NCBI RefSeq assembly: GCF_004295585.1
Contig: NZ_AP019400.1
Span: forward strand, 1,641,501-1,705,500
DNA length: 64,000 bases
Direction: 5' to 3'
From: Cohnella abietis
GTDB taxonomy: Bacteria; Bacillota; Bacilli; Paenibacillales; Paenibacillaceae
The translations under genes were made by a program, and so were the position numbers. How positions within the stretch are numbered: the stretch's first letter is position 1; each line of letters starts with the position of its first letter. Below the pieces are notes generated by a model, which saw only the letters and a program-made list of their open reading frames with translations, made no database searches and had not been told where the DNA came from. This document shows positions 1 through 64,000 of the stretch, piece after piece.

Positions 1-243
1 TTAATGGATGTATTACATACACGTGGAGTAGCGATGCCGGAAGAAGTATCGATTGTTGGATTTGATGATATTAAGATTGCTACGTTTACAACTCCGCAGC
101 TCACAACCATTAAAGTGGATAAGATGGCGATGTGTGAAGCGACTATAGATTTGGTTCAGATTGTTATGAAAAAACCAGATACATTCATTAAGTGGCAGAT
201 ACCTACACATTTGATTGAAAGAGACTCCGTTCTTTCTTTATGA
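1..243 (+). CDS. LacI-family transcriptional regulator, C-terminal end (5' part outside window)
   Basis: The reading frame is open from the first base, so the gene begins upstream of the window. The visible 80 or so residues match the end of the periplasmic-binding-like effector domain of LacI/GalR repressors: a stretch like EVSIVGFDDI, then TTPQLTTIKVDK, then a conserved short tail ending in LIERDS. The DNA-binding domain is not visible. Its position just upstream of the sugar-importer operon at 511 suggests it may regulate that operon, but this is inference. An alternative start at 4 exists only because the true start is missing. Confidence 0.85.
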   Translation, partial: LMDVLHTRGVAMPEEVSIVGFDDIKIATFTTPQLTTIKVDKMAMCEATIDLVQIVMKKPDTFIKWQIPTHLIERDSVLSL

Positions 244-415
244 TTTTGTAAAGTTAAGTAATGTTGTTTACAAATGACTATAATTGCAAATATAGGCAAA
301 TAAAGTGGGTGCGAACCTGTTTTTTTTGCGTTTTTTTTCAATTTTTATTCGCTTGAACTGTTAATTACTGTGATAATACAGAATGACTCAAATATATTGT
401 GTAAAAGTAATTAAA

Positions 416-486
416 AGTAACGTTATTTTGGTTTACAAACAGCTTGACTGTTGATACAATGATTTCAGCGCCCTATAAGCGCTTAC
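416..486 (+). promoter_or_regulatory. Promoter with LacI-like and cre-like sites before the mannoside operon
   Basis: A sigma-A-type promoter is visible: TTTACA at 432-437, 17 bases, TACAAT at 455-460. Upstream lies AGTAACGTTA (416-425) with the palindrome TAACGTTA, a LacI-type half-site pair. Downstream of the expected start point lies TAAGCGCTTAC (476-486), one mismatch from a CcpA cre site read on the minus strand, placed where it would block transcription. The same three-part layout appears before the genes at 14138 and 44116. The region 244-415 shows no gene and no clear terminator. Confidence 0.6.
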
Positions 487-510
487 ATTATCGTACTAGG
501 GGGAAATTAG

Positions 511-1860
511 ATGTTTAGCTCAAAATTCTTGAAACGTTCAACTGCTGTTGTAATTTGTACGATGCTTTTGTTCGTCATGGCTGCTTGTGGAGGAAATAAT
601 GATACGAAGAGTGAACCGACATCAACCAATGGAACGGAATCGCCATCAGCAACTGCGAATGAAAAGCCAGTAACCCTTCGGTTAATTGGGTGGAACAATG
701 TCCCTACTGTGGAAGCGCTTAAAAAGCTAAACGAAAAATTTTCTGCTAAATATCCCAATATTAAAGTGGATATGAATATTGTGGATACGAATAGCTTCGG
801 ACAGCTAAAGCTTACCCGTATGACAGCAGGTGATGTAGACATCATTCAATCTGCCCCTTTTTATTCGCCACCAGTTGATTGGGCAGTGACAGATAAACCA
901 ACTTGGATCAGTGACATTGAGCAAGGAATGTATACGGATTTGAGTGGTCAGCCGTGGGTGGGTAACTACACTGAGGATGCACAGAAGGCAATGAGCTGGG
1001 AAGGGAAGATTTACGGCATTCCAACAGGCTCAATTGCTTCCAATGGGATTTTCTACAATAAAGACTTATTCGAGAAGAATGGCTGGAGTGCTCCTAAAAC
1101 ATGGGATGACTTTGTGGTACTAGTGGATCAAATAAAAAAATCAGGTATTAGTGCAATTACAATCGGAGGCAAGGATGGCTGGCCGGCTAATATGATGATG
1201 AATAATTTGGTGGGTACTGTTATCCCCAATTACGAGGATTTAGATCGTCAACTATGGACAGGTGAAAGAAAGTTTAATGATGAGCAGTTTATGAAAGTAT
1301 GGGAGCGCATGGATCAATGGAATGGATTTTTCGATAAAGGAATTCTTGGTGTGGATTATAATGCAGCACTAAGTCACTTTGTCACAGGAAAAGCTGCGAT
1401 GCTGGCGGATGGCTCTTGGCGGGCTAGCGAGATTTCGGGTGCAGACGCGAATGTCAATTATGGTTATTTTCCTTTACCGAACGATGCAGGCGATCAAGTG
1501 CTGCAAGGGAACTTTGACATCGGTTACCTGATCAATGCCAAATCGCCTAATCAAGATGCAGCATTAAAATGGCTCGCGTTCTTGAATGAAAAAGAAAATT
1601 ATACAGAATTTGAAAATACACAAGGACTTATTCCAACGCAAATTGGCACTGTTATGGAAAGTGAATTCATGAAAGAGTTAGGTACTTCATTAAAGCTACA
1701 CTATGAATCTCTTCATTATACTCCAAAGGGTGTAGGTAAGTATGGCTCTGCGACGGCTGGAGCATTGCTGAAATCGTTCGGAGGACCAATTGCTACAACG
1801 AAAGAATTGGCAGATTTGGTGCAAGGCGATTGGGATAAGGCACTGAAAAGTAATAAATAA
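511..1860 (+). CDS. ABC sugar importer, extracellular solute-binding lipoprotein
   Basis: This 449-residue protein binds a sugar or oligosaccharide outside the membrane and delivers it to the permeases encoded next. The N-terminus has a charged start, a hydrophobic core and a lipobox MAAC, giving a lipidated Cys26. A Ser/Thr-rich linker follows, then a family-1 solute-binding fold (VTLRLIGWNNVPTVEALKKL near residue 50; GKIYGIPTGS and FYNKDLFEKNGW near 165-195). The start is ATG with AGGGGG upstream. It heads an operon with two permeases and four enzymes that include mannosidases, so a mannose-containing oligosaccharide is a likely ligand. Ligand identity is inference from neighbours. Confidence 0.9.
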   Translation: MFSSKFLKRSTAVVICTMLLFVMAACGGNNDTKSEPTSTNGTESPSATANEKPVTLRLIGWNNVPTVEALKKLNEKFSAKYPNIKVDMNIVDTNSFGQLKLTRMTAGDVDIIQSAPFYSPPVDWAVTDKPTWISDIEQGMYTDLSGQPWVGNYTEDAQKAMSWEGKIYGIPTGSIASNGIFYNKDLFEKNGWSAPKTWDDFVVLVDQIKKSGISAITIGGKDGWPANMMMNNLVGTVIPNYEDLDRQLWTGERKFNDEQFMKVWERMDQWNGFFDKGILGVDYNAALSHFVTGKAAMLADGSWRASEISGADANVNYGYFPLPNDAGDQVLQGNFDIGYLINAKSPNQDAALKWLAFLNEKENYTEFENTQGLIPTQIGTVMESEFMKELGTSLKLHYESLHYTPKGVGKYGSATAGALLKSFGGPIATTKELADLVQGDWDKALKSNK

Positions 1861-1893
1861 CTAATTTGGAATAAGGTTTGGTTTAAAAAGGGG

Positions 1894-1929
1894 TAAGACT
1901 CTATGCCTAGCAATGCGGGTGGAGTCTTA
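1894..1929 (+). terminator. Intercistronic stem-loop between binding protein and permease
   Basis: TAAGACTC (1894-1901) pairs with GAGTCTTA (1922-1929). There is no T-run, so it is more likely an mRNA 3'-end stabiliser or partial attenuator than a full terminator. Such a hairpin would let the binding protein be made in excess over the permeases. Similar hairpins lie at the same place in the other two importer operons of this window. Confidence 0.5.
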
Positions 1930-1953
1930 TTCCTAATCATAGGGGGGAAATGA

Positions 1954-2874
1954 ATGTCATCCAACTTTAGCGTGTGGCGCAAATGGTCTCTCATCTTATG
2001 GATGATTCCAGGTATCCTCATATATTTAGTCTTTTTTGCTGGACCATCAATTGCTACTGCTGTTTTGTCCTTTACCGATATATCAGGAACTCCAGGTGCG
2101 CCATGGAAATATATTGGATTGGATAATTATAAAGAATTCCTATTTTTATCAAACAAACGCGATGTTGTAGATGCATTAAGAAGAACGTTTATTTACACCA
2201 TAGCTGTGGTCGTATTTCAAACCTCTATTGGTCTTTTGTTTGCGTTACTTCTGAACAATAAGTTTAAAGGTCAGTCAGTTGCGCGTACGATCATTTTTAC
2301 GCCTGTTGTACTAGGTGTCACGGTAGTCGGTATTTTATCTACGCTATTACTATCTAATGATGGACCTATTAATGTAATCCTTGGCTGGTTTGGGACTAGC
2401 TCTACTTTCTTAAGCTCCTATGATGCGGCTTTTCCTACTGTAATTGCCGTTAATATCTGGATGTATGCTGGATTTACGATGATCATATTCCTTGCAGGCT
2501 TACAAACGATTCCTAAAGATTTGTATGAAGCGGGCTACATAGATGGCACAACTCCGTGGTCCAAATTCACCAAAATTACTTTTCCGCTACTGCTGCCTAC
2601 CTTAATCACAAATCTATTGGTGACGATGATAGGTTCATTGCAAAATTTCCAAATTATATATGTAACAACCGGCGGTAGGTTTGATACTGTTACGCTACCG
2701 ATGATGATTGTAAATGCCGCATTTGGGATGGGAGTTAGTTCATCGGGAGGGACGGGTTCTAGCTATCGTGAAGGTTATGCCGCTTCACTATCTATGTTAT
2801 TGTTCGTCATTATTCTCGTATTTACGATACTAAGCCAGTACTATGGAAGCCGTAAGGAGCGTGAAATGTTTTGA
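1954..2874 (+). CDS. ABC sugar importer permease (MalF/UgpA type)
   Basis: This 306-residue integral membrane protein has about six hydrophobic segments. The first is near residues 12-32 (LILWMIPGILIYLVFFAGP). The cytoplasmic coupling loop, EAGYIDGTTPWSKFTKITFP near residue 195, is the EAA motif that contacts the ATPase. Length and order fit the first permease of CUT1 sugar importers. The start is ATG with AGGGGGG seven bases upstream. It overlaps the next permease gene. No ATPase gene is present, so a shared MsmX-like ATPase elsewhere is expected (family knowledge). Confidence 0.92.
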   Translation: MSSNFSVWRKWSLILWMIPGILIYLVFFAGPSIATAVLSFTDISGTPGAPWKYIGLDNYKEFLFLSNKRDVVDALRRTFIYTIAVVVFQTSIGLLFALLLNNKFKGQSVARTIIFTPVVLGVTVVGILSTLLLSNDGPINVILGWFGTSSTFLSSYDAAFPTVIAVNIWMYAGFTMIIFLAGLQTIPKDLYEAGYIDGTTPWSKFTKITFPLLLPTLITNLLVTMIGSLQNFQIIYVTTGGRFDTVTLPMMIVNAAFGMGVSSSGGTGSSYREGYAASLSMLLFVIILVFTILSQYYGSRKEREMF

Positions 2875-3689
2875 GAAGCACTACGTTTTCTAAAGGCTTG
2901 ATGTACTTTGTAATTGCTGTAATTGTCGTCGTGTATCTGTATCCGCTTCTCTATACCTTTAATATCTCTCTGAAGACCTCTAATAATTTTATGCTTGATC
3001 CTGTAGGACTGAGTGAATCTCTTCATTGGAAAAACTATTTAGATGCATGGAAGACTGGGAATTTTGGGAACTACATTATGAACAGTTTTATATATACGAT
3101 ACTCGTTACTGTGATGACGATATTGCTTAATATTTTCCTTGCCTTTCCGATCGCACGTCAATATATAAGAGGTGCGCAGTTTCTAACTCTATTTATGTTG
3201 GCTGCGATGTTTCTGCCAGATGGAACGATCCCGTTATTTCAATTGTTCTTAAAAATGAATCTGTATAACACGAGTTTGGGCTACATTATTACTTTGCTCA
3301 GCATTGGTGGCCTTACTTTCTATTTTTTCGTTTCCTATATTAAGGCGATTCCTAAAGACTTTGACGAGGCCTGTGCCATTGATGGCTGTGGTTATTTGAG
3401 ATATATGTTTATGATCCTTATGCCGCTCATGAAGCCTGCTATTGCGACAATGATCATATTTAATGCTATGAATGTTTGGAATGATATTATCCGAGCTACC
3501 ATTTTCTTGTCTAACGATAAACTATATCCCATTACTAAAGGACTGTTCGTATTCTTTGGGGTTCACAACAATAACTGGACGGTATTAACTGCAGCCTTAA
3601 TTATTGTATCCCTACCGATTACTGCTTTCTATTTAACTTTCCAGCGCTATATCGTAGATGGTGCACTTGCCGGAGCTGTTAAATCTTAA
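2871..3689 (+). CDS. ABC sugar importer permease (MalG/UgpE type)
   Basis: This 272-residue membrane protein is the second permease of the importer. It starts at TTG (2871), overlapping the TGA of the previous gene by four bases, with AAGGAG upstream; this predicts translational coupling. The first hydrophobic helix is at residues 9-28. The EAA loop is DEACAIDGCGYLRYMFMILMP near residue 165, slightly atypical in having Cys around the conserved Gly. It ends in the usual short tail IVDGALAGAVKS. Confidence 0.92.
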   Translation: MRSTTFSKGLMYFVIAVIVVVYLYPLLYTFNISLKTSNNFMLDPVGLSESLHWKNYLDAWKTGNFGNYIMNSFIYTILVTVMTILLNIFLAFPIARQYIRGAQFLTLFMLAAMFLPDGTIPLFQLFLKMNLYNTSLGYIITLLSIGGLTFYFFVSYIKAIPKDFDEACAIDGCGYLRYMFMILMPLMKPAIATMIIFNAMNVWNDIIRATIFLSNDKLYPITKGLFVFFGVHNNNWTVLTAALIIVSLPITAFYLTFQRYIVDGALAGAVKS

Positions 3690-3743
3690 TTAGATAATCA
3701 GATAGCCAATTGTTACTTCGTAGAGATGAGAGGAACGGTATAA

Positions 3744-6227
3744 ATGATAGAGCTTCAACAATCAAATTTACAAAAAATAAGCCTTAATGGGATTTGGAAT
3801 TATAGGATGGTGGGCGATCCGGACTGGAAAAATGCAAACGTCCCCGGCACGTTACTTACCGATCTATTGTCGGCTAATGAAATTCAAGATCCTTTTGATA
3901 GGGATAATGATAACCTTCTCTTACCTCTGTTTGACAATGATTATGAGTATTCCCGTACTTTTGAGTGGAGTGGAGATAGCGCCCAAGGTCGCAAGCAATT
4001 TTTACAGTTTGATGGTCTAGACACGCTTGCAGAGGTTCGACTAAATGGAGCTTGGATCTTAGATACAGATAACATGTTTAGAACCTATAGGGTAGATGTT
4101 TCTTCCTTATTACAGTCTGGGACTAATGAATTGGTTATTCGCTTAAATTCACCTGTCCAATATATGAAAGAAAAACAAGCGAAAAAACCTTTATTCGGCA
4201 TCCCGATGGTCGTGCCGGGTTTCACTCATCTACGTAAAGCGCACTATATGTCAGGTTGGGATTGGAGTCCGAAGCTTCCCGATTGCGGAATTTGGAAGGA
4301 TGTTACACTCCTCAATGTATCACACGCCATGTTGAAGGATGTCTATATCCATCAAAGACATGAAGAGGGAAGAGTGAGGCTCGGATTTGATTTGGATTTA
4401 GAAAGATTTACGGATATTCCATTGGAAGCGAGTGTTGACATTGTTGCTCCAGACGGGACAAAGTGGCAGCTTTCGGATTCAATTGGTCAATTCTCAACCG
4501 GTGAAATTATTATTGAACAACCAGATTTATGGTGGCCAAGAGGTTACGGGGAACAATCTTTATATAAAGTTGAAGTCGCACTATGCAATGGAGATACCGT
4601 GCTAGATCGTAAGCAGTATAAGATAGGCTTACGCACGCTTACGGTAAATACGGATGCCGACGAATGGGGAAATCAATTCGCCTTTGAAGTAAATGGGATC
4701 AAGATTTTCTCCATGGGTGCGAATTACGTCCCGGAAGATAATCTATTAGGGCGTTTGACTAGAGAACGAACAGAGAGATTGATTAAAGATTGTGCGGAAG
4801 CCAATTTCAACACGATTCGGGTATGGGGTGGAGGATTCTATCCTGGTAATAATTTTTATGAGCTATGTGATCAATACGGGATAATGATATGGCAGGATTT
4901 CATGTTTTCCTGTGGCATCTATGATTTCTCAGAATCATTCATTGAGAATTCACTGAAAGAGATTGAGGATAACGTTAAGAGAGTTCGCCATCACGCTAGT
5001 GTGGGTTTATATTGCGGGAATAATGAAATCGAAATGTTCTTTGGTGATGGGCGGATCGAGAGTACAGATGAGAATAAAGACGGGTATGTCCGACTTTTTG
5101 AGAAAGAAATTCCTACACTTATGGCGACTATTGCGCCAGACACTTTCTATTGGCCGGGCTCACCTTCTTCAGGCGGCGATTTCTTAAATACGAATTCTGA
5201 GGATTACGGGGACGGTCATTATTGGGAGGTTTGGTTTGGCAATAAGCCCTTTACAGAATATCGCAAAACCTATTTCCGTTACATGTCTGAATTCGGATTT
5301 GAATCTATACCCGATATGAAGACGATAGAGGCATTTACAATTCCAGAGGACCGTAATTTATTCGCTTATGTCATGGAAAATCATCAGAAAAATCCATCGG
5401 GCAACCAAATCATGCTCACTTATTTATCAGAGACGTTTCAGTACCCGAAGGATTTCTCTTCCTTAATATATGTATCACAGATTATGCAAGCTGAAGCTAT
5501 GCGTTATGGCGTGGAGCATTGGCGGCGTCATAGAGGACGTTGTATGGGAGCTCTCTATTGGCAGTTAAATGATTGCTGGCCGACCTTATCCTGGTCGGGT
5601 ATCGATTCTTTTGGCCGCTGGAAAGCACTGCATTATTACTCCAGGAATTTCTTCGCACCGATTCTTGTTTCTGCTTGCGAGGAGGGTACACAAGTATCGT
5701 TGCATGTAGCTAACGAGACGAGAGATTCCGTTCATGGACAGCTCCATTGGAAATTACGTGATGCACAATCAAGTATTTTACTTTATGGAAGCAAGGAAAT
5801 CGCCGTTAGTGCACTCACTTCAGAGGAAATAGTGTCACTGGAGCTGGCAGAGAATCTTGTTACGATGGATGACAAAAGAAATACGTATCTGGAGTATTAT
5901 CTGGAGGTAGGGTCTGAGATCATCGGTCGGGCAACTGTATTGTTTGTCCCAGCTAAGTACTTTCAGTTTAAGAATCCAGGGCTGAAGTTTACTGTTACGG
6001 AACAGACGACCTTTTATGAAATCAGCCTAACGGCAGAGGCTTTTGCTAAATATGTTCAGCTTTCTTTGACGGATATTGAAGGTGTGTTTAGTGATAATTA
6101 CTTTGACCTTTCTGCTGGTGATGTTAAGAAAGTTAGATTAAATAAAGCAGATCTGGACAATGCGACAGTCCAGTTAAAGGATATAATCGATTCCTTAAAG
6201 GTGCTTAGTATAGTAGATAGCTATTAA
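3744..6227 (+). CDS. GH2-family beta-mannosidase-like enzyme
   Basis: This 827-residue protein lacks a signal peptide and should act in the cytoplasm on imported oligosaccharides, releasing beta-linked mannose from non-reducing ends. The order is that of GH2 beta-mannosidases: jelly-roll domain (LNGIWNYRMVGDPDWKNANV, residues 14-33), immunoglobulin-like domains, and a TIM barrel. MSGWDWSPKLPDCGIWKD near 170 is typical of the mannosidase branch. The likely acid/base is Glu428 in CGNNE and the likely nucleophile Glu516 in MSEFGFES. The C-terminal 200 residues are beta-sandwich. It sits between the importer and a GH92 gene, which supports mannose as target. Confidence 0.85.
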   Translation: MIELQQSNLQKISLNGIWNYRMVGDPDWKNANVPGTLLTDLLSANEIQDPFDRDNDNLLLPLFDNDYEYSRTFEWSGDSAQGRKQFLQFDGLDTLAEVRLNGAWILDTDNMFRTYRVDVSSLLQSGTNELVIRLNSPVQYMKEKQAKKPLFGIPMVVPGFTHLRKAHYMSGWDWSPKLPDCGIWKDVTLLNVSHAMLKDVYIHQRHEEGRVRLGFDLDLERFTDIPLEASVDIVAPDGTKWQLSDSIGQFSTGEIIIEQPDLWWPRGYGEQSLYKVEVALCNGDTVLDRKQYKIGLRTLTVNTDADEWGNQFAFEVNGIKIFSMGANYVPEDNLLGRLTRERTERLIKDCAEANFNTIRVWGGGFYPGNNFYELCDQYGIMIWQDFMFSCGIYDFSESFIENSLKEIEDNVKRVRHHASVGLYCGNNEIEMFFGDGRIESTDENKDGYVRLFEKEIPTLMATIAPDTFYWPGSPSSGGDFLNTNSEDYGDGHYWEVWFGNKPFTEYRKTYFRYMSEFGFESIPDMKTIEAFTIPEDRNLFAYVMENHQKNPSGNQIMLTYLSETFQYPKDFSSLIYVSQIMQAEAMRYGVEHWRRHRGRCMGALYWQLNDCWPTLSWSGIDSFGRWKALHYYSRNFFAPILVSACEEGTQVSLHVANETRDSVHGQLHWKLRDAQSSILLYGSKEIAVSALTSEEIVSLELAENLVTMDDKRNTYLEYYLEVGSEIIGRATVLFVPAKYFQFKNPGLKFTVTEQTTFYEISLTAEAFAKYVQLSLTDIEGVFSDNYFDLSAGDVKKVRLNKADLDNATVQLKDIIDSLKVLSIVDSY

Positions 6228-6266
6228 TTGTATAAACGTCTTCGCAGAGATAGGGGAATGCCAATC

Positions 6267-8474
6267 ATGAGCTTACTTCAATATGTGAATCCTTTGCAAG
6301 GAACGGATTCCACCTACGATTTTTCTAACGGTAATACGCTCCCTCTCGTCATGAAGCCATTCGGGATGGCTTCTTGGAGCCCACAAACAAATGAGAAGGG
6401 GAAGGGGTGGTTTTTTCATCCTAACCATCGCGTCTTCCAAGGAATTCGACTGACTCACCAGCCTAGTCCATGGATTGATGACTACGGACATTTGGTCATT
6501 ATGCCGCAGTCTGGACCACTATGCTTATCTGCCTCCAAACGCTCCTCCTCGTTTAAACCAGAGGAGATGAGTGTTAAACCTGATCATTTTAAAATATCGC
6601 TGCAGCGGTACCCGATCACTCTAGAGTTAACACCAACCGATCGATGTGCCAGTATGAGAATCAATTATCGTGAGTTAGAGCTCTCGCGATTAATCATTGC
6701 GCCTATTGAGGGGGAATGTAATTGGAAGCTTGATTCTGATGCCCGCCGTTTAACGGGATATACAAGGGCGAAAGCTGCAGGAGCACCTGATAATTTTGCT
6801 ACTTATTTTGTGTTTGAATTCGATTGTGAGATCGATTTAGCTAACAGCAGTACATTTAGCGGTAATGAACAAGTGGACAATGGATGGTCAAAGCCACAGG
6901 AAGCGCTAGGTGCGTTCATCGGGTTTCTTCCATCGGAGTCCGGAATCGTGAATGTAAGAGTGGCCACTTCATTTATTAGTGTAGAGCAAGCTGCGATAAA
7001 TTTGCGGTCTGAAGTCGGAATTCGTAGCTTTGAGGAAGTACGTGCAGAAGCTTCTGAGACATGGGAGAAGACTCTGAATCGCATCGATATTGAAGCGGAG
7101 TTAGAAGATGATCGGCGTACGTTCTATACGTGCCTTTACCGCGTAAGTTTATTTCCACGTATGTGGTACGAGTACGACGAAGAGGGATCGCAAATTCATT
7201 ACAGCCCTTATGACGGAAAAATATACCCAGGCCCTATGTATTCCGATAATGGGTTTTGGGATACGTATAGAACAACCGTACCGCTGTTCAGCCTGCTTTA
7301 TCCAACTAGATTAGGTGAAATTCTGCAATCATGGGTGAATGCTTATAAAGAAGGCGGATGGATGCCGAAGTGGGTTTCACCGGGTGAGCGAAGTGTCATG
7401 CCGGGTACTTTAATTGATGCGGTATTTGCGGATGCCTATGTTAAGGGAATTCAAGGCTTCAATATCGAAACAGCCTATGAAGGATTATTGAAGCATGCCA
7501 CTGTAAATGCAGACAAACCTGCGTTAGGACGTAGAGGCTTGGATGATTACAATCGGTTAGGTTATCTTCCCTGCGATACTTACCATGAGAGTGTAAGTAA
7601 TACGCTAGATTACGTTTACGGTGATTTCTGTATCGCCCAGCTTGCTAAAGGCATGGGTAAAGAAGCTGATTATGAATTTCTAATCACAAGAGCGAAAGGC
7701 TATGCGAAGCTATTTGATCCGTCTGTTCGGTTTATGCGTGGGAAAAAAGAAGACGGAACATGGAACGAATTGTTCGATCCGTTAACATGGGGGGGAGAAT
7801 TCTGTGAAGGCGGCGCATGGCAGAGCAGCTGGGCAGTGCCTCATGATTTATTGGGATTAGCCAACTTAATGGGTGGACGAGATGCTTTTGTGCAACGACT
7901 ACATGAGCTGATGAATGAGCCGCCAGTCTTCAAGGTAGGAAGCTATGGCTTCGAAATTCATGAAATGTCGGAAATGGCAGCGATTGATTTTGGTCAATTT
8001 GCGATTTGTAATCAGCCTAGCTTTCACATTCCTTACATCTTCACAGCACTCGGACAGCCTTCCTCTACGCAATATTGGGTAAGAAAGGCAGCGGAGGAGC
8101 TGTTTAGTGCAGAAACAGATGGGCTTCCAGGGGACGAAGATAACGGGAGTATGTGTGCTTGGTATCTTTTTAGTGCTATGGGTTTCTACCCACTCAGTCC
8201 TGGAGCTCCGCAATATGTAATGGGCAGTCCCTTGTTTCAACGATTGACCCTGCATCTTGAGGATGGAAACGACTTAATTATTGAAGCAAGTGATAATGGG
8301 ACGGCTAACAAATATGTGGAATCCGTACAGATGAATGAAGAGTCCCATAATCAGTTGTTCTTTACGCATGAGCAGCTACAATCAGGTGCGCATATCCGTT
8401 TCCAAATGCGGGGTACACCTTCAGAAAAGACCTATGAAGCTGAGGCATTGCCTTTTTCAATGTCGAAGATTTGA
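6267..8474 (+). CDS. GH92-family alpha-mannosidase-like enzyme
   Basis: GH92 enzymes are calcium-dependent exo-alpha-mannosidases. The start YVNPLQGTDSTYDFSNGNT, the block YSDNGFWDTYRTTVPLFSLL near residue 335, HESVSNTLDYVYGDFCIAQL near 455, and GDEDNGSMCAWYLFSAMGFY near 630 are the family's conserved blocks. No signal peptide is seen, so it is probably cytoplasmic. I chose ATG 6267 because AGGGGA lies nine bases upstream and the family block begins directly after; a TTG at 6228 in the same frame would add 13 residues. The product is 735 residues. With the GH2 neighbour it points to a glycan with both alpha- and beta-linked mannose. Confidence 0.85.
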   Translation: MSLLQYVNPLQGTDSTYDFSNGNTLPLVMKPFGMASWSPQTNEKGKGWFFHPNHRVFQGIRLTHQPSPWIDDYGHLVIMPQSGPLCLSASKRSSSFKPEEMSVKPDHFKISLQRYPITLELTPTDRCASMRINYRELELSRLIIAPIEGECNWKLDSDARRLTGYTRAKAAGAPDNFATYFVFEFDCEIDLANSSTFSGNEQVDNGWSKPQEALGAFIGFLPSESGIVNVRVATSFISVEQAAINLRSEVGIRSFEEVRAEASETWEKTLNRIDIEAELEDDRRTFYTCLYRVSLFPRMWYEYDEEGSQIHYSPYDGKIYPGPMYSDNGFWDTYRTTVPLFSLLYPTRLGEILQSWVNAYKEGGWMPKWVSPGERSVMPGTLIDAVFADAYVKGIQGFNIETAYEGLLKHATVNADKPALGRRGLDDYNRLGYLPCDTYHESVSNTLDYVYGDFCIAQLAKGMGKEADYEFLITRAKGYAKLFDPSVRFMRGKKEDGTWNELFDPLTWGGEFCEGGAWQSSWAVPHDLLGLANLMGGRDAFVQRLHELMNEPPVFKVGSYGFEIHEMSEMAAIDFGQFAICNQPSFHIPYIFTALGQPSSTQYWVRKAAEELFSAETDGLPGDEDNGSMCAWYLFSAMGFYPLSPGAPQYVMGSPLFQRLTLHLEDGNDLIIEASDNGTANKYVESVQMNEESHNQLFFTHEQLQSGAHIRFQMRGTPSEKTYEAEALPFSMSKI

Positions 8475-8500
8475 TTTGAACATCTAAAAATAGAAAGGTA

Positions 8501-10720
8501 GTGGATCAATTGCATATTGAAAAAACAGGTTATCATTTTACGTTGGATGACGCAGCTGGCTCTCTAACCTCTTTCTCTAATGGGAAGAAGCAATTCATAG
8601 CTTTTAGTGGCGAGGTGCAGCCTTTATTTACAATTCGCTTCCGTGATTCTGTAGGTAATATCATTGATATACATGCTTCTGACTTCGGTTCGGTCGACAT
8701 TGTTAATGAGGTAGAGAGTGCGGCAGAACGCATATTTATCCGTTACACACAGCTTGAAACACAGCAAATTACAGCTACTGTAACGATTCATTGTCCGAAA
8801 AATAGCTCGTTAACCTACTGGAACATTGCCGTCGATCATGAAACGGATTGGCTGATTGAATGGATTGATTTTCCAAAGGTCGTGGTACCCAACGATCTTA
8901 CCGCGACAGGGGGAACAGGGAAAATCATTTGGCCGGGAAATGAAGGTGTACTTGTTGAGGATGTTAACATTCGCGAGTCGACTGGATTTAGATATATAGA
9001 GCCCAACTACCCTAGCCGAGGGGTTGCCGGCATCTATCCTGCGGCAGTACCTACACAATTCATGGCCTACTATTGTGATGAAGGCGGCTTGTATTTTGGA
9101 GCGCATGACGACCAAGGGCATGTCAAGGTTGTTGAGTATTTTCCAGATGAGAATGGGATATGCCTTCAATTTCGGTTATACCCTGGCGTTGAAGGTAACG
9201 GAAGCTGGAAGATGAGCTATGACATGGTGCTAGGTGTGTTCGAAGGAGATTGGCACAATGCGGCGGATATCTATCGAGATTGGTATCTAGCTTCTACCAA
9301 ATATAAAGCAGTACCGATAGAAGAGAATCCCAATCTACCGGAATGGTATAAAGAATCTCCCGTAATTATTGCCTACCCGGTAAGAGGTAAGCAGGATATG
9401 GACACTATGGAACCGAACAAGCTGTTTCCTTATGTTCAAGCGTTGCCTCATTTAGAGAAATTGGCAGAGTCTTTCGATAGTAAGGTTATGGCTCTGCTTA
9501 TGCACTGGGAAGGAACAGCGCCTTGGGCTCCACCCTATGTGTGGCCACCGTATGGAGGGGAAGAAGCGCTAAAGGAATTTTCCGACCGGCTGCATGATTC
9601 GGGTCATCTGCTAGGTGTTTATTGCAGTGGAATTGGCTGGACGGAACAAAGTCACTTGATTCCTGAATATAATCGCAAAGAGCAATTTGATCGGGAAAAT
9701 CTTGCGGAAATCATGTGCTCTTCTCCTACAGGCGAGCTTCCTTATTCTGATATATGTACGGGTCAACGAAGCGGGTATGACATGTGCCCCTCACAGGATT
9801 TTACGGTAGACGTGGTAGCGAAGGAAGTCAAAGATATGATTGAGGGTGGCTGCGATTATATCCAGCTGCTCGACCAGAATCATGGTGGCACCTCTTATTT
9901 CTGTTACAGTAAAACCCACGGACATCCTCCTGTTCCTGGAAAGTGGCAGACAGATGCCATGACAGGCTTGTATGATCGCTTGCAGGAGGTTGCAGATCAA
10001 GCGGGGAAAAAGGTGATTTTTGGTTGTGAATCGGCGGCAGCAGAGCCATTCATTCCGGGACTTCTTTTCAGTGATCTCCGGCTCACGATTAATTACTTTA
10101 TTGGTACTCCTATTCCGATCTATCAGTATTTGTACCACGAGTTTGTTAATAATTTCATGGGAAATCAGCACCCAACTCAGGGAATTATGGATTTCGAAAA
10201 CTCTCCAAACAACCTATTGTATCGTCTTGCTTACTCCTTTAATGCGGGAGATATGATGACGGTTAGCCTGAAGGATGATGGCGATATAACTTGGAGCTGG
10301 GGGACGGATTGGAATAAGGTAAATCCGGATCAACAAGCCGTTGCTGATTTCATCCAAAATGCGAATTCGTGGCGCAAGGGGATGGGTAAGCCGTATTTGT
10401 TAAGTGGACGCATGCTGAAGCCATATGCTGTTCAAGCGCAAACGGACGAAATTCATATGCTTGATGGGCGACTTTTGAAAGTGCCAACACTTCTTACAAG
10501 CAGGTGGACTGCCAAGGATGGCAGCGAGGTACAGTTTGTAATCAACTATGCGAAGGAAGCGCAAGCCTTCACCATCGATTTATCTTCATTTGCGGGCAGG
10601 CCAATTAAGCTGCGGGAAAGCGCCGATGCGCAAGAAGAAATAACGGTACTTGTGGGTGATGATGGAATTTTAACGCATCAGATTAGTGCACTGCAAACGA
10701 TATGGATTCGTTTAGTTTGA
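8501..10720 (+). CDS. DUF6259-type putative glycoside hydrolase
   Basis: About 739 residues without a signal peptide. The N-terminal 250 residues look like a beta-sandwich, and the middle like a TIM barrel with aromatic and acidic stretches (WEGTAPWAPPYVWPPYGG near residue 335, DYIQLLDQNHGG near 455, IFGCESAAAEPF near 505). This layout recalls DUF6259 proteins found in bacterial glycan clusters, whose activity I do not know. Candidate catalytic residues are Asp in LLDQN and Glu in GCES, by analogy with retaining barrels only. The listed start is GTG 8501, but its AAGG is too close; TTG 8510, eleven bases after GAAAGG, may be the real start. The function is glycan-related by context. Confidence 0.7.
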   Translation: MDQLHIEKTGYHFTLDDAAGSLTSFSNGKKQFIAFSGEVQPLFTIRFRDSVGNIIDIHASDFGSVDIVNEVESAAERIFIRYTQLETQQITATVTIHCPKNSSLTYWNIAVDHETDWLIEWIDFPKVVVPNDLTATGGTGKIIWPGNEGVLVEDVNIRESTGFRYIEPNYPSRGVAGIYPAAVPTQFMAYYCDEGGLYFGAHDDQGHVKVVEYFPDENGICLQFRLYPGVEGNGSWKMSYDMVLGVFEGDWHNAADIYRDWYLASTKYKAVPIEENPNLPEWYKESPVIIAYPVRGKQDMDTMEPNKLFPYVQALPHLEKLAESFDSKVMALLMHWEGTAPWAPPYVWPPYGGEEALKEFSDRLHDSGHLLGVYCSGIGWTEQSHLIPEYNRKEQFDRENLAEIMCSSPTGELPYSDICTGQRSGYDMCPSQDFTVDVVAKEVKDMIEGGCDYIQLLDQNHGGTSYFCYSKTHGHPPVPGKWQTDAMTGLYDRLQEVADQAGKKVIFGCESAAAEPFIPGLLFSDLRLTINYFIGTPIPIYQYLYHEFVNNFMGNQHPTQGIMDFENSPNNLLYRLAYSFNAGDMMTVSLKDDGDITWSWGTDWNKVNPDQQAVADFIQNANSWRKGMGKPYLLSGRMLKPYAVQAQTDEIHMLDGRLLKVPTLLTSRWTAKDGSEVQFVINYAKEAQAFTIDLSSFAGRPIKLRESADAQEEITVLVGDDGILTHQISALQTIWIRLV

Positions 10721-10798
10721 GATAAGTGGTGAATAATTTGAACAATAATATATGGAAGTTTCGAAGTGGGTTTCCGAAACAACTGGAGGAGGATTCTT

Positions 10799-12967
10799 AT
10801 GGCCAACAATAATAATGCATTTGAAGTTTCAAGCTCCTTAAATAATCATGTGGATTTTTCTTATTCATTTGGTACGCCGCATCGTTTAACGGTTGCACTG
10901 CCTGATAGCAGTAATAAAACCTTACTTGACTTAGAAGCTGATCGTTTGAAAATGTTATGGACTTATGAGGATTTGACCGCGATGCCGCTTGGGAGCTATA
11001 AGACACCGTCGGACTATTGGCATGTTATGCTCGAGCCATCCGTAGACAACAAAACATTCAAAGAGAATAAATGGTCACGAGGAGAAGGGAGTCTACCCAT
11101 TCTCGTCAATAACTTCCAAGATATCAAGGGAAAGATGAAGCTGGAAGTCGTAGGTGCTGCCGAAGCTGCGATTACTAAGATCGAGATCCTTAATACAGAC
11201 AAAGAAGAGCATACTTACCAGCTTTTTTGTGGATTAGATGGAGCAATGAGTGCTTCTAATCCTAATTGGGTTAACCGTAACGAACCTTCTGATTTAATAT
11301 TGGCAGGCTGGAGGGAACGTGCGGATCGGATTCTAGTATTCGGAGTAGGTAACTATACTTCGGAAACGAAGGCAGCGAGCTTTCGGCTAACCTGGCAATT
11401 AAAGCCCGGAGAATCTGCTGAGGCTTATGTGATTCGTCCTTATAAGGCTTATCGTGATGATTTTGAGTCTTTAAGATTAGTAAATTGGGAGCAGGAAGCG
11501 GAGAAGGCCAAACAGGTATGGAGAGACTTACTGGCCGAAGCTGTGCAGATTCACGTTCCTGAGGCTTCAATTCGAGCTTGTTTTTATGCATCGCTTGCTG
11601 ATGTATTCATCATGAGGGAGCCTGTTGCACAGGGTTATATTGCACCGACTCCGGGAACGGAAATGTACCGGGCTCCAAACCCGGCGGAGCCTTTATTGGG
11701 ATGCATTGCATTGGATCAGTTGGGAATGCACGAACAGTCAGAGCGTGGATTCAGAATGGCAGTGGCCCAGCAGGAGGATAATGGGGACTGGACGGAGCCC
11801 AAAGGCTGGATTCATCTTATTTGGGCAGCGAGCGGTTTCAAAGCTTGGACAGTGATGGAGCATTATCGTCTTACACGAGATCTGGCATTTCTGGCTGAAG
11901 TGTATCCGCGGATGGCGGCGAGCTCCCGCTGGCAGGAAGGGATGCGCGCCTCTACCAGAGTTCTCGTGGATGGGATGCGAACAACGGAATACGGTCTAAT
12001 GCCACGGGGAATGGGCGATTGCGGGCTTATGAATGATGATGATCATTATGGTGTCTTCTATTCGCATAATTTTTACAGCTTGTTTGCGGATCGGCTGACT
12101 GCTGAAGCTGCAGAGATTCTTCAGAAGCCACAGGAAGCCGCAGAATTTCGAGGTTACTATGACAGAGCCTTGGTTGATTTGAAGCAGTCTCTGGAAGCGG
12201 GTGCGATACAAGAGGACGGCTACCGCTGGATTCCGGGGGTAGCGGGGAAAACCTCGGGTAGCCGCTGGGGTGCATTAAATGTATTAACGCCTTGTGGATT
12301 ACTTGATGTAGACAATGAACTATTGCAGGGTACAATCCGTTACATGGAAGCAAGAATGAGTCCGGGTGGTATGCCGATACACACCGGTTGGATGGAAGAT
12401 GGGATGTGGATCGCTGCAACTCTCGATAATGTAGCACAATTCCATCTGGCATGTGGCAATGGAGATGCTGCAATCTCTTACTTGTATAGCTCTTTGAATC
12501 ACGGAACTCCACTAATTACCTGGTGCGAGGAACGCGGGCAGGAGCCGGGTACAACTGATTGCGCAGGGGATCGCCAGCATTTGTGGACTCCCGTTGCGGT
12601 ACTTCGCTTATTAAGAGATTGTCTTGTAATGGAAGATGAAGTCGGCTTGCACTTGGCAAGAGGCACTCATCGGGAGTGGCTGACAAGCGGGGAAGCAGTT
12701 GGAATTACCAAAGCACCGACGCACTTCGGTACCATAAGCTATGAATTAAGGTACAATGCGGAAGCGCAACAAATTACAACTGAAATCCAGTTTCCTATGG
12801 ACAGCACAGCGGAATGGGTAATTGTTCATATTCGCCTGCCTGCAGGGTATAGAATAAGCGGGATGACGGCTGCAGCCGGAATCGATGTGACGATAGAGGC
12901 AACTGAAATCCGTTGGAATAAGCCTAAGGGTAATACAACAGTAATACTGGAGATTGAGAAGCAATAA
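10799..12967 (+). CDS. Six-hairpin-type putative glycosidase, unknown specificity
   Basis: A 722-residue cytoplasmic protein. ATG 10799 is chosen because GGAGGAGGA ends five bases before it; a longer frame from GTG 10766 is possible but has no such site. The N-terminal third is beta-rich. The C-terminal part (about residues 270-640) is helical with repeated aromatic, acidic and Gly blocks: DNGDWTEPKGWIHLIWAASG, MPRGMGDCGLMNDDDHYG, PIHTGWMEDGMWIA, GDRQHLWTPVAVLRLLRD. These suggest an (alpha/alpha)6 barrel as in several inverting glycosidases. I cannot assign a GH family. Last gene of the mannoside operon, followed by a strong hairpin. Confidence 0.65.
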   Translation: MANNNNAFEVSSSLNNHVDFSYSFGTPHRLTVALPDSSNKTLLDLEADRLKMLWTYEDLTAMPLGSYKTPSDYWHVMLEPSVDNKTFKENKWSRGEGSLPILVNNFQDIKGKMKLEVVGAAEAAITKIEILNTDKEEHTYQLFCGLDGAMSASNPNWVNRNEPSDLILAGWRERADRILVFGVGNYTSETKAASFRLTWQLKPGESAEAYVIRPYKAYRDDFESLRLVNWEQEAEKAKQVWRDLLAEAVQIHVPEASIRACFYASLADVFIMREPVAQGYIAPTPGTEMYRAPNPAEPLLGCIALDQLGMHEQSERGFRMAVAQQEDNGDWTEPKGWIHLIWAASGFKAWTVMEHYRLTRDLAFLAEVYPRMAASSRWQEGMRASTRVLVDGMRTTEYGLMPRGMGDCGLMNDDDHYGVFYSHNFYSLFADRLTAEAAEILQKPQEAAEFRGYYDRALVDLKQSLEAGAIQEDGYRWIPGVAGKTSGSRWGALNVLTPCGLLDVDNELLQGTIRYMEARMSPGGMPIHTGWMEDGMWIAATLDNVAQFHLACGNGDAAISYLYSSLNHGTPLITWCEERGQEPGTTDCAGDRQHLWTPVAVLRLLRDCLVMEDEVGLHLARGTHREWLTSGEAVGITKAPTHFGTISYELRYNAEAQQITTEIQFPMDSTAEWVIVHIRLPAGYRISGMTAAAGIDVTIEATEIRWNKPKGNTTVILEIEKQ

Positions 12968-12971
12968 AAAA

Positions 12972-13006
12972 TAGATTTGGCACAATCGTTGATTGTGCCA
13001 AATCTA
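12972..13006 (+). terminator. Perfect 16-bp stem-loop after the mannoside operon
   Basis: The arm 12972-12987 is fully complementary to 12991-13006 with a three-base loop. A run of A precedes it and no T-run follows, so it would work best as a terminator for minus-strand transcription, or as a 3'-end hairpin for the operon. Confidence 0.7.
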
Positions 13007-13026
13007 ATAAGTAGAACACGGAGGAC

Positions 13027-13640
13027 TTGGGATGGGAAATCAAAATTATATTACTTAGTTGGAGCGCGAAAATAAGGGTTTTAGATATGGATCGGGGCTA
13101 GCCAATTTTGAGACCAATACACTCGATTCTGGAGAAGTGTGCGGAATACTTGAGCTCAGGCATCAGACGCAAGTGATTTCTCTTCTTATTCGAACTTGGT
13201 GCTGCAGCAATGCTAATACAGGGGAGGATTGGAATCCTACAAAAGGATTGAAATGTGAGTTGTGGGTGGAGATGAAAGTGCAGGGAATAAATCCGAATTA
13301 GCAAAGCAGCATCCCAATTGGTTTGTCTCCAGATACGGAAAGATCAAGGAATGCATATTGGATTTAGCAATCCCGGAGGTTAAGGCGCATGTGGAGGCCG
13401 AGATTATCAGGGTTATTGAACGCTAACAATTGGATAATGTGAAGGGTATTGTATTTGATGGCCCCGGAGGAAAGCTGGCTTGCAATGGAAACCATGGCAT
13501 CTTGCTATGTTTATGGGGCGGCCATTAAAGGGGACAAATTCCGGATTTCATGTCAACCAGGATATATAGAAAAGGGCGGTTCTCCGGTTATAGCCAAGAG
13601 CATAGCTCCCCATTTGACTCATTTTGGCGGCAAGTAAAGA
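13027..13640 (+). pseudogene. Decayed glycosidase remnant, GH36-like barrel piece
   Basis: No open frame longer than about 80 codons is present, yet pieces read as protein. From about 13300 a frame gives KQHPNWFV, then LDLAIPEV followed by EAEIIRVIER, a stop, and QLDNV. This order (HPxWF, LDLxxPEV, then a helix and a short strand) is that of the central barrel of GH36-type alpha-galactosidase-like enzymes. Stops and frame shifts interrupt it. The flanking stretches 13059-13300 and 13449-13637 contain short frames I do not recognise and may be other parts of the same dead gene. Confidence 0.45.
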
Positions 13641-13684
13641 ATGGGCATCCTAAGTCTTTATTACTGAAGTGAAAGGATCTCATT

Positions 13685-13710
13685 ACCACCCGTCTATTGG
13701 GTGGTTTTTT
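13685..13710 (+). terminator. Rho-independent terminator
   Basis: ACCACCC (13685-13691), a seven-base loop, GGGTGGT (13699-13705), then a run of six T ending at 13710. It closes the decayed region and insulates the next promoter. Confidence 0.85.
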
Positions 13711-13924
13711 CTGTATGCGCGGCAAGGCGTGTTGCCCCCACTGTAACATTACTATACATTATTTTTTTGGTAAAATATAATTATTAGTAATGTGTCTATT
13801 TTGCTATTTGGTATGCCTAATGAGTCTGATGGTAGTGTTTAATGGAAAATAAACTGGGTTAAACCTTTGAATTATGATTTAACAGCATTTTACTAGTTGT
13901 TTATCCTTAATAAATAATGTAATT

Positions 13925-14106
13925 AGTAATGTTAATTAATGTTATTTATATTTACAAAAAATGATTACGGTGATAGGATGAATAAATAAAATAAAGCGCT
14001 TACTTAATTTGGGAGGGAAGGTTATGCAGATCGTTTGTTGTTGAATATGCTCAAATAGACATTGTACATCCGATTTCAGAAGCCATTTAAATGCGCTTAC
14101 AGTAAG
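13925..14106 (+). promoter_or_regulatory. Promoter with LacI-like and cre-like sites before the GH50-like SLH gene
   Basis: TTTACA at 13951-13956, 17 bases, TAGGAT at 13974-13979. AGTAATGTTA lies upstream at 13925-13934 and AAGCGCTTAC downstream at 13994-14003; a second GCGCTTAC site is at 14093-14100. The AT-rich upstream part resembles the region before the gene at 44116. The rest of 13711-13924 shows no gene. Confidence 0.55.
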
Positions 14107-14137
14107 TGTTTAATAAAAAAAATGGGAGGTATTTAGG

Positions 14138-17100
14138 ATGAGGTCAAGATTTTTAATACTCGTATTAATCATTAGTCTCTTTTATTCAACGGTTGCTAAT
14201 GCGGCAGCTGATATTCATGAAAATGGTTTTAATGCAGTGAATGATAACGGGAATGGAGTAAGAATTACGTCTGGCAACTATGTTTATGTGACTCCACCAA
14301 ATGCTGGAAGTGGAAGCATACCCGATGTCGGGGAAAGTGGGCTGATTGACTTCTCGGAGGGCGCATTGACTGATGGGGATTCAACAACATTTGCATCCTG
14401 GAAGGGGAACGGAGTAGGCAGCAATCAACAGACAATCGTATTCGATTTGTTGAAGGATTACCCGCTTGATCAAATTAAAATAATCAGTAACGCTTTAGAT
14501 GAATGGTATGGGATCAAGAACATTACGATTAAATACCGCGAGGAGTCTGTAAGTAATTACTACACACTACTCTCTCAGGATTGGTATGGAACTGTACACC
14601 CGCTGCCTGCAGAGGTAGTACGTGAAAACACGCTAACAGGCACGATGTCAGACCGGATGGCAAGGTATGTAATTGTACAAGTAACACGACTGCATAACTG
14701 GCAGTTCACTCCACTTATGGATGTTGAAATCTATCAGGGAACTGGACCAGTCGGAGTAGCTCCGGCGCCAGCATTATCTGCAAGTGATTTGCTGCAGGAA
14801 ATAAGCAAGCCATCTAGGCCTCTACCCAATTTGGATCAGATCATTGCCGGCAACTATGTATATGATAATCCCCCGAATGGAGGGAATGATCCCGACAAAG
14901 GGGCGAGTGGTCTGATTGCTTTCTCGGAGGGCGCATTGACTGATGGGGATTCATCAACATTTGCATCCTGGAGGGGGAACGGAGTAGGCGGCAATCAACA
15001 GACAATCGTATTCGATTTGTTGAGGGATTACCCGCTTGATCAAATTAAAATAATCAGTAACGCTTTAGACGAATGGTATGGGATCAAGAACATCACGATT
15101 AAATACCGCGAGGAGTCTGCAAGCAATTATTACACACTACTCTCTAAGGATTGGTATGGAACTGTGCACCCGCTACCAGCAGGAGTAGAGCGCCAAAACA
15201 CGCTAACTGCGCCTATGTCAGACAGTAAAGCGCGATTTATTATTGTACAGGTCACTCGGATGCATAATTGGCAATTTGCTGCACTTATGGATGTTGAGAT
15301 CTATAAGGGTATAGGAACGGTCGGAACAGCATCGACACCTGCGCTGACTTCAAGTGAAATGCTGCAAGAAATAAACAAGTCATCCAAAGCAATGCCTAAA
15401 GAAGGACAGATTATTACTGGTAATTACGTATATGGTAATCCACCGAATGAAGGGAACGTTCCAGATAACGGGAACAGCAACCTGATTGCCTTCTCGGATG
15501 GGGTGCTGACCGATGGGGAAGCATCGACAAGCGTAACCTGGAGGGGAGACGCTGGAGGTATAAATAATACAGGAACAATTGTTGTTGATTTGCTGAAGGA
15601 TTATCCGCTGAGTCAGATAAAGGTTTTTAGTAATGCTGGGTCCCAGTGGCATGGCGTTAAACAAATAACAGTTAAGTATCGTGCGGAAGCTGTAAACACC
15701 TATGCCATAATGTACAACAATGAATGGTACGGCACTCATTTTCCTGACCAGTCCGTTAGGGAAGCTAATCAAGAGCTGACTATTAATGCATCTGATAAGC
15801 TTGCAAGATTTATAATCATAGAGGTACATAAAGCGAATCCATGGCAGTCGTTACCCCTTTCGGATATCGAATTCTATCAAGGGAATGGAGCAGTGGGAAG
15901 TCATCCCGGAGCAGCCCTTACGGGTGAAGAGCTACTAGGAGAAACTGATCGCACGACACTCTTAGTGGATAAATATGGACAATATCTTTATCAGGAATGG
16001 CCTGGTAAGGTAACCTCAGATGAGCAACTGCAAAGTGAGGCTGAGATAGAGGCAGATCAATTATCAAAGGTAGCTCTAGATCTTGTGAAATATGATCAAT
16101 ATGGCGGTATGAAAAGTGAAGGTACTTATCAGGGGACAGGCTTCTTCCAATTGAAAAAAATAAATGGCATATGGTGGTTTCTGACCCCTGAGGGTCATAA
16201 GTTTTTCTTGAAGGGCGTTGATGTAACCCAATTAGATGAAGGAGGTTATACGACTCGCTACCTCAATCACGATGGAACTCCAAGAGATGTTTTTGAGGAG
16301 CTTCCTGACCCTGTTCTTTATGCAGATGCGTACTATAATCGCAGTAATAGCTGGGGGGATGGATTGGTAAGCTTCCTTAAAGCAAATGTTATGCGTAAAT
16401 ATGGCTCGGATTATAGAATGAAAAATGCAGATATTACGAAAAAACGACTCTTAGATTGGGGCTTTAATACGTTAAGTAAGTGGTCAAGAAATGTGGATCT
16501 CCAAATGCCCTATATCGATAATTTCGGTGTTCCTGCAGATACGATTAAAATATTATGGACACAAGACCCTTTCGATCCGAACTATCAACAAATACTGGAG
16601 GATAGCTTTGCTCAAAAACTAACACAATTAAAAGACGATCCCTACCTTATCGGTTATTTCTATGATAATGAAGCGGGATGGGATAATGAAGTGGTTGCGG
16701 AAGTGCTGAGAAGGGGAGTCGAGTCACCTGCAAAAGGTGCATTTGTAGCGTTCCTATCAGAAAAATATAATGGGGATATATCATTAGTAAATCTAAACTA
16801 TGGAACAAATGTAACGAGCTTTAATCAATTGGTTAATATAGCGATTGACATTGACAGTTTTACGGCTGAGCAGAAAGACAATATCGCCTCTGATCTCTCA
16901 GGTTATATTCAACTGGCTTCCAAAAATTATTATTCCAAAGTGAATCAGGCGATTAAGAGTATTGATACTAATCATTTATTCCTTGGATCTGCAGTAATAC
17001 CTGGATGGAGGACTTCTAAAGACTGGGATTTGGGAGGGCTAGAATATATAGATGCAATTTCAGTAGATGTATATTCAGATGATGCAAGTTATTTGGAAGG

Positions 17101-18745
17101 TTACAAAGCGGTTGATAAACCCTTATTAAATTTAGAATTTTCGTTCAACTATATGGACAGAGGACTAAGTTCTATTAATGGGGCTACTAGCTCCACCAGT
17201 ATTGCGAATAGAGGGGAGAAGTATCAAGCGTTTATTGAGGCGCAAGCGATCAATCCAACGTTTGTTGGTTTTGGATGGTTTTTATACTATGATCAACCTC
17301 TCACAGGAAGACCTGATTCTCAAATCGTGGTGTCAGGAGAGAATTTCAATCATGGTTTAGTGAATCAGCAGGATCAACCCTATACGGATATGGTCAATAT
17401 CATGAGAGTAGCGAACGCCCAAATAGAAGCTGTTCACAATTCAACAGTCATTTCGAATGCGGATTTGATTGGAATAACGGTAAACAAGGGTATATTAAGT
17501 CCGGAATTCATAGTGGATGTAACGGAGTATTCAGTTGATGTTAGCAACAGCGTCACTACACTGGACGTGACAGTCACCCGATCGGATAATCAAGCCTCCG
17601 TCATTGTGAACGGTAACCCAATAAGTGCAGGAACGCCTATTAAGATGAACAATCTGAATATTGGTGCCAATACGTTATCTATCTTAGTTGTCGCTAAGGA
17701 TGGAGCGCAGAAAACGTATACTATCACCGTGAATCGAGCTGACAATCCAATTGAAAGCAAGCCTACCGAGGGCAGTGGCGGCAACTCGATTGTTCAACCG
17801 AAAGCTGGTACTATCTCCCTGTCTGCAGGGGGTGCGGGCTCTGTCAGTCTATCTGATGACATCGTCATTAATATCCCTAAAGGGGCCTCGTCCCGAGCGA
17901 TGGATATTAGCATTCAGAAGCTTACTGATCCTAAGAGCTATACTACGGATGGAATGACTCTCGTAAGCTCCGTTTACGAGGTGATCAAGAGTATAGAGGG
18001 GAGCTTTGATCAGCCAGTCAGCATTAGTTTGCTGTTCGACAAGGCGGGGAAAGAAAATAAACGTTTAGTGATTTGCTACTATGATGAGGTTGCGAAGAAA
18101 TGGATTGAGGTGGGTGGTACCGTTAATGGCAATCGAATAACGGCTACAGTTAATCACTTCACGAAATTTGCTGTATTTGCGATGGATGCTAAATCCACTG
18201 TATTACCTACCTTTACAGACACGAAGGGACACTGGGCGGAAAGAAAAATAGCTGAAGCAACTGTACTAGCATTCATTGATGGATACTCCGACAATACATT
18301 TCGTCCGAACCAAGCTGTAACGCGAGCGGAGTTTGTATCCCTATTAGTACGTGTTCTACCTATGCAGGATGAAGCTACGCTTACGTTCAAGGATGCAAAC
18401 GAGATTCCATCGTGGGCAAGAAATAATATAGCTAAGGCAGTAAAAGCAGGTATTGTGAGCGGTTATGCAGACGGTACCTTCCAATCAAATCGCACGATTT
18501 CAAGAGCTGAAATGGCAGTCATGGTCACTCGTGCATTCGGATTTAAGAGTGACGCCGCACGACTGAAGGAAACACACTTTAGTGATGAGACTGCTTTACC
18601 TTCGTGGGCTCTTTCAGCGGCTCTGACCTTGAAGGATAATGGAATCATTCAAGGCCAGAGTGGTGATCGGTTTTCACCAAGCACCGCGCTCACTCGTGCG
18701 GAAGCAGTAATCGTTTTGTTGAATGCTTATGTGCTAATTGAATAG
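14138..18745 (+). CDS. Giant secreted SLH-anchored enzyme with GH50-like barrel and triplicated N-terminal module
   Basis: 1535 residues, start ATG with GGGAGG ten bases upstream. Order: signal peptide (1-22); three copies of a 180-190-residue beta-rich module (about 45-225, 230-410, 410-590), probably carbohydrate-binding; a barrel (about 660-1095) beginning GTGFFQLKKINGIWWF as in GH50 agarase-like proteins, with candidate catalytic Glu845 in YDNE and Glu1000 in LLNLEF; a cadherin-like beta-sandwich (about 1105-1205); a domain ending in HFTKFAVF; three SLH repeats (1359-1535) for binding the cell wall. The protein would sit on the cell surface and cut a polymer. The galactan or agar-like substrate is only a guess from GH50 resemblance. 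Modules 1 and 2 are nearly identical at DNA level. Confidence 0.8.
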   Translation: MRSRFLILVLIISLFYSTVANAAADIHENGFNAVNDNGNGVRITSGNYVYVTPPNAGSGSIPDVGESGLIDFSEGALTDGDSTTFASWKGNGVGSNQQTIVFDLLKDYPLDQIKIISNALDEWYGIKNITIKYREESVSNYYTLLSQDWYGTVHPLPAEVVRENTLTGTMSDRMARYVIVQVTRLHNWQFTPLMDVEIYQGTGPVGVAPAPALSASDLLQEISKPSRPLPNLDQIIAGNYVYDNPPNGGNDPDKGASGLIAFSEGALTDGDSSTFASWRGNGVGGNQQTIVFDLLRDYPLDQIKIISNALDEWYGIKNITIKYREESASNYYTLLSKDWYGTVHPLPAGVERQNTLTAPMSDSKARFIIVQVTRMHNWQFAALMDVEIYKGIGTVGTASTPALTSSEMLQEINKSSKAMPKEGQIITGNYVYGNPPNEGNVPDNGNSNLIAFSDGVLTDGEASTSVTWRGDAGGINNTGTIVVDLLKDYPLSQIKVFSNAGSQWHGVKQITVKYRAEAVNTYAIMYNNEWYGTHFPDQSVREANQELTINASDKLARFIIIEVHKANPWQSLPLSDIEFYQGNGAVGSHPGAALTGEELLGETDRTTLLVDKYGQYLYQEWPGKVTSDEQLQSEAEIEADQLSKVALDLVKYDQYGGMKSEGTYQGTGFFQLKKINGIWWFLTPEGHKFFLKGVDVTQLDEGGYTTRYLNHDGTPRDVFEELPDPVLYADAYYNRSNSWGDGLVSFLKANVMRKYGSDYRMKNADITKKRLLDWGFNTLSKWSRNVDLQMPYIDNFGVPADTIKILWTQDPFDPNYQQILEDSFAQKLTQLKDDPYLIGYFYDNEAGWDNEVVAEVLRRGVESPAKGAFVAFLSEKYNGDISLVNLNYGTNVTSFNQLVNIAIDIDSFTAEQKDNIASDLSGYIQLASKNYYSKVNQAIKSIDTNHLFLGSAVIPGWRTSKDWDLGGLEYIDAISVDVYSDDASYLEGYKAVDKPLLNLEFSFNYMDRGLSSINGATSSTSIANRGEKYQAFIEAQAINPTFVGFGWFLYYDQPLTGRPDSQIVVSGENFNHGLVNQQDQPYTDMVNIMRVANAQIEAVHNSTVISNADLIGITVNKGILSPEFIVDVTEYSVDVSNSVTTLDVTVTRSDNQASVIVNGNPISAGTPIKMNNLNIGANTLSILVVAKDGAQKTYTITVNRADNPIESKPTEGSGGNSIVQPKAGTISLSAGGAGSVSLSDDIVINIPKGASSRAMDISIQKLTDPKSYTTDGMTLVSSVYEVIKSIEGSFDQPVSISLLFDKAGKENKRLVICYYDEVAKKWIEVGGTVNGNRITATVNHFTKFAVFAMDAKSTVLPTFTDTKGHWAERKIAEATVLAFIDGYSDNTFRPNQAVTRAEFVSLLVRVLPMQDEATLTFKDANEIPSWARNNIAKAVKAGIVSGYADGTFQSNRTISRAEMAVMVTRAFGFKSDAARLKETHFSDETALPSWALSAALTLKDNGIIQGQSGDRFSPSTALTRAEAVIVLLNAYVLIE
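14351..15890 (+). repeat. Three tandem module repeats, about 570-bp period
   Basis: The segment starting at 14351 recurs at 14921 with only scattered changes over about 230 bases, and in a more diverged form near 15490. The period of 570 bases equals 190 codons. Copies 1 and 2 are much closer to each other than to copy 3, which suggests a recent duplication of an older pair. Confidence 0.85.
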
Positions 18746-18803
18746 ACGTTACTCTACATTCATGATACGATAATAGCAATTAGCATACTCGGACGTGAAG
18801 CAC

Positions 18804-18850
18804 ACGCCACTCGTTCTCCAATAGGGAGAACTGGGTGGCGTTTTGTGTTT
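18804..18850 (+). terminator. Terminator after the GH50-like gene
   Basis: ACGCCAC (18804-18810) pairs with GTGGCGT (18835-18841), with an inner stem TTCTCC/GGAGAA, followed by a T-rich stretch TTTTGTGTTTT. Confidence 0.75.
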
Positions 18851-18886
18851 TCTACGGCATATTTGTGGCTACTATAGGAGGTCGAC

Positions 18887-19858
18887 ATGTATATGGGTAT
18901 TGATCACGATCGTTTATTCAAAGAATTGCTTCAAACCTTCTTCAAAGAGTTTATGCAGCTATTTTTTCCGCAGGCTTGCCCTCATATCGATTTCTCACAT
19001 GTGACTTTCCTGTCTGAGGAATTGTTTACGGATGTGACAGGAGGGGCCACTGGGCGTGTTGATGTTCTTATTGAGACTAAATTGATGGAAGAGGGTGGTA
19101 ATAATGATAATTTAGATGAACTTAGTAAGGCTTTGATTATTGTACATCTGGAGCCGCAGTCTTATTATCAAAGCAACTTCGCAGAGAGAATGTTTCTCTA
19201 TTCTAGTAAACTATACGAGAAATACCGTCGGCGCATTTTACCTATTGCAATATTTAGCCATGACCGGGATATACAGGAGCCAGATAGATTTACCTGGAGC
19301 TTTCCGTTCTTAAATGTAATGACTTTTCGGTATTTTACAGTACAATTAAGTAAGCACAAATGGCGAACATTTCTTGACAAAGGTAACCCAGTGGCCGCTG
19401 CACTCTTGAGCAGTATGGGATATAATAAGAGTGAGCGTGTTATGGTGAAGCTTGAATTTCTACGTATGATGACTAAGATGCAGCTAGATCCGGCAAGAAT
19501 GAAGATGCTCACGGTATTTTTTGAAACTTATTTGCAATTAACCCCTGCTGAAAGCATTCAATTACAGGAAAATATAGAACGAATATATCCGCACGAGGAG
19601 GAGAAGCTGATGGAGTGGATGACCTCATGGGAGAAGAAGGGCAAAGAGGAAGGAATTAAGGAAGGTCTTAAGGAAGGTTTGCTGAAAGGTAAAGAGGAAG
19701 GGCTGCTCAAAGGCAAACAGGAAGGTATACAAGAGGGCATACAGGAGAGTAAACAGGAAATAGCTCTAAAAATGCTTGAAAAGGGACTTGACCCGGAAAT
19801 TATTGAAGAGATAACGGGTTTAAGCTCATCGCAAATCAGCAAGCTTCATAAACACTAA
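18887..19858 (+). CDS. Rpn-family PD-(D/E)XK nuclease / transposase-like protein
   Basis: 323 residues, start ATG five bases after AGGAGG. The N-terminal start DHDRLFKELLQTFFKEFMQLF, then GRVDVLIETKL and the block IIVHLEPQS, are the PD-(D/E)XK nuclease core of the Rpn (recombination-promoting nuclease) family, often mislabelled transposase. No inverted repeats flank it. Residues 250-300 are a run of KEG/KGK-type repeats (EEGIKEGLKEGLLKGKEEG), then an end like a small helical domain (GLDPEIIEEITGLSSSQ). A strong internal Shine-Dalgarno with in-frame ATG lies at 19595-19612. Rpn proteins in enteric bacteria act in DNA cleavage and phage defence (family knowledge). Confidence 0.8.
   Translation: MYMGIDHDRLFKELLQTFFKEFMQLFFPQACPHIDFSHVTFLSEELFTDVTGGATGRVDVLIETKLMEEGGNNDNLDELSKALIIVHLEPQSYYQSNFAERMFLYSSKLYEKYRRRILPIAIFSHDRDIQEPDRFTWSFPFLNVMTFRYFTVQLSKHKWRTFLDKGNPVAAALLSSMGYNKSERVMVKLEFLRMMTKMQLDPARMKMLTVFFETYLQLTPAESIQLQENIERIYPHEEEKLMEWMTSWEKKGKEEGIKEGLKEGLLKGKEEGLLKGKQEGIQEGIQESKQEIALKMLEKGLDPEIIEEITGLSSSQISKLHKH
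19595..19612 (+). promoter_or_regulatory. Internal Shine-Dalgarno and in-frame ATG inside the Rpn gene
   Basis: GAGGAGGAG (19595-19603) stands six bases before ATG 19610, which is codon 242 of the gene. Translation from here would give an 82-residue protein containing only the KEG repeats and C-terminal domain. The bases also encode Glu-Glu-Glu, so chance is possible. Confidence 0.45.
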
Positions 19859-19898
19859 TCATTAACACTTAAGAATGATTCACCGTTAAAATGTAGAG

Positions 19899-19938
19899 AA
19901 ACCTTGATGCCAGATTTCTGGTCATCAAGGTTTTTTTG
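19899..19938 (+). terminator. Terminator between convergent genes
   Basis: AAACCTTGATG (19899-19909) pairs with CATCAAGGTTT (19923-19933), with an inner CAGA/CTG extension, followed by a T-run. It ends the Rpn gene and may also serve the AraC gene on the other strand. Confidence 0.85.
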
Positions 19939-19965
19939 TTCTTTCATGGGCAAGTTGGGCCATTA

Positions 19966-20853
19966 CTAAGTGTTGGATGATCGGTAGAAGGCATTGCGAT
20001 AGTCGGTGGGGGTGACCTGTTCATATTTTTTGAAAAGCTTCATAAAGTACTTCTCGTCTTCAAATCCAAGCAAATAGGCAATTTCTTTAATACTCTGTCC
20101 TGTTTGGGTTAAAAGCTCCTTAGACTTAGACATTTTTTGCAAAATAATATAGTCGTGAATACTAGTACCCATCTGCTTTTTGAATATACGGGACAAGTAA
20201 TCCTTGTTGTAGAAAAATTCCTCAGCTATTTCCGCAACGTTAATATTCCTTGTGCAGTTGATTCGAATATATTCTAAAATTTTCACAAGAGGTGCACGAC
20301 CAACATTTGTCTCACTCTCCTGAAGAGAGCTTGAAATATATTGCTCCGAGAGCTCGATGAGCAGAGAGGTAAGCGTGTAGTTGACGGCTTGCTTTGTATA
20401 GTAATTGGCGTTAGCCACATGAATCAGCTGGCGGAAAATAATATGAATCCGATCCATATGCGCTGGAGTGGAAAAAATGGGCAAGTAGATATAGGAGGTT
20501 AGCTTGTTGGTAGGGTGAACATTTTTCAATAGAAGGATCTCCGCCCTCGCAACATCCTCATCGATAATCTCATACGAGCTCTGACAGTAAAAGTGCAGCC
20601 AGTTAAAATTAATTTCCTCTTTTGATGGAGCATAGCCTTTATGTTCTTGGTTAGGGAGTAGTAGTAGCACTTGATCTCGTCCAACCTGGTACTGATTATT
20701 GTTCTGCTCAATATAGGGAATTCCCTTAAGACCTATAATAATCTCGAAGCTGTCCATCGTCCGTGTGGGATGAATGAAATTTTCCTTGTAAGCAAAGTGA
20801 TCACCAGAGAGAAAGAAAAGCGGATCGTGTAGGGTTGTTTTCAAAAATTGCAT
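19966..20853 (-). CDS. AraC-family transcriptional regulator
   Basis: 295 residues. The N-terminal half is a cupin-like sugar-sensing domain (GLKGIPYIEQNNNQYQVG near residue 42, LLLLPNQEHKGYAPS near 68). The C-terminal hundred residues are the double helix-turn-helix of AraC proteins, with FFYNKDYLSRIFKKQMGTS near 214 and AYLLGFEDEKYFMKLFKKY near 260. It is transcribed divergently from the GH127 gene at 21109, so it probably activates that gene on sensing an arabinose-containing sugar; this is inferred from position. The start is supported by AGAGGG on the minus strand. Confidence 0.9.
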   Translation of the reverse strand: MQFLKTTLHDPLFFLSGDHFAYKENFIHPTRTMDSFEIIIGLKGIPYIEQNNNQYQVGRDQVLLLLPNQEHKGYAPSKEEINFNWLHFYCQSSYEIIDEDVARAEILLLKNVHPTNKLTSYIYLPIFSTPAHMDRIHIIFRQLIHVANANYYTKQAVNYTLTSLLIELSEQYISSSLQESETNVGRAPLVKILEYIRINCTRNINVAEIAEEFFYNKDYLSRIFKKQMGTSIHDYIILQKMSKSKELLTQTGQSIKEIAYLLGFEDEKYFMKLFKKYEQVTPTDYRNAFYRSSNT

Positions 20854-21108
20854 GTTCCGCAGCCCTCTTTCCTTAGGTGTATGTGGGTTATTTTAGATAA
20901 GTATAATAGAAGATTTCTTATTGCGGAAGTCTCAAGAGTGAACAGCTACAGCTTACATGGAGTAACCCAATAAAGGTCTGTATTTTCCACCTAATCTAAT
21001 AATCAGACCACTGCTGGCAAATGGGTTTATAGATAAAATATGAACAGATACGAAAACCCCTGTGAAGGCTACAGGAAAACTATAACTATTATGCGAGGAT
21101 GAGAGAAT

Positions 21109-23064
21109 ATGTTTAAAAAGCTTAATTCTGTGTCGTTCGATAAAGTGACGATTAATGATTCATTCTGGTCTGGGCGGATAGAGAGAGTCAGAGAGAAGAC
21201 ACTGCCTCATCTATGGAATAATTTCGTGGAAGACGGCTATTTCCGTAATTTTGACAAGGCAGCGGGGATTATGGAAGGAGAATATGAGGGCGAGCTGTTT
21301 AACGACGGACTATTCTATACAGGTCTGGAAGGGGCTTGCTGGATGTATAAGCAGCGTCCTACTCCCGAGCTAGCACTAATGATTGATGAGGCTGTTGATA
21401 AGGTTATTGCGATGCAGCAGCCAGATGGTTACTTGAATTCATTTATTACGATTGTTGCTCCAGATCAGAGATGGACGGATATCCTGTTCGGACATGAATT
21501 ATATACGGCGGGTACCTTCTTCGAAGCTGCAGCTGCCCACTATGATGCGACAGGTAATACGAAGCTTCTAGACGCTGCGCGTAGATTTGCTGATCATATC
21601 GATGCTACATTCGGACATGGAAAGCGTCTGATCTATGAAGGGCACGAAGAAATTGAACTAGGGCTGATTAAGCTTTATATGGCGACAGATGAAATACGGT
21701 ATTACAAACTGGCGGAATTCTTCGTAGAGATGCGAGGCAATCCTGAGGCTAAGGAACAAATGTACGGCGGTTGGTCGGCAATGACTAAAGGTGCTCTACA
21801 ACTGGAAGCACTCCCTTTTGGAGTGCATGGCAGAGAGAAGTATATGCAGGCGCATGTGCCGGTGAAGCAGCAGGATACCATTGAAGGTCATGCTGTTAGA
21901 GCGACATATCTCTATGCAAGTGTCGCGGATATTGTTGAGCTGTCAGGTGATGAAGAATACGCCCTAGCGCTGGAACGAATCTGGGACAACATGGTTAACC
22001 GAAGAATGTACATTACCGGTGGCATTGGTGACACCATCCGAGGCTGGGAAGGCTTCTCCGAGGATTATGTTCTGCCTAACGACGAAGCCTATTGTGAGAC
22101 TTGTGCATCGATCGGCCTTGTCTTCTGGGGCCAACGGATGAATAACCTTTATGGAGACGCTAAATATGCAGACATTCTGGAGAGAGTGCTCTATAATGCG
22201 CTACTTGCGGGAATTTCATTAGATGGGGAGAAGTTCTTCTACGTTAATCCTTTGGATAGTGACGCTAAGCACCGCAGACAGGCAAACTTTACATGCGCTT
22301 GTTGTCCCCCGAATGTGCTTCGCTTTTTCCCGAAGATGGGGGAGTACATTTACAGCAGCAAAGAAAATGACCTCTACGTCAACCAGTTCATAGGTGGAAC
22401 GGTAGACATTGATATCGAGGGCACATCAGTTAAGCTTCAGCAGGAAACAAATTATCCAAACGATGGCGATATTAAACTGGTTATTCAGCCAGACGCGGCC
22501 AAGTCCTTTAACCTCTACATCCGAATTCCTGGATGGAGCAAGGGAGCTGATATTCGCGTAAATGGGGAATTAATAGCTGATTTAGTGTCGGACAAAGGCT
22601 ATGTATGCATTAGTCGAGAATGGCAGCAGGGGGATACCGTTGAAGTATCGATTCTAATGACCATTAAACAAATCCAAGCTCACCCAAATGTGGAGTCCAA
22701 TCGTGGAAAGCTCGCTCTAGAGCGGGGCCCAATTGTTTATTGTTTAGAGGCGACGGATCATGATGAAGATGTTACACAAATCTCACTCCCGCGCGGTACC
22801 GAGCTCCATGCGGTATATCAACCTGAATTATTAGACGGAGTTCATGTCATTCGGGGACTAGGATATACCTTCAGCGATAAGGACAAGGCTCAAAGGCAGC
22901 AATGGAGTGCTCAGCTTTATAGCGAGGCGTTACCACCAGCATGGCAGGGCAAAGAAATCGATATTACGGCAGTTCCCTACTACGCTTGGGCCAATCGTGA
23001 TGCTGGCAAAATGGTCGTTTGGATTAATGAGTCGCTGCAGGTTGCTCCGATTAGCAATGACTGA
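21109..23064 (+). CDS. GH127 beta-L-arabinofuranosidase (copy 1)
   Basis: 651 residues, cytoplasmic. GH127 (DUF1680) enzymes release L-arabinose from beta-L-arabinofuranosides using a zinc-bound Cys nucleophile. The expected ligands are visible: Glu330 and Cys332 in AYCETCAS, and Cys398-Cys399 in CACCPPN. The (alpha/alpha)6 barrel starts with DSFWSGRIERVREKTLPHLW and is followed by beta-sandwich domains. The start is ATG with a GAGGATGAGAG stretch upstream. Its 3' 800 bases are almost identical to those of the GH127 gene at 41703, while the 5' part is clearly diverged. An AraC regulator is divergent from it. Confidence 0.92.
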   Translation: MFKKLNSVSFDKVTINDSFWSGRIERVREKTLPHLWNNFVEDGYFRNFDKAAGIMEGEYEGELFNDGLFYTGLEGACWMYKQRPTPELALMIDEAVDKVIAMQQPDGYLNSFITIVAPDQRWTDILFGHELYTAGTFFEAAAAHYDATGNTKLLDAARRFADHIDATFGHGKRLIYEGHEEIELGLIKLYMATDEIRYYKLAEFFVEMRGNPEAKEQMYGGWSAMTKGALQLEALPFGVHGREKYMQAHVPVKQQDTIEGHAVRATYLYASVADIVELSGDEEYALALERIWDNMVNRRMYITGGIGDTIRGWEGFSEDYVLPNDEAYCETCASIGLVFWGQRMNNLYGDAKYADILERVLYNALLAGISLDGEKFFYVNPLDSDAKHRRQANFTCACCPPNVLRFFPKMGEYIYSSKENDLYVNQFIGGTVDIDIEGTSVKLQQETNYPNDGDIKLVIQPDAAKSFNLYIRIPGWSKGADIRVNGELIADLVSDKGYVCISREWQQGDTVEVSILMTIKQIQAHPNVESNRGKLALERGPIVYCLEATDHDEDVTQISLPRGTELHAVYQPELLDGVHVIRGLGYTFSDKDKAQRQQWSAQLYSEALPPAWQGKEIDITAVPYYAWANRDAGKMVVWINESLQVAPISND

Positions 23065-23137
23065 TACACGTTAAATAAATAGTTTTCAAATAGATCACTT
23101 CTTCACTTTATGCTGTCTTGGTAAAGTGAAGAGTGAT
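22338..23137 (+). repeat. 800-bp near-identical repeat, copy 1 (GH127 3' half and terminator)
   Basis: Matches 42932-43731 over 800 bases with about five differences that I could find by eye, all in third codon positions. The repeat runs from codon 410 through the stop into the terminator stem. Confidence 0.93.
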
Positions 23138-23143
23138 TTTTTT
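23094..23143 (+). terminator. Terminator after GH127 copy 1
   Basis: CTTCACTTTA (23101-23110) pairs with TAAAGTGAAG (23122-23131). An outer ATCACT/AGTGAT extension and a run of seven T follow. Confidence 0.9.
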
Positions 23144-23233
23144 GTTGTTCCAATTGCTAAAGAGAGTAATCACAAGACTATAAAAGTAAGGGTAAACCAT
23201 TAACGGGCTTGAAAGATTATGAGAACATATTGT

Positions 23234-23270
23234 TTGTAAGCGGTATCAAAAACAATCTAGATGCCGCTTA
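23234..23270 (+). promoter_or_regulatory. cre-like site and inverted partner before the beta-helix/dockerin gene
   Basis: TTGTAAGCGGTATCA (23234-23248) fits the Bacillus cre pattern WTGNAANCGNWNNCW at every fixed position. TAAGCGG (23237-23243) is inverted as CCGCTTA (23264-23270), so the two could form a paired operator. Carbon catabolite control by CcpA is the likely meaning. Confidence 0.55.
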
Positions 23271-23305
23271 TAAATTATCCCATACTTAGAAGGAGCGAAA
23301 ACAAC

Positions 23306-26300
23306 ATGAAAATCAGATTCAAAGTATCAGCTTTTTATTATGTAGTGTGTTTTAGTTTCGCGGTATTAGCAGTTATTTTATTTAGTGCACCCACTTCTGC
23401 GTACGCAGCAAATTATTACATCAGTAATAATAACTGTAGCAATACGAATACTGGTAATTCCGGAACACTCACGGGTGGCAATGAAGGTCCATGGTGTGAT
23501 TTTACCCCTGTAAATACGAAGACATTTGCTGCAGGTGATGCGATTTACCTGGAACGGGGCAGCAGCTGGACGCAGGAATTCAAGCCAGCAGGCGGTTCGG
23601 GAACTTCAGCAAACTGGATTCTCGTTGATGCTTATGGAACCGGTGAGCGGCCTATCATCCGTGGGAATAATAATGCAACAGATAGGACGTTTACGCTTAG
23701 GAATGCTGATTATTGGGAAGTCCGCAATCTTGAGATTAGTCATGCAGGAATAGGACCGCAGTTTCTCTATTCAACGATTGGACATCAGGGCATTATTTTC
23801 AAAAACAATTATATTCATGACATGGTTGGAGGTCCAAATGCAATAGCGGTTCAGGTAAGAAGTGCGGATGTAGCCGCTCTGCCAACTGCTGGACAATGGC
23901 TAGTAAAGGATGTTGAAATTTCTGAAAATAAAATTGGTCCAACTTCATCCTATGGTGTAGTTGTTATGCATAATAATGCTGCGGCTCCTACCAATACCTT
24001 TCAAAATATCAAGTTGAATAATAATGATTTGCAAGACATATCAGCCAAAGCAATTGTATTTATGAATGTACAGGATTCTTATTGGACGGGAAACCGAATA
24101 GACCGTGCTGCAAATGTAAATCAAGCGGGTGGAACTACGGCGAGCTTCTTATTCGGCACAAAAAATATAACGATTGCCAACAATTTATTCTTGAATACGC
24201 CTGATACGGGATCGACGGATCAATCAGCGATTGATAATGAAGGGAAAAATGATGCAAACCATTTTAGAGGCAACTACTTTGCCAACAACTTTGGTGGTGC
24301 CTTGGAATGGCTCATGTGTAATTGCATAGTTCCAGACCGACTAGGTACAGACTTTAACAGCAACAACGAGGTGTTAGGAAATACCTTTGTAAATAACGGT
24401 CTCGGAGCATTATGGGCGACAAGTGATACAGGGCAATCTACGGGCACTATTACTGACAATTTGTTCTTTGAGAATGAATTCCTAAGAGACGAAAGCCGCT
24501 TCACAGCCTGGTCATCAATAGTCAATAATGTATTCGTTCCGTCACCTTCCAAAATCAATAATGCTGCCAACGATTTCGGAGCTGTTGGACATTCTGGAAA
24601 TTGGTCGCAGCAATTATACGATGGCACCAGCTATACGAATCTGAACTATGACTCTACCGAGAAATGGTACGGAACTACCGGCGGCTATATTTCGCAGTTT
24701 AATCTACGTGCTTCTGATACAGCAACAGACTGGATTTCCAGAGCTTGGACAGCGCCTTATAGTGGCATTGTAAGTCTACGAGGGCAAGCCTTCATAAATA
24801 GTGTCGGTGGAGACGGGGTATTGGTTCGCGTAACTCAGAATGGTCAAGTTATTTGGCCTGTTTCCAGCAATTCGCAGTCCATATCATCCAATGACTATAC
24901 AGGATATGCAACTAATTTGGATTCCATCTCTGTTGCTCAGAATGATGTTATCCGCTTTGAAGTAAATAATGGAGGAATTGATGGGGCAAATGATGCCGTT
25001 AGTTGGACGCCTACTATTGCTTATACTAGTGGAGGTCATAGTAGCGCTGATGAAGCATCAGTGCCTGGTCACATTACAGATCTTGCAGTTAGTTCAACTC
25101 AACATAATAAAGCTATATTGACTTGGACTGCATCAGGTAGCAACGGAGGCACAGGAACTGCTTCGCGTTATGACATTCGGTATTCAACTTCGCCAATTAC
25201 CGAACAGAACTGGTCCACTGCAACAAAAGTAGTAGAGAGACCATTCCCACAAATATCGGGGACATCACAATCTGTTACTATCCCCCTTTTGGATGCAAAT
25301 ACTCTTTATTATTTTGCTATAAAGACAATAAATGAAATACCTAATGAATCTTCGCTGTCCAATGTAACAAGCTCTTCAACGAATGCAGATATAACCGAAT
25401 TAGTGAATCCTGGGTTTGAAGAGGGAATTGTTGCGCCATGGGGTGCACAGGGTGCATCGATTGATGTGAGCAATATCTATGCGCACACGGGCAACTATTC
25501 GCTGTGGGCCTCTAATCGTTCTGATACATGGGCAGGGGCATTTCAGGATATTACAAGTTTATTAAATTCGAAGGGACAAGGAACCTATTCCTTCGGAGTG
25601 TGGGCCAAGTTTGCAAACCATTCTTCAGGTGGAATGGTAACGCTTAATATTACAGATAGTGCAGGCGCGCATTGGTACACGACTCCCATTACGATGATAA
25701 GTAGTGATGAGTTTACGAAAATTATAGGCATTAAAGATATTGCATGGACAGGTACGGTTACCCGCGCAAGTATATATTTTCAATCTGATAGCTCTATGGA
25801 AGATATTTACTTAGATGATTTCTTTCTCGATAGGGCAATAGAGACAACAAGTGCATCAACCTTAATGGGTGATCATTTGGTTAATAGTGATTCGGAATTT
25901 GAACTGACGTATGGTCTTGAAGGGATTAACGAGATTGGATTTGATCATATTTATGCCCAAGATCTAACGATCACTTTTGATTCCACCAAGTTAGAGTATA
26001 TCTCCGTCTCTTCATTAAAAGCAGGATTTACTGTTATTAGCGATGAGGAGATTGCACCTGGGAAAGTAAGGATCATCGCGGTTTCAAAAGGCTCCAGTAT
26101 AGCAGCCATTGGAGAATGGTTAAAGTTTGTTTTCAAAGCTAAAACCTTTGTTGTGCCAATGGATGTAACCGTTAATGTCAGCGCTATATTGATAGCCAAC
26201 ATTCAGGGTGATGAGCTCGAAATCGCTGGTTCTTCTCTAGCCTTTAAAATCCAAAACCGTGGGGACTTGAACGGAGATGGTCGCATTAGCATAGGGGATT

Positions 26301-26440
26301 TAGCAATTGCGGGCTCCTATTATGGAAAGACCTTCTCGGATCCGAACTGGAACAATATATACAAAAAAGCGGATATCAATCAAGACAATGTGATTGACAT
26401 TGCAGATCTGTCAGCCATTGCTCAGCTTATTCTGAATTAA
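23306..26440 (+). CDS. Secreted parallel beta-helix protein with FnIII, CBM, cohesin-like and dockerin domains
   Basis: 1044 residues; ATG 23306 is chosen because AAGGAG lies ten bases upstream and a clean signal peptide follows (cleaved near SAYA-ANYY, about residue 34). Order: right-handed beta-helix of polysaccharide-lyase type (about 35-450), a beta-sandwich (460-580), fibronectin III (585-690), a CBM4/9-like module starting NPGFEEG (about 700-845), a cohesin-like domain (851-985), and a type I dockerin (986-1044). The dockerin has two calcium loops, DLNGDGRISIGD and DINQDNVIDIAD, with Asp/Asn at positions 1, 3, 5 and 12. The next gene encodes a cohesin-SLH protein, a likely surface receptor. 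The substrate is unknown, perhaps pectin. Confidence 0.85.
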   Translation: MKIRFKVSAFYYVVCFSFAVLAVILFSAPTSAYAANYYISNNNCSNTNTGNSGTLTGGNEGPWCDFTPVNTKTFAAGDAIYLERGSSWTQEFKPAGGSGTSANWILVDAYGTGERPIIRGNNNATDRTFTLRNADYWEVRNLEISHAGIGPQFLYSTIGHQGIIFKNNYIHDMVGGPNAIAVQVRSADVAALPTAGQWLVKDVEISENKIGPTSSYGVVVMHNNAAAPTNTFQNIKLNNNDLQDISAKAIVFMNVQDSYWTGNRIDRAANVNQAGGTTASFLFGTKNITIANNLFLNTPDTGSTDQSAIDNEGKNDANHFRGNYFANNFGGALEWLMCNCIVPDRLGTDFNSNNEVLGNTFVNNGLGALWATSDTGQSTGTITDNLFFENEFLRDESRFTAWSSIVNNVFVPSPSKINNAANDFGAVGHSGNWSQQLYDGTSYTNLNYDSTEKWYGTTGGYISQFNLRASDTATDWISRAWTAPYSGIVSLRGQAFINSVGGDGVLVRVTQNGQVIWPVSSNSQSISSNDYTGYATNLDSISVAQNDVIRFEVNNGGIDGANDAVSWTPTIAYTSGGHSSADEASVPGHITDLAVSSTQHNKAILTWTASGSNGGTGTASRYDIRYSTSPITEQNWSTATKVVERPFPQISGTSQSVTIPLLDANTLYYFAIKTINEIPNESSLSNVTSSSTNADITELVNPGFEEGIVAPWGAQGASIDVSNIYAHTGNYSLWASNRSDTWAGAFQDITSLLNSKGQGTYSFGVWAKFANHSSGGMVTLNITDSAGAHWYTTPITMISSDEFTKIIGIKDIAWTGTVTRASIYFQSDSSMEDIYLDDFFLDRAIETTSASTLMGDHLVNSDSEFELTYGLEGINEIGFDHIYAQDLTITFDSTKLEYISVSSLKAGFTVISDEEIAPGKVRIIAVSKGSSIAAIGEWLKFVFKAKTFVVPMDVTVNVSAILIANIQGDELEIAGSSLAFKIQNRGDLNGDGRISIGDLAIAGSYYGKTFSDPNWNNIYKKADINQDNVIDIADLSAIAQLILN

Positions 26441-26505
26441 TTGCGGGCTAAAGGGAGAGGGGACAGGGATCTCTCTCTCTCTGCTAAATGAAAGGAAGAT
26501 ATTGA

Positions 26506-28110
26506 ATGAAAATAACGAGATGGATATCTCTATTTGCAGTAATTTCTTTACTTTTTACAACCCTCTTCTCCGTACATGTCTTCGCAGCTTCATCATCTTC
26601 TTACTCGTTGCAGCCCTCCTCTTCAACGATAATAGCGGGCGACGAGTTCACGATTACGATTAGTGGAAATAGGCTCATGGATCTGTTCGGATATGAAGTT
26701 AACGTATCTTATGATACTGGTCTCTTACAGTTTCAAGGAGCGGTAAATTCTATTGGAGGATTTGCTATTGAACCTATTGTGCAGCAAGGCAAAATTACAT
26801 TTGCGGGTACAAAAATTGGTCAAGCTCAAGGTGACAGTGGGACAGCTACATTATGTACATTGCGTTTTAAGGCAGTGGCTTCGGGTATAGCCGACATTAC
26901 GTTGACTTCAGTGAAAGAAATTAACAGCCAACTCATGTCTACTACACAGCTTTCTAATACGGCTACCAAAGTTACTGTTAACTCTGTTGAAATATCAACG
27001 CCCAATGATGGCGTGAGTGTCAGCGGTACAACTATTGTGAAGATACAAGATTCAATAGCCGTAGTGAATGTTGAAGCGAATCGAAGGTCAGTTTCTATTC
27101 CTATTCGCGAAATTGGAGAGTTACCGGTTAGTATTCGTACTGGCTCTCTGACAATTAACATAAAGGCGGAGTTGCTGAAAGCCTTGAAGAAGCAATTAGG
27201 CAATAGTGAAGGAGCCTTATTGGAGGTAATGTTCCCTCCAGTTGATAATATAAATGCTGTTGAAACTGTATTGAAGAAAAATAAGGCCAAGGTGAATATA
27301 GTCGGAGAAGTGTTTGACGTCAGTATCAGCCTTAAAGCGACTAATGGACACCAAGTAATCGCTGAACAAGTGGGGTCAAATGTAGAGCTAATATTCTCTT
27401 ATAAGGGCAATGTGCTCGATGCTAAGCTTCTAGGTATATATTATATCAACAGCGATCTTACTAATTGGGAATATATAGATTCCATTGTTAATGCTCAAAC
27501 AGAAACAGTTACTGCTACACTTACTCATCTAAGTCAATATGCGCTAGTGGAATATAATAAGTCTTTTAGTGATATACCTTCTACGCACTGGGCCTTCCGT
27601 ACAATACAGATTCTGGCTGCTAAGCATATTGTTAATGGTGTGACGATTGAAGAGTTCAATCCCAATAAAGCAACGACTAGAGCTGAGTTCACTTCACTGT
27701 TAGTAAGAGCACTTGATCTTAAGGCATCAAGCTTTCAAGGCTCATCGTTCGTCGATGTTACTTCAGATGCTTGGTATGCTAAAGATGTTGAAGCTGCGTA
27801 TACAACCGGTTTGGTCAATGGCGTATCCAAGGAGCGATTTATGCCGGACGCAGTGATGACGCGCGAGCAAATGGCCGCATCTATTTTAAGAGCATTTAAA
27901 TGGAAAAATAAACAAGAAGTACAGCCCGTGAATGCACGTGATACCTTTAAAGATGATAGCGGCATATCCAGCTGGGCTAGAGAGGACGTACATATGGCTC
28001 TCACTACTGGACTCATGAAGGGTAAACCGGGAAATGTATTTCAACCCAAATCCGCTACTTCTCGAGTAGAAGCGGCACAGGCGATTATGAATTTACTGAC
28101 AGTAAGGTGA
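26506..28110 (+). CDS. Cohesin-SLH cell-surface anchoring protein
   Basis: 534 residues, ATG after AAAGGAAG. Order: signal peptide (1-28); a cohesin domain (about 33-160) with the family's GDEFTITISG start, VSYDTGLLQFQGA and a closing LRFKAVASG strand; a 190-residue linker domain ending in LTHLSQYALVEYNK; and three SLH repeats (353-534: SFSDIPSTHWAFRTIQIL, SFVDVTSDAWYAKDVEAAY, FKDDSGISSWAREDVHMAL). The architecture recalls clostridial surface proteins that hold dockerin enzymes on the wall. It lies 65 bases after the dockerin gene with no strong terminator between, so the two are probably one operon. Confidence 0.85.
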   Translation: MKITRWISLFAVISLLFTTLFSVHVFAASSSSYSLQPSSSTIIAGDEFTITISGNRLMDLFGYEVNVSYDTGLLQFQGAVNSIGGFAIEPIVQQGKITFAGTKIGQAQGDSGTATLCTLRFKAVASGIADITLTSVKEINSQLMSTTQLSNTATKVTVNSVEISTPNDGVSVSGTTIVKIQDSIAVVNVEANRRSVSIPIREIGELPVSIRTGSLTINIKAELLKALKKQLGNSEGALLEVMFPPVDNINAVETVLKKNKAKVNIVGEVFDVSISLKATNGHQVIAEQVGSNVELIFSYKGNVLDAKLLGIYYINSDLTNWEYIDSIVNAQTETVTATLTHLSQYALVEYNKSFSDIPSTHWAFRTIQILAAKHIVNGVTIEEFNPNKATTRAEFTSLLVRALDLKASSFQGSSFVDVTSDAWYAKDVEAAYTTGLVNGVSKERFMPDAVMTREQMAASILRAFKWKNKQEVQPVNARDTFKDDSGISSWAREDVHMALTTGLMKGKPGNVFQPKSATSRVEAAQAIMNLLTVR

Positions 28111-28225
28111 TACAACAGATTTCCGTACTCTGAAGACTATTAATGTAAGGTAAGACCATTATGACGTCGAAATGGATATGATAATATTTTATTTGAATGC
28201 GCTACCAATAGAAGGAGGAAAGACA

Positions 28226-29758
28226 GTGAAGCTAAGCTTACAAGACTACAGAAGTAAATTGGAAGGCTGTTGGCTAGGGAAAAATATTGGAGGTACATTG
28301 GGTGCTCCGTTTGAATGCAAACGCGGTGTATTCGATGTGTCATTTTATACGCAAGAACTATATGGTGAACCTCTGCCGAATGATGATTTAGACTTACAGC
28401 TCATATGGTTAAATGCAGCTGAGAAATACGGAACTGCAGTAAACGCTCGTATACTTGCTGAATACTGGATATCTTATATCTCACCTAATATGGGTGAATA
28501 TGGTGCGGGGAAGAATAATCTGCGAGCAGGATTAGTACCTCCCTTATCTGGCTATTATCATAATCTTTACCGCGATAGCAATGGAGCGTTTATACGTTCA
28601 GAGATTTGGGCGTGTTTGGCACCAGGTCATCCGGAAATTGCTGCAAAATATGCCTATGAGGATGCAATTGTCGATCATAGTCATGAGGGTGTATATGCCG
28701 AGGTGTTCTGTGCTGCGATTGAGAGTGCGGCGTTCGTAGAAAGCGATACGTATCGTTTAATAGCAATAGGCTTATCTTATATCCCTGAGGAGTCTGGTGT
28801 TGCCAAGGCTGTGAAAACTGCAATTGAATCCTATCAATCAGGAGTTACCTGGCAGGAAGCAAGAATAAATGTATTAACAGCTGTCCCTGGAAGCTTCGGA
28901 TTGCTTAGTACTTCGGCAATTGATCCACAACAGGATGATGTACCCGTTGGACCGATCGGTTATGATGCGCCAAGCAATGTAGGCATCATGATCATTGGCT
29001 GGTTATACGGAGAAGGGGATTTCGAAAAAAGCATTTGCATTGCGACTAACTGTGGTGAAGATACAGACTGTACAGCGGCAACAATTGGCTCCATTCTCGG
29101 GATTATTCTTGGCAAAGAAGGGCTCCCATCGAAATGGTTAGATCCCATTGGAGATACAATTAAGACGATTACCCTAAATGTATGTGATCAGGGTACACGA
29201 ATCCCTACCACCGTTGGAGAGCTGACTGAGCGCGTACTCAGGCTTGCTCCTACATTCCTTGGTACAGAGTATTGTGATCTGCTTCATGCTGGAGAAGGCT
29301 ATCAAGTTGAGATGAACGAAGGGGATCAACTGTTTGATCATCCTGTGCGCATTAATGCATGGAAAAATAAAAGCTTCAAGGATACGTTATCCCTAAGCCC
29401 ATTTGGGGTTAAATACGATTTTTCCATATTTAATGCTTTCATAGATTATGGACAAGACCCCATAGTGAGTGCTGGGAAACCTCGTACATTCAAGTTAGTT
29501 ATCGAAAATAATCTGTTCATGCAACAGTTTATCCAGGTGAAATGGCATGTTCCAGCAGAATGGGAAGTAACCCCTGGAACCCATCTTAGCGTTCCTCTGG
29601 AGCATTATCATTGCAACATTGGAACGACCGAAATAGAGTTTACACTAACGGCTCATCAATTAAATCAACCGAGATACGATCTCTTAATCGAAATGACATC
29701 TGTAGGGCGTCCTACGAAAGGGATCGTTCCAATCGTACTATTGAATACTGGTAATTAA
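28226..29758 (+). CDS. ADP-ribosylglycohydrolase-family protein
   Basis: 510 residues; GTG 28226 chosen because GAAGGAGG ends seven bases before it. The N-terminus YRSKLEGCWLGKNIGGTLG, the Asp pair in LPNDDLDLQLIW, and CGEDTDCTAATIGSILG near 290 are the metal-binding blocks of the family, which removes ADP-ribose from proteins or acts on related substrates. The last 150 residues form a beta-rich extension (DLLHAGEGYQVEMNEGDQ onward), absent from the short DraG-type members. Such long members occur in glycan-use clusters and may act on sugars rather than ADP-ribose; that is inference. Confidence 0.8.
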   Translation: MKLSLQDYRSKLEGCWLGKNIGGTLGAPFECKRGVFDVSFYTQELYGEPLPNDDLDLQLIWLNAAEKYGTAVNARILAEYWISYISPNMGEYGAGKNNLRAGLVPPLSGYYHNLYRDSNGAFIRSEIWACLAPGHPEIAAKYAYEDAIVDHSHEGVYAEVFCAAIESAAFVESDTYRLIAIGLSYIPEESGVAKAVKTAIESYQSGVTWQEARINVLTAVPGSFGLLSTSAIDPQQDDVPVGPIGYDAPSNVGIMIIGWLYGEGDFEKSICIATNCGEDTDCTAATIGSILGIILGKEGLPSKWLDPIGDTIKTITLNVCDQGTRIPTTVGELTERVLRLAPTFLGTEYCDLLHAGEGYQVEMNEGDQLFDHPVRINAWKNKSFKDTLSLSPFGVKYDFSIFNAFIDYGQDPIVSAGKPRTFKLVIENNLFMQQFIQVKWHVPAEWEVTPGTHLSVPLEHYHCNIGTTEIEFTLTAHQLNQPRYDLLIEMTSVGRPTKGIVPIVLLNTGN

Positions 29759-29785
29759 TTTTAACCTCATCTGATTGCTCGATAT

Positions 29786-29825
29786 AAACGTGTACTACCG
29801 TCCTAAGGACGGCGGTATACGTTTT
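29786..29825 (+). terminator. Terminator after the ADP-ribosylglycohydrolase-family gene
   Basis: AAACGTGTACTACCGTCC (29786-29803) pairs almost fully with 29807-29824, followed by a short T-run. Confidence 0.8.
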
Positions 29826-29891
29826 ACTTAATTATTCACCAACTTCGTGGTTTAATAGATTAAACGATAAAAGCGAATAAAGAGGTGGATC

Positions 29892-31688
29892 GTGAAGAAG
29901 TTCAAATTTAGATTTTCCAGCTTTGGTATGTCTAAGAAGCTCGTTATTATTTTTGTTTTTATGTTGATTATTCCTATAACGATTTCTGCTATCGTTTCTT
30001 ACAACTATTACAGGGAGTCCATTGAACAAAATACAGCTGATTATGTATCACAAACCTCCATGGAGGTTCTCAATAAAATTGAGGATTATATTGATGACAT
30101 GAGAATGATCACGAAAATCCCCATGTACTCAAGTGAGCTTCAAAGCTATCTAGCATCTCCTGAAAAAGGCATTGAAAAGGATATCCGAATTGATTTCTAT
30201 ATTCGCCTGATGTCAGAGATGAAAAAAGGAACGAATGCGGTCTATATATTTGATAATTATGGAAACTCCTTTTATCACAACAGTCTTGGAAGCAACGAGG
30301 AAGCTGCTACACATTATGACAAGCTCAAGCAAATTGCTCGTAATCAGAGCGGTTCCGCTGTATTGATTAATACGCAAGCTGTTAAAACAGATTCAGGCAA
30401 AACCAAGTATATTCTCACGATGGTGCGAGATATTATCGATCTGACTACCTATCAACCAATTGGTTTTGTCGCTGTAGAAACGGATCTAAGTACGGTGGAA
30501 GCTTACTTCAAACATCTGGATCAGATTACGGGTGGCAAAACGATTATTGTAGATGAGCAAAATAGCGTCATTTTTGATAGCGCTTACGAAAATATCTCAA
30601 GTAATTGGAGAGATAAAGAAAGTATCGAGAAATCGCCGAATGCTTCGGGTAATTTTCATATCGAGAAAAATGGGGAGCAATACTATAGCATCTATCTATC
30701 TTCTCAGAAGCTAGGCTGGAAGGTATATGTCTATGTAAAAACAAAAGAGTTATTCAGCAAAGCGAATAAGATTCGAAACTCTACGATGATTGTTACATCC
30801 GTAATTCTTTTGGTTACCCTGCTAAGCTCCATATTGATTTCATGGGCGTTCACTAAACCGTTGCGGGTATTAACTGGCTTAATGAAGAAAGTGCAGGAGG
30901 GTGATTTCATGGTCAGTTTCCCTGTGCGGTTCTTGGATGAAGTCGGTATATTGGGCGTTAACTTTAATCGAATGATCAAGAAAATAGTTGAATTGATAAA
31001 CGATGTCCAGGTTGCATCCTTTCGAAAACAGGAAGCCGAAATGGAAGCCTTGCAGGCGCAGATCAATCCTCATTTTATATATAACACTTTAGAGACATTG
31101 AGAATGAAGGCTTTAATTAATGAGGATAGAGAAGTATCTGAGATGGCCCTATTCCTAGGTAAATTATTGAGATATAGCATCATTAAAAGTGGTGAAATCG
31201 TAACCGTCAAACAAGAGCTAGAGCATCTGACCAATTACATTAAACTTCAAAATTATCGATTCAAAAATCGTTATCACTTAACTATCGCTATCGATCCTGA
31301 GCTTGAGAAATATGCCATGATAAAGCTGGTATTTCAGCCCATCGTTGAGAATGCGATCTTTCACGGCTTGGAGAAGAGATCAGGGCAGGGAACCATTACG
31401 ATTTCGTCAAAAATGGAAGGGGAATATTACTACGTCTTATTTGAAGATGATGGTGTTGGCATCTCACCCGAGCAGGTAAAGAAATTGAATAGCCGAATTC
31501 AGCTGGGTAATGTGGCTCCTAACGACAAGGGAGATACGGGCAACGGGATTGGATTACACAATGTAAACGAACGTATTAAGCTTCATTATGGGACTAAGTA
31601 TGGCTTAACTATTGAAAGTGAGTTGGATAAAGGTGTAATCGTATTTTTGAAGCTTCCATCTGTTAAGAGCCATGTATTGCTGAAGTAA
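29892..31688 (+). CDS. YesM-type sensor histidine kinase
   Basis: 598 residues, GTG start with AGAGGTGG upstream. A first membrane helix (17-38), an extracellular Cache-like sensing domain (40-295), a second helix (about 300-320), a HAMP domain (FTKPLRVLTGLMKKVQEGDF), a His-kinase domain with the phospho-acceptor His394 in QINPHFIYNTLE, and an ATPase domain (NAIFHGLEK, GNGIGLHNVNERI). It probably senses an extracellular sugar or a binding protein and controls the importer downstream through the response regulator at 31717. Confidence 0.92.
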   Translation: MKKFKFRFSSFGMSKKLVIIFVFMLIIPITISAIVSYNYYRESIEQNTADYVSQTSMEVLNKIEDYIDDMRMITKIPMYSSELQSYLASPEKGIEKDIRIDFYIRLMSEMKKGTNAVYIFDNYGNSFYHNSLGSNEEAATHYDKLKQIARNQSGSAVLINTQAVKTDSGKTKYILTMVRDIIDLTTYQPIGFVAVETDLSTVEAYFKHLDQITGGKTIIVDEQNSVIFDSAYENISSNWRDKESIEKSPNASGNFHIEKNGEQYYSIYLSSQKLGWKVYVYVKTKELFSKANKIRNSTMIVTSVILLVTLLSSILISWAFTKPLRVLTGLMKKVQEGDFMVSFPVRFLDEVGILGVNFNRMIKKIVELINDVQVASFRKQEAEMEALQAQINPHFIYNTLETLRMKALINEDREVSEMALFLGKLLRYSIIKSGEIVTVKQELEHLTNYIKLQNYRFKNRYHLTIAIDPELEKYAMIKLVFQPIVENAIFHGLEKRSGQGTITISSKMEGEYYYVLFEDDGVGISPEQVKKLNSRIQLGNVAPNDKGDTGNGIGLHNVNERIKLHYGTKYGLTIESELDKGVIVFLKLPSVKSHVLLK

Positions 31689-31716
31689 GAAGATCAACTT
31701 AGAGAGGGGATACATC

Positions 31717-32439
31717 ATGTTAAATATTGCATTGGTAGACGATGAGGACACCATCCTGTTCGGTATGACTAAGCTTATTAGCGAAATGAACGATAATTAT
31801 CATGTAATTGCCACCTTTAATAACGGCCAAGAGGTATTAGATTCAACATTGTTGGGGCAATTTGATTTGCTTATTACAGATATCAAAATGCCTTGTATGG
31901 ATGGGCTGGAGCTCATTAAGGAAGTCGTGCTCCATTATCCGGATTTGCCTTGTCTTATTGTTAGTGGCTTTTCTGAATTTGATTATGCCAGAACAGCCAT
32001 GCGTTATGGAGTCATTGATTATCTTCTCAAGCCGGTAGATCCGGATGAGCTTAATGAGAAGCTATCAAGTATTCTTCAAGCAAAGCAGCCTTTGGTCATT
32101 ACACAAATAGATGGAGATAAGAATAAGGCGATTAGATTGGTGAAAAATTGGATATCAGCTCACTATGATTCCGAATTGGACATGTCTGCACTGGCAGAGC
32201 TTGTACACTTAAATCCAAATTACCTGTCACGTCTGTTCAAGATTGAGACGGGCGAGAGCTTGACAGGATACTTAATCCATACGCGAATGCAGAAGGCGAA
32301 AGAGCTTCTCGTTAACCAACTGGAACTTAAAATTTACGAAATTGCAGAACGAATCGGGTACAATGACTCAACTTATTTCACCAAGCTTTTTAAGAAATTG
32401 AATGGATATACGCCATTAGAATATCGAAACAAACAATAA
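31717..32439 (+). CDS. Short AraC-type response regulator (YesN-like)
   Basis: 240 residues. Receiver domain with acidic pocket DDED (8-11) and phospho-acceptor Asp55 in LLITDIKMP, followed directly by an AraC double helix-turn-helix (residues 135-240: LVHLNPNYLSRLFKIETGES, RIGYNDSTYFTKLFKKLNGY). Most YesN proteins are about 500 residues with a middle domain, which is missing here. It lies 28 bases after the kinase gene. It probably activates the importer operon at 32598. Confidence 0.92.
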   Translation: MLNIALVDDEDTILFGMTKLISEMNDNYHVIATFNNGQEVLDSTLLGQFDLLITDIKMPCMDGLELIKEVVLHYPDLPCLIVSGFSEFDYARTAMRYGVIDYLLKPVDPDELNEKLSSILQAKQPLVITQIDGDKNKAIRLVKNWISAHYDSELDMSALAELVHLNPNYLSRLFKIETGESLTGYLIHTRMQKAKELLVNQLELKIYEIAERIGYNDSTYFTKLFKKLNGYTPLEYRNKQ

Positions 32440-32444
32440 ACTGC

Positions 32445-32585
32445 GACGGTTATTAGGGGATCAGAAAACGTGTAATCCGAGCAATATAAATGTAATTACA
32501 GACCATTATGGTTGCTGATTCGCTATGATAAAATTCAGTTGTAAGCGATACCATCCGGCCGAATGGATTGTTGCATAATAAAAAA
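32445..32585 (+). promoter_or_regulatory. Promoter and cre-like site of importer 2; duplicated at 39731
   Basis: A -10-like TATGATAAAAT (32524-32534) is followed by TTGTAAGCGATACCA (32539-32553), a full match to the Bacillus cre pattern. The imperfect palindrome CCATCCGGCCGAATGG overlaps it at 32551-32566. The whole block has a diverged twin at 39731-39890, so its shared parts, including the stretch at 32490-32510, may be regulator-binding sites. Confidence 0.6.
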
Positions 32586-32597
32586 TGGAGGCTTTAT

Positions 32598-33911
32598 ATG
32601 AAAAAATCAATAAGCGCTGTAGGGACAACTATTCTAGCTTTAACTTTACTAACCGCTTGTGGTGGAAATAATGAAGCCGATAAGAATAAGCAAACAGCTA
32701 GTGCCAGTAACTCTCCTACCGAATCAGCATTAACAGCGGAAACATCAACTCCGACAGAGGCTGATACGATTAAAGGAAAGATTACATTTGCAATTAATCG
32801 TACGGATATGGACGACAAGCTCAAGGAATATGCGGATAAATTTCATGAGAAATATCCAAATGCTGAGGTTGTCATTGAACCCATTAAAGACTATGAAGGA
32901 ACGCTGAAAATCAGATTGGCTTCCAATGAAGCACCTGACGTTATGTACATGAACACGATCATTACACCGAGCACTGATTTATGGCCTGATTTTTATGCCC
33001 CAATTGATGACTTGGGTTATGCTGGGAAGTCATATCTTCCTTTATCCGAGTACGAGGGACACGCCTACTCTATAAGTGAAGGTGTATATGTAACAGGTGT
33101 GCTCTATAACAAGAAAACATTTGCTGACGCAGGTGTTACGGAATCTCCAAAAACCTATGATGAATTCATTAGTGTATTGGAAACTTTGAAAGCAAAAGGT
33201 GTATTGCCAATCGGTAGTATGCTAAAAAGCAATTGGCCTTTGAGTACATGGGAGACTGTTGCTTTTGCACAAACAGCTGATTCTCAAGCAGTGTTTGAGC
33301 AGATGGTCAATACGAATACCCCCTATACAGATGAAAACTCTTTAGTGAAGGGATTTAAATTCGTTAGAGAGTTAGTTGATAAAGGCTACTTCGAGAAAGA
33401 TTTACTTTCCAGTGATTGGGATGTTTTACGTAAACAGATGGCTTCAGGAAAAGTTGGTATGCTCTATTTGGCAAATTACGGGTTAGCCGCCTTGGATGGA
33501 ACGCCAGCTGAAGATGTCGGATTTTTCCCCTTACCGATTGATAATTCTGGACAGCCCGTTACGATGATGACCCCCGGCTGGAATTTGGTCATTAGCAAGG
33601 GCAGTAAAAATATGGACACTGCTAAAGCCTTTTATAAATTCTGGATTGAGGAATCCGGTTATCAGGACCATAACGGGTTAATTCCTCCTCTTAAAGACAT
33701 GAAATCTAAAAATGCACCACTTGCAGATTTCTTGTCTAATAATCCGCGAATTGTAAGTGTACTGCCGCCACAAGATAGCTACAATAAGATTCTTAATAAA
33801 GCTCAAATCGGAAATACGATGATTTTGCAAGAAATCATGCTCAATAAGGACAATAATATCCAGCCTATTCTGGACAAATACAATAAAAAGTGGGCCGACG
33901 CTAGAAAATAA
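32598..33911 (+). CDS. ABC sugar importer 2, solute-binding lipoprotein
   Basis: 437 residues; ATG 32598 chosen with GGAGG six bases upstream and a standard lipoprotein signal with lipobox LTAC (Cys21). A Ser/Thr linker follows, then the family-1 binding fold (GKITFAINRTDMDDKLKEY near residue 55; GVYVTGVLYNKKTFADAGV near 165). It delivers sugar to the permeases at 33989 and 34876 and lies downstream of a two-component system that probably controls it. The ligand is likely an arabinose-containing oligosaccharide because a GH127 relic follows the operon; this is inference. Confidence 0.9.
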   Translation: MKKSISAVGTTILALTLLTACGGNNEADKNKQTASASNSPTESALTAETSTPTEADTIKGKITFAINRTDMDDKLKEYADKFHEKYPNAEVVIEPIKDYEGTLKIRLASNEAPDVMYMNTIITPSTDLWPDFYAPIDDLGYAGKSYLPLSEYEGHAYSISEGVYVTGVLYNKKTFADAGVTESPKTYDEFISVLETLKAKGVLPIGSMLKSNWPLSTWETVAFAQTADSQAVFEQMVNTNTPYTDENSLVKGFKFVRELVDKGYFEKDLLSSDWDVLRKQMASGKVGMLYLANYGLAALDGTPAEDVGFFPLPIDNSGQPVTMMTPGWNLVISKGSKNMDTAKAFYKFWIEESGYQDHNGLIPPLKDMKSKNAPLADFLSNNPRIVSVLPPQDSYNKILNKAQIGNTMILQEIMLNKDNNIQPILDKYNKKWADARK

Positions 33912-33924
33912 TAAGGGTGAGGTT

Positions 33925-33963
33925 GGGAACAGGCGGTCAGGCAATGCTTGATCGCCTGTTCCC
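33925..33963 (+). terminator. Strong intercistronic hairpin between binding protein and permease
   Basis: GGGAACAGGCG (33925-33935) pairs with CGCCTGTTCCC (33953-33963), and inner TCAGGC/GCTTGA pairs extend the stem to about 18 pairs. No T-run. Probably stabilises the binding-protein message or limits read-through to the permeases. A diverged copy survives at 39920-39957. Confidence 0.65.
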
Positions 33964-33988
33964 AAGATAGCCGGAAAGGTTACTTCTT

Positions 33989-34879
33989 ATGGGTGTTCTA
34001 TCGTTTCGTACGCAAAAATTAATCATTCTGTGCTCATTTCTAATCCTTCCCCTTCTTCTGTTGGGTGTATTCACTTATTATCCCGCATTCACTTTAATAA
34101 GAATAAGCTTCACAGATTGGAACGGAATTTCGTTACACAAAATGGGGATTGGCTGGGAAAACTATACGCGGATTTTTAGTGATTCCAAGTATCTTGGTAT
34201 CTTTAATCATAACTTGATCTACTTTCTTGTTGGGTTTATACAAATTGGATTATCGCTTTATTTTGCAGTTATATTGAACAGCAAGCTGCGCGGAAAGAAC
34301 ATCTTCCGTGCAATCATATTCTCTCCTTATATCATTAACAGTGTAGCTATTGCCTTCATGTTCACTTTTCTTTTGAACAGTGAAGTTGGTGCCTTAAACG
34401 TTGTGCTGAAGGAAACAGGTTTACATTTTCTTGCGAAGAATTGGCTTAGCGATCCGCAAATCATCAACTATACACTGGCTTTTATGGCAACGTGGAAGTA
34501 TTTGGGTTTTATGATGGTCATTATTCTAGGTGCGCTTCAATCGATTCCTAATGATCTATATGAAGCAGCAAGTATCGACGGAGCTAATGGCTTTCAGTCT
34601 TTTCGGTTCATTACATTACCAAGCCTGCGTAGAATTTTGGAATTATGTTTCTTCCTAAACCTGAATGGTGCTTTAGCGGCATTCGAATTTCCTTTTGTTA
34701 TTTTCCCGTCAGGCTCACCGCTAGGCATGAGTGATACCTTCGTGACGAATACACTTCTTACTTCTTTCCGTTACAGTGATTTCGGTCTAGCCTCAGCAAT
34801 GGGTGTTTTATTGATGATTATTACGATCATTCTCGTGCTTACTCAAAGATTGGTTTTCTTCGGGAGGGATGAGAAATGA
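33989..34879 (+). CDS. ABC sugar importer 2, permease (MalF type)
   Basis: 296 residues with about six membrane helices, the first at LIILCSFLILPLLLLGVF (residues 10-27). The EAA loop reads EAASIDGANGFQSFRFITLP near residue 192. It ends four bases into the next gene (ATGA overlap). A GGAAAGGT site precedes the ATG. Confidence 0.92.
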   Translation: MGVLSFRTQKLIILCSFLILPLLLLGVFTYYPAFTLIRISFTDWNGISLHKMGIGWENYTRIFSDSKYLGIFNHNLIYFLVGFIQIGLSLYFAVILNSKLRGKNIFRAIIFSPYIINSVAIAFMFTFLLNSEVGALNVVLKETGLHFLAKNWLSDPQIINYTLAFMATWKYLGFMMVIILGALQSIPNDLYEAASIDGANGFQSFRFITLPSLRRILELCFFLNLNGALAAFEFPFVIFPSGSPLGMSDTFVTNTLLTSFRYSDFGLASAMGVLLMIITIILVLTQRLVFFGRDEK

Positions 34880-35688
34880 TTCGATCTCTTAAATACATCA
34901 GCTTACTGATCGCTGCGGTTTGTATCTTGTTCCCACCCTACATCGTAATCGTTGCAGCATTCAAGTCTCCAACAGAGTTTGCCTTGTCGGATGCGTATGC
35001 ACTCCCAAGCAGTTTTCTTAATTTTGATAATTTTGTAATGGTACTGGAGAAAGGGCGGTTTCTACTTTCCTACTTCAATATTTCTTATATCATAGTCCTC
35101 TCACTAGCCGGAAATATCCTATTAGGAACGATGGTGGCTTATGCACTTGGGAGATTTCAATTCAAATTAAGATCTGCAATTCTCGGAGCTTATGCAGGAG
35201 CACTAATTATTCCCGGTATTACGACACAGGTAGCTACATTCGGAATTATTAAGAATTTGGGGCTATTCAATACTCATTACTCCATTATTTTGCTATCACT
35301 CGGAGCAGATGTGATTCAAATCTATATTTACTTACAGTTTATTAAGAACATCCCGTATGAGCTTGATGAGAGTGCGTATTTGGAAGGAGCGTCCCTGTTC
35401 CGCATTTACCGTTCCATTATTGTTCCTCTTTTGACGCCCGCTACGGCAACCGTTCTTATTTTGAAGACGATAAGTATTTACAATGATTTGTATTCTCCTT
35501 ACTTGTATATGCCCGCCCAGAAGCTGGGTGTTGTTACGACTGAATTGATGAGATTTTCGAACAGTTATGGCTCGTCTTGGACGTTGCAGTCTGCAGCCAT
35601 TATTCTAGTAGCTATCCCAATGGTTATATTTTATTTGGTTTTACAAAAATATATCTTCTCAGGCATTGTTAACGGCGCGGTCAAATAG
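34876..35688 (+). CDS. ABC sugar importer 2, permease (MalG type)
   Basis: 270 residues, start ATG overlapping the TGA of the first permease. Hydrophobic helix at residues 6-24; the coupling loop ESAYLEGASLFRIYRSIIVP near 172 is slightly degenerate relative to the usual EAA motif. The C-terminus IVNGAVK is typical. Its 3' end has a degraded twin just before the GH130 gene near 39961-40015. Confidence 0.92.
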   Translation: MIRSLKYISLLIAAVCILFPPYIVIVAAFKSPTEFALSDAYALPSSFLNFDNFVMVLEKGRFLLSYFNISYIIVLSLAGNILLGTMVAYALGRFQFKLRSAILGAYAGALIIPGITTQVATFGIIKNLGLFNTHYSIILLSLGADVIQIYIYLQFIKNIPYELDESAYLEGASLFRIYRSIIVPLLTPATATVLILKTISIYNDLYSPYLYMPAQKLGVVTTELMRFSNSYGSSWTLQSAAIILVAIPMVIFYLVLQKYIFSGIVNGAVK

Positions 35689-35723
35689 GAATTGAAATAG
35701 AAATTAAGTAGAGGATGTGTTGA

Positions 35724-36330
35724 ATGTTTAAAAAGCTAAATGCGGTACCGTTTGATCAAGTGAAAATTCAGGATACATTCTGGTCGGGACGGATGGAGCG
35801 GATCCGCGAGAAGACGCTGCCGTATTTGTGGCAGAATTTCTGCGAAGACGGTTAACAAGATTTTCGCTATGCAGCAGCCGGATGGTTATCTGAATTCATT
35901 CTATACCATTGTTGCACCGGAGCAGAAATGGACCGATATTCTGTTTGGGCATGAGCTACACCTTGGCGACCTTCTTTGTGGAAGTGCGGGGCAATCCCCA
36001 GGCCAAGGCGCAAATGTATGGCGGTTGGACCGCATTGACCAAGGGCTTTATCGAGTTCGATGCCCTTCCGTTCGGTCTATACGGCAGAGATACATACATG
36101 CAGGCGCATGTGCCTGTGAAACAGCAGGATACGATTGAAGGCCATGCAGTAAGGGCGGCATATCTCTATGCAAGTGTCGCAGATATCGTTAAGCTGACGG
36201 ATGATGCCGAATACGCACAGGCCTTGGAGCAGTACAGCGGCCCATCGCAGGCAGCGGAATTTCCCCTGTTCTTGCTGTCCGCCTAATGTGCTGCGGTTTT
36301 TTTGCAGTTTGTGCCTAATGAAGCTGGAAT
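35724..36330 (+). pseudogene. GH127 pseudogene with at least four large deletions
   Basis: Starts with an intact ATG and MFKKLNAVPF like the two full copies. Only four pieces remain, matching residues about 1-43, 98-131, 201-289 and 388-406 of the copy at 21109. The third piece (VEVRGNPQAK onward) and the fourth (HRRQ ... CSCCPPNVLRFF) are still easy to read, but frames shift at the junctions and a stop falls after the first piece. The active-site CCPPN segment survives, so the deletions are internal rather than a single truncation. It follows the importer just as an intact enzyme would. Confidence 0.88.
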
Positions 36331-36392
36331 CAATCCAACAAATCCGGATTCCTCATGATAGGCTAAAAGTATAAGGTATGCCTCTTGAAATT

Positions 36393-36424
36393 TAAGTCTA
36401 GTTCAACTCGTTGAACTAGACTTA
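36393..36424 (+). promoter_or_regulatory. 32-bp palindrome upstream of the beta-galactosidase gene
   Basis: Arms of 15 bases (36393-36407 and 36410-36424) are perfectly complementary around a two-base centre. A two-base loop is poor for RNA hairpins, so a dimeric-protein operator is as likely as a terminator. No T-run follows. Confidence 0.5.
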
Positions 36425-36427
36425 TGA

Positions 36428-39670
<3,243 letters not shown>

Positions 39671-39730
39671 AAGCTGGATAGTGAGGAGCAGGGATGTAAT
39701 CTCATTCATCACCTGTCGACAATGCAAATA

Positions 39731-40015
39731 GCCGTTACCTTTGATATGGGGATTCGGAAACGTGTAAGCTGAACAATGTAAATGTAATTACAGACCATTA
39801 TGCTGCCAACAGCGGTATGATACAATTTAGTTGTAAGCGATACCATTCGGCCGAATGGAATAGTTACTGAACAAAAATAATGAGACAATGCTAGAAAATA
39901 ATAACGGTGATGTTGAAAACAGGCGGTCAGGCTTTGCTTGATCGCCTTGTGCTTTTCGAGTGGAAATGTATATTCTCGCGCCATATTTAATGAAGGCGTC
40001 AAATAAGAAAGGAAA
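39731..40015 (+). pseudogene. Scar of a deleted importer operon (promoter, hairpin and permease tail)
   Basis: Three pieces of the importer-2 operon follow each other in order. 39731-39890 matches the promoter block at 32445-32585, including the cre-like site (39831-39845). 39890-39957 matches the end of the binding-protein gene and the hairpin after it (33897-33963), including GCTAGAAAATAATAA. 39961-40015 resembles the end of the second permease (35650-35700). Binding protein and both permeases are otherwise gone. The retained promoter now stands directly before the GH130 gene. Confidence 0.75.
39843..39858 (+). promoter_or_regulatory. Perfect 16-bp palindrome overlapping a cre-like site
   Basis: CCATTCGGCCGAATGG is a perfect palindrome; the twin at 32551-32566 has one mismatch. 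It overlaps the cre-like match at 39831-39845 and lies downstream of a -10-like TACAAT (39821-39826). Confidence 0.5.
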
Positions 40016-40021
40016 ATGAAA

Positions 40022-40936
40022 ATGAAACCAAGAATTCTTACCAAATATGCGAATAATCCCATTATGTCACCCGCTCAAATGCCAATAGACGTTTTATACA
40101 CGTTTAACCCTGGAGCGATTAAATATAAAGGCGAATACATCCTAATGATGGATGTCACGACCTTGGATGATATTCATCGGATATGGATTTCAAGAAGCAA
40201 GGATGGCTATCAGTTTGTTCCCGATCCTGAGCCGGTCAAATGGCCTGCGCCCGATCCGGCACATCCTGAAACCTGTACGTATGATCCGCGAATTACACAA
40301 ATAAGTGAAAATGAATATATCATTTTATACGCTAGTGATTTATCTCAGAATGATGTGAGAATTGGAATTTTGCGTACATCTGATTTTGTTAATTTCGAAC
40401 GTATTACAACTGGAAGCGAGCTTGGCAACCGAAATGGTGCGTTATTCCCTGAGAAGGTGGATAACCTCTATATCCGTTTCGACCGCCCATTCGGAAATGA
40501 ACTGAATCCTTCCTATATATGGGTGAGTTATTCTCCTGATCTTGTTTTCTGGGGGAAAAGCAAGCCTCTTACTTATCAAGGAAACCCCTTTCGCGACGGT
40601 TACAAAATGGGGGCTGGAGCTGTACCGATCAAGACTGAGCAGGGCTGGCTCGAGATCTATCACACTGTTTCCCAAACGTGTAATGGTTTTATTTATAGGC
40701 TTAAAGCGTGCTTGCTTGATCTTGATGACCCCTCTCGTGTGATTGGTTTTACAAGAGACTTCTTGCTATGGCCAGAGCATGATTATGAAATGAAAGGTAG
40801 AGTATCGAACGTAGTATTCACTTGTAATGCCATTCTTGAGGATGACGGGATGGTTAAGATTTATTATGGTGCTGCAGATACAAATATTGGTCTGGCAGAG
40901 GGTAATCTTCAAGAGATTATACAAGCATGTGTTTGA
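40022..40936 (+). CDS. GH130 mannoside phosphorylase/hydrolase-like enzyme
   Basis: 304 residues. ATG 40022 chosen because AAAGGA is eight bases upstream; an ATG at 40016 is too close. Five-bladed beta-propeller features: NPIMSPAQMP at the start, FNPGAIKYKGEYILMMDV (blade 1), CTYDPRITQI with the likely catalytic Asp, and DGYKMGAGAVPIKTEQGW. The family splits beta-1,4-mannosides with phosphate, or hydrolyses beta-1,2-mannosides; which applies here cannot be read from sequence. Cytoplasmic, no signal peptide. Confidence 0.88.
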   Translation: MKPRILTKYANNPIMSPAQMPIDVLYTFNPGAIKYKGEYILMMDVTTLDDIHRIWISRSKDGYQFVPDPEPVKWPAPDPAHPETCTYDPRITQISENEYIILYASDLSQNDVRIGILRTSDFVNFERITTGSELGNRNGALFPEKVDNLYIRFDRPFGNELNPSYIWVSYSPDLVFWGKSKPLTYQGNPFRDGYKMGAGAVPIKTEQGWLEIYHTVSQTCNGFIYRLKACLLDLDDPSRVIGFTRDFLLWPEHDYEMKGRVSNVVFTCNAILEDDGMVKIYYGAADTNIGLAEGNLQEIIQACV

Positions 40937-41684
40937 AAATTATGATAGATTACGCCCCTTTATTGTAGAGTCAAATGTTCAGACAGGGGCAATCATTGTT
41001 TGTCCGGGCGGTGCATATGGGGGGCTTGCGGAATATGAAGGCGAGCCGATTGCCTTGTGGCTGAACAGCTTAGGTATTACCGCATTCGTTCTGGAGTATC
41101 GGGTTTCACCGCATAAATATCCAGCCCCTCTATTGGATGCTCAAAGGGCCATTCGAACTGTTCGTCATAACGCAGAGAAATGGAATATTAGTTCGGATCG
41201 GGTTGGGATTCTTGGTTTTTCAGCAGGTGGACATTTGGCCTCTATGGCAGCTACTCATTTTGATTTGGGAATTCAAGATCATGAGGATAGTGTTGAACGG
41301 ACAAGCTGTCGTCCGGATGTATTAATAGCTTGTTATCCTGTAATAAGCTTCGGGGAATATCGCAATAATGCTTCCATGAATAATTTGCTGGGAACCGATC
41401 CAGAGGATCGCCTTTTGAAACACTTATCAAGTGAATTGCAAGTGACATCGCAAACGCCGCCAGCTTTTCTGTGGCACACAGCGGGTGACCAAGCAGTTCC
41501 TGTAGAAAACAGCCTGTTGTTTGCACAGGCTCTGAGTAAAAACAAGGTTCCGTTTGATTTGCATATTTACGAAAGTGGTCCACATGGGATGGGGCTTGCG
41601 ACAGACGATGCACATGTTGGAGCATGGACAGCTTCTTGCTTAGAGTGGTTAAAAAAACGAGATTTTATTGGAAGTAAAATATAG
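40929..41684 (+). CDS. Alpha/beta hydrolase, probable sugar esterase
   Basis: About 251 residues from GTG 40929, which overlaps the GH130 stop by eight bases. Upstream in this frame there is no better start, though no clear ribosome site is visible either. Oxyanion loop CPGGAYGGLAEYEGEP, nucleophile Ser98 in GFSAGGH, Asp in HTAGDQAVP and His in ESGPHGMG form the catalytic triad. It resembles the acetyl-xylan-esterase-like group and may remove acetyl or other acyl groups from imported sugars. Translationally coupled to GH130. Confidence 0.8.
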   Translation: MFENYDRLRPFIVESNVQTGAIIVCPGGAYGGLAEYEGEPIALWLNSLGITAFVLEYRVSPHKYPAPLLDAQRAIRTVRHNAEKWNISSDRVGILGFSAGGHLASMAATHFDLGIQDHEDSVERTSCRPDVLIACYPVISFGEYRNNASMNNLLGTDPEDRLLKHLSSELQVTSQTPPAFLWHTAGDQAVPVENSLLFAQALSKNKVPFDLHIYESGPHGMGLATDDAHVGAWTASCLEWLKKRDFIGSKI

Positions 41685-41702
41685 ATTGCGAGGGTGAATG
41701 GA

Positions 41703-43658
41703 GTGTTTAAAAAGCTAGATGCTGTACCCTTTGATAAAGTGACGATTAATGATACTTTCTGGTCTGGACGGATGGAAAGAATTCGGGAGAAGACACTGCC
41801 TCATCTATGGAACAATTTCCATGAGGATGGCTATTTTAATAATTTCGATATAGCTGCTGGAGTCATGGAAGGAACGTTTGAAGGCGCATTTTTTAACGAC
41901 GGATTGTTTTATACGGGCTTGGAAGGGGCTTGCTGGATGTACAAGCAGAAGCCAACTCCAGAGTTAGCATCCATGATTGATGAAGCTGCAAATAAGATTA
42001 TTACTATGCAGCAACCAGATGGTTACTTGAATTCATTTATTACGATTGTTGCTTCAGAACAGAGATGGACGGATATCTTGTTCGGACATGAATTATATAC
42101 GGCGGGTACTTTCTTTGAAGCTGCAGTAGCTCATTATGAAGCTACGGGTACTAGGAAGCTGTTGGATGCCGCAATTAAATTTGCTGATCTTATTGATTCC
42201 ATCTTTGGCCACGACAAGCGTTTAGCTTATGAGGGACATGAGGAGATTGAACTAGGCCTGATTAAGCTGTATCAAGCAACGAATGAAGTGCGTTATTACA
42301 ACTTGGCGTTATTTTTTGTAGAAATCCGAGGCAATCCAGAAGCTAAAGAACAAATGTATGGCGGATGGACTGCTTTGACCAAGAACTTCATGGAGTTTGA
42401 TGCACTTCCTTTTGGTTTATATGGCAGAGATAAGTATATGCAAGCGCATCTGCCTGTGAAAGAGCAGGATACTATTGAGGGTCATGCTGTAAGAGCAGCT
42501 TATCTCTATGCAAGTGTAACGGATATCGTTCATTTTACGGACGATGTAGAATACGCTAAGGCATTGGAACGGATCTGGAACAACATGGTCAATCGGAGGA
42601 TGTACATCACAGGTGGAATAGGAGATAACGTGCGACAATGGGAGGGCTTCTCCACAGATTATGACTTACCTAACGACGAAGCCTATTGTGAGACTTGCGC
42701 ATCCATCGGTCTTGTCTTCTGGAGCCAACGGATGAATAACCTCTACGGGGACGCCAAATATGCGGATATTCTGGAGAGAGTGCTATACAATGCACTGCTT
42801 GCGGGCATTTCATTGAATGGAGAGAAGTTCTTCTATACGAATCTATTGGATAGTAAAGAAACTCATCGTAGACAGGAAAATTTCTCGTGTGCTTGCTGTC
42901 CACCCAATGTACTTCGCTTTTTCCCGAAATTGGGGGAGTACATTTACAGCAGCAAAGAAAATGATCTCTACGTCAACCAGTTCATAGGTGGAACGGTAGA
43001 CATTGATATCGAGGGCACATCAGTTAAGCTTCAGCAGGAAACAAATTATCCTAACGATGGCGATATTAAACTGGTTATTCAGCCAGACGCGGCCAAGTCC
43101 TTTAACCTCTACATCCGAATTCCTGGATGGAGCAAGGGAGCTGATATTCGCGTAAATGGGGAATTAATAGCTGATTTAGTGTCGGACAAAGGCTATGTAT
43201 GCATTAGTCGAGAATGGCAGCAGGGGGATACCGTTGAAGTATCGATTCTAATGACCATTAAACAAATCCAAGCTCACCCAAATGTGGAGTCCAATCGTGG
43301 AAAGCTCGCACTAGAGCGGGGCCCAATTGTTTATTGTTTAGAGGCGACGGATCATGATGAGGATGTTACACAAATCTCACTCCCGCGCGGTACCGAGCTC
43401 CATGCGGTATATCAACCTGAATTGTTAGACGGAGTTCATGTCATTCGGGGACTAGGATATACCTTCAGCGATAAGGACAAGGCTCAAAGGCAGCAATGGA
43501 GTGCTCAGCTTTATAGCGAGGCGTTACCACCAGCATGGCAGGGCAAAGAAATCGATATTACGGCAGTTCCCTACTACGCTTGGGCCAATCGTGATGCTGG
43601 CAAAATGGTCGTTTGGATTAATGAGTCGCTGCAGGTTGCTCCGATTAGCAATGACTGA
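41703..43658 (+). CDS. GH127 beta-L-arabinofuranosidase (copy 2)
   Basis: 651 residues, the same length as the copy at 21109. GTG 41703 is chosen because it matches the MFKKL start of that copy and GAGGG lies eight bases upstream; a GTG at 41694 would add three residues. Zinc ligands are conserved (AYCETCAS, CACCPPN). The first 410 residues differ from copy 1 at many positions, while the last 240 are identical and the underlying DNA nearly so. It closes the GH130-esterase-GH127 operon. Confidence 0.92.
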   Translation: MFKKLDAVPFDKVTINDTFWSGRMERIREKTLPHLWNNFHEDGYFNNFDIAAGVMEGTFEGAFFNDGLFYTGLEGACWMYKQKPTPELASMIDEAANKIITMQQPDGYLNSFITIVASEQRWTDILFGHELYTAGTFFEAAVAHYEATGTRKLLDAAIKFADLIDSIFGHDKRLAYEGHEEIELGLIKLYQATNEVRYYNLALFFVEIRGNPEAKEQMYGGWTALTKNFMEFDALPFGLYGRDKYMQAHLPVKEQDTIEGHAVRAAYLYASVTDIVHFTDDVEYAKALERIWNNMVNRRMYITGGIGDNVRQWEGFSTDYDLPNDEAYCETCASIGLVFWSQRMNNLYGDAKYADILERVLYNALLAGISLNGEKFFYTNLLDSKETHRRQENFSCACCPPNVLRFFPKLGEYIYSSKENDLYVNQFIGGTVDIDIEGTSVKLQQETNYPNDGDIKLVIQPDAAKSFNLYIRIPGWSKGADIRVNGELIADLVSDKGYVCISREWQQGDTVEVSILMTIKQIQAHPNVESNRGKLALERGPIVYCLEATDHDEDVTQISLPRGTELHAVYQPELLDGVHVIRGLGYTFSDKDKAQRQQWSAQLYSEALPPAWQGKEIDITAVPYYAWANRDAGKMVVWINESLQVAPISND

Positions 43659-43731
43659 TACACGTTAAATAAATAGTTTTCAAATAGATCACTTCTTCAC
43701 TTTATGCTGTCTTGGTAAAGTGAAGAGTGAT
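42932..43731 (+). repeat. 800-bp near-identical repeat, copy 2 (GH127 3' half and terminator)
   Basis: Twin of 22338-23137, same orientation, about 20.6 kb away. The sharp left boundary lies in the GGGGGAGTAC stretch just after the CCPPN codons; the right boundary is in the terminator stem. Confidence 0.93.
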
Positions 43732-43738
43732 CCTTTTG
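43688..43738 (+). terminator. Terminator after GH127 copy 2
   Basis: Same stem as at 23094, CTTCACTTTA/TAAAGTGAAG, but the T-run is shorter (CCTTTTG) because the identity ends just before it. Confidence 0.75.
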
Positions 43739-44015
43739 TGGTTGGATTCGTACGTCCTTATATATAATTACTTTGTATTACAAATATATTTATTTGTAAT
43801 GTTTATTATTGTGCGAATTAAGAGAGGTATAAACTTTATCAACTTAGTATGCGATTAGAACACAACTATAGCTAGGTGATATCAAAACCCTTAATAGACA
43901 AGAGTTAATAAGGGTTTTTCTCTGGTTTTTGCAATGTGTGTAAACAGTTTTTTTTGCTTGAAAAGGACGTTTTTGAATGAATTAACATTATTAATTACAT
44001 TTAAATAATGTTATT

Positions 44016-44093
44016 AGTAACGTTAATTTATATGATTTATATTTACAAAATAACGTTGAGGTGATACGCTAATTAAGCGAGTAAAACGCTTAC
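44016..44093 (+). promoter_or_regulatory. Promoter with LacI-like and cre-like sites before the beta-helix SLH gene
   Basis: TTTACA (44042-44047), 17 bases, TACGCT (44065-44070). AGTAACGTTA (44016-44025) lies upstream and AAACGCTTAC (44084-44093) downstream, one mismatch from cre on the minus strand. The layout matches the promoter at 13925. The remaining 43739-44015 shows no gene, only a short hairpin (AAAACCCTTA/TAAGGGTTTT) near 43885-43918 that may be a terminator. Confidence 0.55.
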
Positions 44094-44115
44094 ATAAAAA
44101 GGGAGGATGAATATT

Positions 44116-47100
44116 TTGAGAAAAAAGACTTTAATTATGATGGTAGTTGTTTTTAGTCTATTATTCGGTACTGCAACCGTCAGTGCGGGTCCAGAGTTCT
44201 TTATTACCTTAGGTTCAAACACGGAAAAAGGGGGACAATTGGGAACGAATCACTCCGGTAATCCTAAAGATTGGGATGCGCTGCATTCGCAATATAATGG
44301 CTCTATCGTTACATATCCAAGAATTGGAAATGCTTTGAATAGCAATATGACCTTCCTATGGACACGTGAGGAGGGGGACAATCAAGCATACAAAATGAAA
44401 ACATCCTTTGATATTAATCGGGATACCGCTGTTCCTGTTGTTCTAGAGGTTGGTTTCGATCAAGTGTACAGCCATACACAAGTTGCTTGGCCGGGTGGTT
44501 ATTGGGTATCGAATGACGTCTATTGGCAGAATCCACTTGATGCTTCCCCGAATGCTGCAGGAAGCTATACGTTAAACTCTGATGAGAAGAGCGTTATTGT
44601 CCCTGCGAATGTGAATAAGCTCTATATCCGGATTCGTGTGGCTGATACTGGAGCTGGGGGTTTCACACATATTACCAATGGAAGTATAAGCTTTACAGCT
44701 GTGGATTATTCAGACGAGGATGAGGCTAGTTCTCTACCCGAACGTAACGTAGTTACTGAAGGTGCTGACCCTACGGGAGTTGTAGATTCTACAAGCATTA
44801 TACAAGCGGCGATGGATCAGGGAGGATCGATATATTTCCCTTCAGGTATATATAAAATATCTAAAACCTTAGTGATCACAAAGCCATATACGGAGCTTAG
44901 AGGTGGAAGAGGCAGCATCATAAAAGTTGCAGCTAATACTCCTGTGACAGCTATTAGCAATACCTTGTCTAAAGGAGTGTGGAACTTACATAACATTGTG
45001 ATCAGAGATTTAACCATTCTGAATGACTTAAGTAACTCAGTACCTGGCGATAATCTACAATTCACACAAGGAATTTCATTCCAGGGAGTTAGAGATAGTC
45101 ACATTGAAAATGTTGTTGTTAAAAACTTTCAACATGACAATATTTATATTGGATATAGCAAAAATATTGTAGTAGAAAGTGTTCAGACAGTCGGTGCTAG
45201 ACATGGAATTACGGTTAATGGGCATTTTGATGGAGGACGTTATGGAGTTTGGAACGTTCAAATCAGCAACGCTCATACGACAGATACTTTTGATACGGGA
45301 ATTGTTATCGGATTTTTCAGTCACTATGTAAGCGTATCTAATTCGATTATAGAAAACTCTTGGGCACATGGAATCGATATTTTTAACTCTTCACATATTG
45401 TTATTGACGGCAACACGATCAAGAATTGGAATGTACCCCATGGACCCAATAATGCACAAATCGGGCAAAGTGTCGGAGTATTCGTACACCCAGATTGGGG
45501 TATATCCACATTCATCCCGACCGAGGATGTTGTTATTACTGGGAATACGGTTATCTATGATAAACAACTTCCTGTAGGCATTACGCCAATAGGGATCGAG
45601 GTAACAGGAAATGTAGACACGGCATCAATTACTGGTAATCAGATAATTGGAGCATATCGCGGCTTTTATTTGCGTGAGCAGCCTTATGACATCTTCTATA
45701 CCAATCGTCCAGATCAAAGGGTTGATGAGAATGCATCTATGGCGCCACGGAATGTTGTATTCAGCAGTAATGTGATCCGGGGACAAAAGAGCAGTGTGTT
45801 GAAGGTTGAATCAGCCATAGTGATGCCGGCACTGATTGCAAATAATATTTTTACGTCTAGTAGCACAGGTGCTGTTGAAATTAATGTTCCACTGAGCAGT
45901 AAGGTCGCCCTACAAGGTAATAGCTTCTATGGAGGGGGGCTAGATGAGATGAACCTTCCTACTGGAGTGAATTGGAATAATAATTTGATTTATGCGCCGC
46001 TTACACTGGAGCTTACAGCAGCACGAACAACAATTGTAAATCAATTATTGAGCTTTACGGCAACAGCTATCGGGGAAGCGGGGCGTACGTTAACCTATAG
46101 TGCAACGGGATTACCTCAAGGAGCGAGCTTGGATTCAGCTACAGGCGTGTTTACTTGGACGCCTACTGAAGGAGATCAAGGTCAAATATATCCGGTTATT
46201 TTCTTTGTATCGGATGGAACAAATACAGTATCGAAAACAGTGACAATCACGGTTAATAGCGATATTGCTCCTGTAGATGCAACAATAGCAGCAAGTATTA
46301 CAGAGCCGACCAACAATGACGTCATTGTAACGATCAGCTATCCAACTGATGCAGCTACTAAAGAATACAAAGTAGGTACAAGTGGTGCTTGGACAGCATA
46401 CACAGGACCGATCGCCATTTCTACCAATGATACGGTTTATACAAGAGGAACGAGTGCCTTAGGAAGTATGTCCAATATTACTAACCTTGTTGTAAGTAAT
46501 ATAGATAAGATAGCGCCTGTAAGTATCGCATCTGTAGGTCCTGATGCAACTATGGGTAGCAACGGAAAATATATTTCAGATGTAACGATAACTATAGCTG
46601 CAAGTGACGAGTTATCAGGCATAGTGAGAACAGAATACCGAATCAACAATGGACCATGGGCAATCTACACCGGCTCCATTCCTGCCTATGGTGATGGAAT
46701 TTATACCTTTGAATATCGCAGTGTGGATCATGCCGGTAATGTAGAGACCATTAAGTCAATGGATTTTGAGGTTTCGAATAATAGACAGTCAACAGAACCA
46801 AGTACGGGTCCGATAACAACATCAACAGTAATCGTTGAACCAACGAGCACACCTAAATCAACGGGTGAACCGATTAAAGTTAAATCAGAAGTAACCTTCG
46901 ATAAGACAACACATATAGCTACTTCCACCATTAATGCTGCGGATTGGGCTAAAGCTCAGCTAGAGGTAAAGTCTGATTCTACTGGGAAAACAACAATTCG
47001 TATTGAAGTAGATGCAGTTCCAGGTGCAAAAGAATATGTGCAGATACTGCCTTCCGAGGCGATCTCTAGCAACAATAAATCAGCTTCGATTGAAGTTGTA

Positions 47101-48036
47101 ACCTCTTTAGCGTCGATGATTATTCCTAGTAATATGTTTCAAGAATTGCCATCAGGGGACGTTGGAATCCATATTTCTCGAGTGGATTCTAATACTCTAG
47201 ATGATAAAACAAAGAAACAAGTTGGAGAATATCCTGTTTTTGAATTGAACATTCAAGCTGGAGGTAAAACCATACCTTGGAACAATCCCAATGCTCCGGT
47301 AACAGTGAGTGTACCTTATACACCGACTGCTAAGGAGCTTAAAAACCCTGAGCATATCGTCATTTGGTACATTGATGGCGAAGGGGAAATTCATGCAGTT
47401 CCAAACGGGAAATATGATCCTCTTACTGGGCATGTAAAATTTTCAACAACACACTTTAGTAAATATGCTATTTCTTATGTGGAAAAAACGTTTAATGATA
47501 TCGTTACGGTAAACTGGGCAAAGAAACAAATCGAGCTGCTGGCGTCAAAAGGAATTGTTAATGGCGCTTCGGATAGTGAATTTATTCCGTTTCAAGCAGT
47601 TACTCGCGCTGATTTTCTAGTTCTGTTAGTGAGAACTCTTGAGCTGCAAGGAGCACTAGGTGATCCGTTTGCAGATGTGTCTGAGGACTCTTATTATAGT
47701 GAAGCACTGCGGATTGCCAGAAGCCTTGGTGTAGCAACTGGTGGTGGTGATAACCGCTTCGAGCCTCTAGCCCCGATAACAAGGGAAGATATTATGGTAC
47801 TGACAGACCGAGCATTAAAGGCAGTGGGTAAACAACGGGCAACTGATTCAAGTGGAGATGTTCTAGGTGGGTTTAATGATACTGCGGACATTTCTGGATA
47901 CGCGAAGGGTAGTGTTTCTGCTCTAATCCAAATGGGACTCATTCAAGGCACTGGTCAAGCTGTTCGTCCGAAGGAAACAGCTAACCGTGCGCAAACGGCA
48001 GTATTGATGTACAATCTCTATCAATATATCAAGTAG
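44116..48036 (+). CDS. Secreted SLH-anchored parallel beta-helix protein (pectate-lyase-like)
   Basis: 1306 residues. TTG 44116 is chosen because GGGAGGA lies eight bases upstream; ATG 44107 would overlap that site. Signal peptide (1-24); an N-terminal beta-sandwich (about 25-200); a Pectate_lyase_3-type beta-helix (about 208-620), starting ERNVVTEGADPTGVVDSTS; a putative Ig domain (630-715: LTYSATGLPQGASLDSATG); two further beta-sandwich repeats (to about 890) with EYRINNGPWAIYTG; a Thr/Ser linker; a pre-SLH domain ending in HFSKYAISYV; three SLH repeats (about 1125-1306). Displayed on the wall, it could cut or bind an acidic or neutral polysaccharide. The third SLH repeat is weaker than the first two. 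Confidence 0.82.
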   Translation: MRKKTLIMMVVVFSLLFGTATVSAGPEFFITLGSNTEKGGQLGTNHSGNPKDWDALHSQYNGSIVTYPRIGNALNSNMTFLWTREEGDNQAYKMKTSFDINRDTAVPVVLEVGFDQVYSHTQVAWPGGYWVSNDVYWQNPLDASPNAAGSYTLNSDEKSVIVPANVNKLYIRIRVADTGAGGFTHITNGSISFTAVDYSDEDEASSLPERNVVTEGADPTGVVDSTSIIQAAMDQGGSIYFPSGIYKISKTLVITKPYTELRGGRGSIIKVAANTPVTAISNTLSKGVWNLHNIVIRDLTILNDLSNSVPGDNLQFTQGISFQGVRDSHIENVVVKNFQHDNIYIGYSKNIVVESVQTVGARHGITVNGHFDGGRYGVWNVQISNAHTTDTFDTGIVIGFFSHYVSVSNSIIENSWAHGIDIFNSSHIVIDGNTIKNWNVPHGPNNAQIGQSVGVFVHPDWGISTFIPTEDVVITGNTVIYDKQLPVGITPIGIEVTGNVDTASITGNQIIGAYRGFYLREQPYDIFYTNRPDQRVDENASMAPRNVVFSSNVIRGQKSSVLKVESAIVMPALIANNIFTSSSTGAVEINVPLSSKVALQGNSFYGGGLDEMNLPTGVNWNNNLIYAPLTLELTAARTTIVNQLLSFTATAIGEAGRTLTYSATGLPQGASLDSATGVFTWTPTEGDQGQIYPVIFFVSDGTNTVSKTVTITVNSDIAPVDATIAASITEPTNNDVIVTISYPTDAATKEYKVGTSGAWTAYTGPIAISTNDTVYTRGTSALGSMSNITNLVVSNIDKIAPVSIASVGPDATMGSNGKYISDVTITIAASDELSGIVRTEYRINNGPWAIYTGSIPAYGDGIYTFEYRSVDHAGNVETIKSMDFEVSNNRQSTEPSTGPITTSTVIVEPTSTPKSTGEPIKVKSEVTFDKTTHIATSTINAADWAKAQLEVKSDSTGKTTIRIEVDAVPGAKEYVQILPSEAISSNNKSASIEVVTSLASMIIPSNMFQELPSGDVGIHISRVDSNTLDDKTKKQVGEYPVFELNIQAGGKTIPWNNPNAPVTVSVPYTPTAKELKNPEHIVIWYIDGEGEIHAVPNGKYDPLTGHVKFSTTHFSKYAISYVEKTFNDIVTVNWAKKQIELLASKGIVNGASDSEFIPFQAVTRADFLVLLVRTLELQGALGDPFADVSEDSYYSEALRIARSLGVATGGGDNRFEPLAPITREDIMVLTDRALKAVGKQRATDSSGDVLGGFNDTADISGYAKGSVSALIQMGLIQGTGQAVRPKETANRAQTAVLMYNLYQYIK

Positions 48037-48086
48037 TGAAACGGTCATCATTATAAAAATCATCATAAAGTAATGAAGCTTGAACA

Positions 48087-48124
48087 AAATGCAGCCATCC
48101 TCCTATGAGGCTGGCTGCATTTCT
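48087..48124 (+). terminator. Bidirectional terminator between convergent genes
   Basis: AAATGCAGCCA (48087-48097) pairs with TGGCTGCATTT (48112-48122), with an inner CCTC/GAGG stem. Suits both the SLH gene and the minus-strand operon. Confidence 0.75.
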
Positions 48125-48152
48125 GTGTAAAGCTGGAATAAGCAAAAGCTCA

Positions 48153-48260
48153 TTATTGATTATTCGCTAATCGAATCACGTTCCATGAAAGCTTTGGCAG
48201 TCTAATAAGTAAACGACCATTCTTCAGCTCAGAAGTACCTCCTGAATGTGCTCCAGCTCT
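48153..48260 (-). pseudogene. C-terminal remnant of a GH51 alpha-L-arabinofuranosidase
   Basis: On the minus strand, in a frame different from the isomerase and just after its stop, the sequence reads LKNGRLLIRLPKLSWNVIRL then a stop. LPxxSWNVIRL is the usual end of GH51 alpha-L-arabinofuranosidases. Nothing else of such a gene is present, so a deletion seems to have joined this tail to the isomerase end. Confidence 0.5.
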
Positions 48261-48261
48261 G

Positions 48262-49698
48262 TTATCCTTGACTAGGTGCTTCATGTCGATACATATTCCA
48301 ACCCATGTACTTCCCGAACGCATCCTCGATGGAATCGGCAACTGTCGACATACTCGATGAGACGTGATGCTCAAAGCCACTATCACAAATATAACGAAGC
48401 AGCTTCTGAAACTTCGGCACCTGCACAACACCATACCCACCGAACGTCAGAAGTGGGTCGCGTGTGAATAGTCCCTCACCTGTATAAGCAGAGATACCAC
48501 CGTTCAAATCATCCGTTGTAATGCCGCAGTAGGTGAAGGGGCTCGCTTTAATTCGCCCTTGTATCGTGCCGAGGGTATTTTCCCGGCCTACAGTAGCTGA
48601 CAGAATTTCGTGGTAGTCCATACGAATTTCTTCGAAAACTTCCTTCGGTAGGTTACTGCAATGGAAAACAACACCTTTGTCTGGATCTTCCCCGTAATTA
48701 TTGTTCCAGTCTAGCAGTGCGCTTGGTCTGCCTGATGCTTGCTGGAGTGCATACATACCGACAAGTCCTGTAATATCGACCTCACAAGCACTTGGAATCA
48801 GGCTGCTGCTTAGCATGCTCATGATTGTGCAAGGCACGACGCCAAAGTATTCCTCCATGGATGTCCAGCATTGTAAGGCCGTACCCGAAAGATCGTTATC
48901 GTTCATCCATTCCTCGACGACAACGCCGAGAGACGCCATTCGGACCAGATTATCCTTAGGAAACCCCTTTACATCAACATAAGCTGCGATTTCCTCTAGC
49001 TTACGTTTTACATCTGGATCATTTTCTTTGCGTTTGTTCGCTCGTCCGAATACTTCAGATAAATCCAGAGTCTCGATGGTAATACCCGAGCGCTCTAGAA
49101 GCTTCTCGCTGTAACGAACTGTATTGAAGGATGCTGGACGCGCGCCGATAGAACCAAGACGAGCATTGCGCAACGACTGGACCACACGACAGGTTCCTGC
49201 AAACCGACGCAGGTCAGCTCGAAAGCTCTCGCTATTAGGATCGACAGTATGTAGTGTGGTCAGAGTAAAAGGGATTCCGTACTGCTTTAGGTTGTTGCAT
49301 ACGGACATTTTGCCACAAAAGCTGTCGCGTCGGTCTTGGATGCCCATGTTGGTAATATTGTCATTAAAGGCATGGACGAGCACGGGGACGTTCAGGCCTG
49401 AGTAGCGAATACTGTTTGCGACAGCCTTCTCATCGCCGAAATTAGGAAGTGTAATAAGGATGCCATCAATTTGATCGCGGTTAGCTTTGAATAAATTTCC
49501 GCAGATTTTAGCGTCATCCAATGTCATGACTGCACCGTACTTGGTATCATTGATGTCCAGTATGACAGCATCAATGCCTTCCTCCTCCAGAATACGGAGA
49601 ATTTCCACTCGCCCCGTTTCACACAGGTGACCTGGGAAGAACCCCCGGTTCCCTACAATTACACCAAGCTTTGTTCGTTTTATTTCTTTCCGTGCCAT
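48262..49698 (-). CDS. L-fucose/L-arabinose isomerase-family protein
   Basis: 478 residues, ATG start with GGAGGAT upstream on the minus strand. The N-terminal Rossmann-like domains (GVIVGNRGFFPGHL, QIDGILITLPNFGDE) and the C-terminal barrel part (EEWMNDNDLSGTALQCWTS, PSACEVDITG, DWNNNYGED) match FucIase-like proteins, which interconvert aldoses and ketoses. Metal ligands may be the Glu in CEVD and the Asp in DWNN. The last eight residues (YRHEAPSQG) run into the GH51 remnant and may be altered from the ancestral end. Probably in one operon with the kinase and TIM-barrel genes upstream. Confidence 0.8.
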   Translation of the reverse strand: MARKEIKRTKLGVIVGNRGFFPGHLCETGRVEILRILEEEGIDAVILDINDTKYGAVMTLDDAKICGNLFKANRDQIDGILITLPNFGDEKAVANSIRYSGLNVPVLVHAFNDNITNMGIQDRRDSFCGKMSVCNNLKQYGIPFTLTTLHTVDPNSESFRADLRRFAGTCRVVQSLRNARLGSIGARPASFNTVRYSEKLLERSGITIETLDLSEVFGRANKRKENDPDVKRKLEEIAAYVDVKGFPKDNLVRMASLGVVVEEWMNDNDLSGTALQCWTSMEEYFGVVPCTIMSMLSSSLIPSACEVDITGLVGMYALQQASGRPSALLDWNNNYGEDPDKGVVFHCSNLPKEVFEEIRMDYHEILSATVGRENTLGTIQGRIKASPFTYCGITTDDLNGGISAYTGEGLFTRDPLLTFGGYGVVQVPKFQKLLRYICDSGFEHHVSSSMSTVADSIEDAFGKYMGWNMYRHEAPSQG

Positions 49699-49792
49699 AG
49701 CTCGTATCCTCCAAAGGGAATTAATTCCCGGAATTTATAATGGTTCATTTATTTGAATATTGAATTATTGGTTTATTAGTCTGTTCTGTCCG

Positions 49793-51007
49793 TCATTTTG
49801 TCAATTTGTCTGCTGGTCCTGCCCATATCCCCGGCTTTTCTTCCCAGCTCCAGCCATTCAATTGCCTGCCGAGAGGGAGTCGCTCCCAGCCGGAACTAAC
49901 TCTTGCTTGGATAGTCTCCCAAGGTTTGATACCGCTAGTTGCGCTTAGGTGCTCAACGCTAAAGGCACCGACCGCCACAGCTCCGTTCATCGTATCCTCA
50001 GGTCCCAGATTAAGGAGAAGACCATGAATGAAACCTGCGATTGTACAATCTCCGGCCCCAGTTGTGCCTGCTACTTGGGTCCGATAACAAGGCGCCCATA
50101 GCTCCCTATTGCTCCATTCGTCGTGCCATTCCGGTGTCAAATGGTTTGCGTGATCCAACAAAAGCTGCTGAGAAGTGCGCATATACAATCCCGATGCACC
50201 AAGCTTAAGCACAACCATGCCGCAGCCTAATGCGAGAAGACTATCGGCAAGCTCTTGAATCGTTTCCACAGATACCAAGTCGCAAAGCTCTTCGCCTGTG
50301 TGGGCTAATTGCTCATACAGCTCGCGATTAACCATCATTAGCATTTCTTCGAGGCTAGGCATGAAAACATCAACATAGGGAAGTGATTTCGTTAATATGC
50401 TGATCCAATCTGCTGACAAAGCGGCAGTTCCTTTTCCGGGCATCGCCATGTCAAGTGAGACGATCATTCCTTTTTCTTGAGCAGTACGAAGAATGCTGGA
50501 CAGACGATCTCCACTGTCGGCATACATGCCCTTCATCAGTGGGGGATAGCCGAAATGGAAATGGCGGGCTCCATTACTCTGTTCCCAAGCAACATCAAGC
50601 TCTGAAAATGTATCATTTGTTCCAGGACAGTGTAGGAAAGTGCGATCTATTCCAGGAGGATTGACAACAAGAGTATAGGAGCTTGTTTCCCCAGTCGCTT
50701 GAATGATGCCCTCTGTAAGCACGGGATCAATACCTCTTAGCAAGTTAAGTGTCAAGCTTCCAAGGAAATCGTCACTTACCTTTCCATTGAGTCGAACATT
50801 CGTACCTAATTGATGCAGTGCGATACCCGTGTTGGACACAGAGCCGCCAGTACAGAATTGCGCCTCGCCTACTTCTATTAAGCTGCCTGGTGTTAATTGA
50901 CTGCTACTAGGTTCACCTAAGCGGTGAAACCTCGGGATAATATCAACCGATATATGTCCACACACCAATACGTCCGTCGTTTCTGTTGATCGCTTATTGT
51001 TTGACAT
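49793..51007 (-). CDS. PfkB-family sugar kinase
   Basis: 404 residues; ATG 51007 chosen because it is followed at once by the family start (DVLVCGHISVDIIPRFHRLG) and overlaps the upstream stop by 14 bases. The glycine-rich GGSVSNTGIALHQLG near residue 55 binds sugar, and GTTGAGDC carries the catalytic Asp320. It phosphorylates a ketose or related sugar using ATP; the exact sugar is unknown. The C-terminus (KPWETIQARVSSGWERL) is longer than in ribokinase. Confidence 0.85.
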   Translation of the reverse strand: MSNNKRSTETTDVLVCGHISVDIIPRFHRLGEPSSSQLTPGSLIEVGEAQFCTGGSVSNTGIALHQLGTNVRLNGKVSDDFLGSLTLNLLRGIDPVLTEGIIQATGETSSYTLVVNPPGIDRTFLHCPGTNDTFSELDVAWEQSNGARHFHFGYPPLMKGMYADSGDRLSSILRTAQEKGMIVSLDMAMPGKGTAALSADWISILTKSLPYVDVFMPSLEEMLMMVNRELYEQLAHTGEELCDLVSVETIQELADSLLALGCGMVVLKLGASGLYMRTSQQLLLDHANHLTPEWHDEWSNRELWAPCYRTQVAGTTGAGDCTIAGFIHGLLLNLGPEDTMNGAVAVGAFSVEHLSATSGIKPWETIQARVSSGWERLPLGRQLNGWSWEEKPGIWAGPADKLTK

Positions 51008-51896
51008 AGTTTCGCCAGTAAGCAACCGATTCCTGATGGTCTGGAATAATATTGAACTCCGTCGACCAAGCTTCACGGTGATAGATTTCAAATATGAGCT
51101 CTGCTTCTGTTGCACCGGATGCCTCGAGGGCTTCGATTACTTTATCCGCATGAATAATACCTATATCGTTGTAAGCTTTGGTGAATGGCCAATGCCTGCT
51201 TTGTCCAGCTTCCGTCTGCTGAAGATGAATAATAGGTGATTCACTGCCTAGCTCGCGGATCCAACGATACGGATCGCGATCGCTTGGATGTGGGGCATGA
51301 CCTGGATCTAGACACAGCTTAAAAGGAAGACCTGCTCCATCGTTCAGTCTCGCGAGTAGCTCTCTCGTCTCTTCGACTGTGTTGGCGTACTCTCTAGGGA
51401 TGGACATTGGCTCGAATATCATGCAAGTCATGCCGAGATCTCGACAAAACCAGCTAAGCTCTTGCCAATATTTAATGCCTTCAGCTGTTCTTTCTTCTCT
51501 ACGAACAGGATCGTCATAGTCTGAGAAGGTTAGAATACCGGGGTGACCGCCAGTCATTTTGGCTCCCATCCGTGAGGAAATAACCGCAAACTTCTTGAAC
51601 CAAGCAAGCCACGCATCTCGCTGTTTAGAATCTGGATGCATGAAGTGATTAACTCTAGTAAAAGAGCTTAGAAAGCTACTAGTTATAGACAGTCCGTATT
51701 TATCCGCATTCTCAATAATTTGCTCAGTCTGTTCCTCAACAATGTCGTCAGGCAAATAAACGTTAAGTAGATCGGCAACGAATTGAACATATTTGAGTCC
51801 CATTTCCTCGGCGACAATGCGAGTCCAAACCTTAGGCTCAGGATACTTGTTATTTGCAAATCCCATGTTAATTCCAAGCTTCAAATCAAGTGTCAT
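50994..51896 (-). CDS. Sugar phosphate isomerase/epimerase (xylose-isomerase-like TIM barrel)
   Basis: 300 residues. TIM barrel of the AP-endonuclease-2 fold with the expected metal ligands: Glu in IFEPMSIPREY, Asp and His in LCLDPGHAPHPSD, His in IIHLQQTE, Glu in LIFEIYHRE. It converts one ketose or its phosphate into another. First gene of the operon, followed by kinase and isomerase; the three together look like the entry steps for a less common sugar (a 6-deoxyhexose or pentose), which I cannot specify. Confidence 0.85.
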   Translation of the reverse strand: MTLDLKLGINMGFANNKYPEPKVWTRIVAEEMGLKYVQFVADLLNVYLPDDIVEEQTEQIIENADKYGLSITSSFLSSFTRVNHFMHPDSKQRDAWLAWFKKFAVISSRMGAKMTGGHPGILTFSDYDDPVRREERTAEGIKYWQELSWFCRDLGMTCMIFEPMSIPREYANTVEETRELLARLNDGAGLPFKLCLDPGHAPHPSDRDPYRWIRELGSESPIIHLQQTEAGQSRHWPFTKAYNDIGIIHADKVIEALEASGATEAELIFEIYHREAWSTEFNIIPDHQESVAYWRNYVKQ

Positions 51897-51923
51897 AGTT
51901 GAATTTTCCCCCAGTAACTTCGA

Positions 51924-51955
51924 TTACATTAACGTTAACATTAACGATAATGTAA
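51924..51955 (-). promoter_or_regulatory. Twin LacI-type operators before the isomerase-kinase operon
   Basis: TTAACGTTAA (51929-51938) and TTAACGATAA (51941-51950) sit 12 bases apart, just over one helix turn, inside an outer inverted repeat TTACATTA (51924-51931) / TAATGTAA (51948-51955). Position, some 30 bases before the start of the minus-strand operon, suits a repressor such as the LacI protein encoded at 52687-53727. Confidence 0.6.
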
Positions 51956-52076
51956 ATATAGAGTAGATTAGAATGTCTGTCAACGATTTCTGTTAGCGCG
52001 AAAGTTCTAATAGGAGCGAGTGTGTTTGCTGAACAAAATTCTCAAATAAGCACTCGGCTGTTGATCGACTTGTGCA

Positions 52077-52560
52077 GTGCGAAAATATCGAGCAACGGGG
52101 TTAGGGCAAGAGGTCCGGTATAGGCATGTTTGTTAAGAGATGTATGATTATTTCGAGCAACTGTGTTGGGAAGAGGCACGAATTGAGGTAGATGTACGAT
52201 TATTTCGAGCAACTGGGTTTGGAGGAGGCACGGTAGAAGGTAGATGTACGATTATTTCGAGCAACTGTATTAGGAAGAGGCACGAATGGAGGTAGATGTA
52301 CGATTATTTCGAGCAACTGTGTTGGGAAGAGGCACGATTGGCTGGAGATGTACGATTATTTCGAGCAACTGGGTTTGGAGGAGGCACGATTGAAGGTAGA
52401 TGTACGATTATTTCGAGCAACTGTGTTGGGAAGAGGCACGAATGGAGGTAGATGTACGATTATTTCGAGTAATTGGTTTGTGGAAGGGCACGGTTTGGTT
52501 GTAAATATACGATTATTTCGAACTACGAGGTTGTGATAGGGCACGGTTGGTGGGGGAAAT
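52077..52560. repeat. Tandem array of 52-bp repeats, eight clear units
   Basis: Units begin at 52141, 52193, 52245, 52297, 52349, 52401, 52453 and 52506; the first six steps are exactly 52 bases and the last 53. A degenerate unit precedes them. Each contains GATTATTTCGAGCAACTG then a purine-rich stretch with AGGCACG. The period is not a multiple of three, so it is not coding. The whole 51956-52686 interval holds no gene. There are no spacers, so it is not a CRISPR. Confidence 0.9.
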
Positions 52561-52631
52561 AGTGTTCGAACATACGAAAGTTCGCTAATGTTGCCATTTG
52601 CGGTCTGGCGGGTAAGATAAACTAGAATAAA

Positions 52632-52660
52632 TGCCCCAAAAGCTTATCACTTTTGGAGCA
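52632..52660 (-). terminator. Terminator of the LacI gene (minus strand)
   Basis: CCAAAAG (52636-52642) pairs with CTTTTGG (52650-52656), with outer TGC/GCA pairs and a TTTATT tail on the minus strand. Confidence 0.65.
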
Positions 52661-52686
52661 TCCATCCGCTGCTGAAAAAACGTGAC

Positions 52687-53727
52687 TTATAGCAGAAGCG
52701 ATTTTGTACTTTCACGGATAACGAGCCTAGTATCAACGACTTCGTGGTAGCGTACATCGGAATTTTGCTTATATATTCGTTTCAATAGAATTTCAAATGC
52801 TTTGCGGGAGGTTTTACCTTTGGAGTTGCTTACACTCGTTAGTGGAAAGGGAATGAACATCCGAGATTGAATGTTATCGAAACCGACAACGCTTATATTT
52901 TCCGGAACCTTGATATTATGCTTGTTCAGGATAAAAATAGATTCCCACGCCATCATATCGTTAAATGCGAATATGGCTGTGAACTCTAACTTCGACTTCA
53001 AGACTTCATTAAGCTCATTTCGAGAGCCACCAGAGATGTTAGATACCTCGCGGATAAGCTCAGACTTAACGGGGATTCCATATTCCATCATTGCCCGGGT
53101 ATAACCTATCAACCGTTCACGCGCACTAGAAATCGAATGATGTGCATTAAGAAATAGGATGCTCTGATGACCGCGTTCCAACAGATGTATGGTGGCTAAG
53201 TAGCCGCCTTTTTCATCATCGCTCACGACATAGTCCATCGTATCGTTGTCCAAATGGCGCCCAAGTAGCACGAAAGGTGTTCCTGTGCGCTGAAGAATCT
53301 CCATATTATTGTCGCTACCTTGAGAAGGGCAAATGATGATGCCATCCACGTTCTTGGACAAAGCTGAGAATATCGCTTTTTTCTCAACCTCTTGATCCTC
53401 ATAGGAGTTCAAGATGAATGTCGTATAATCCTGCGTCCTTGCTGCTCTCTCGATTTCCTTAACAGCAATAGAGAAGTGAGGATTCGATACATCAGCGACA
53501 ATCACAGCGATTGTTTTAGTCATACCTGAACGCAGCGAACTGGCCAATGTGTTCCCGATATAGCCAAGCTCCTGCGCCTTTTCTTGGATCAGCTTAATAG
53601 TGGTCGCTGAGATATCCTCTTTATTCTTAAGCGCTCGGGAAACCGTGTTGACCGTAAAACCAGTCTGCTCAGCGATATCCTTTAATGTGGTAGCTTTGAC
53701 GTTATGCCGCCCATTTTCCTCGCCCAT
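52687..53727 (-). CDS. LacI-family transcriptional regulator
   Basis: 346 residues. Helix-turn-helix TTLKDIAEQTGFTVNTVSRAL (13-33), hinge LGYIGNTLASSLRSGMT, and a ligand-binding domain (IAVIVADVSNPHFS, VVGFDNI near 285). It lies upstream of the isomerase-kinase operon in the same direction, with the 52-bp repeat array between, and probably represses it through the TTAACGTTAA sites; this is inference. Start ATG with AAGGAA upstream. Confidence 0.92.
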   Translation of the reverse strand: MGEENGRHNVKATTLKDIAEQTGFTVNTVSRALKNKEDISATTIKLIQEKAQELGYIGNTLASSLRSGMTKTIAVIVADVSNPHFSIAVKEIERAARTQDYTTFILNSYEDQEVEKKAIFSALSKNVDGIIICPSQGSDNNMEILQRTGTPFVLLGRHLDNDTMDYVVSDDEKGGYLATIHLLERGHQSILFLNAHHSISSARERLIGYTRAMMEYGIPVKSELIREVSNISGGSRNELNEVLKSKLEFTAIFAFNDMMAWESIFILNKHNIKVPENISVVGFDNIQSRMFIPFPLTSVSNSKGKTSRKAFEILLKRIYKQNSDVRYHEVVDTRLVIRESTKSLLL

Positions 53728-53959
53728 TTCATCATTCCTTATCCCACGTTTCAGTTGTCAATATTATAGTTCTAAATATGCGTGACATAGAGCCTAATTG
53801 TCAATATTCGTGAGTACAGAGAAGACTATTGAGCAAGGAAGTGTGCTCGACAGTTACTGTAGAATTATATAATAGGTCAGTTCCTTCCCAGATGTAACAA
53901 TGAACCAAAGCTCGCCTTAAGGTGGTCTTGAAAATAAAAATCTTTTTCTAATAAGGTAC

Positions 53960-54009
53960 TTGAATTTTCCAGAGTATTTGTTTATATTGAAATGGTAACG
54001 CAACCATTT
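53960..54009 (+). promoter_or_regulatory. Promoter and main operator of the LacI-GH78 operon
   Basis: TTGAAT (53960-53965), 17 bases, TATATT (53983-53988). The palindromic AAATGGTAACGCAACCATTT (53990-54009) covers the start region. The same 20 bases recur at 55475 inside the GH78 gene. The rest of 53728-53959 shows no gene. Confidence 0.75.
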
Positions 54010-54025
54010 TGAATGGAGAACACAA

Positions 54026-55081
54026 ATGGTAACCTTAAAAGATGTAGCAGAATTGGCAGGAGTTGCTCCGATCACGGTCTCGCGAGTAATTAATTATCCT
54101 CAATCCGTTAAAGAACGGACTCGCTTGAAAGTAGAGCGTGCGATCAAGCAATTAAATTACTCTCCTAACAATATTGCGCGAAGTCTGGTGACCAACCGTA
54201 CGAATATTATTGGGGTACTGCTTTCCAATATAGCGAACCCTTACTTCTCAGAATTCATTCTCGGAGTAGAGACTAAAGCTAGGAAGCTTGGGAAGAGTAT
54301 TATTATTTGCAATGCAATGGACTATGAGAGTGCGAAGAGTAATGTAAATCTATTATTGGAGCAACGAGTCGATGGTATGATCTTTACCTCGTTGGAGTTC
54401 GATTCCATTGCTCTCCAAGAGCAGCTTTTTAGAGAATTGGAAGAGATTAACGAGAATCGAAAGCATACCGTTCCAATTGTGCTCGTTGATCCTTTTCCTA
54501 GGCAGACGCTGCTTCCATCGATTCTGATCGATAACTATATGGCAGGATCTTTGGCGATGGAGCATCTCCACGAATTAGGACACGAAGTCATCGCCCATTT
54601 GAACTTGAATAGGGATGCGAATGTATGGATTGATCGTTTTAGGGCGTATAGAGATGCTCAGGCGAAAAAGGGGATTCAGCTTAACACGGGTCACATCGCC
54701 CTTATTGACAAGGAAGATGTCCGAGTGGCAGAAGAGGCCGCTTATTCCTTACTTCGGGCTGATCCGAGGCCAACAGCAATCTTTGCTGCTAATGATTTAT
54801 TAGCTGTAGGAGCACTTCAAGCCGCTCATCGGATGAAAATCAAGATCCCCGAAGAGTTATCTATTATCGGTATAGACGGGAATGATATTGCTAAGCACAG
54901 CTATCCAAGAATGACGACGGTAGCTCATCCCCGTTACCAATTAGGAGAGTTGTCAGCGGAATTGCTGATCGATTTGATTAATGGGAAGGAAGATGTAGCG
55001 AGGCAAATGGTTAATTGCACACTTCAGGTAAATGAAAGCACAGGCCCCGTACTAATACAGCCGGAGGGAATTCATGAGTAG
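54026..55081 (+). CDS. LacI-family transcriptional regulator of the GH78 operon
   Basis: 351 residues. Helix-turn-helix VTLKDVAELAGVAPITVSRV at the very start, hinge LNYSPNNIARSL, effector domain with NIANPYFSEFILGVE and LSIIGIDGNDIAKHSYP. It is the first gene of its operon and overlaps the GH78 gene by eight bases, so it is likely self-regulated through the operator at 53990. TGGAGAA precedes the ATG. Confidence 0.92.
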   Translation: MVTLKDVAELAGVAPITVSRVINYPQSVKERTRLKVERAIKQLNYSPNNIARSLVTNRTNIIGVLLSNIANPYFSEFILGVETKARKLGKSIIICNAMDYESAKSNVNLLLEQRVDGMIFTSLEFDSIALQEQLFRELEEINENRKHTVPIVLVDPFPRQTLLPSILIDNYMAGSLAMEHLHELGHEVIAHLNLNRDANVWIDRFRAYRDAQAKKGIQLNTGHIALIDKEDVRVAEEAAYSLLRADPRPTAIFAANDLLAVGALQAAHRMKIKIPEELSIIGIDGNDIAKHSYPRMTTVAHPRYQLGELSAELLIDLINGKEDVARQMVNCTLQVNESTGPVLIQPEGIHE

Positions 55082-57467
55082 CAGGATAGATTGGCAAGCA
55101 AAATGGATATGGAGCTCGGGAGAACCGACAACTCTTATTGAAGGAAAGCATGAGATCGTTTATTTTCGGAGAAGCTTCACTGTAACGGATATTGAATCTG
55201 CCGAGCTTGTGTCGCATATATCCGCTGACAGTCGTTACCGGTTATATCTTAACGGCGTGTCAGCCAGCGTTGGTCCATCTAAGGGAGACCGGTTTACTCA
55301 TTATTATGAGACTGTTGATTTGACGAAGCTATTGGTTGCTGGACTAAACACATTGGCGGTCAAGGTCGTACATTACACCCCTTATGAGCCATTCCGCTTA
55401 GGAGATGGAGGACCCGCGTCAGTATGGCGATCAAACAAGGGTGTTTTCTTATTCGAGGGTACTTTAGTGCAACAAAATGGTAACGCAACCATTTCTCTTT
55501 CAAGCAATGAAGAATGGGAATGTCTTGTTGATAATGCGATTAGCTTTGAAGCCGGTGAGCAGGAAACACTCTACGTTGGTGGAACGGAACGTGTGGACGG
55601 AGAGAAGCTGCCGTTCGGGTGGCAGAGGAATGAAGATGCCGCTACGGGATGGAAACCTTCAGTCGTTGTCTCGGATATTATGGATACGATGTTTGGACAA
55701 TTAACTCCTTGGCCACTGATGCCAAGAACGATTCCTTCGATGTATGAACACAAGAGAGGATTTGTGGGTGTTAAGCGCATAAGCACGTCAAAAGCCGAGC
55801 CTGTGTTTCATCTGTTAAACAATCAAGTACAATCACAGTTTTGGGTAGTTGCACCCGGTGAAAAGTTTGTGGTTGAGCTTGACGCAGGGGAATTACTGAC
55901 GGGTTACTTGACTCTGGACATATCTGGCGGAAAGGGCGCGAATATTGAAATCTTGTGCTCAGAGTGCTATGAGAAGGAGCCCGAATCGACGATCAGAAGG
56001 AACAAAGATATTCGTTATGATCCCGAAGGTCGTCAGCTCTTTGGAGAGAAAGACATCTATATTGCAGCAGGCGTAGGAAGCTTTGAACGGGGGATTATGG
56101 AATGTTACGAGCCTTTCGAGTTTCGTACCTTCCGATACGTCAAGCTCACGATTGAAGCAAGTGAGCAAGAGCTTCGACTGCACCGTTTTAACTTTCGGGA
56201 GACAGGTTATCCCCTTGAAGTCAAGGCATCGTTCCAATCCTCTGACGAAACATTCACACCCTTATGGGATATCAGTATCAACACCCTAAAAAGGTGCATG
56301 CATGAAACCTATGAAGATTGTCCCTACTACGAACAGCTTCAATATATTATGGATACCCGTCTACAGGCATTGTTTACATTCCAGCTAAGTGCGGATGACC
56401 GGCTTGCTAGAAAAGCCATTTTTGATTTTCATAGCTCACTTATGCCGAACGGTATGATTCAGAGTCGCTATCCATCTTTGTATCCACAAGTTATACCTGG
56501 CTTTTCCGTGTATTGGGTCATGATGGTTGCAGACCATTATCGCTATTTCGGAGACCTATCACTTGTTCGCAAATATTTACCAACTGTTGATGCGATCTTA
56601 GGCTGGTTCGATGCTAAAGTTAATGAGAATGGATTAGTTGGAAAATTGCCCGCGGAAGTATGGTCCTTCGTGGATTGGGTAGAAGAATGGCGTCATAGCC
56701 AAGGGGTGCCTAAAGCGAATGAAAGCGGTCCTCTAACTTTCTATAGTCTTATATATGCATCTGCCCTTCAGACAGCAGCGGATCTTAACTTACAGGTCGG
56801 GCGTCACTCAACAGCGGAAGAATACATATCACGCGCGGAAAATGTGAAGAGAGCAGTCCGGCAATATTGCTGGTCTGAGGATGAGCAAATGTTCGAGGAT
56901 GGTCCAGGTACAGGATTATATTCTCAGCATGCACAAATCTGGGGAGTGCTTTCTGGAACGATTGAGGGAGTAGAAGCAAGCCAGCTAATGGATCGCATGC
57001 TGTCAAATCAACAATTGCCTGCTGTTTCATACGCCATGTCATTCTTCCTGTTTCGTTCTCTGGAGAAGACCGGGAGATATGAACGATCCTTTGAGCTATG
57101 GGATATTTGGAGAAAGCTCGCTGCGCTTGGGTTAACGACTTGGGTTGAGGATCCAGTATCGCAAAGAAGCGATTGCCATGGCTGGGGAGCGGTTCCTATT
57201 TATGAATTTACGAGTCAAATTCTCGGTGTACAGCCGGCTGAAAACGGTTACCAACGCATTCTCATTAAGCCGAATACAGGCAGCCTCTCTTGGGCAGAAG
57301 GTACGGTGGCAACACCTGTAGGTGAAGTTCAAGTCGCCTGGCGCAAAGAGGATAATGGAAATCTGAACCTTACGGTGTACAGTCCGAAAGGGATACCCGT
57401 GCGAATCGAGCTGCCGGATGGCAGCGTCCATGAATATGTTCATGGAGGAAATTGGAGTACAACATAA
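55074..57467 (+). CDS. GH78 alpha-L-rhamnosidase-like enzyme
   Basis: 797 residues, no signal peptide. N-terminal beta-sandwich domains (WQAKWIWSSGEPTT, YFRRSFTV, SADSRYRLYLNGV), then an (alpha/alpha)6 barrel starting HETYEDCPYYEQLQYIMDTR near residue 410, the family's active-site entry, and WVEDPVSQRSDCHGWGAVP near 690, then a C-terminal beta-sandwich. It releases terminal alpha-L-rhamnose, for instance from rhamnogalacturonan. ATG overlaps the regulator stop. An exact copy of the operator lies within codons near 134-140 of this gene. Confidence 0.85.
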   Translation: MSSRIDWQAKWIWSSGEPTTLIEGKHEIVYFRRSFTVTDIESAELVSHISADSRYRLYLNGVSASVGPSKGDRFTHYYETVDLTKLLVAGLNTLAVKVVHYTPYEPFRLGDGGPASVWRSNKGVFLFEGTLVQQNGNATISLSSNEEWECLVDNAISFEAGEQETLYVGGTERVDGEKLPFGWQRNEDAATGWKPSVVVSDIMDTMFGQLTPWPLMPRTIPSMYEHKRGFVGVKRISTSKAEPVFHLLNNQVQSQFWVVAPGEKFVVELDAGELLTGYLTLDISGGKGANIEILCSECYEKEPESTIRRNKDIRYDPEGRQLFGEKDIYIAAGVGSFERGIMECYEPFEFRTFRYVKLTIEASEQELRLHRFNFRETGYPLEVKASFQSSDETFTPLWDISINTLKRCMHETYEDCPYYEQLQYIMDTRLQALFTFQLSADDRLARKAIFDFHSSLMPNGMIQSRYPSLYPQVIPGFSVYWVMMVADHYRYFGDLSLVRKYLPTVDAILGWFDAKVNENGLVGKLPAEVWSFVDWVEEWRHSQGVPKANESGPLTFYSLIYASALQTAADLNLQVGRHSTAEEYISRAENVKRAVRQYCWSEDEQMFEDGPGTGLYSQHAQIWGVLSGTIEGVEASQLMDRMLSNQQLPAVSYAMSFFLFRSLEKTGRYERSFELWDIWRKLAALGLTTWVEDPVSQRSDCHGWGAVPIYEFTSQILGVQPAENGYQRILIKPNTGSLSWAEGTVATPVGEVQVAWRKEDNGNLNLTVYSPKGIPVRIELPDGSVHEYVHGGNWSTT
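55475..55494 (+). promoter_or_regulatory. Second copy of the LacI-type operator inside the GH78 gene
   Basis: AAATGGTAACGCAACCATTT, identical over 20 bases to 53990-54009 and 1485 bases from it. In the reading frame it encodes QNGNATI. Reminiscent of the auxiliary operator within lacZ. Confidence 0.7.
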
Positions 57468-57532
57468 CAGTAAGGTTTTTAATGTGCAAAGCATTGAAAA
57501 TAAATGAATGAGATAAAGGGGAGTCATAAAAA

Positions 57533-58873
57533 ATGAAAAAGATGGCTAAGTTTTGGGGAGTTTGGTCGATTTGTGTAGCATTAATTTTAATGTTAGCAGC
57601 GTGTGGTTCCGGCAATAAAGAATCGGGTACGAACGAATTACCGGATGCATCGAAAGCATCACCGTCTGGCGGTTCAACAGAGCAGGTAACGCTTAAATTT
57701 CTTTATATTTGGCCTGAGTACGAAGACAAGATGAACGAAACGATCAAAAACTTTGAAGCAGCGAATCCCAATATTAAAATCAAACCAGAAATCGTACCTT
57801 GGGATAAGGTCATCGAGGTTCTTCAAACCAAGGTTGCTTCTAAGCAAGAGCCTGATATTTCTTTCGGGTGGACACATTGGATGGCACCGTTCGTTAATGA
57901 GGTTGATGCAGCACTCCCATTAGATAAGTATCTGAACGAGGATGAGGCTTGGAAAAATTCGTTTGTCCGTAACGATCTGCTAGCAACAAGTATTGTAAGT
58001 CCAGAGAAGCCGTATATTTCCAACATTCCGTTTAAGCTCTCGTTCCAAGTCGTCATCTATAACAAAAAGATTTTCCAAGATAATCAGCTGCAAATTCCGC
58101 AAACGTTGGAGCAATTCGAATCGGTCATGTCAGCTCTATCCTCGAAAAATATCATTCCTCTTGCTGCCAGCGGTAAAGATGGAGGCCTAAGTATTCTTAA
58201 AGATTCATTGGCAGGTATGAACTTCTTACGCAATGGAACAGCGACCGGGGATTGGTTAAAGGGCGAGGAAAGCTATTCATCCCCCGAATATATTCAAGCG
58301 ATGGAGCTTACGAAAAAATGGTTTAATCAGGGTTACTTTGGTAAGGATTCGTTCGCAGTTGGTGGAGACGAGGTTTCAAATCTATTGCTCAGCAAAAAAG
58401 CAGCTATGGTATTAGGAAACAACAATCAGATCTCAGCACTTCAGCCTCAAATCGACGATGAGCTCGGAGCCTTCTTGTTCCCTGCACAAGAAGGCATGAA
58501 AGCTCAAGCCCCACTTACTGCTGATGGTTTTTTCGTACTGAAGGCGAGTAAGTACCCAGAGGAATCGGTTACTTTCTTGAAATATTTGACGAGCAAGGAA
58601 AACCAGAAGCTTTGGGCGGAATCAACGCAAGCGATGCCAGTCTTGAAGGAACTGAAGACTGGGAACGAGACGCTTGATACGCTTATCGATCAAGTTGCAT
58701 CTAGCGCATCAGATTATCCTAAGCAGCAGCTAAGCTACAATCCTGGTGAACTAGCTAAGCTATTACAGGCAAGCTTCGCTGAGTATTTGCTCAAGAGTGA
58801 CGCAAAGGCGGAAAAGATTGCAGAGAAGATGGAGAAGGATCATCGCAACGCCATAAATTCAGCTAAACAATAG
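57533..58873 (+). CDS. ABC sugar importer 3, solute-binding lipoprotein
   Basis: 446 residues. Lipoprotein signal with lipobox LAAC (Cys24), then the family-1 binding fold (VTLKFLYIWPEYEDKMNETI near 47; IPFKLSFQVVIYNKKIFQDN near 165). AAAGGGGAG lies nine bases before the ATG. Third importer of the window, in the LacI-GH78 operon, so its ligand probably carries rhamnose (inference). Confidence 0.9.
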   Translation: MKKMAKFWGVWSICVALILMLAACGSGNKESGTNELPDASKASPSGGSTEQVTLKFLYIWPEYEDKMNETIKNFEAANPNIKIKPEIVPWDKVIEVLQTKVASKQEPDISFGWTHWMAPFVNEVDAALPLDKYLNEDEAWKNSFVRNDLLATSIVSPEKPYISNIPFKLSFQVVIYNKKIFQDNQLQIPQTLEQFESVMSALSSKNIIPLAASGKDGGLSILKDSLAGMNFLRNGTATGDWLKGEESYSSPEYIQAMELTKKWFNQGYFGKDSFAVGGDEVSNLLLSKKAAMVLGNNNQISALQPQIDDELGAFLFPAQEGMKAQAPLTADGFFVLKASKYPEESVTFLKYLTSKENQKLWAESTQAMPVLKELKTGNETLDTLIDQVASSASDYPKQQLSYNPGELAKLLQASFAEYLLKSDAKAEKIAEKMEKDHRNAINSAKQ

Positions 58874-58896
58874 TTTTATATTTCCAAACGGTTAAT

Positions 58897-58925
58897 GACT
58901 GGCAAGCTTGTACATGTTGCCAGTC
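58897..58925 (+). terminator. Intercistronic stem-loop between binding protein and permease
   Basis: GACTGGCAA (58897-58905) pairs with TTGCCAGTC (58917-58925), loop of 11, no T-run. Same position as the hairpins at 1894 and 33925. Confidence 0.55.
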
Positions 58926-58950
58926 TCACGTTTGTGACGAGGAGAACCAC

Positions 58951-59829
58951 ATGACAGAACGAAAAACACTGCTGGCCTACTTATTTTTATTACCGGCTCT
59001 GCTTTTATTCGCGGCTTTCTTTCTCTATCCGGTATCCACCAGCATCGTACGAAGCTTTACTGATTGGAACGGGTTCAATTCAGCGTTCAAATGGGTGGGG
59101 TGGAGAAATTACGAAACGGTATGGAGCGATACACACTTCTGGGAAGCGACTGGACGAACGCTTAAATTCGCTTTTATTACAACAATTGCCCAGACGGTTC
59201 TTGGATTTTTAATCGCCTACTTTATTTATTCGCTCGTGTCAGAACGTTGGAAAAAATTGCTGCGAATAGCCATTTATACACCGGTAATCTTGCCAGGAGC
59301 GGTTGTATCTCTGCTCTGGGTTAATATGCTTTCACCGAACTTCGGTATGGTAAACCAATGGTTAAACAAGCTAGGACTCGGGTCCTTTGCTAGAGGCTGG
59401 CTTGGAGATACCGGTACAGCAATGAATATGGTCATGGCGGTTAATACGTGGAAATTTATTGGTATGACGGTTACGTTCTACATCGTAGCGATGTTGACTA
59501 TCCCTAAGGAAGTCATAGAAAGCGCAAAAATCGATGGTGCTGGAAAAGGCAGGATGATGTGGAACATCTTTCGCCCTTTATTGACGGGTATAACGGAAGT
59601 GAATTTCATTTTGTCGTTAATCGGCGGTCTTAAGGCGTTCGATCTCATCTATATGATGACGGGGGGCGGACCAGGCGACAGCACGACAGTGCTTGGAATT
59701 ATGGTTTATCGGAGGGCATTCCTGTCCTTCAAATTCGGTGAAGCTATTACCATGGGAATTCTATTATTCATCATTATCCTTGTGCTGACGTTGATTAGTA
59801 GAAAACTTATGGCGAATCGAGAGGGATGA
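58951..59829 (+). CDS. ABC sugar importer 3, permease (MalF type)
   Basis: 292 residues, six membrane helices, first at LAYLFLLPALLLFAAFFLYP (residues 8-27). EAA-type loop ESAKIDGAGKGRMMWNIFRP near 190. Typical MTGGGPGDSTTVLG block near 235. AGGAGAA precedes the ATG. Overlaps the next permease by four bases. Confidence 0.92.
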   Translation: MTERKTLLAYLFLLPALLLFAAFFLYPVSTSIVRSFTDWNGFNSAFKWVGWRNYETVWSDTHFWEATGRTLKFAFITTIAQTVLGFLIAYFIYSLVSERWKKLLRIAIYTPVILPGAVVSLLWVNMLSPNFGMVNQWLNKLGLGSFARGWLGDTGTAMNMVMAVNTWKFIGMTVTFYIVAMLTIPKEVIESAKIDGAGKGRMMWNIFRPLLTGITEVNFILSLIGGLKAFDLIYMMTGGGPGDSTTVLGIMVYRRAFLSFKFGEAITMGILLFIIILVLTLISRKLMANREG

Positions 59830-60665
59830 AGATGCTCAGAAACAGACTAGCACGATGGAGCAACTATGTGTTGTTGTCGCTTATTACTTTAATTATCCTT
59901 TACCCTATGATATATATGATTTTGAATTCATTAAGATCGACTAAAGAAATCATGTTATTTCCTACGCAGCTATGGCCTTCTGGGAAGTTTCAATGGACGA
60001 ATTACGCAGATGCATTCCAAATTGGCAAAGTGTCGGTTTACTTTCTGAACAGTGTAACAGTTACAGGTGCGACACTGTTTTTCCAATTAATCGTCGTAAC
60101 GCTTGCCGCGTATTCGCTCGGTAAATGGAAGCCGCCTGGTTATCGGATCCTGTTCTTTTTATTTTTAGCTACGCTGATGATAACCTCTGAGATGACAACA
60201 ATTCCTGTATTCCTGATGCTTCGCCAATTTGATCTCCTAAATACGCATCAGGGTTTAATCCTGGCATATATAGGCGGAGGAATTGGAATGGCCATTTATT
60301 TGATTAAGAATTTTGTTGATACACTGCCGAAGGAGATGGAAGAGGCAGCTAAAATAGATGGGGCTGGTTTGCTACGTATTTTCTGGTCCATTGATCTTCC
60401 ATTAATTGTTCCTGTGCTCGCAGTTGTCTCAATTATGAGCTTCGTTGGTGTTTGGAGCGAGTTTTTCTGGGCGTTGATCACGATATCAGAAGATAAGTTA
60501 AAAACATTGCCTCTTGGATTACTTAACTTTCAATCTCAGTACAATACCAATTATGGTGTTTTGTTAGCTGGTTTAACAATTGTCACGCTTCCATCTATGC
60601 TAGTCTATTTGCTGTTCTCCCGTTATTTTATCGAAGGGATGACTGCTGGCTCTATTAAAGGATAG
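59826..60665 (+). CDS. ABC sugar importer 3, permease (MalG type)
   Basis: 279 residues, ATG overlapping the TGA before it. First helix at residues 15-33. EAA loop EEAAKIDGAGLLRIFWSIDL near 172, the most canonical of the three importers. Ends with FIEGMTAGSIKG. Last gene of the operon. Confidence 0.92.
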   Translation: MKMLRNRLARWSNYVLLSLITLIILYPMIYMILNSLRSTKEIMLFPTQLWPSGKFQWTNYADAFQIGKVSVYFLNSVTVTGATLFFQLIVVTLAAYSLGKWKPPGYRILFFLFLATLMITSEMTTIPVFLMLRQFDLLNTHQGLILAYIGGGIGMAIYLIKNFVDTLPKEMEEAAKIDGAGLLRIFWSIDLPLIVPVLAVVSIMSFVGVWSEFFWALITISEDKLKTLPLGLLNFQSQYNTNYGVLLAGLTIVTLPSMLVYLLFSRYFIEGMTAGSIKG

Positions 60666-61207
60666 CCTATCTGACATTTTTCAGGGAGCTGTCTATCGAT
60701 TATAGTTTTTGCGGGGATGTATCTCCTTCCGGTTGTTGCTCCACCCCGTATAGTGAAGATAAGCTTTGTAGTCATTTCCGAATACTTTACGGGGACCCCG
60801 GGTTGAAATCGTGAAATCTGAATGGGTAAACTCGTAACAAGGAGATTTCACGATTTCAAAGGCAAGCGCTTCGCTCCTACAGGAGATACTTCCCCTCTTT
60901 TTCTAATCGAGTAGGACCAGAAAAATGCAAAAATAAACCTCTCTTTGGTCAAATGGGTGTGTTGAGCAACCATTTACGAGATGAGGTTTCTTTGTGCATT
61001 CAATATAGGCACAGGAATAACCTCCTGCGCCATCACCTTTTCGTTTGAACGTCATTCTTACTCAAAGTGAACTATTACATAAGTGATCTTAAAATTCACT
61101 TATGGGACAGCCTCTTCGTATACACAATTTATTGATGTTCAAGCTTTACTCTTGTAGACTGTTCACATGTTTAACATGAAATTCTAGAATCGGGTGAGGT
61201 AGCAGAT
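60666..61207 (+). other. Gene-free interval with two hairpins before a two-component system
   Basis: No plausible gene on either strand. 60803-60819 is perfectly complementary to 60843-60859 (17 bases each, 23-base loop), perhaps the operon's 3' hairpin. A second stem, CATAAGTGA (61078-61086) with TCACTTATG (61096-61104), is followed by GGGACAGCC. These could be remains of a mobile element, but I see no transposase fragment. Confidence 0.55.
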
Positions 61208-62938
61208 ATGATGAGCAGAAGTATTTCATCCAAAAAGCTTATTGTACTTATTATGATGATATTTACGGTTCCGTTTACTGGGTTTTTGTTGGTTTACAAC
61301 TTTTACACCGTGAACATGCTGAATAACAGAATAGCGGAGACGAACCAGAGCCGTGTGGAGTTTAACCGTTTCTACCTAGAGGAGAATTTGCATAATGTCG
61401 AGAACTTCATGGCTAATCTCGTAGCTAATGATCGTAGCTATGGACGTCTGCGCTATGAGCTGACACCGCTTGATGCACACCTTAATACATTCAGTATTTT
61501 GGAAAAATTCAAGGATTTTCTCCCTACCCAGAAGACTGCGGCTGCTTTGTTTATCTACACCCCCAAAAATGAGCTATACCGAAAAGTGTTCCAAGGAGAC
61601 ATTAGCTCCGATGAACGTGAAGAGGTTGATCATTATCTGAGGAAGCTTGTTATCACCGAGACAGATCTGGGGCAGCGGGGATGGTTTACTCAACAGGTGG
61701 GCGCCAAAAACTATCTTTTCCGCATTCTCGGCGGCAACGGCGTGTTCACTATCTTCATGCTTGACCTGAGCCAAGCGACGACACCGGGCAATAGCTCTAA
61801 ACAGGATAGTTCCAATGATATTTTCCTATATTCAACTACGCAGGGGGAAGCATTGACGTCCAAGAAGGTCGTTGGGGATGCTGGCATTGTTCTTAAAGGT
61901 AACAGCGATGCGTACTACATTTCTGGCAAGGCTGAGCGATATTTTATCGTACAGAGCTATAGTGAAAATGCGGGAATTAATCTCGTCTACGCCATGCGCT
62001 ATCATAATTTTCTGGGTGCAATGAATCCACTGAGTCTCTCGTTGCTCATTGCTTCAATTGTGTTTATTATCCTGCTTTTTGTATGCTTCCGGTTACTGAA
62101 GCGCAATTTTTTTACACCGCTTAGTGAGCTCGTAAGCACTATTGAGCGTATTCGTAACGGCAATATCGAGGCAAAAATAAGCCCAGTAGGACGAATAGAG
62201 GAATTTGAGCAGGTAAGTGAGGCATTTAATGCCATGATGGACCAGATTAAGCGGCTCAAGATCGTTGCGTACGAGCAGAAGCTGGAGGCTCATCGAGCTA
62301 AGCTGGAGTATTTGCAAATTCAGATCCGTCCCCATTTTTTCCTCAATATTTTGAAAAACCTGTATGGACTGGCGGAGGCGGAAAGCTATAAGCGAATACA
62401 GAAAATGATACTCGTACTCTCGGATTACCTGCGCTTTATGATTCAGGAGCACGCCGTGACTATTCCGTTATCAGTTGAATTGCGCAATGTCGAAACGTAT
62501 GTACTGCTACAGCAGATGAGCTTATCTGTGCCCATTAACTGCACAATCGATGTCGATACGGCCTTAAATGAGCTGCAGATTCCCCCGCTGACCATTCTTA
62601 CCTTTGTAGAGAATGCGGTGAAGCATGCGACCGTACCGCATACGACGCTTAAGATTCATATTAAAGTCAGGCTGCTGCAAAATGAGGATGGAGAGTATAT
62701 CAACATTACCATTCTGGATAACGGACCAGGCTTTTCAGATGAAGCACTAAGCTGGCTCAACGGGGGCAGCGATATTCAAACCGCCGCACAGCACGTGGGC
62801 ATTGCCAATGTCCGCCGCAGGTTTGCACTTATCTATGAGAACAAAAAAATGTTTTACTTTGACCGTTCCAACGGTTCATGTGTGGAGATCTTTATACCGT
62901 ACCGGAATGATATAGTAGGGACGGAGCAGCTTAGATGA
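61208..62938 (+). CDS. YesM-type sensor histidine kinase
   Basis: 576 residues. Membrane helix (10-32), extracellular sensing region (35-270), second helix (about 280-298), HAMP-like segment (LLKRNFFTPLSELVSTIERI), His-kinase domain with phospho-acceptor His376 in QIRPHFFLNILK, and ATPase domain (FVENAVKHATVP, DNGPGFSDEAL, VGIANVRRRF). QIRPHFF varies from the common QINPHFL. It overlaps the response regulator frame by four bases if that begins at 62935. It may control the importer upstream or genes beyond the window. Confidence 0.9.
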   Translation: MMSRSISSKKLIVLIMMIFTVPFTGFLLVYNFYTVNMLNNRIAETNQSRVEFNRFYLEENLHNVENFMANLVANDRSYGRLRYELTPLDAHLNTFSILEKFKDFLPTQKTAAALFIYTPKNELYRKVFQGDISSDEREEVDHYLRKLVITETDLGQRGWFTQQVGAKNYLFRILGGNGVFTIFMLDLSQATTPGNSSKQDSSNDIFLYSTTQGEALTSKKVVGDAGIVLKGNSDAYYISGKAERYFIVQSYSENAGINLVYAMRYHNFLGAMNPLSLSLLIASIVFIILLFVCFRLLKRNFFTPLSELVSTIERIRNGNIEAKISPVGRIEEFEQVSEAFNAMMDQIKRLKIVAYEQKLEAHRAKLEYLQIQIRPHFFLNILKNLYGLAEAESYKRIQKMILVLSDYLRFMIQEHAVTIPLSVELRNVETYVLLQQMSLSVPINCTIDVDTALNELQIPPLTILTFVENAVKHATVPHTTLKIHIKVRLLQNEDGEYINITILDNGPGFSDEALSWLNGGSDIQTAAQHVGIANVRRRFALIYENKKMFYFDRSNGSCVEIFIPYRNDIVGTEQLR

Positions 62939-62961
62939 AGCAAACAAAGGAGATGAAGGAT

Positions 62962-64000
62962 ATGGTCGTGCTTGTGGTGGATGACCAGACCAGTGTCGTT
63001 AGTGGCATTATCTTTGGGGTGAACTGGAAGGAAATCGGCGTTCGCGAAGTATTGAAGGCGTATAATGCGTTCGAGGCTAAGGAAATTATTATGAGGGAAA
63101 CGGTGGATATTCTTCTCTGCGATATTGAGATGCCAGTGGAAAGCGGACTTGATCTGTTTCGTTGGATTAAGGATCAGCAGAAGACGATGGAGTGCATTTT
63201 CCTTACAGCGCATGCGGATTTTATTTATATGAAGCAAGCTATGCAATTGGGCGGGTTTGATTATATTTTGCAGCCGGCGCGATATAAGGATATTGAAAAC
63301 GCGATTGAGCGTGCAGCACATAAAATTCAGGCCAATCAGGAAAGCCAGAAATATTATGACTATGGCAAAATGCTCTATCACGAAAAAGCACGGTTAGTTG
63401 ATGCGCTGCTGCGTGGTTGGTTTACGGACAGGGAGATTCGGACTGAAACTCTGCTAGACGATTCCGCCAAGCTTGGCATTACCATAAGTGCTGACGGCAA
63501 GCTTCATCTCGTGCTGCTGAGCGTTAACAGGAGGGTATCCGAAGCGGATGATCTAGATGAACTGCTGCGAACGAAGGCTGCAGAGCTTTTTGCTCGCTAT
63601 GGGCAGAAGATTCTTATTACACAGCTATCCAAAAAAGACTATGGGCTTGTCATCTATTCCGACACTCGATTCACAATGGACGAGCAAGGCCTAATGCGCC
63701 AGCTAGAGCTACTTATGGATGCCTGCCGCCAATACAATGGGTCCGATATCGCATGCTACGCAGCGAGTGTCACTTCCCATTCGCAGATTTCTGTGTGTGC
63801 CATGCAGCTTGAAGTGATGCGCAAAAATAATGTTTCCCTAACGAGCAAGGTGTTTATTGCCGGTTACGAAGGACATCACGATATAGAGAGTGTCGACATA
63901 CCGAATATGAAAATCTGGGGAAGCCTACTGCTCAATGGAGGGGCATCAGCCGTTTGCGAGCAGGCTATTGCTTTTTTGGACGAGCTGTCTGCATCAGGTC
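62962..64000 (+). CDS. YesN-type response regulator, N-terminal part (runs off window)
   Basis: The frame stays open to the window end. ATG 62962 is chosen because AAGGAG lies nine bases upstream and the receiver domain starts at once (MVVLVVDDQTSV); ATG 62935, overlapping the kinase stop, would add nine residues. Acid pocket Asp7-Asp8, phospho-acceptor Asp54 in ILLCDIEMP, then Thr in FLTAHAD; the usual Lys in the last receiver strand is replaced (YILQPARY, where KP is expected), an unusual substitution. A long middle domain follows. The AraC DNA-binding end lies beyond 64000. Confidence 0.88.
   Translation, partial: MVVLVVDDQTSVVSGIIFGVNWKEIGVREVLKAYNAFEAKEIIMRETVDILLCDIEMPVESGLDLFRWIKDQQKTMECIFLTAHADFIYMKQAMQLGGFDYILQPARYKDIENAIERAAHKIQANQESQKYYDYGKMLYHEKARLVDALLRGWFTDREIRTETLLDDSAKLGITISADGKLHLVLLSVNRRVSEADDLDELLRTKAAELFARYGQKILITQLSKKDYGLVIYSDTRFTMDEQGLMRQLELLMDACRQYNGSDIACYAASVTSHSQISVCAMQLEVMRKNNVSLTSKVFIAGYEGHHDIESVDIPNMKIWGSLLLNGGASAVCEQAIAFLDELSASG

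Follow-up and report, generated by a model that had tools for sequence, protein, structure and literature searches.

Neighbouring genes for a cohesin-dockerin protein and a cohesin-SLH receptor in Cohnella abietis: a candidate two-gene surface-display unit

A cohesin-dockerin gene followed by a cohesin-SLH gene

The window analysed here, a stretch of 64,000 nucleotides from contig NZ_AP019400.1 of Cohnella abietis (Paenibacillaceae), carries two neighbouring genes whose coordinates and modules are collected in Table 1. The ATG at 23306 is preceded by an AAGGAG motif and is a better start for gene 1 than the 23261 of the mechanical open reading frame. The first 90 residues of its N-terminal region match 7v6m (E 1.4e-5) and the lacto-N-biosidase 6kqs (E 2.5e-4) weakly, and the region is perhaps a GH136-like beta-helix of uncertain catalytic family. 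The C-terminal module belongs to the type I dockerins (PF00404), as it scores above the family cut-off and has two calcium-loop repeats, both intact as read in the sequence, and the module before it is by its score a cohesin (PF00963).

Table 1. Features of the gene pair, in positions of the window
Feature	Position	Strand	Evidence
Gene 1, encoding a secreted carbohydrate-active protein that ends in cohesin and dockerin	23306..26440	+	ORF, ribosome-binding site, Pfam
N-terminal region of gene 1, ~550 residues, no Pfam family	23408..25060	+	weak structure-sequence matches
fn3 domain, gene 1	25073..25345	+	PF00041, 26.0 bits (cut-off 25)
CBM_4_9 carbohydrate-binding domain, gene 1	25400..25789	+	PF02018, 49.2 bits
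Enzyme-borne cohesin, gene 1	25853..26254	+	PF00963, 33.6 bits (cut-off 24.1); hold-out profile 94.8 bits
Dockerin, gene 1, immediately after the cohesin	26255..26437	+	PF00404 Dockerin_1, 30.0 bits (cut-off 22.9); hold-out profile 80.3 bits
Calcium loop 1 of the dockerin	26264..26299	+	DLNGDGRISIGD, residues 1002-1013 of 1059-aa ORF
Calcium loop 2 of the dockerin	26372..26407	+	DINQDNVIDIAD, residues 1038-1049 of 1059-aa ORF
Gene 2, encoding a wall receptor with cohesin and SLH repeats, 65 bp downstream of gene 1	26506..28110	+	ORF, ribosome-binding site
Receptor cohesin, subfamily different from the enzyme-borne one	26596..26976	+	PF00963, 30.9 bits; hold-out profile 115.2 bits; tree
Three SLH repeats, wall anchor, gene 2	27565..28104	+	PF00395, 113.6 bits, 3 stretches

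The start of gene 2, which is in a different frame from gene 1, is preceded by AAAGGAAG, and its product runs from a signal peptide through a single cohesin and a linker to three SLH repeats. The cohesin is absent from the standard (filtered) Pfam hmmscan listing, even at E 10, and was placed in PF00963 by a more sensitive search that scored it above the family cut-off. A scan for promoter and terminator patterns gave no more matches than shuffled sequence gives and has no bearing on an operon. By the definitions of PMC11557425, gene 1 with its one dockerin and single cohesin in one protein encodes a monovalent adaptor, and gene 2, with at least one cohesin and SLH domains, an SLH-anchoring scaffoldin.

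Two cohesin subfamilies and recurrence of the pair

Hold-out profiles were built without any C. abietis sequence. These scored all three modules (Table 1), and no match outside the two genes rose above 6.7 bits, which rules out chance or a misread domain as the source of the pattern. The preliminary description had seen a dockerin with two full calcium loops at the end of gene 1, a cohesin-like domain of its own just before it, and a neighbour with one cohesin-like domain and three SLH repeats in a non-clostridial host, and each of these readings holds. Against 54 receptor cohesins of other genomes, combined into one profile, the cohesin of gene 2 scored 115.2 bits (E 6.6e-35) and that of gene 1 15.2, and the profile of 160 enzyme-borne cohesins gave 94.8 bits to that of gene 1 and 34.4 to that of gene 2. 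A tree split with support 0.98 put all 51 of 51 single-cohesin receptors on one side together with 5 of 163 enzyme-borne cohesins. By these sequence comparisons enzyme-borne and receptor cohesins are two subfamilies, sorted by position.

The C. abietis genome encodes five cohesin-dockerin (Coh-Doc) proteins, and a cohesin-SLH gene lies immediately downstream of three of the five, which is more than chance would give. There are three receptors of the cohesin-SLH type, each with one cohesin. No dockerin beyond those of the five proteins was found in the genome at E 0.001; if a receptor takes up any of the dockerins known from this cell, it must therefore be one of the five.

Conservation of the pair among relatives, which had been put forward for survey, was borne out by 53 neighbouring dockerin and cohesin-receptor pairs, one of them present in duplicate, from the genus and from Paenibacillus records that carry a name, and this recurrence, with that in the genome, rules out a single odd locus. 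SLH repeats lie within the receptor ORF in 50 of the 53; of the remaining three, L048 has them in the overlapping next ORF, L056 meets a contig end and L050 has none that we found. Two loci with a receptor gene fall outside the 53 pairs: L059, where the search showed no dockerin, and L062, where the frames overlap. In six pairs the dockerin-like modules have no calcium loop or part of one only, by the loop pattern. Pfam scans left the cohesin unlisted in 5 and the dockerin in 13 of 35 Cohnella Coh-Doc proteins, and the cohesin in 4 of 31 receptors; these modules were assigned by custom profiles. No receptor was found within the fetched flanks at 47 of 73 named Coh-Doc loci, nor directly downstream of 10 of the 26 Coh-Doc genes of the genus. 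Of 59 family genomes, 12 have a Coh-Doc match at E < 1e-40, and each of these also carries a receptor cohesin at E < 1e-40. In a sample of the phylum only the genome studied here, among 299, had a receptor cohesin at E 1e-20; the family is thinly represented in this sample, which therefore says little about it.

Partners of the dockerin and of the enzyme-borne cohesin

From these observations we infer that the two genes probably form a surface-display unit without a scaffoldin, in which all binding, with its calcium dependence, specificity and any chaining, is predicted. The gene 1 product would be secreted, and its C-terminal dockerin would, with calcium, bind the single cohesin of the gene 2 protein; the three SLH repeats of the latter would hold this receptor cohesin in the wall, so that the enzyme would be displayed on the cell. 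The SLH-anchored cohesin is the most likely partner of the dockerin. Against this reading stand the Coh-Doc genes with no receptor nearby and the failure of standard Pfam hmmscan to list the receptor cohesin. Linked-chain AlphaFold2 runs on the modules of locus L092, judged by pTM, pLDDT and secondary structure with no contact map, gave no confident arrangement either: the first, in which 10 of 19 receptor-only alignment rows were split over both cohesins, and the second, with the chain rebuilt without the own cohesin, gave much the same pTM (0.59 and 0.58). As the neighbouring gene would name this partner, specificity could be tested pair by pair, and the pairs, if the reading is right, would offer small natural plug-and-socket modules for protein engineering.

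The first version of the mirror-tree analysis (35 pairs) gave partial correlations of 0.54 for dockerin and receptor against 0.25 for dockerin and own cohesin; with plain distances the values were 0.45 and 0.38, an order that at least one jackknife reverses. Dockerin and receptor were favoured in 75.5% of subsamples and in 92.3% in a non-redundant set of 17, a weak signal that hints at slightly stronger co-evolution of the dockerin with the receptor than with the own cohesin. In the PDB, the best sequence match of the window's dockerin is 2y3n chain B and the second match of the receptor profile is 2y3n chain A, and these chains are the partners in a single type II complex of known structure.

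The dockerin might instead bind only enzyme-borne cohesins of other Coh-Doc proteins, forming soluble chains or rings, while the cohesin-SLH protein is a separate surface protein with some other ligand for its cohesin. In the genome, each of the dockerins detected adjoins a cohesin in the same chain, and arrays of Coh-Doc genes with no receptor nearby occur, as this reading would have it. We nevertheless regard it as unlikely, because the dockerin protein has no cohesin of its own in 11 of the 53 pairs, which leaves the neighbour as sole partner at those loci, and because receptors are present in every one of the 12 family genomes whose Coh-Doc matches are strong. Still less probable, to the point of being remote, is that the dockerin folds back onto the cohesin of its own chain. 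Both modules do lie in one chain, and the first AlphaFold2 run did not decide the point. However, at the named loci 129 of the 137 tails join cohesin and dockerin by a linker of 1-9 residues, and across so few residues the dockerin would hardly reach the binding face of the cohesin.

For the display unit, a further step may be added. The enzyme's own cohesin, fused directly before the dockerin, is of a second kind and may take a dockerin from some other Coh-Doc protein that the cell makes; enzymes could then be lined up in a row on one anchor. We hold this chaining step tentatively, as somewhat less probable than its absence. It could give rise to scaffoldin-free surface arrays, in which each enzyme brings its own plug and socket and one SLH-anchored socket seeds the chain, an extension that we likewise rate a little below an even chance. 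If true, family genomes such as G044 (51 Coh-Doc matches to 1 strong receptor) and G074 (33 to 2), whose matches may be split pieces, would hold growing chains of mixed enzymes in place of cellulosomes. The system would also reveal whether a scaffoldin is needed at all for enzymes to stack on a cell.

A reading that alters the chaining step alone, and that we judge a real contender falling a little short of an even chance, makes the own cohesin a partnerless structural buttress of the dockerin, with enzymes docking singly on receptors and no chains. X modules of cellulosomal X-dockerins act as such buttresses, and the very short linkers of the tails fit the idea. Yet the enzyme-borne cohesins retain their subfamily motifs A-Q-D and A-S-x-G across 161 sequences, motifs that presumably lie near the dockerin-binding face. 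FIVAR modules, found in 19 of 35 Cohnella Coh-Doc proteins, lie between cohesin and dockerin in some tails, and this separation fits a buttress poorly.

Relation to known systems and to cellulosomes

The nearest solved fold to the modelled cohesins is 2vo8 (TM 0.89 of target; Z 13.8, in a comparison effectively covering residues 109-239, the cohesin). Structures 2vo8, 2jh2 and 2w1n represent glycoside hydrolase cohesins and FIVAR-dockerin of Clostridium perfringens, in which secreted enzymes are joined without a scaffoldin and FIVAR stands next to the dockerin; we know of no cohesin-SLH receptor gene beside its cohesin enzymes. In Archaeoglobus fulgidus a Coh-Doc protein lies beside a cohesin protein, to our knowledge with no SLH anchor. 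Structure 2xdh from A. fulgidus ranks below the nearest folds of the cohesin models. The Coh and Doc modules of its AfuCoh76 and AfuDoc75 are described in PMC9705933 as binding, and this pair is, like genes 1 and 2, non-cellulosomal but, unlike them, archaeal.

A further system is that of Paenibacillus guangzhouensis, also of the Paenibacillaceae, for which PMC11557425 (2024) reports one dockerin-cohesin pair per protein, many with a GH domain (28), and 5 SLH-anchoring cohesin proteins as possible docking sites, and also favours other ideas such as the scavenging of foreign dockerin proteins. The paired SLH receptor, singled out in the preliminary description, is not singular, since it recurs at many Cohnella and Paenibacillus loci and its components, monovalent adaptors and SLH-anchoring cohesin proteins, were already published for P. 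guangzhouensis (PMC11557425). The account there is a count in one genome and its cited portions mention no gene pairing, whereas pairing with the next gene, the split into two subfamilies and the spread across the family are added here.

The same description had called the locus a minimal cellulosome of one enzyme and one receptor, which does not fit a genome in which five proteins of the cohesin-dockerin kind stand beside three receptors, each with one cohesin. No ORF of this genome is a multi-cohesin scaffoldin; the maximum is two cohesin matches, in a lone ORF that also carries its own dockerin. No cellulase appears among the families listed (25 of 70) for the 35 Cohnella Coh-Doc proteins. 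We rejected the label because no multi-cohesin scaffoldin was found; the cargo, as far as these families and the uncertain catalytic family of gene 1 show it, includes no recognised cellulase. If the display reading is right, the family would have a second, simpler answer to the problem that cellulosomes solve. The SLH-anchoring scaffoldins of Acetivibrio resemble gene 2 in joining cohesin and SLH to hold dockerin proteins on the wall, but, according to PMC11557425, the Acetivibrio anchor binds an enzyme-carrying multi-cohesin primary scaffoldin, of which we found none in C. abietis. Type II cohesins are among the best PDB matches of the receptor profile.

Modules of the gene pair

The gene for the secreted carbohydrate-active protein (gene 1) is followed after a gap of 65 bp, on the same strand, by the gene for its candidate wall receptor (gene 2), which has a ribosome-binding site of its own.

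Features of the window, with positions counted within it
Feature	Position	Strand	Content	Basis
Gene 1	23306-26440	+	Signal peptide, N-terminal region of ~550 residues, fn3, CBM_4_9, cohesin, dockerin	ORF, Pfam
Gene 2	26506-28110	+	Signal peptide, cohesin, middle region, three SLH repeats	ORF, Pfam
Gene past the receptor gene	28172-29758	+	ADP-ribosylglycohydrolase family (137.9 bits), 61 bp past gene 2	
SLH protein	14138-18745		SLH repeats and F5/8 type C in one chain	Pfam
SLH protein	44107-48036		SLH repeats and rhamnogalacturonase-like beta-helix in one chain	Pfam

The cohesin and dockerin of gene 1 both exceeded the Pfam cut-offs, and the cohesin of gene 2, absent from the ordinary filtered Pfam scan, exceeded its cut-off only with a more sensitive search (30.9 bits). 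The same Pfam scan gave no credible match between the cohesin and the SLH repeats of gene 2. Profiles from which own-genome sequences were left out were built from 160 enzyme-borne cohesins (cohesins of proteins that also carry a dockerin, hereafter Coh-Doc), 54 receptor cohesins and 158 dockerins. The window modules scored 94.8, 115.2 and 80.3 bits against them, respectively, confirming the three domains named in the preliminary description, and the best stretch outside both genes in six frames of the window reached 6.7 bits (E 0.23).

Structures were modelled for modules of relatives rather than for the window's own cohesins. A linked chain from the related locus L092 (own cohesin, dockerin, intergenic read-through and receptor cohesin; pLDDT 88.0, pTM 0.59) and a chain of its dockerin and receptor cohesin (pLDDT 88.6, pTM 0.58) are reliable for the single domains and not for their arrangement. 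Compared domain by domain, the first model aligned best with 2vo8 (rmsd 1.4), a cohesin from a GH33 enzyme of Clostridium perfringens; the modelled receptor cohesin aligned at Z 13-14 with 2vo8 and with numerous cohesins from cellulosomes. By sequence, the window tail was nearest to chain B of 2y3n, a dockerin, and the second hit of the receptor profile was chain A, the two chains being partners in one solved complex.

Recurrence of the pair among genomes

At E 0.001 the own genome (7.06 Mb, one contig) yielded 11 matches to cohesin and 5 to dockerin, each dockerin being preceded by a cohesin within the same protein. A cohesin-SLH gene comes immediately after three of the five dockerin genes, in the window and at loci L014 (7380-8408) and L016 (10365-11999), so that the minimal system of one enzyme and one receptor proposed earlier does not describe this genome. 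The fourth dockerin gene (L014, 10568-13531) lies two genes past one of these receptors. Two further SLH proteins gave weak cohesin matches (L017, 5003-11290, 29.4 bits; L018, 6867-9035, 24.5 bits), and no dockerin gene was found alongside either.

Among 37 Cohnella genomes, 22 had a cohesin and 23 a dockerin match. Of their 54 dockerin matches, 26 share the ORF with a cohesin, 32 lie no more than 8 kb, upstream or downstream, from a cohesin of a separate ORF on the same strand, and 19 precede one that starts 144-247 bp past the dockerin, in the next gene. With the profiles built here, a receptor-type gene was found directly downstream of 16/26 Coh-Doc genes of the genus. The best 80 of 235 relatives in a search with Coh-Doc tails gave 73 named loci, every one from a record titled Paenibacillus, Cohnella phaseoli or Bacillus sp.; 26 of these have a cohesin-SLH gene, in 20 directly after a Coh-Doc gene, and L120, L122 and L130 are tandem Coh-Doc arrays with one receptor gene. 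As the genus locus regions were picked for having modules close together, apart from eight with no cohesin nearby, the 54-dockerin survey and the 73 named loci provide the less biased counts. Genus and named loci together hold 53 pairs (one locus counted twice, L078 being L092) with intergenic gaps of -19 to 374 bp, and the paired receptor is thus not a single case. The dockerin protein carries its own cohesin in 42 pairs and lacks it in 11.

Three layouts occur in the genus. One-cohesin receptors accompany either enzyme-cohesin(-FIVAR)-dockerin proteins or large proteins that carry a dockerin near the N-terminus, and two-cohesin receptors accompany enzyme-dockerin proteins. At L066, L072, L074, L075 and L077, a one-cohesin SLH gene (622-630 aa) comes directly after the gene for a protein of 1160-1631 aa that has a dockerin at residues 132-217 and lacks a cohesin. 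At L067, L069, L070, L071, L073 and L076 a terminal dockerin without own cohesin precedes a two-cohesin SLH gene, and at L069 three consecutive dockerin genes precede one receptor. Low-scoring dockerin matches (~23-35 bits) also occur in long ORFs, several near 1260 or 1640 aa, of G002, G008, G011, G014 and other genus genomes, with no cohesin within 8 kb.

When 59 family genomes were searched at E 1e-8, 30 (15/19 genera) matched the Coh-Doc profile and 24 (13/19 genera) the receptor-cohesin profile, all 24 among the Coh-Doc-positive genomes, though weak matches can cross between the profiles because both share cohesin similarity. For strong matches, all 12 genomes with Coh-Doc at E < 1e-40 also have a receptor at E < 1e-40. 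At E 1e-20 the receptor profile matched the own genome alone in a 299-genome sample of the phylum holding few family members.

Cohesin subfamilies and the predicted binding scheme

A tree of 239 cohesins contains a split (support 0.98) with all 51 single-cohesin receptors on one side, together with the 12 cohesins of two-cohesin receptors and 5/163 enzyme-borne cohesins. Enzyme-borne cohesins conserve A-Q-D and A-S-x-G, and receptors Y-x-Y-E and A-x-T-K-x-G, stretches that we place, from solved complexes, presumably near the dockerin-binding face. Dockerin specificity is decided at the recognition-pair positions. The first pair is I-G or V-G in 131 of the 139 Coh-Doc-type tails with two readable loops, drawn from 163 distinct tails, and the second site is variable; the window dockerin has I-G and I-A, and the pair differs in dockerins without own cohesin, being mostly P-A or S-A. 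Dockerin-like modules after FIVAR-type linkers at L055, L058, L060, L061, L063 and L065 gave no calcium-loop pattern, their loops appearing lost, and retain a cohesin-SLH neighbour; judging from their sequences they are perhaps calcium-independent dockerins.

The dockerin of gene 1 would dock on the cohesin of gene 2, which the SLH repeats would hold in the wall. This binding is likely on sequence grounds, as pairing is kept in the 11 pairs whose dockerin protein has no own cohesin and as the search of the own genome turned up no further dockerin, though degenerate ones can escape such a search, as happened in other genomes. Distance correlations favour dockerin-receptor binding only slightly. 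The enzyme-borne cohesin may offer a socket for the next Coh-Doc protein, in line with the head-to-tail chaining suggested earlier. In 129 of the 137 tails only 1-9 residues link cohesin and dockerin, which would also suit a buttress role; the FIVAR module that sits between the two domains in other tails does not fit that role.

Earlier reports, cargo and surroundings

According to the available part of PMC11557425, Paenibacillus guangzhouensis has 28 monovalent adaptors, of which many contain a GH domain, and five SLH-anchoring scaffoldins that could serve as their docking sites, so that the component set is already published for one species; gene pairing is not mentioned in that part. Titles and abstract openings of the open-literature papers listed for cohesin-dockerin (Paenibacillus, Cohnella, noncellulosomal, Archaeoglobus fulgidus, FIVAR, SLH, monovalent adaptor) likewise contained no treatment of it. 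The P. curdlanolyticus complex is a different system, as its SLH protein has no cohesin according to the available part of PMC6823336. Other prior work, likewise available in part, comprises PMC12484212, PMC9705933 and PMC9012536.

The first 90 residues of the gene 1 N-terminal region match 7v6m (E 1.4e-5) and the lacto-N-biosidase 6kqs (E 2.5e-4), and the region is perhaps a GH136-like beta-helix. Among the 25 of 70 families listed for 35 Cohnella Coh-Doc proteins are heparinase II/III, rhamnogalacturonan lyase 11, GH43, GH59 and esterase, and none of the 25 is a cellulase. Sugar-use genes (GH127, GH2, GH92 and transporter parts) are abundant around the pair in the window. As SLH repeats and carbohydrate-related domains share one chain in the two SLH proteins of the table, direct anchoring coexists with the cohesin-dockerin route.
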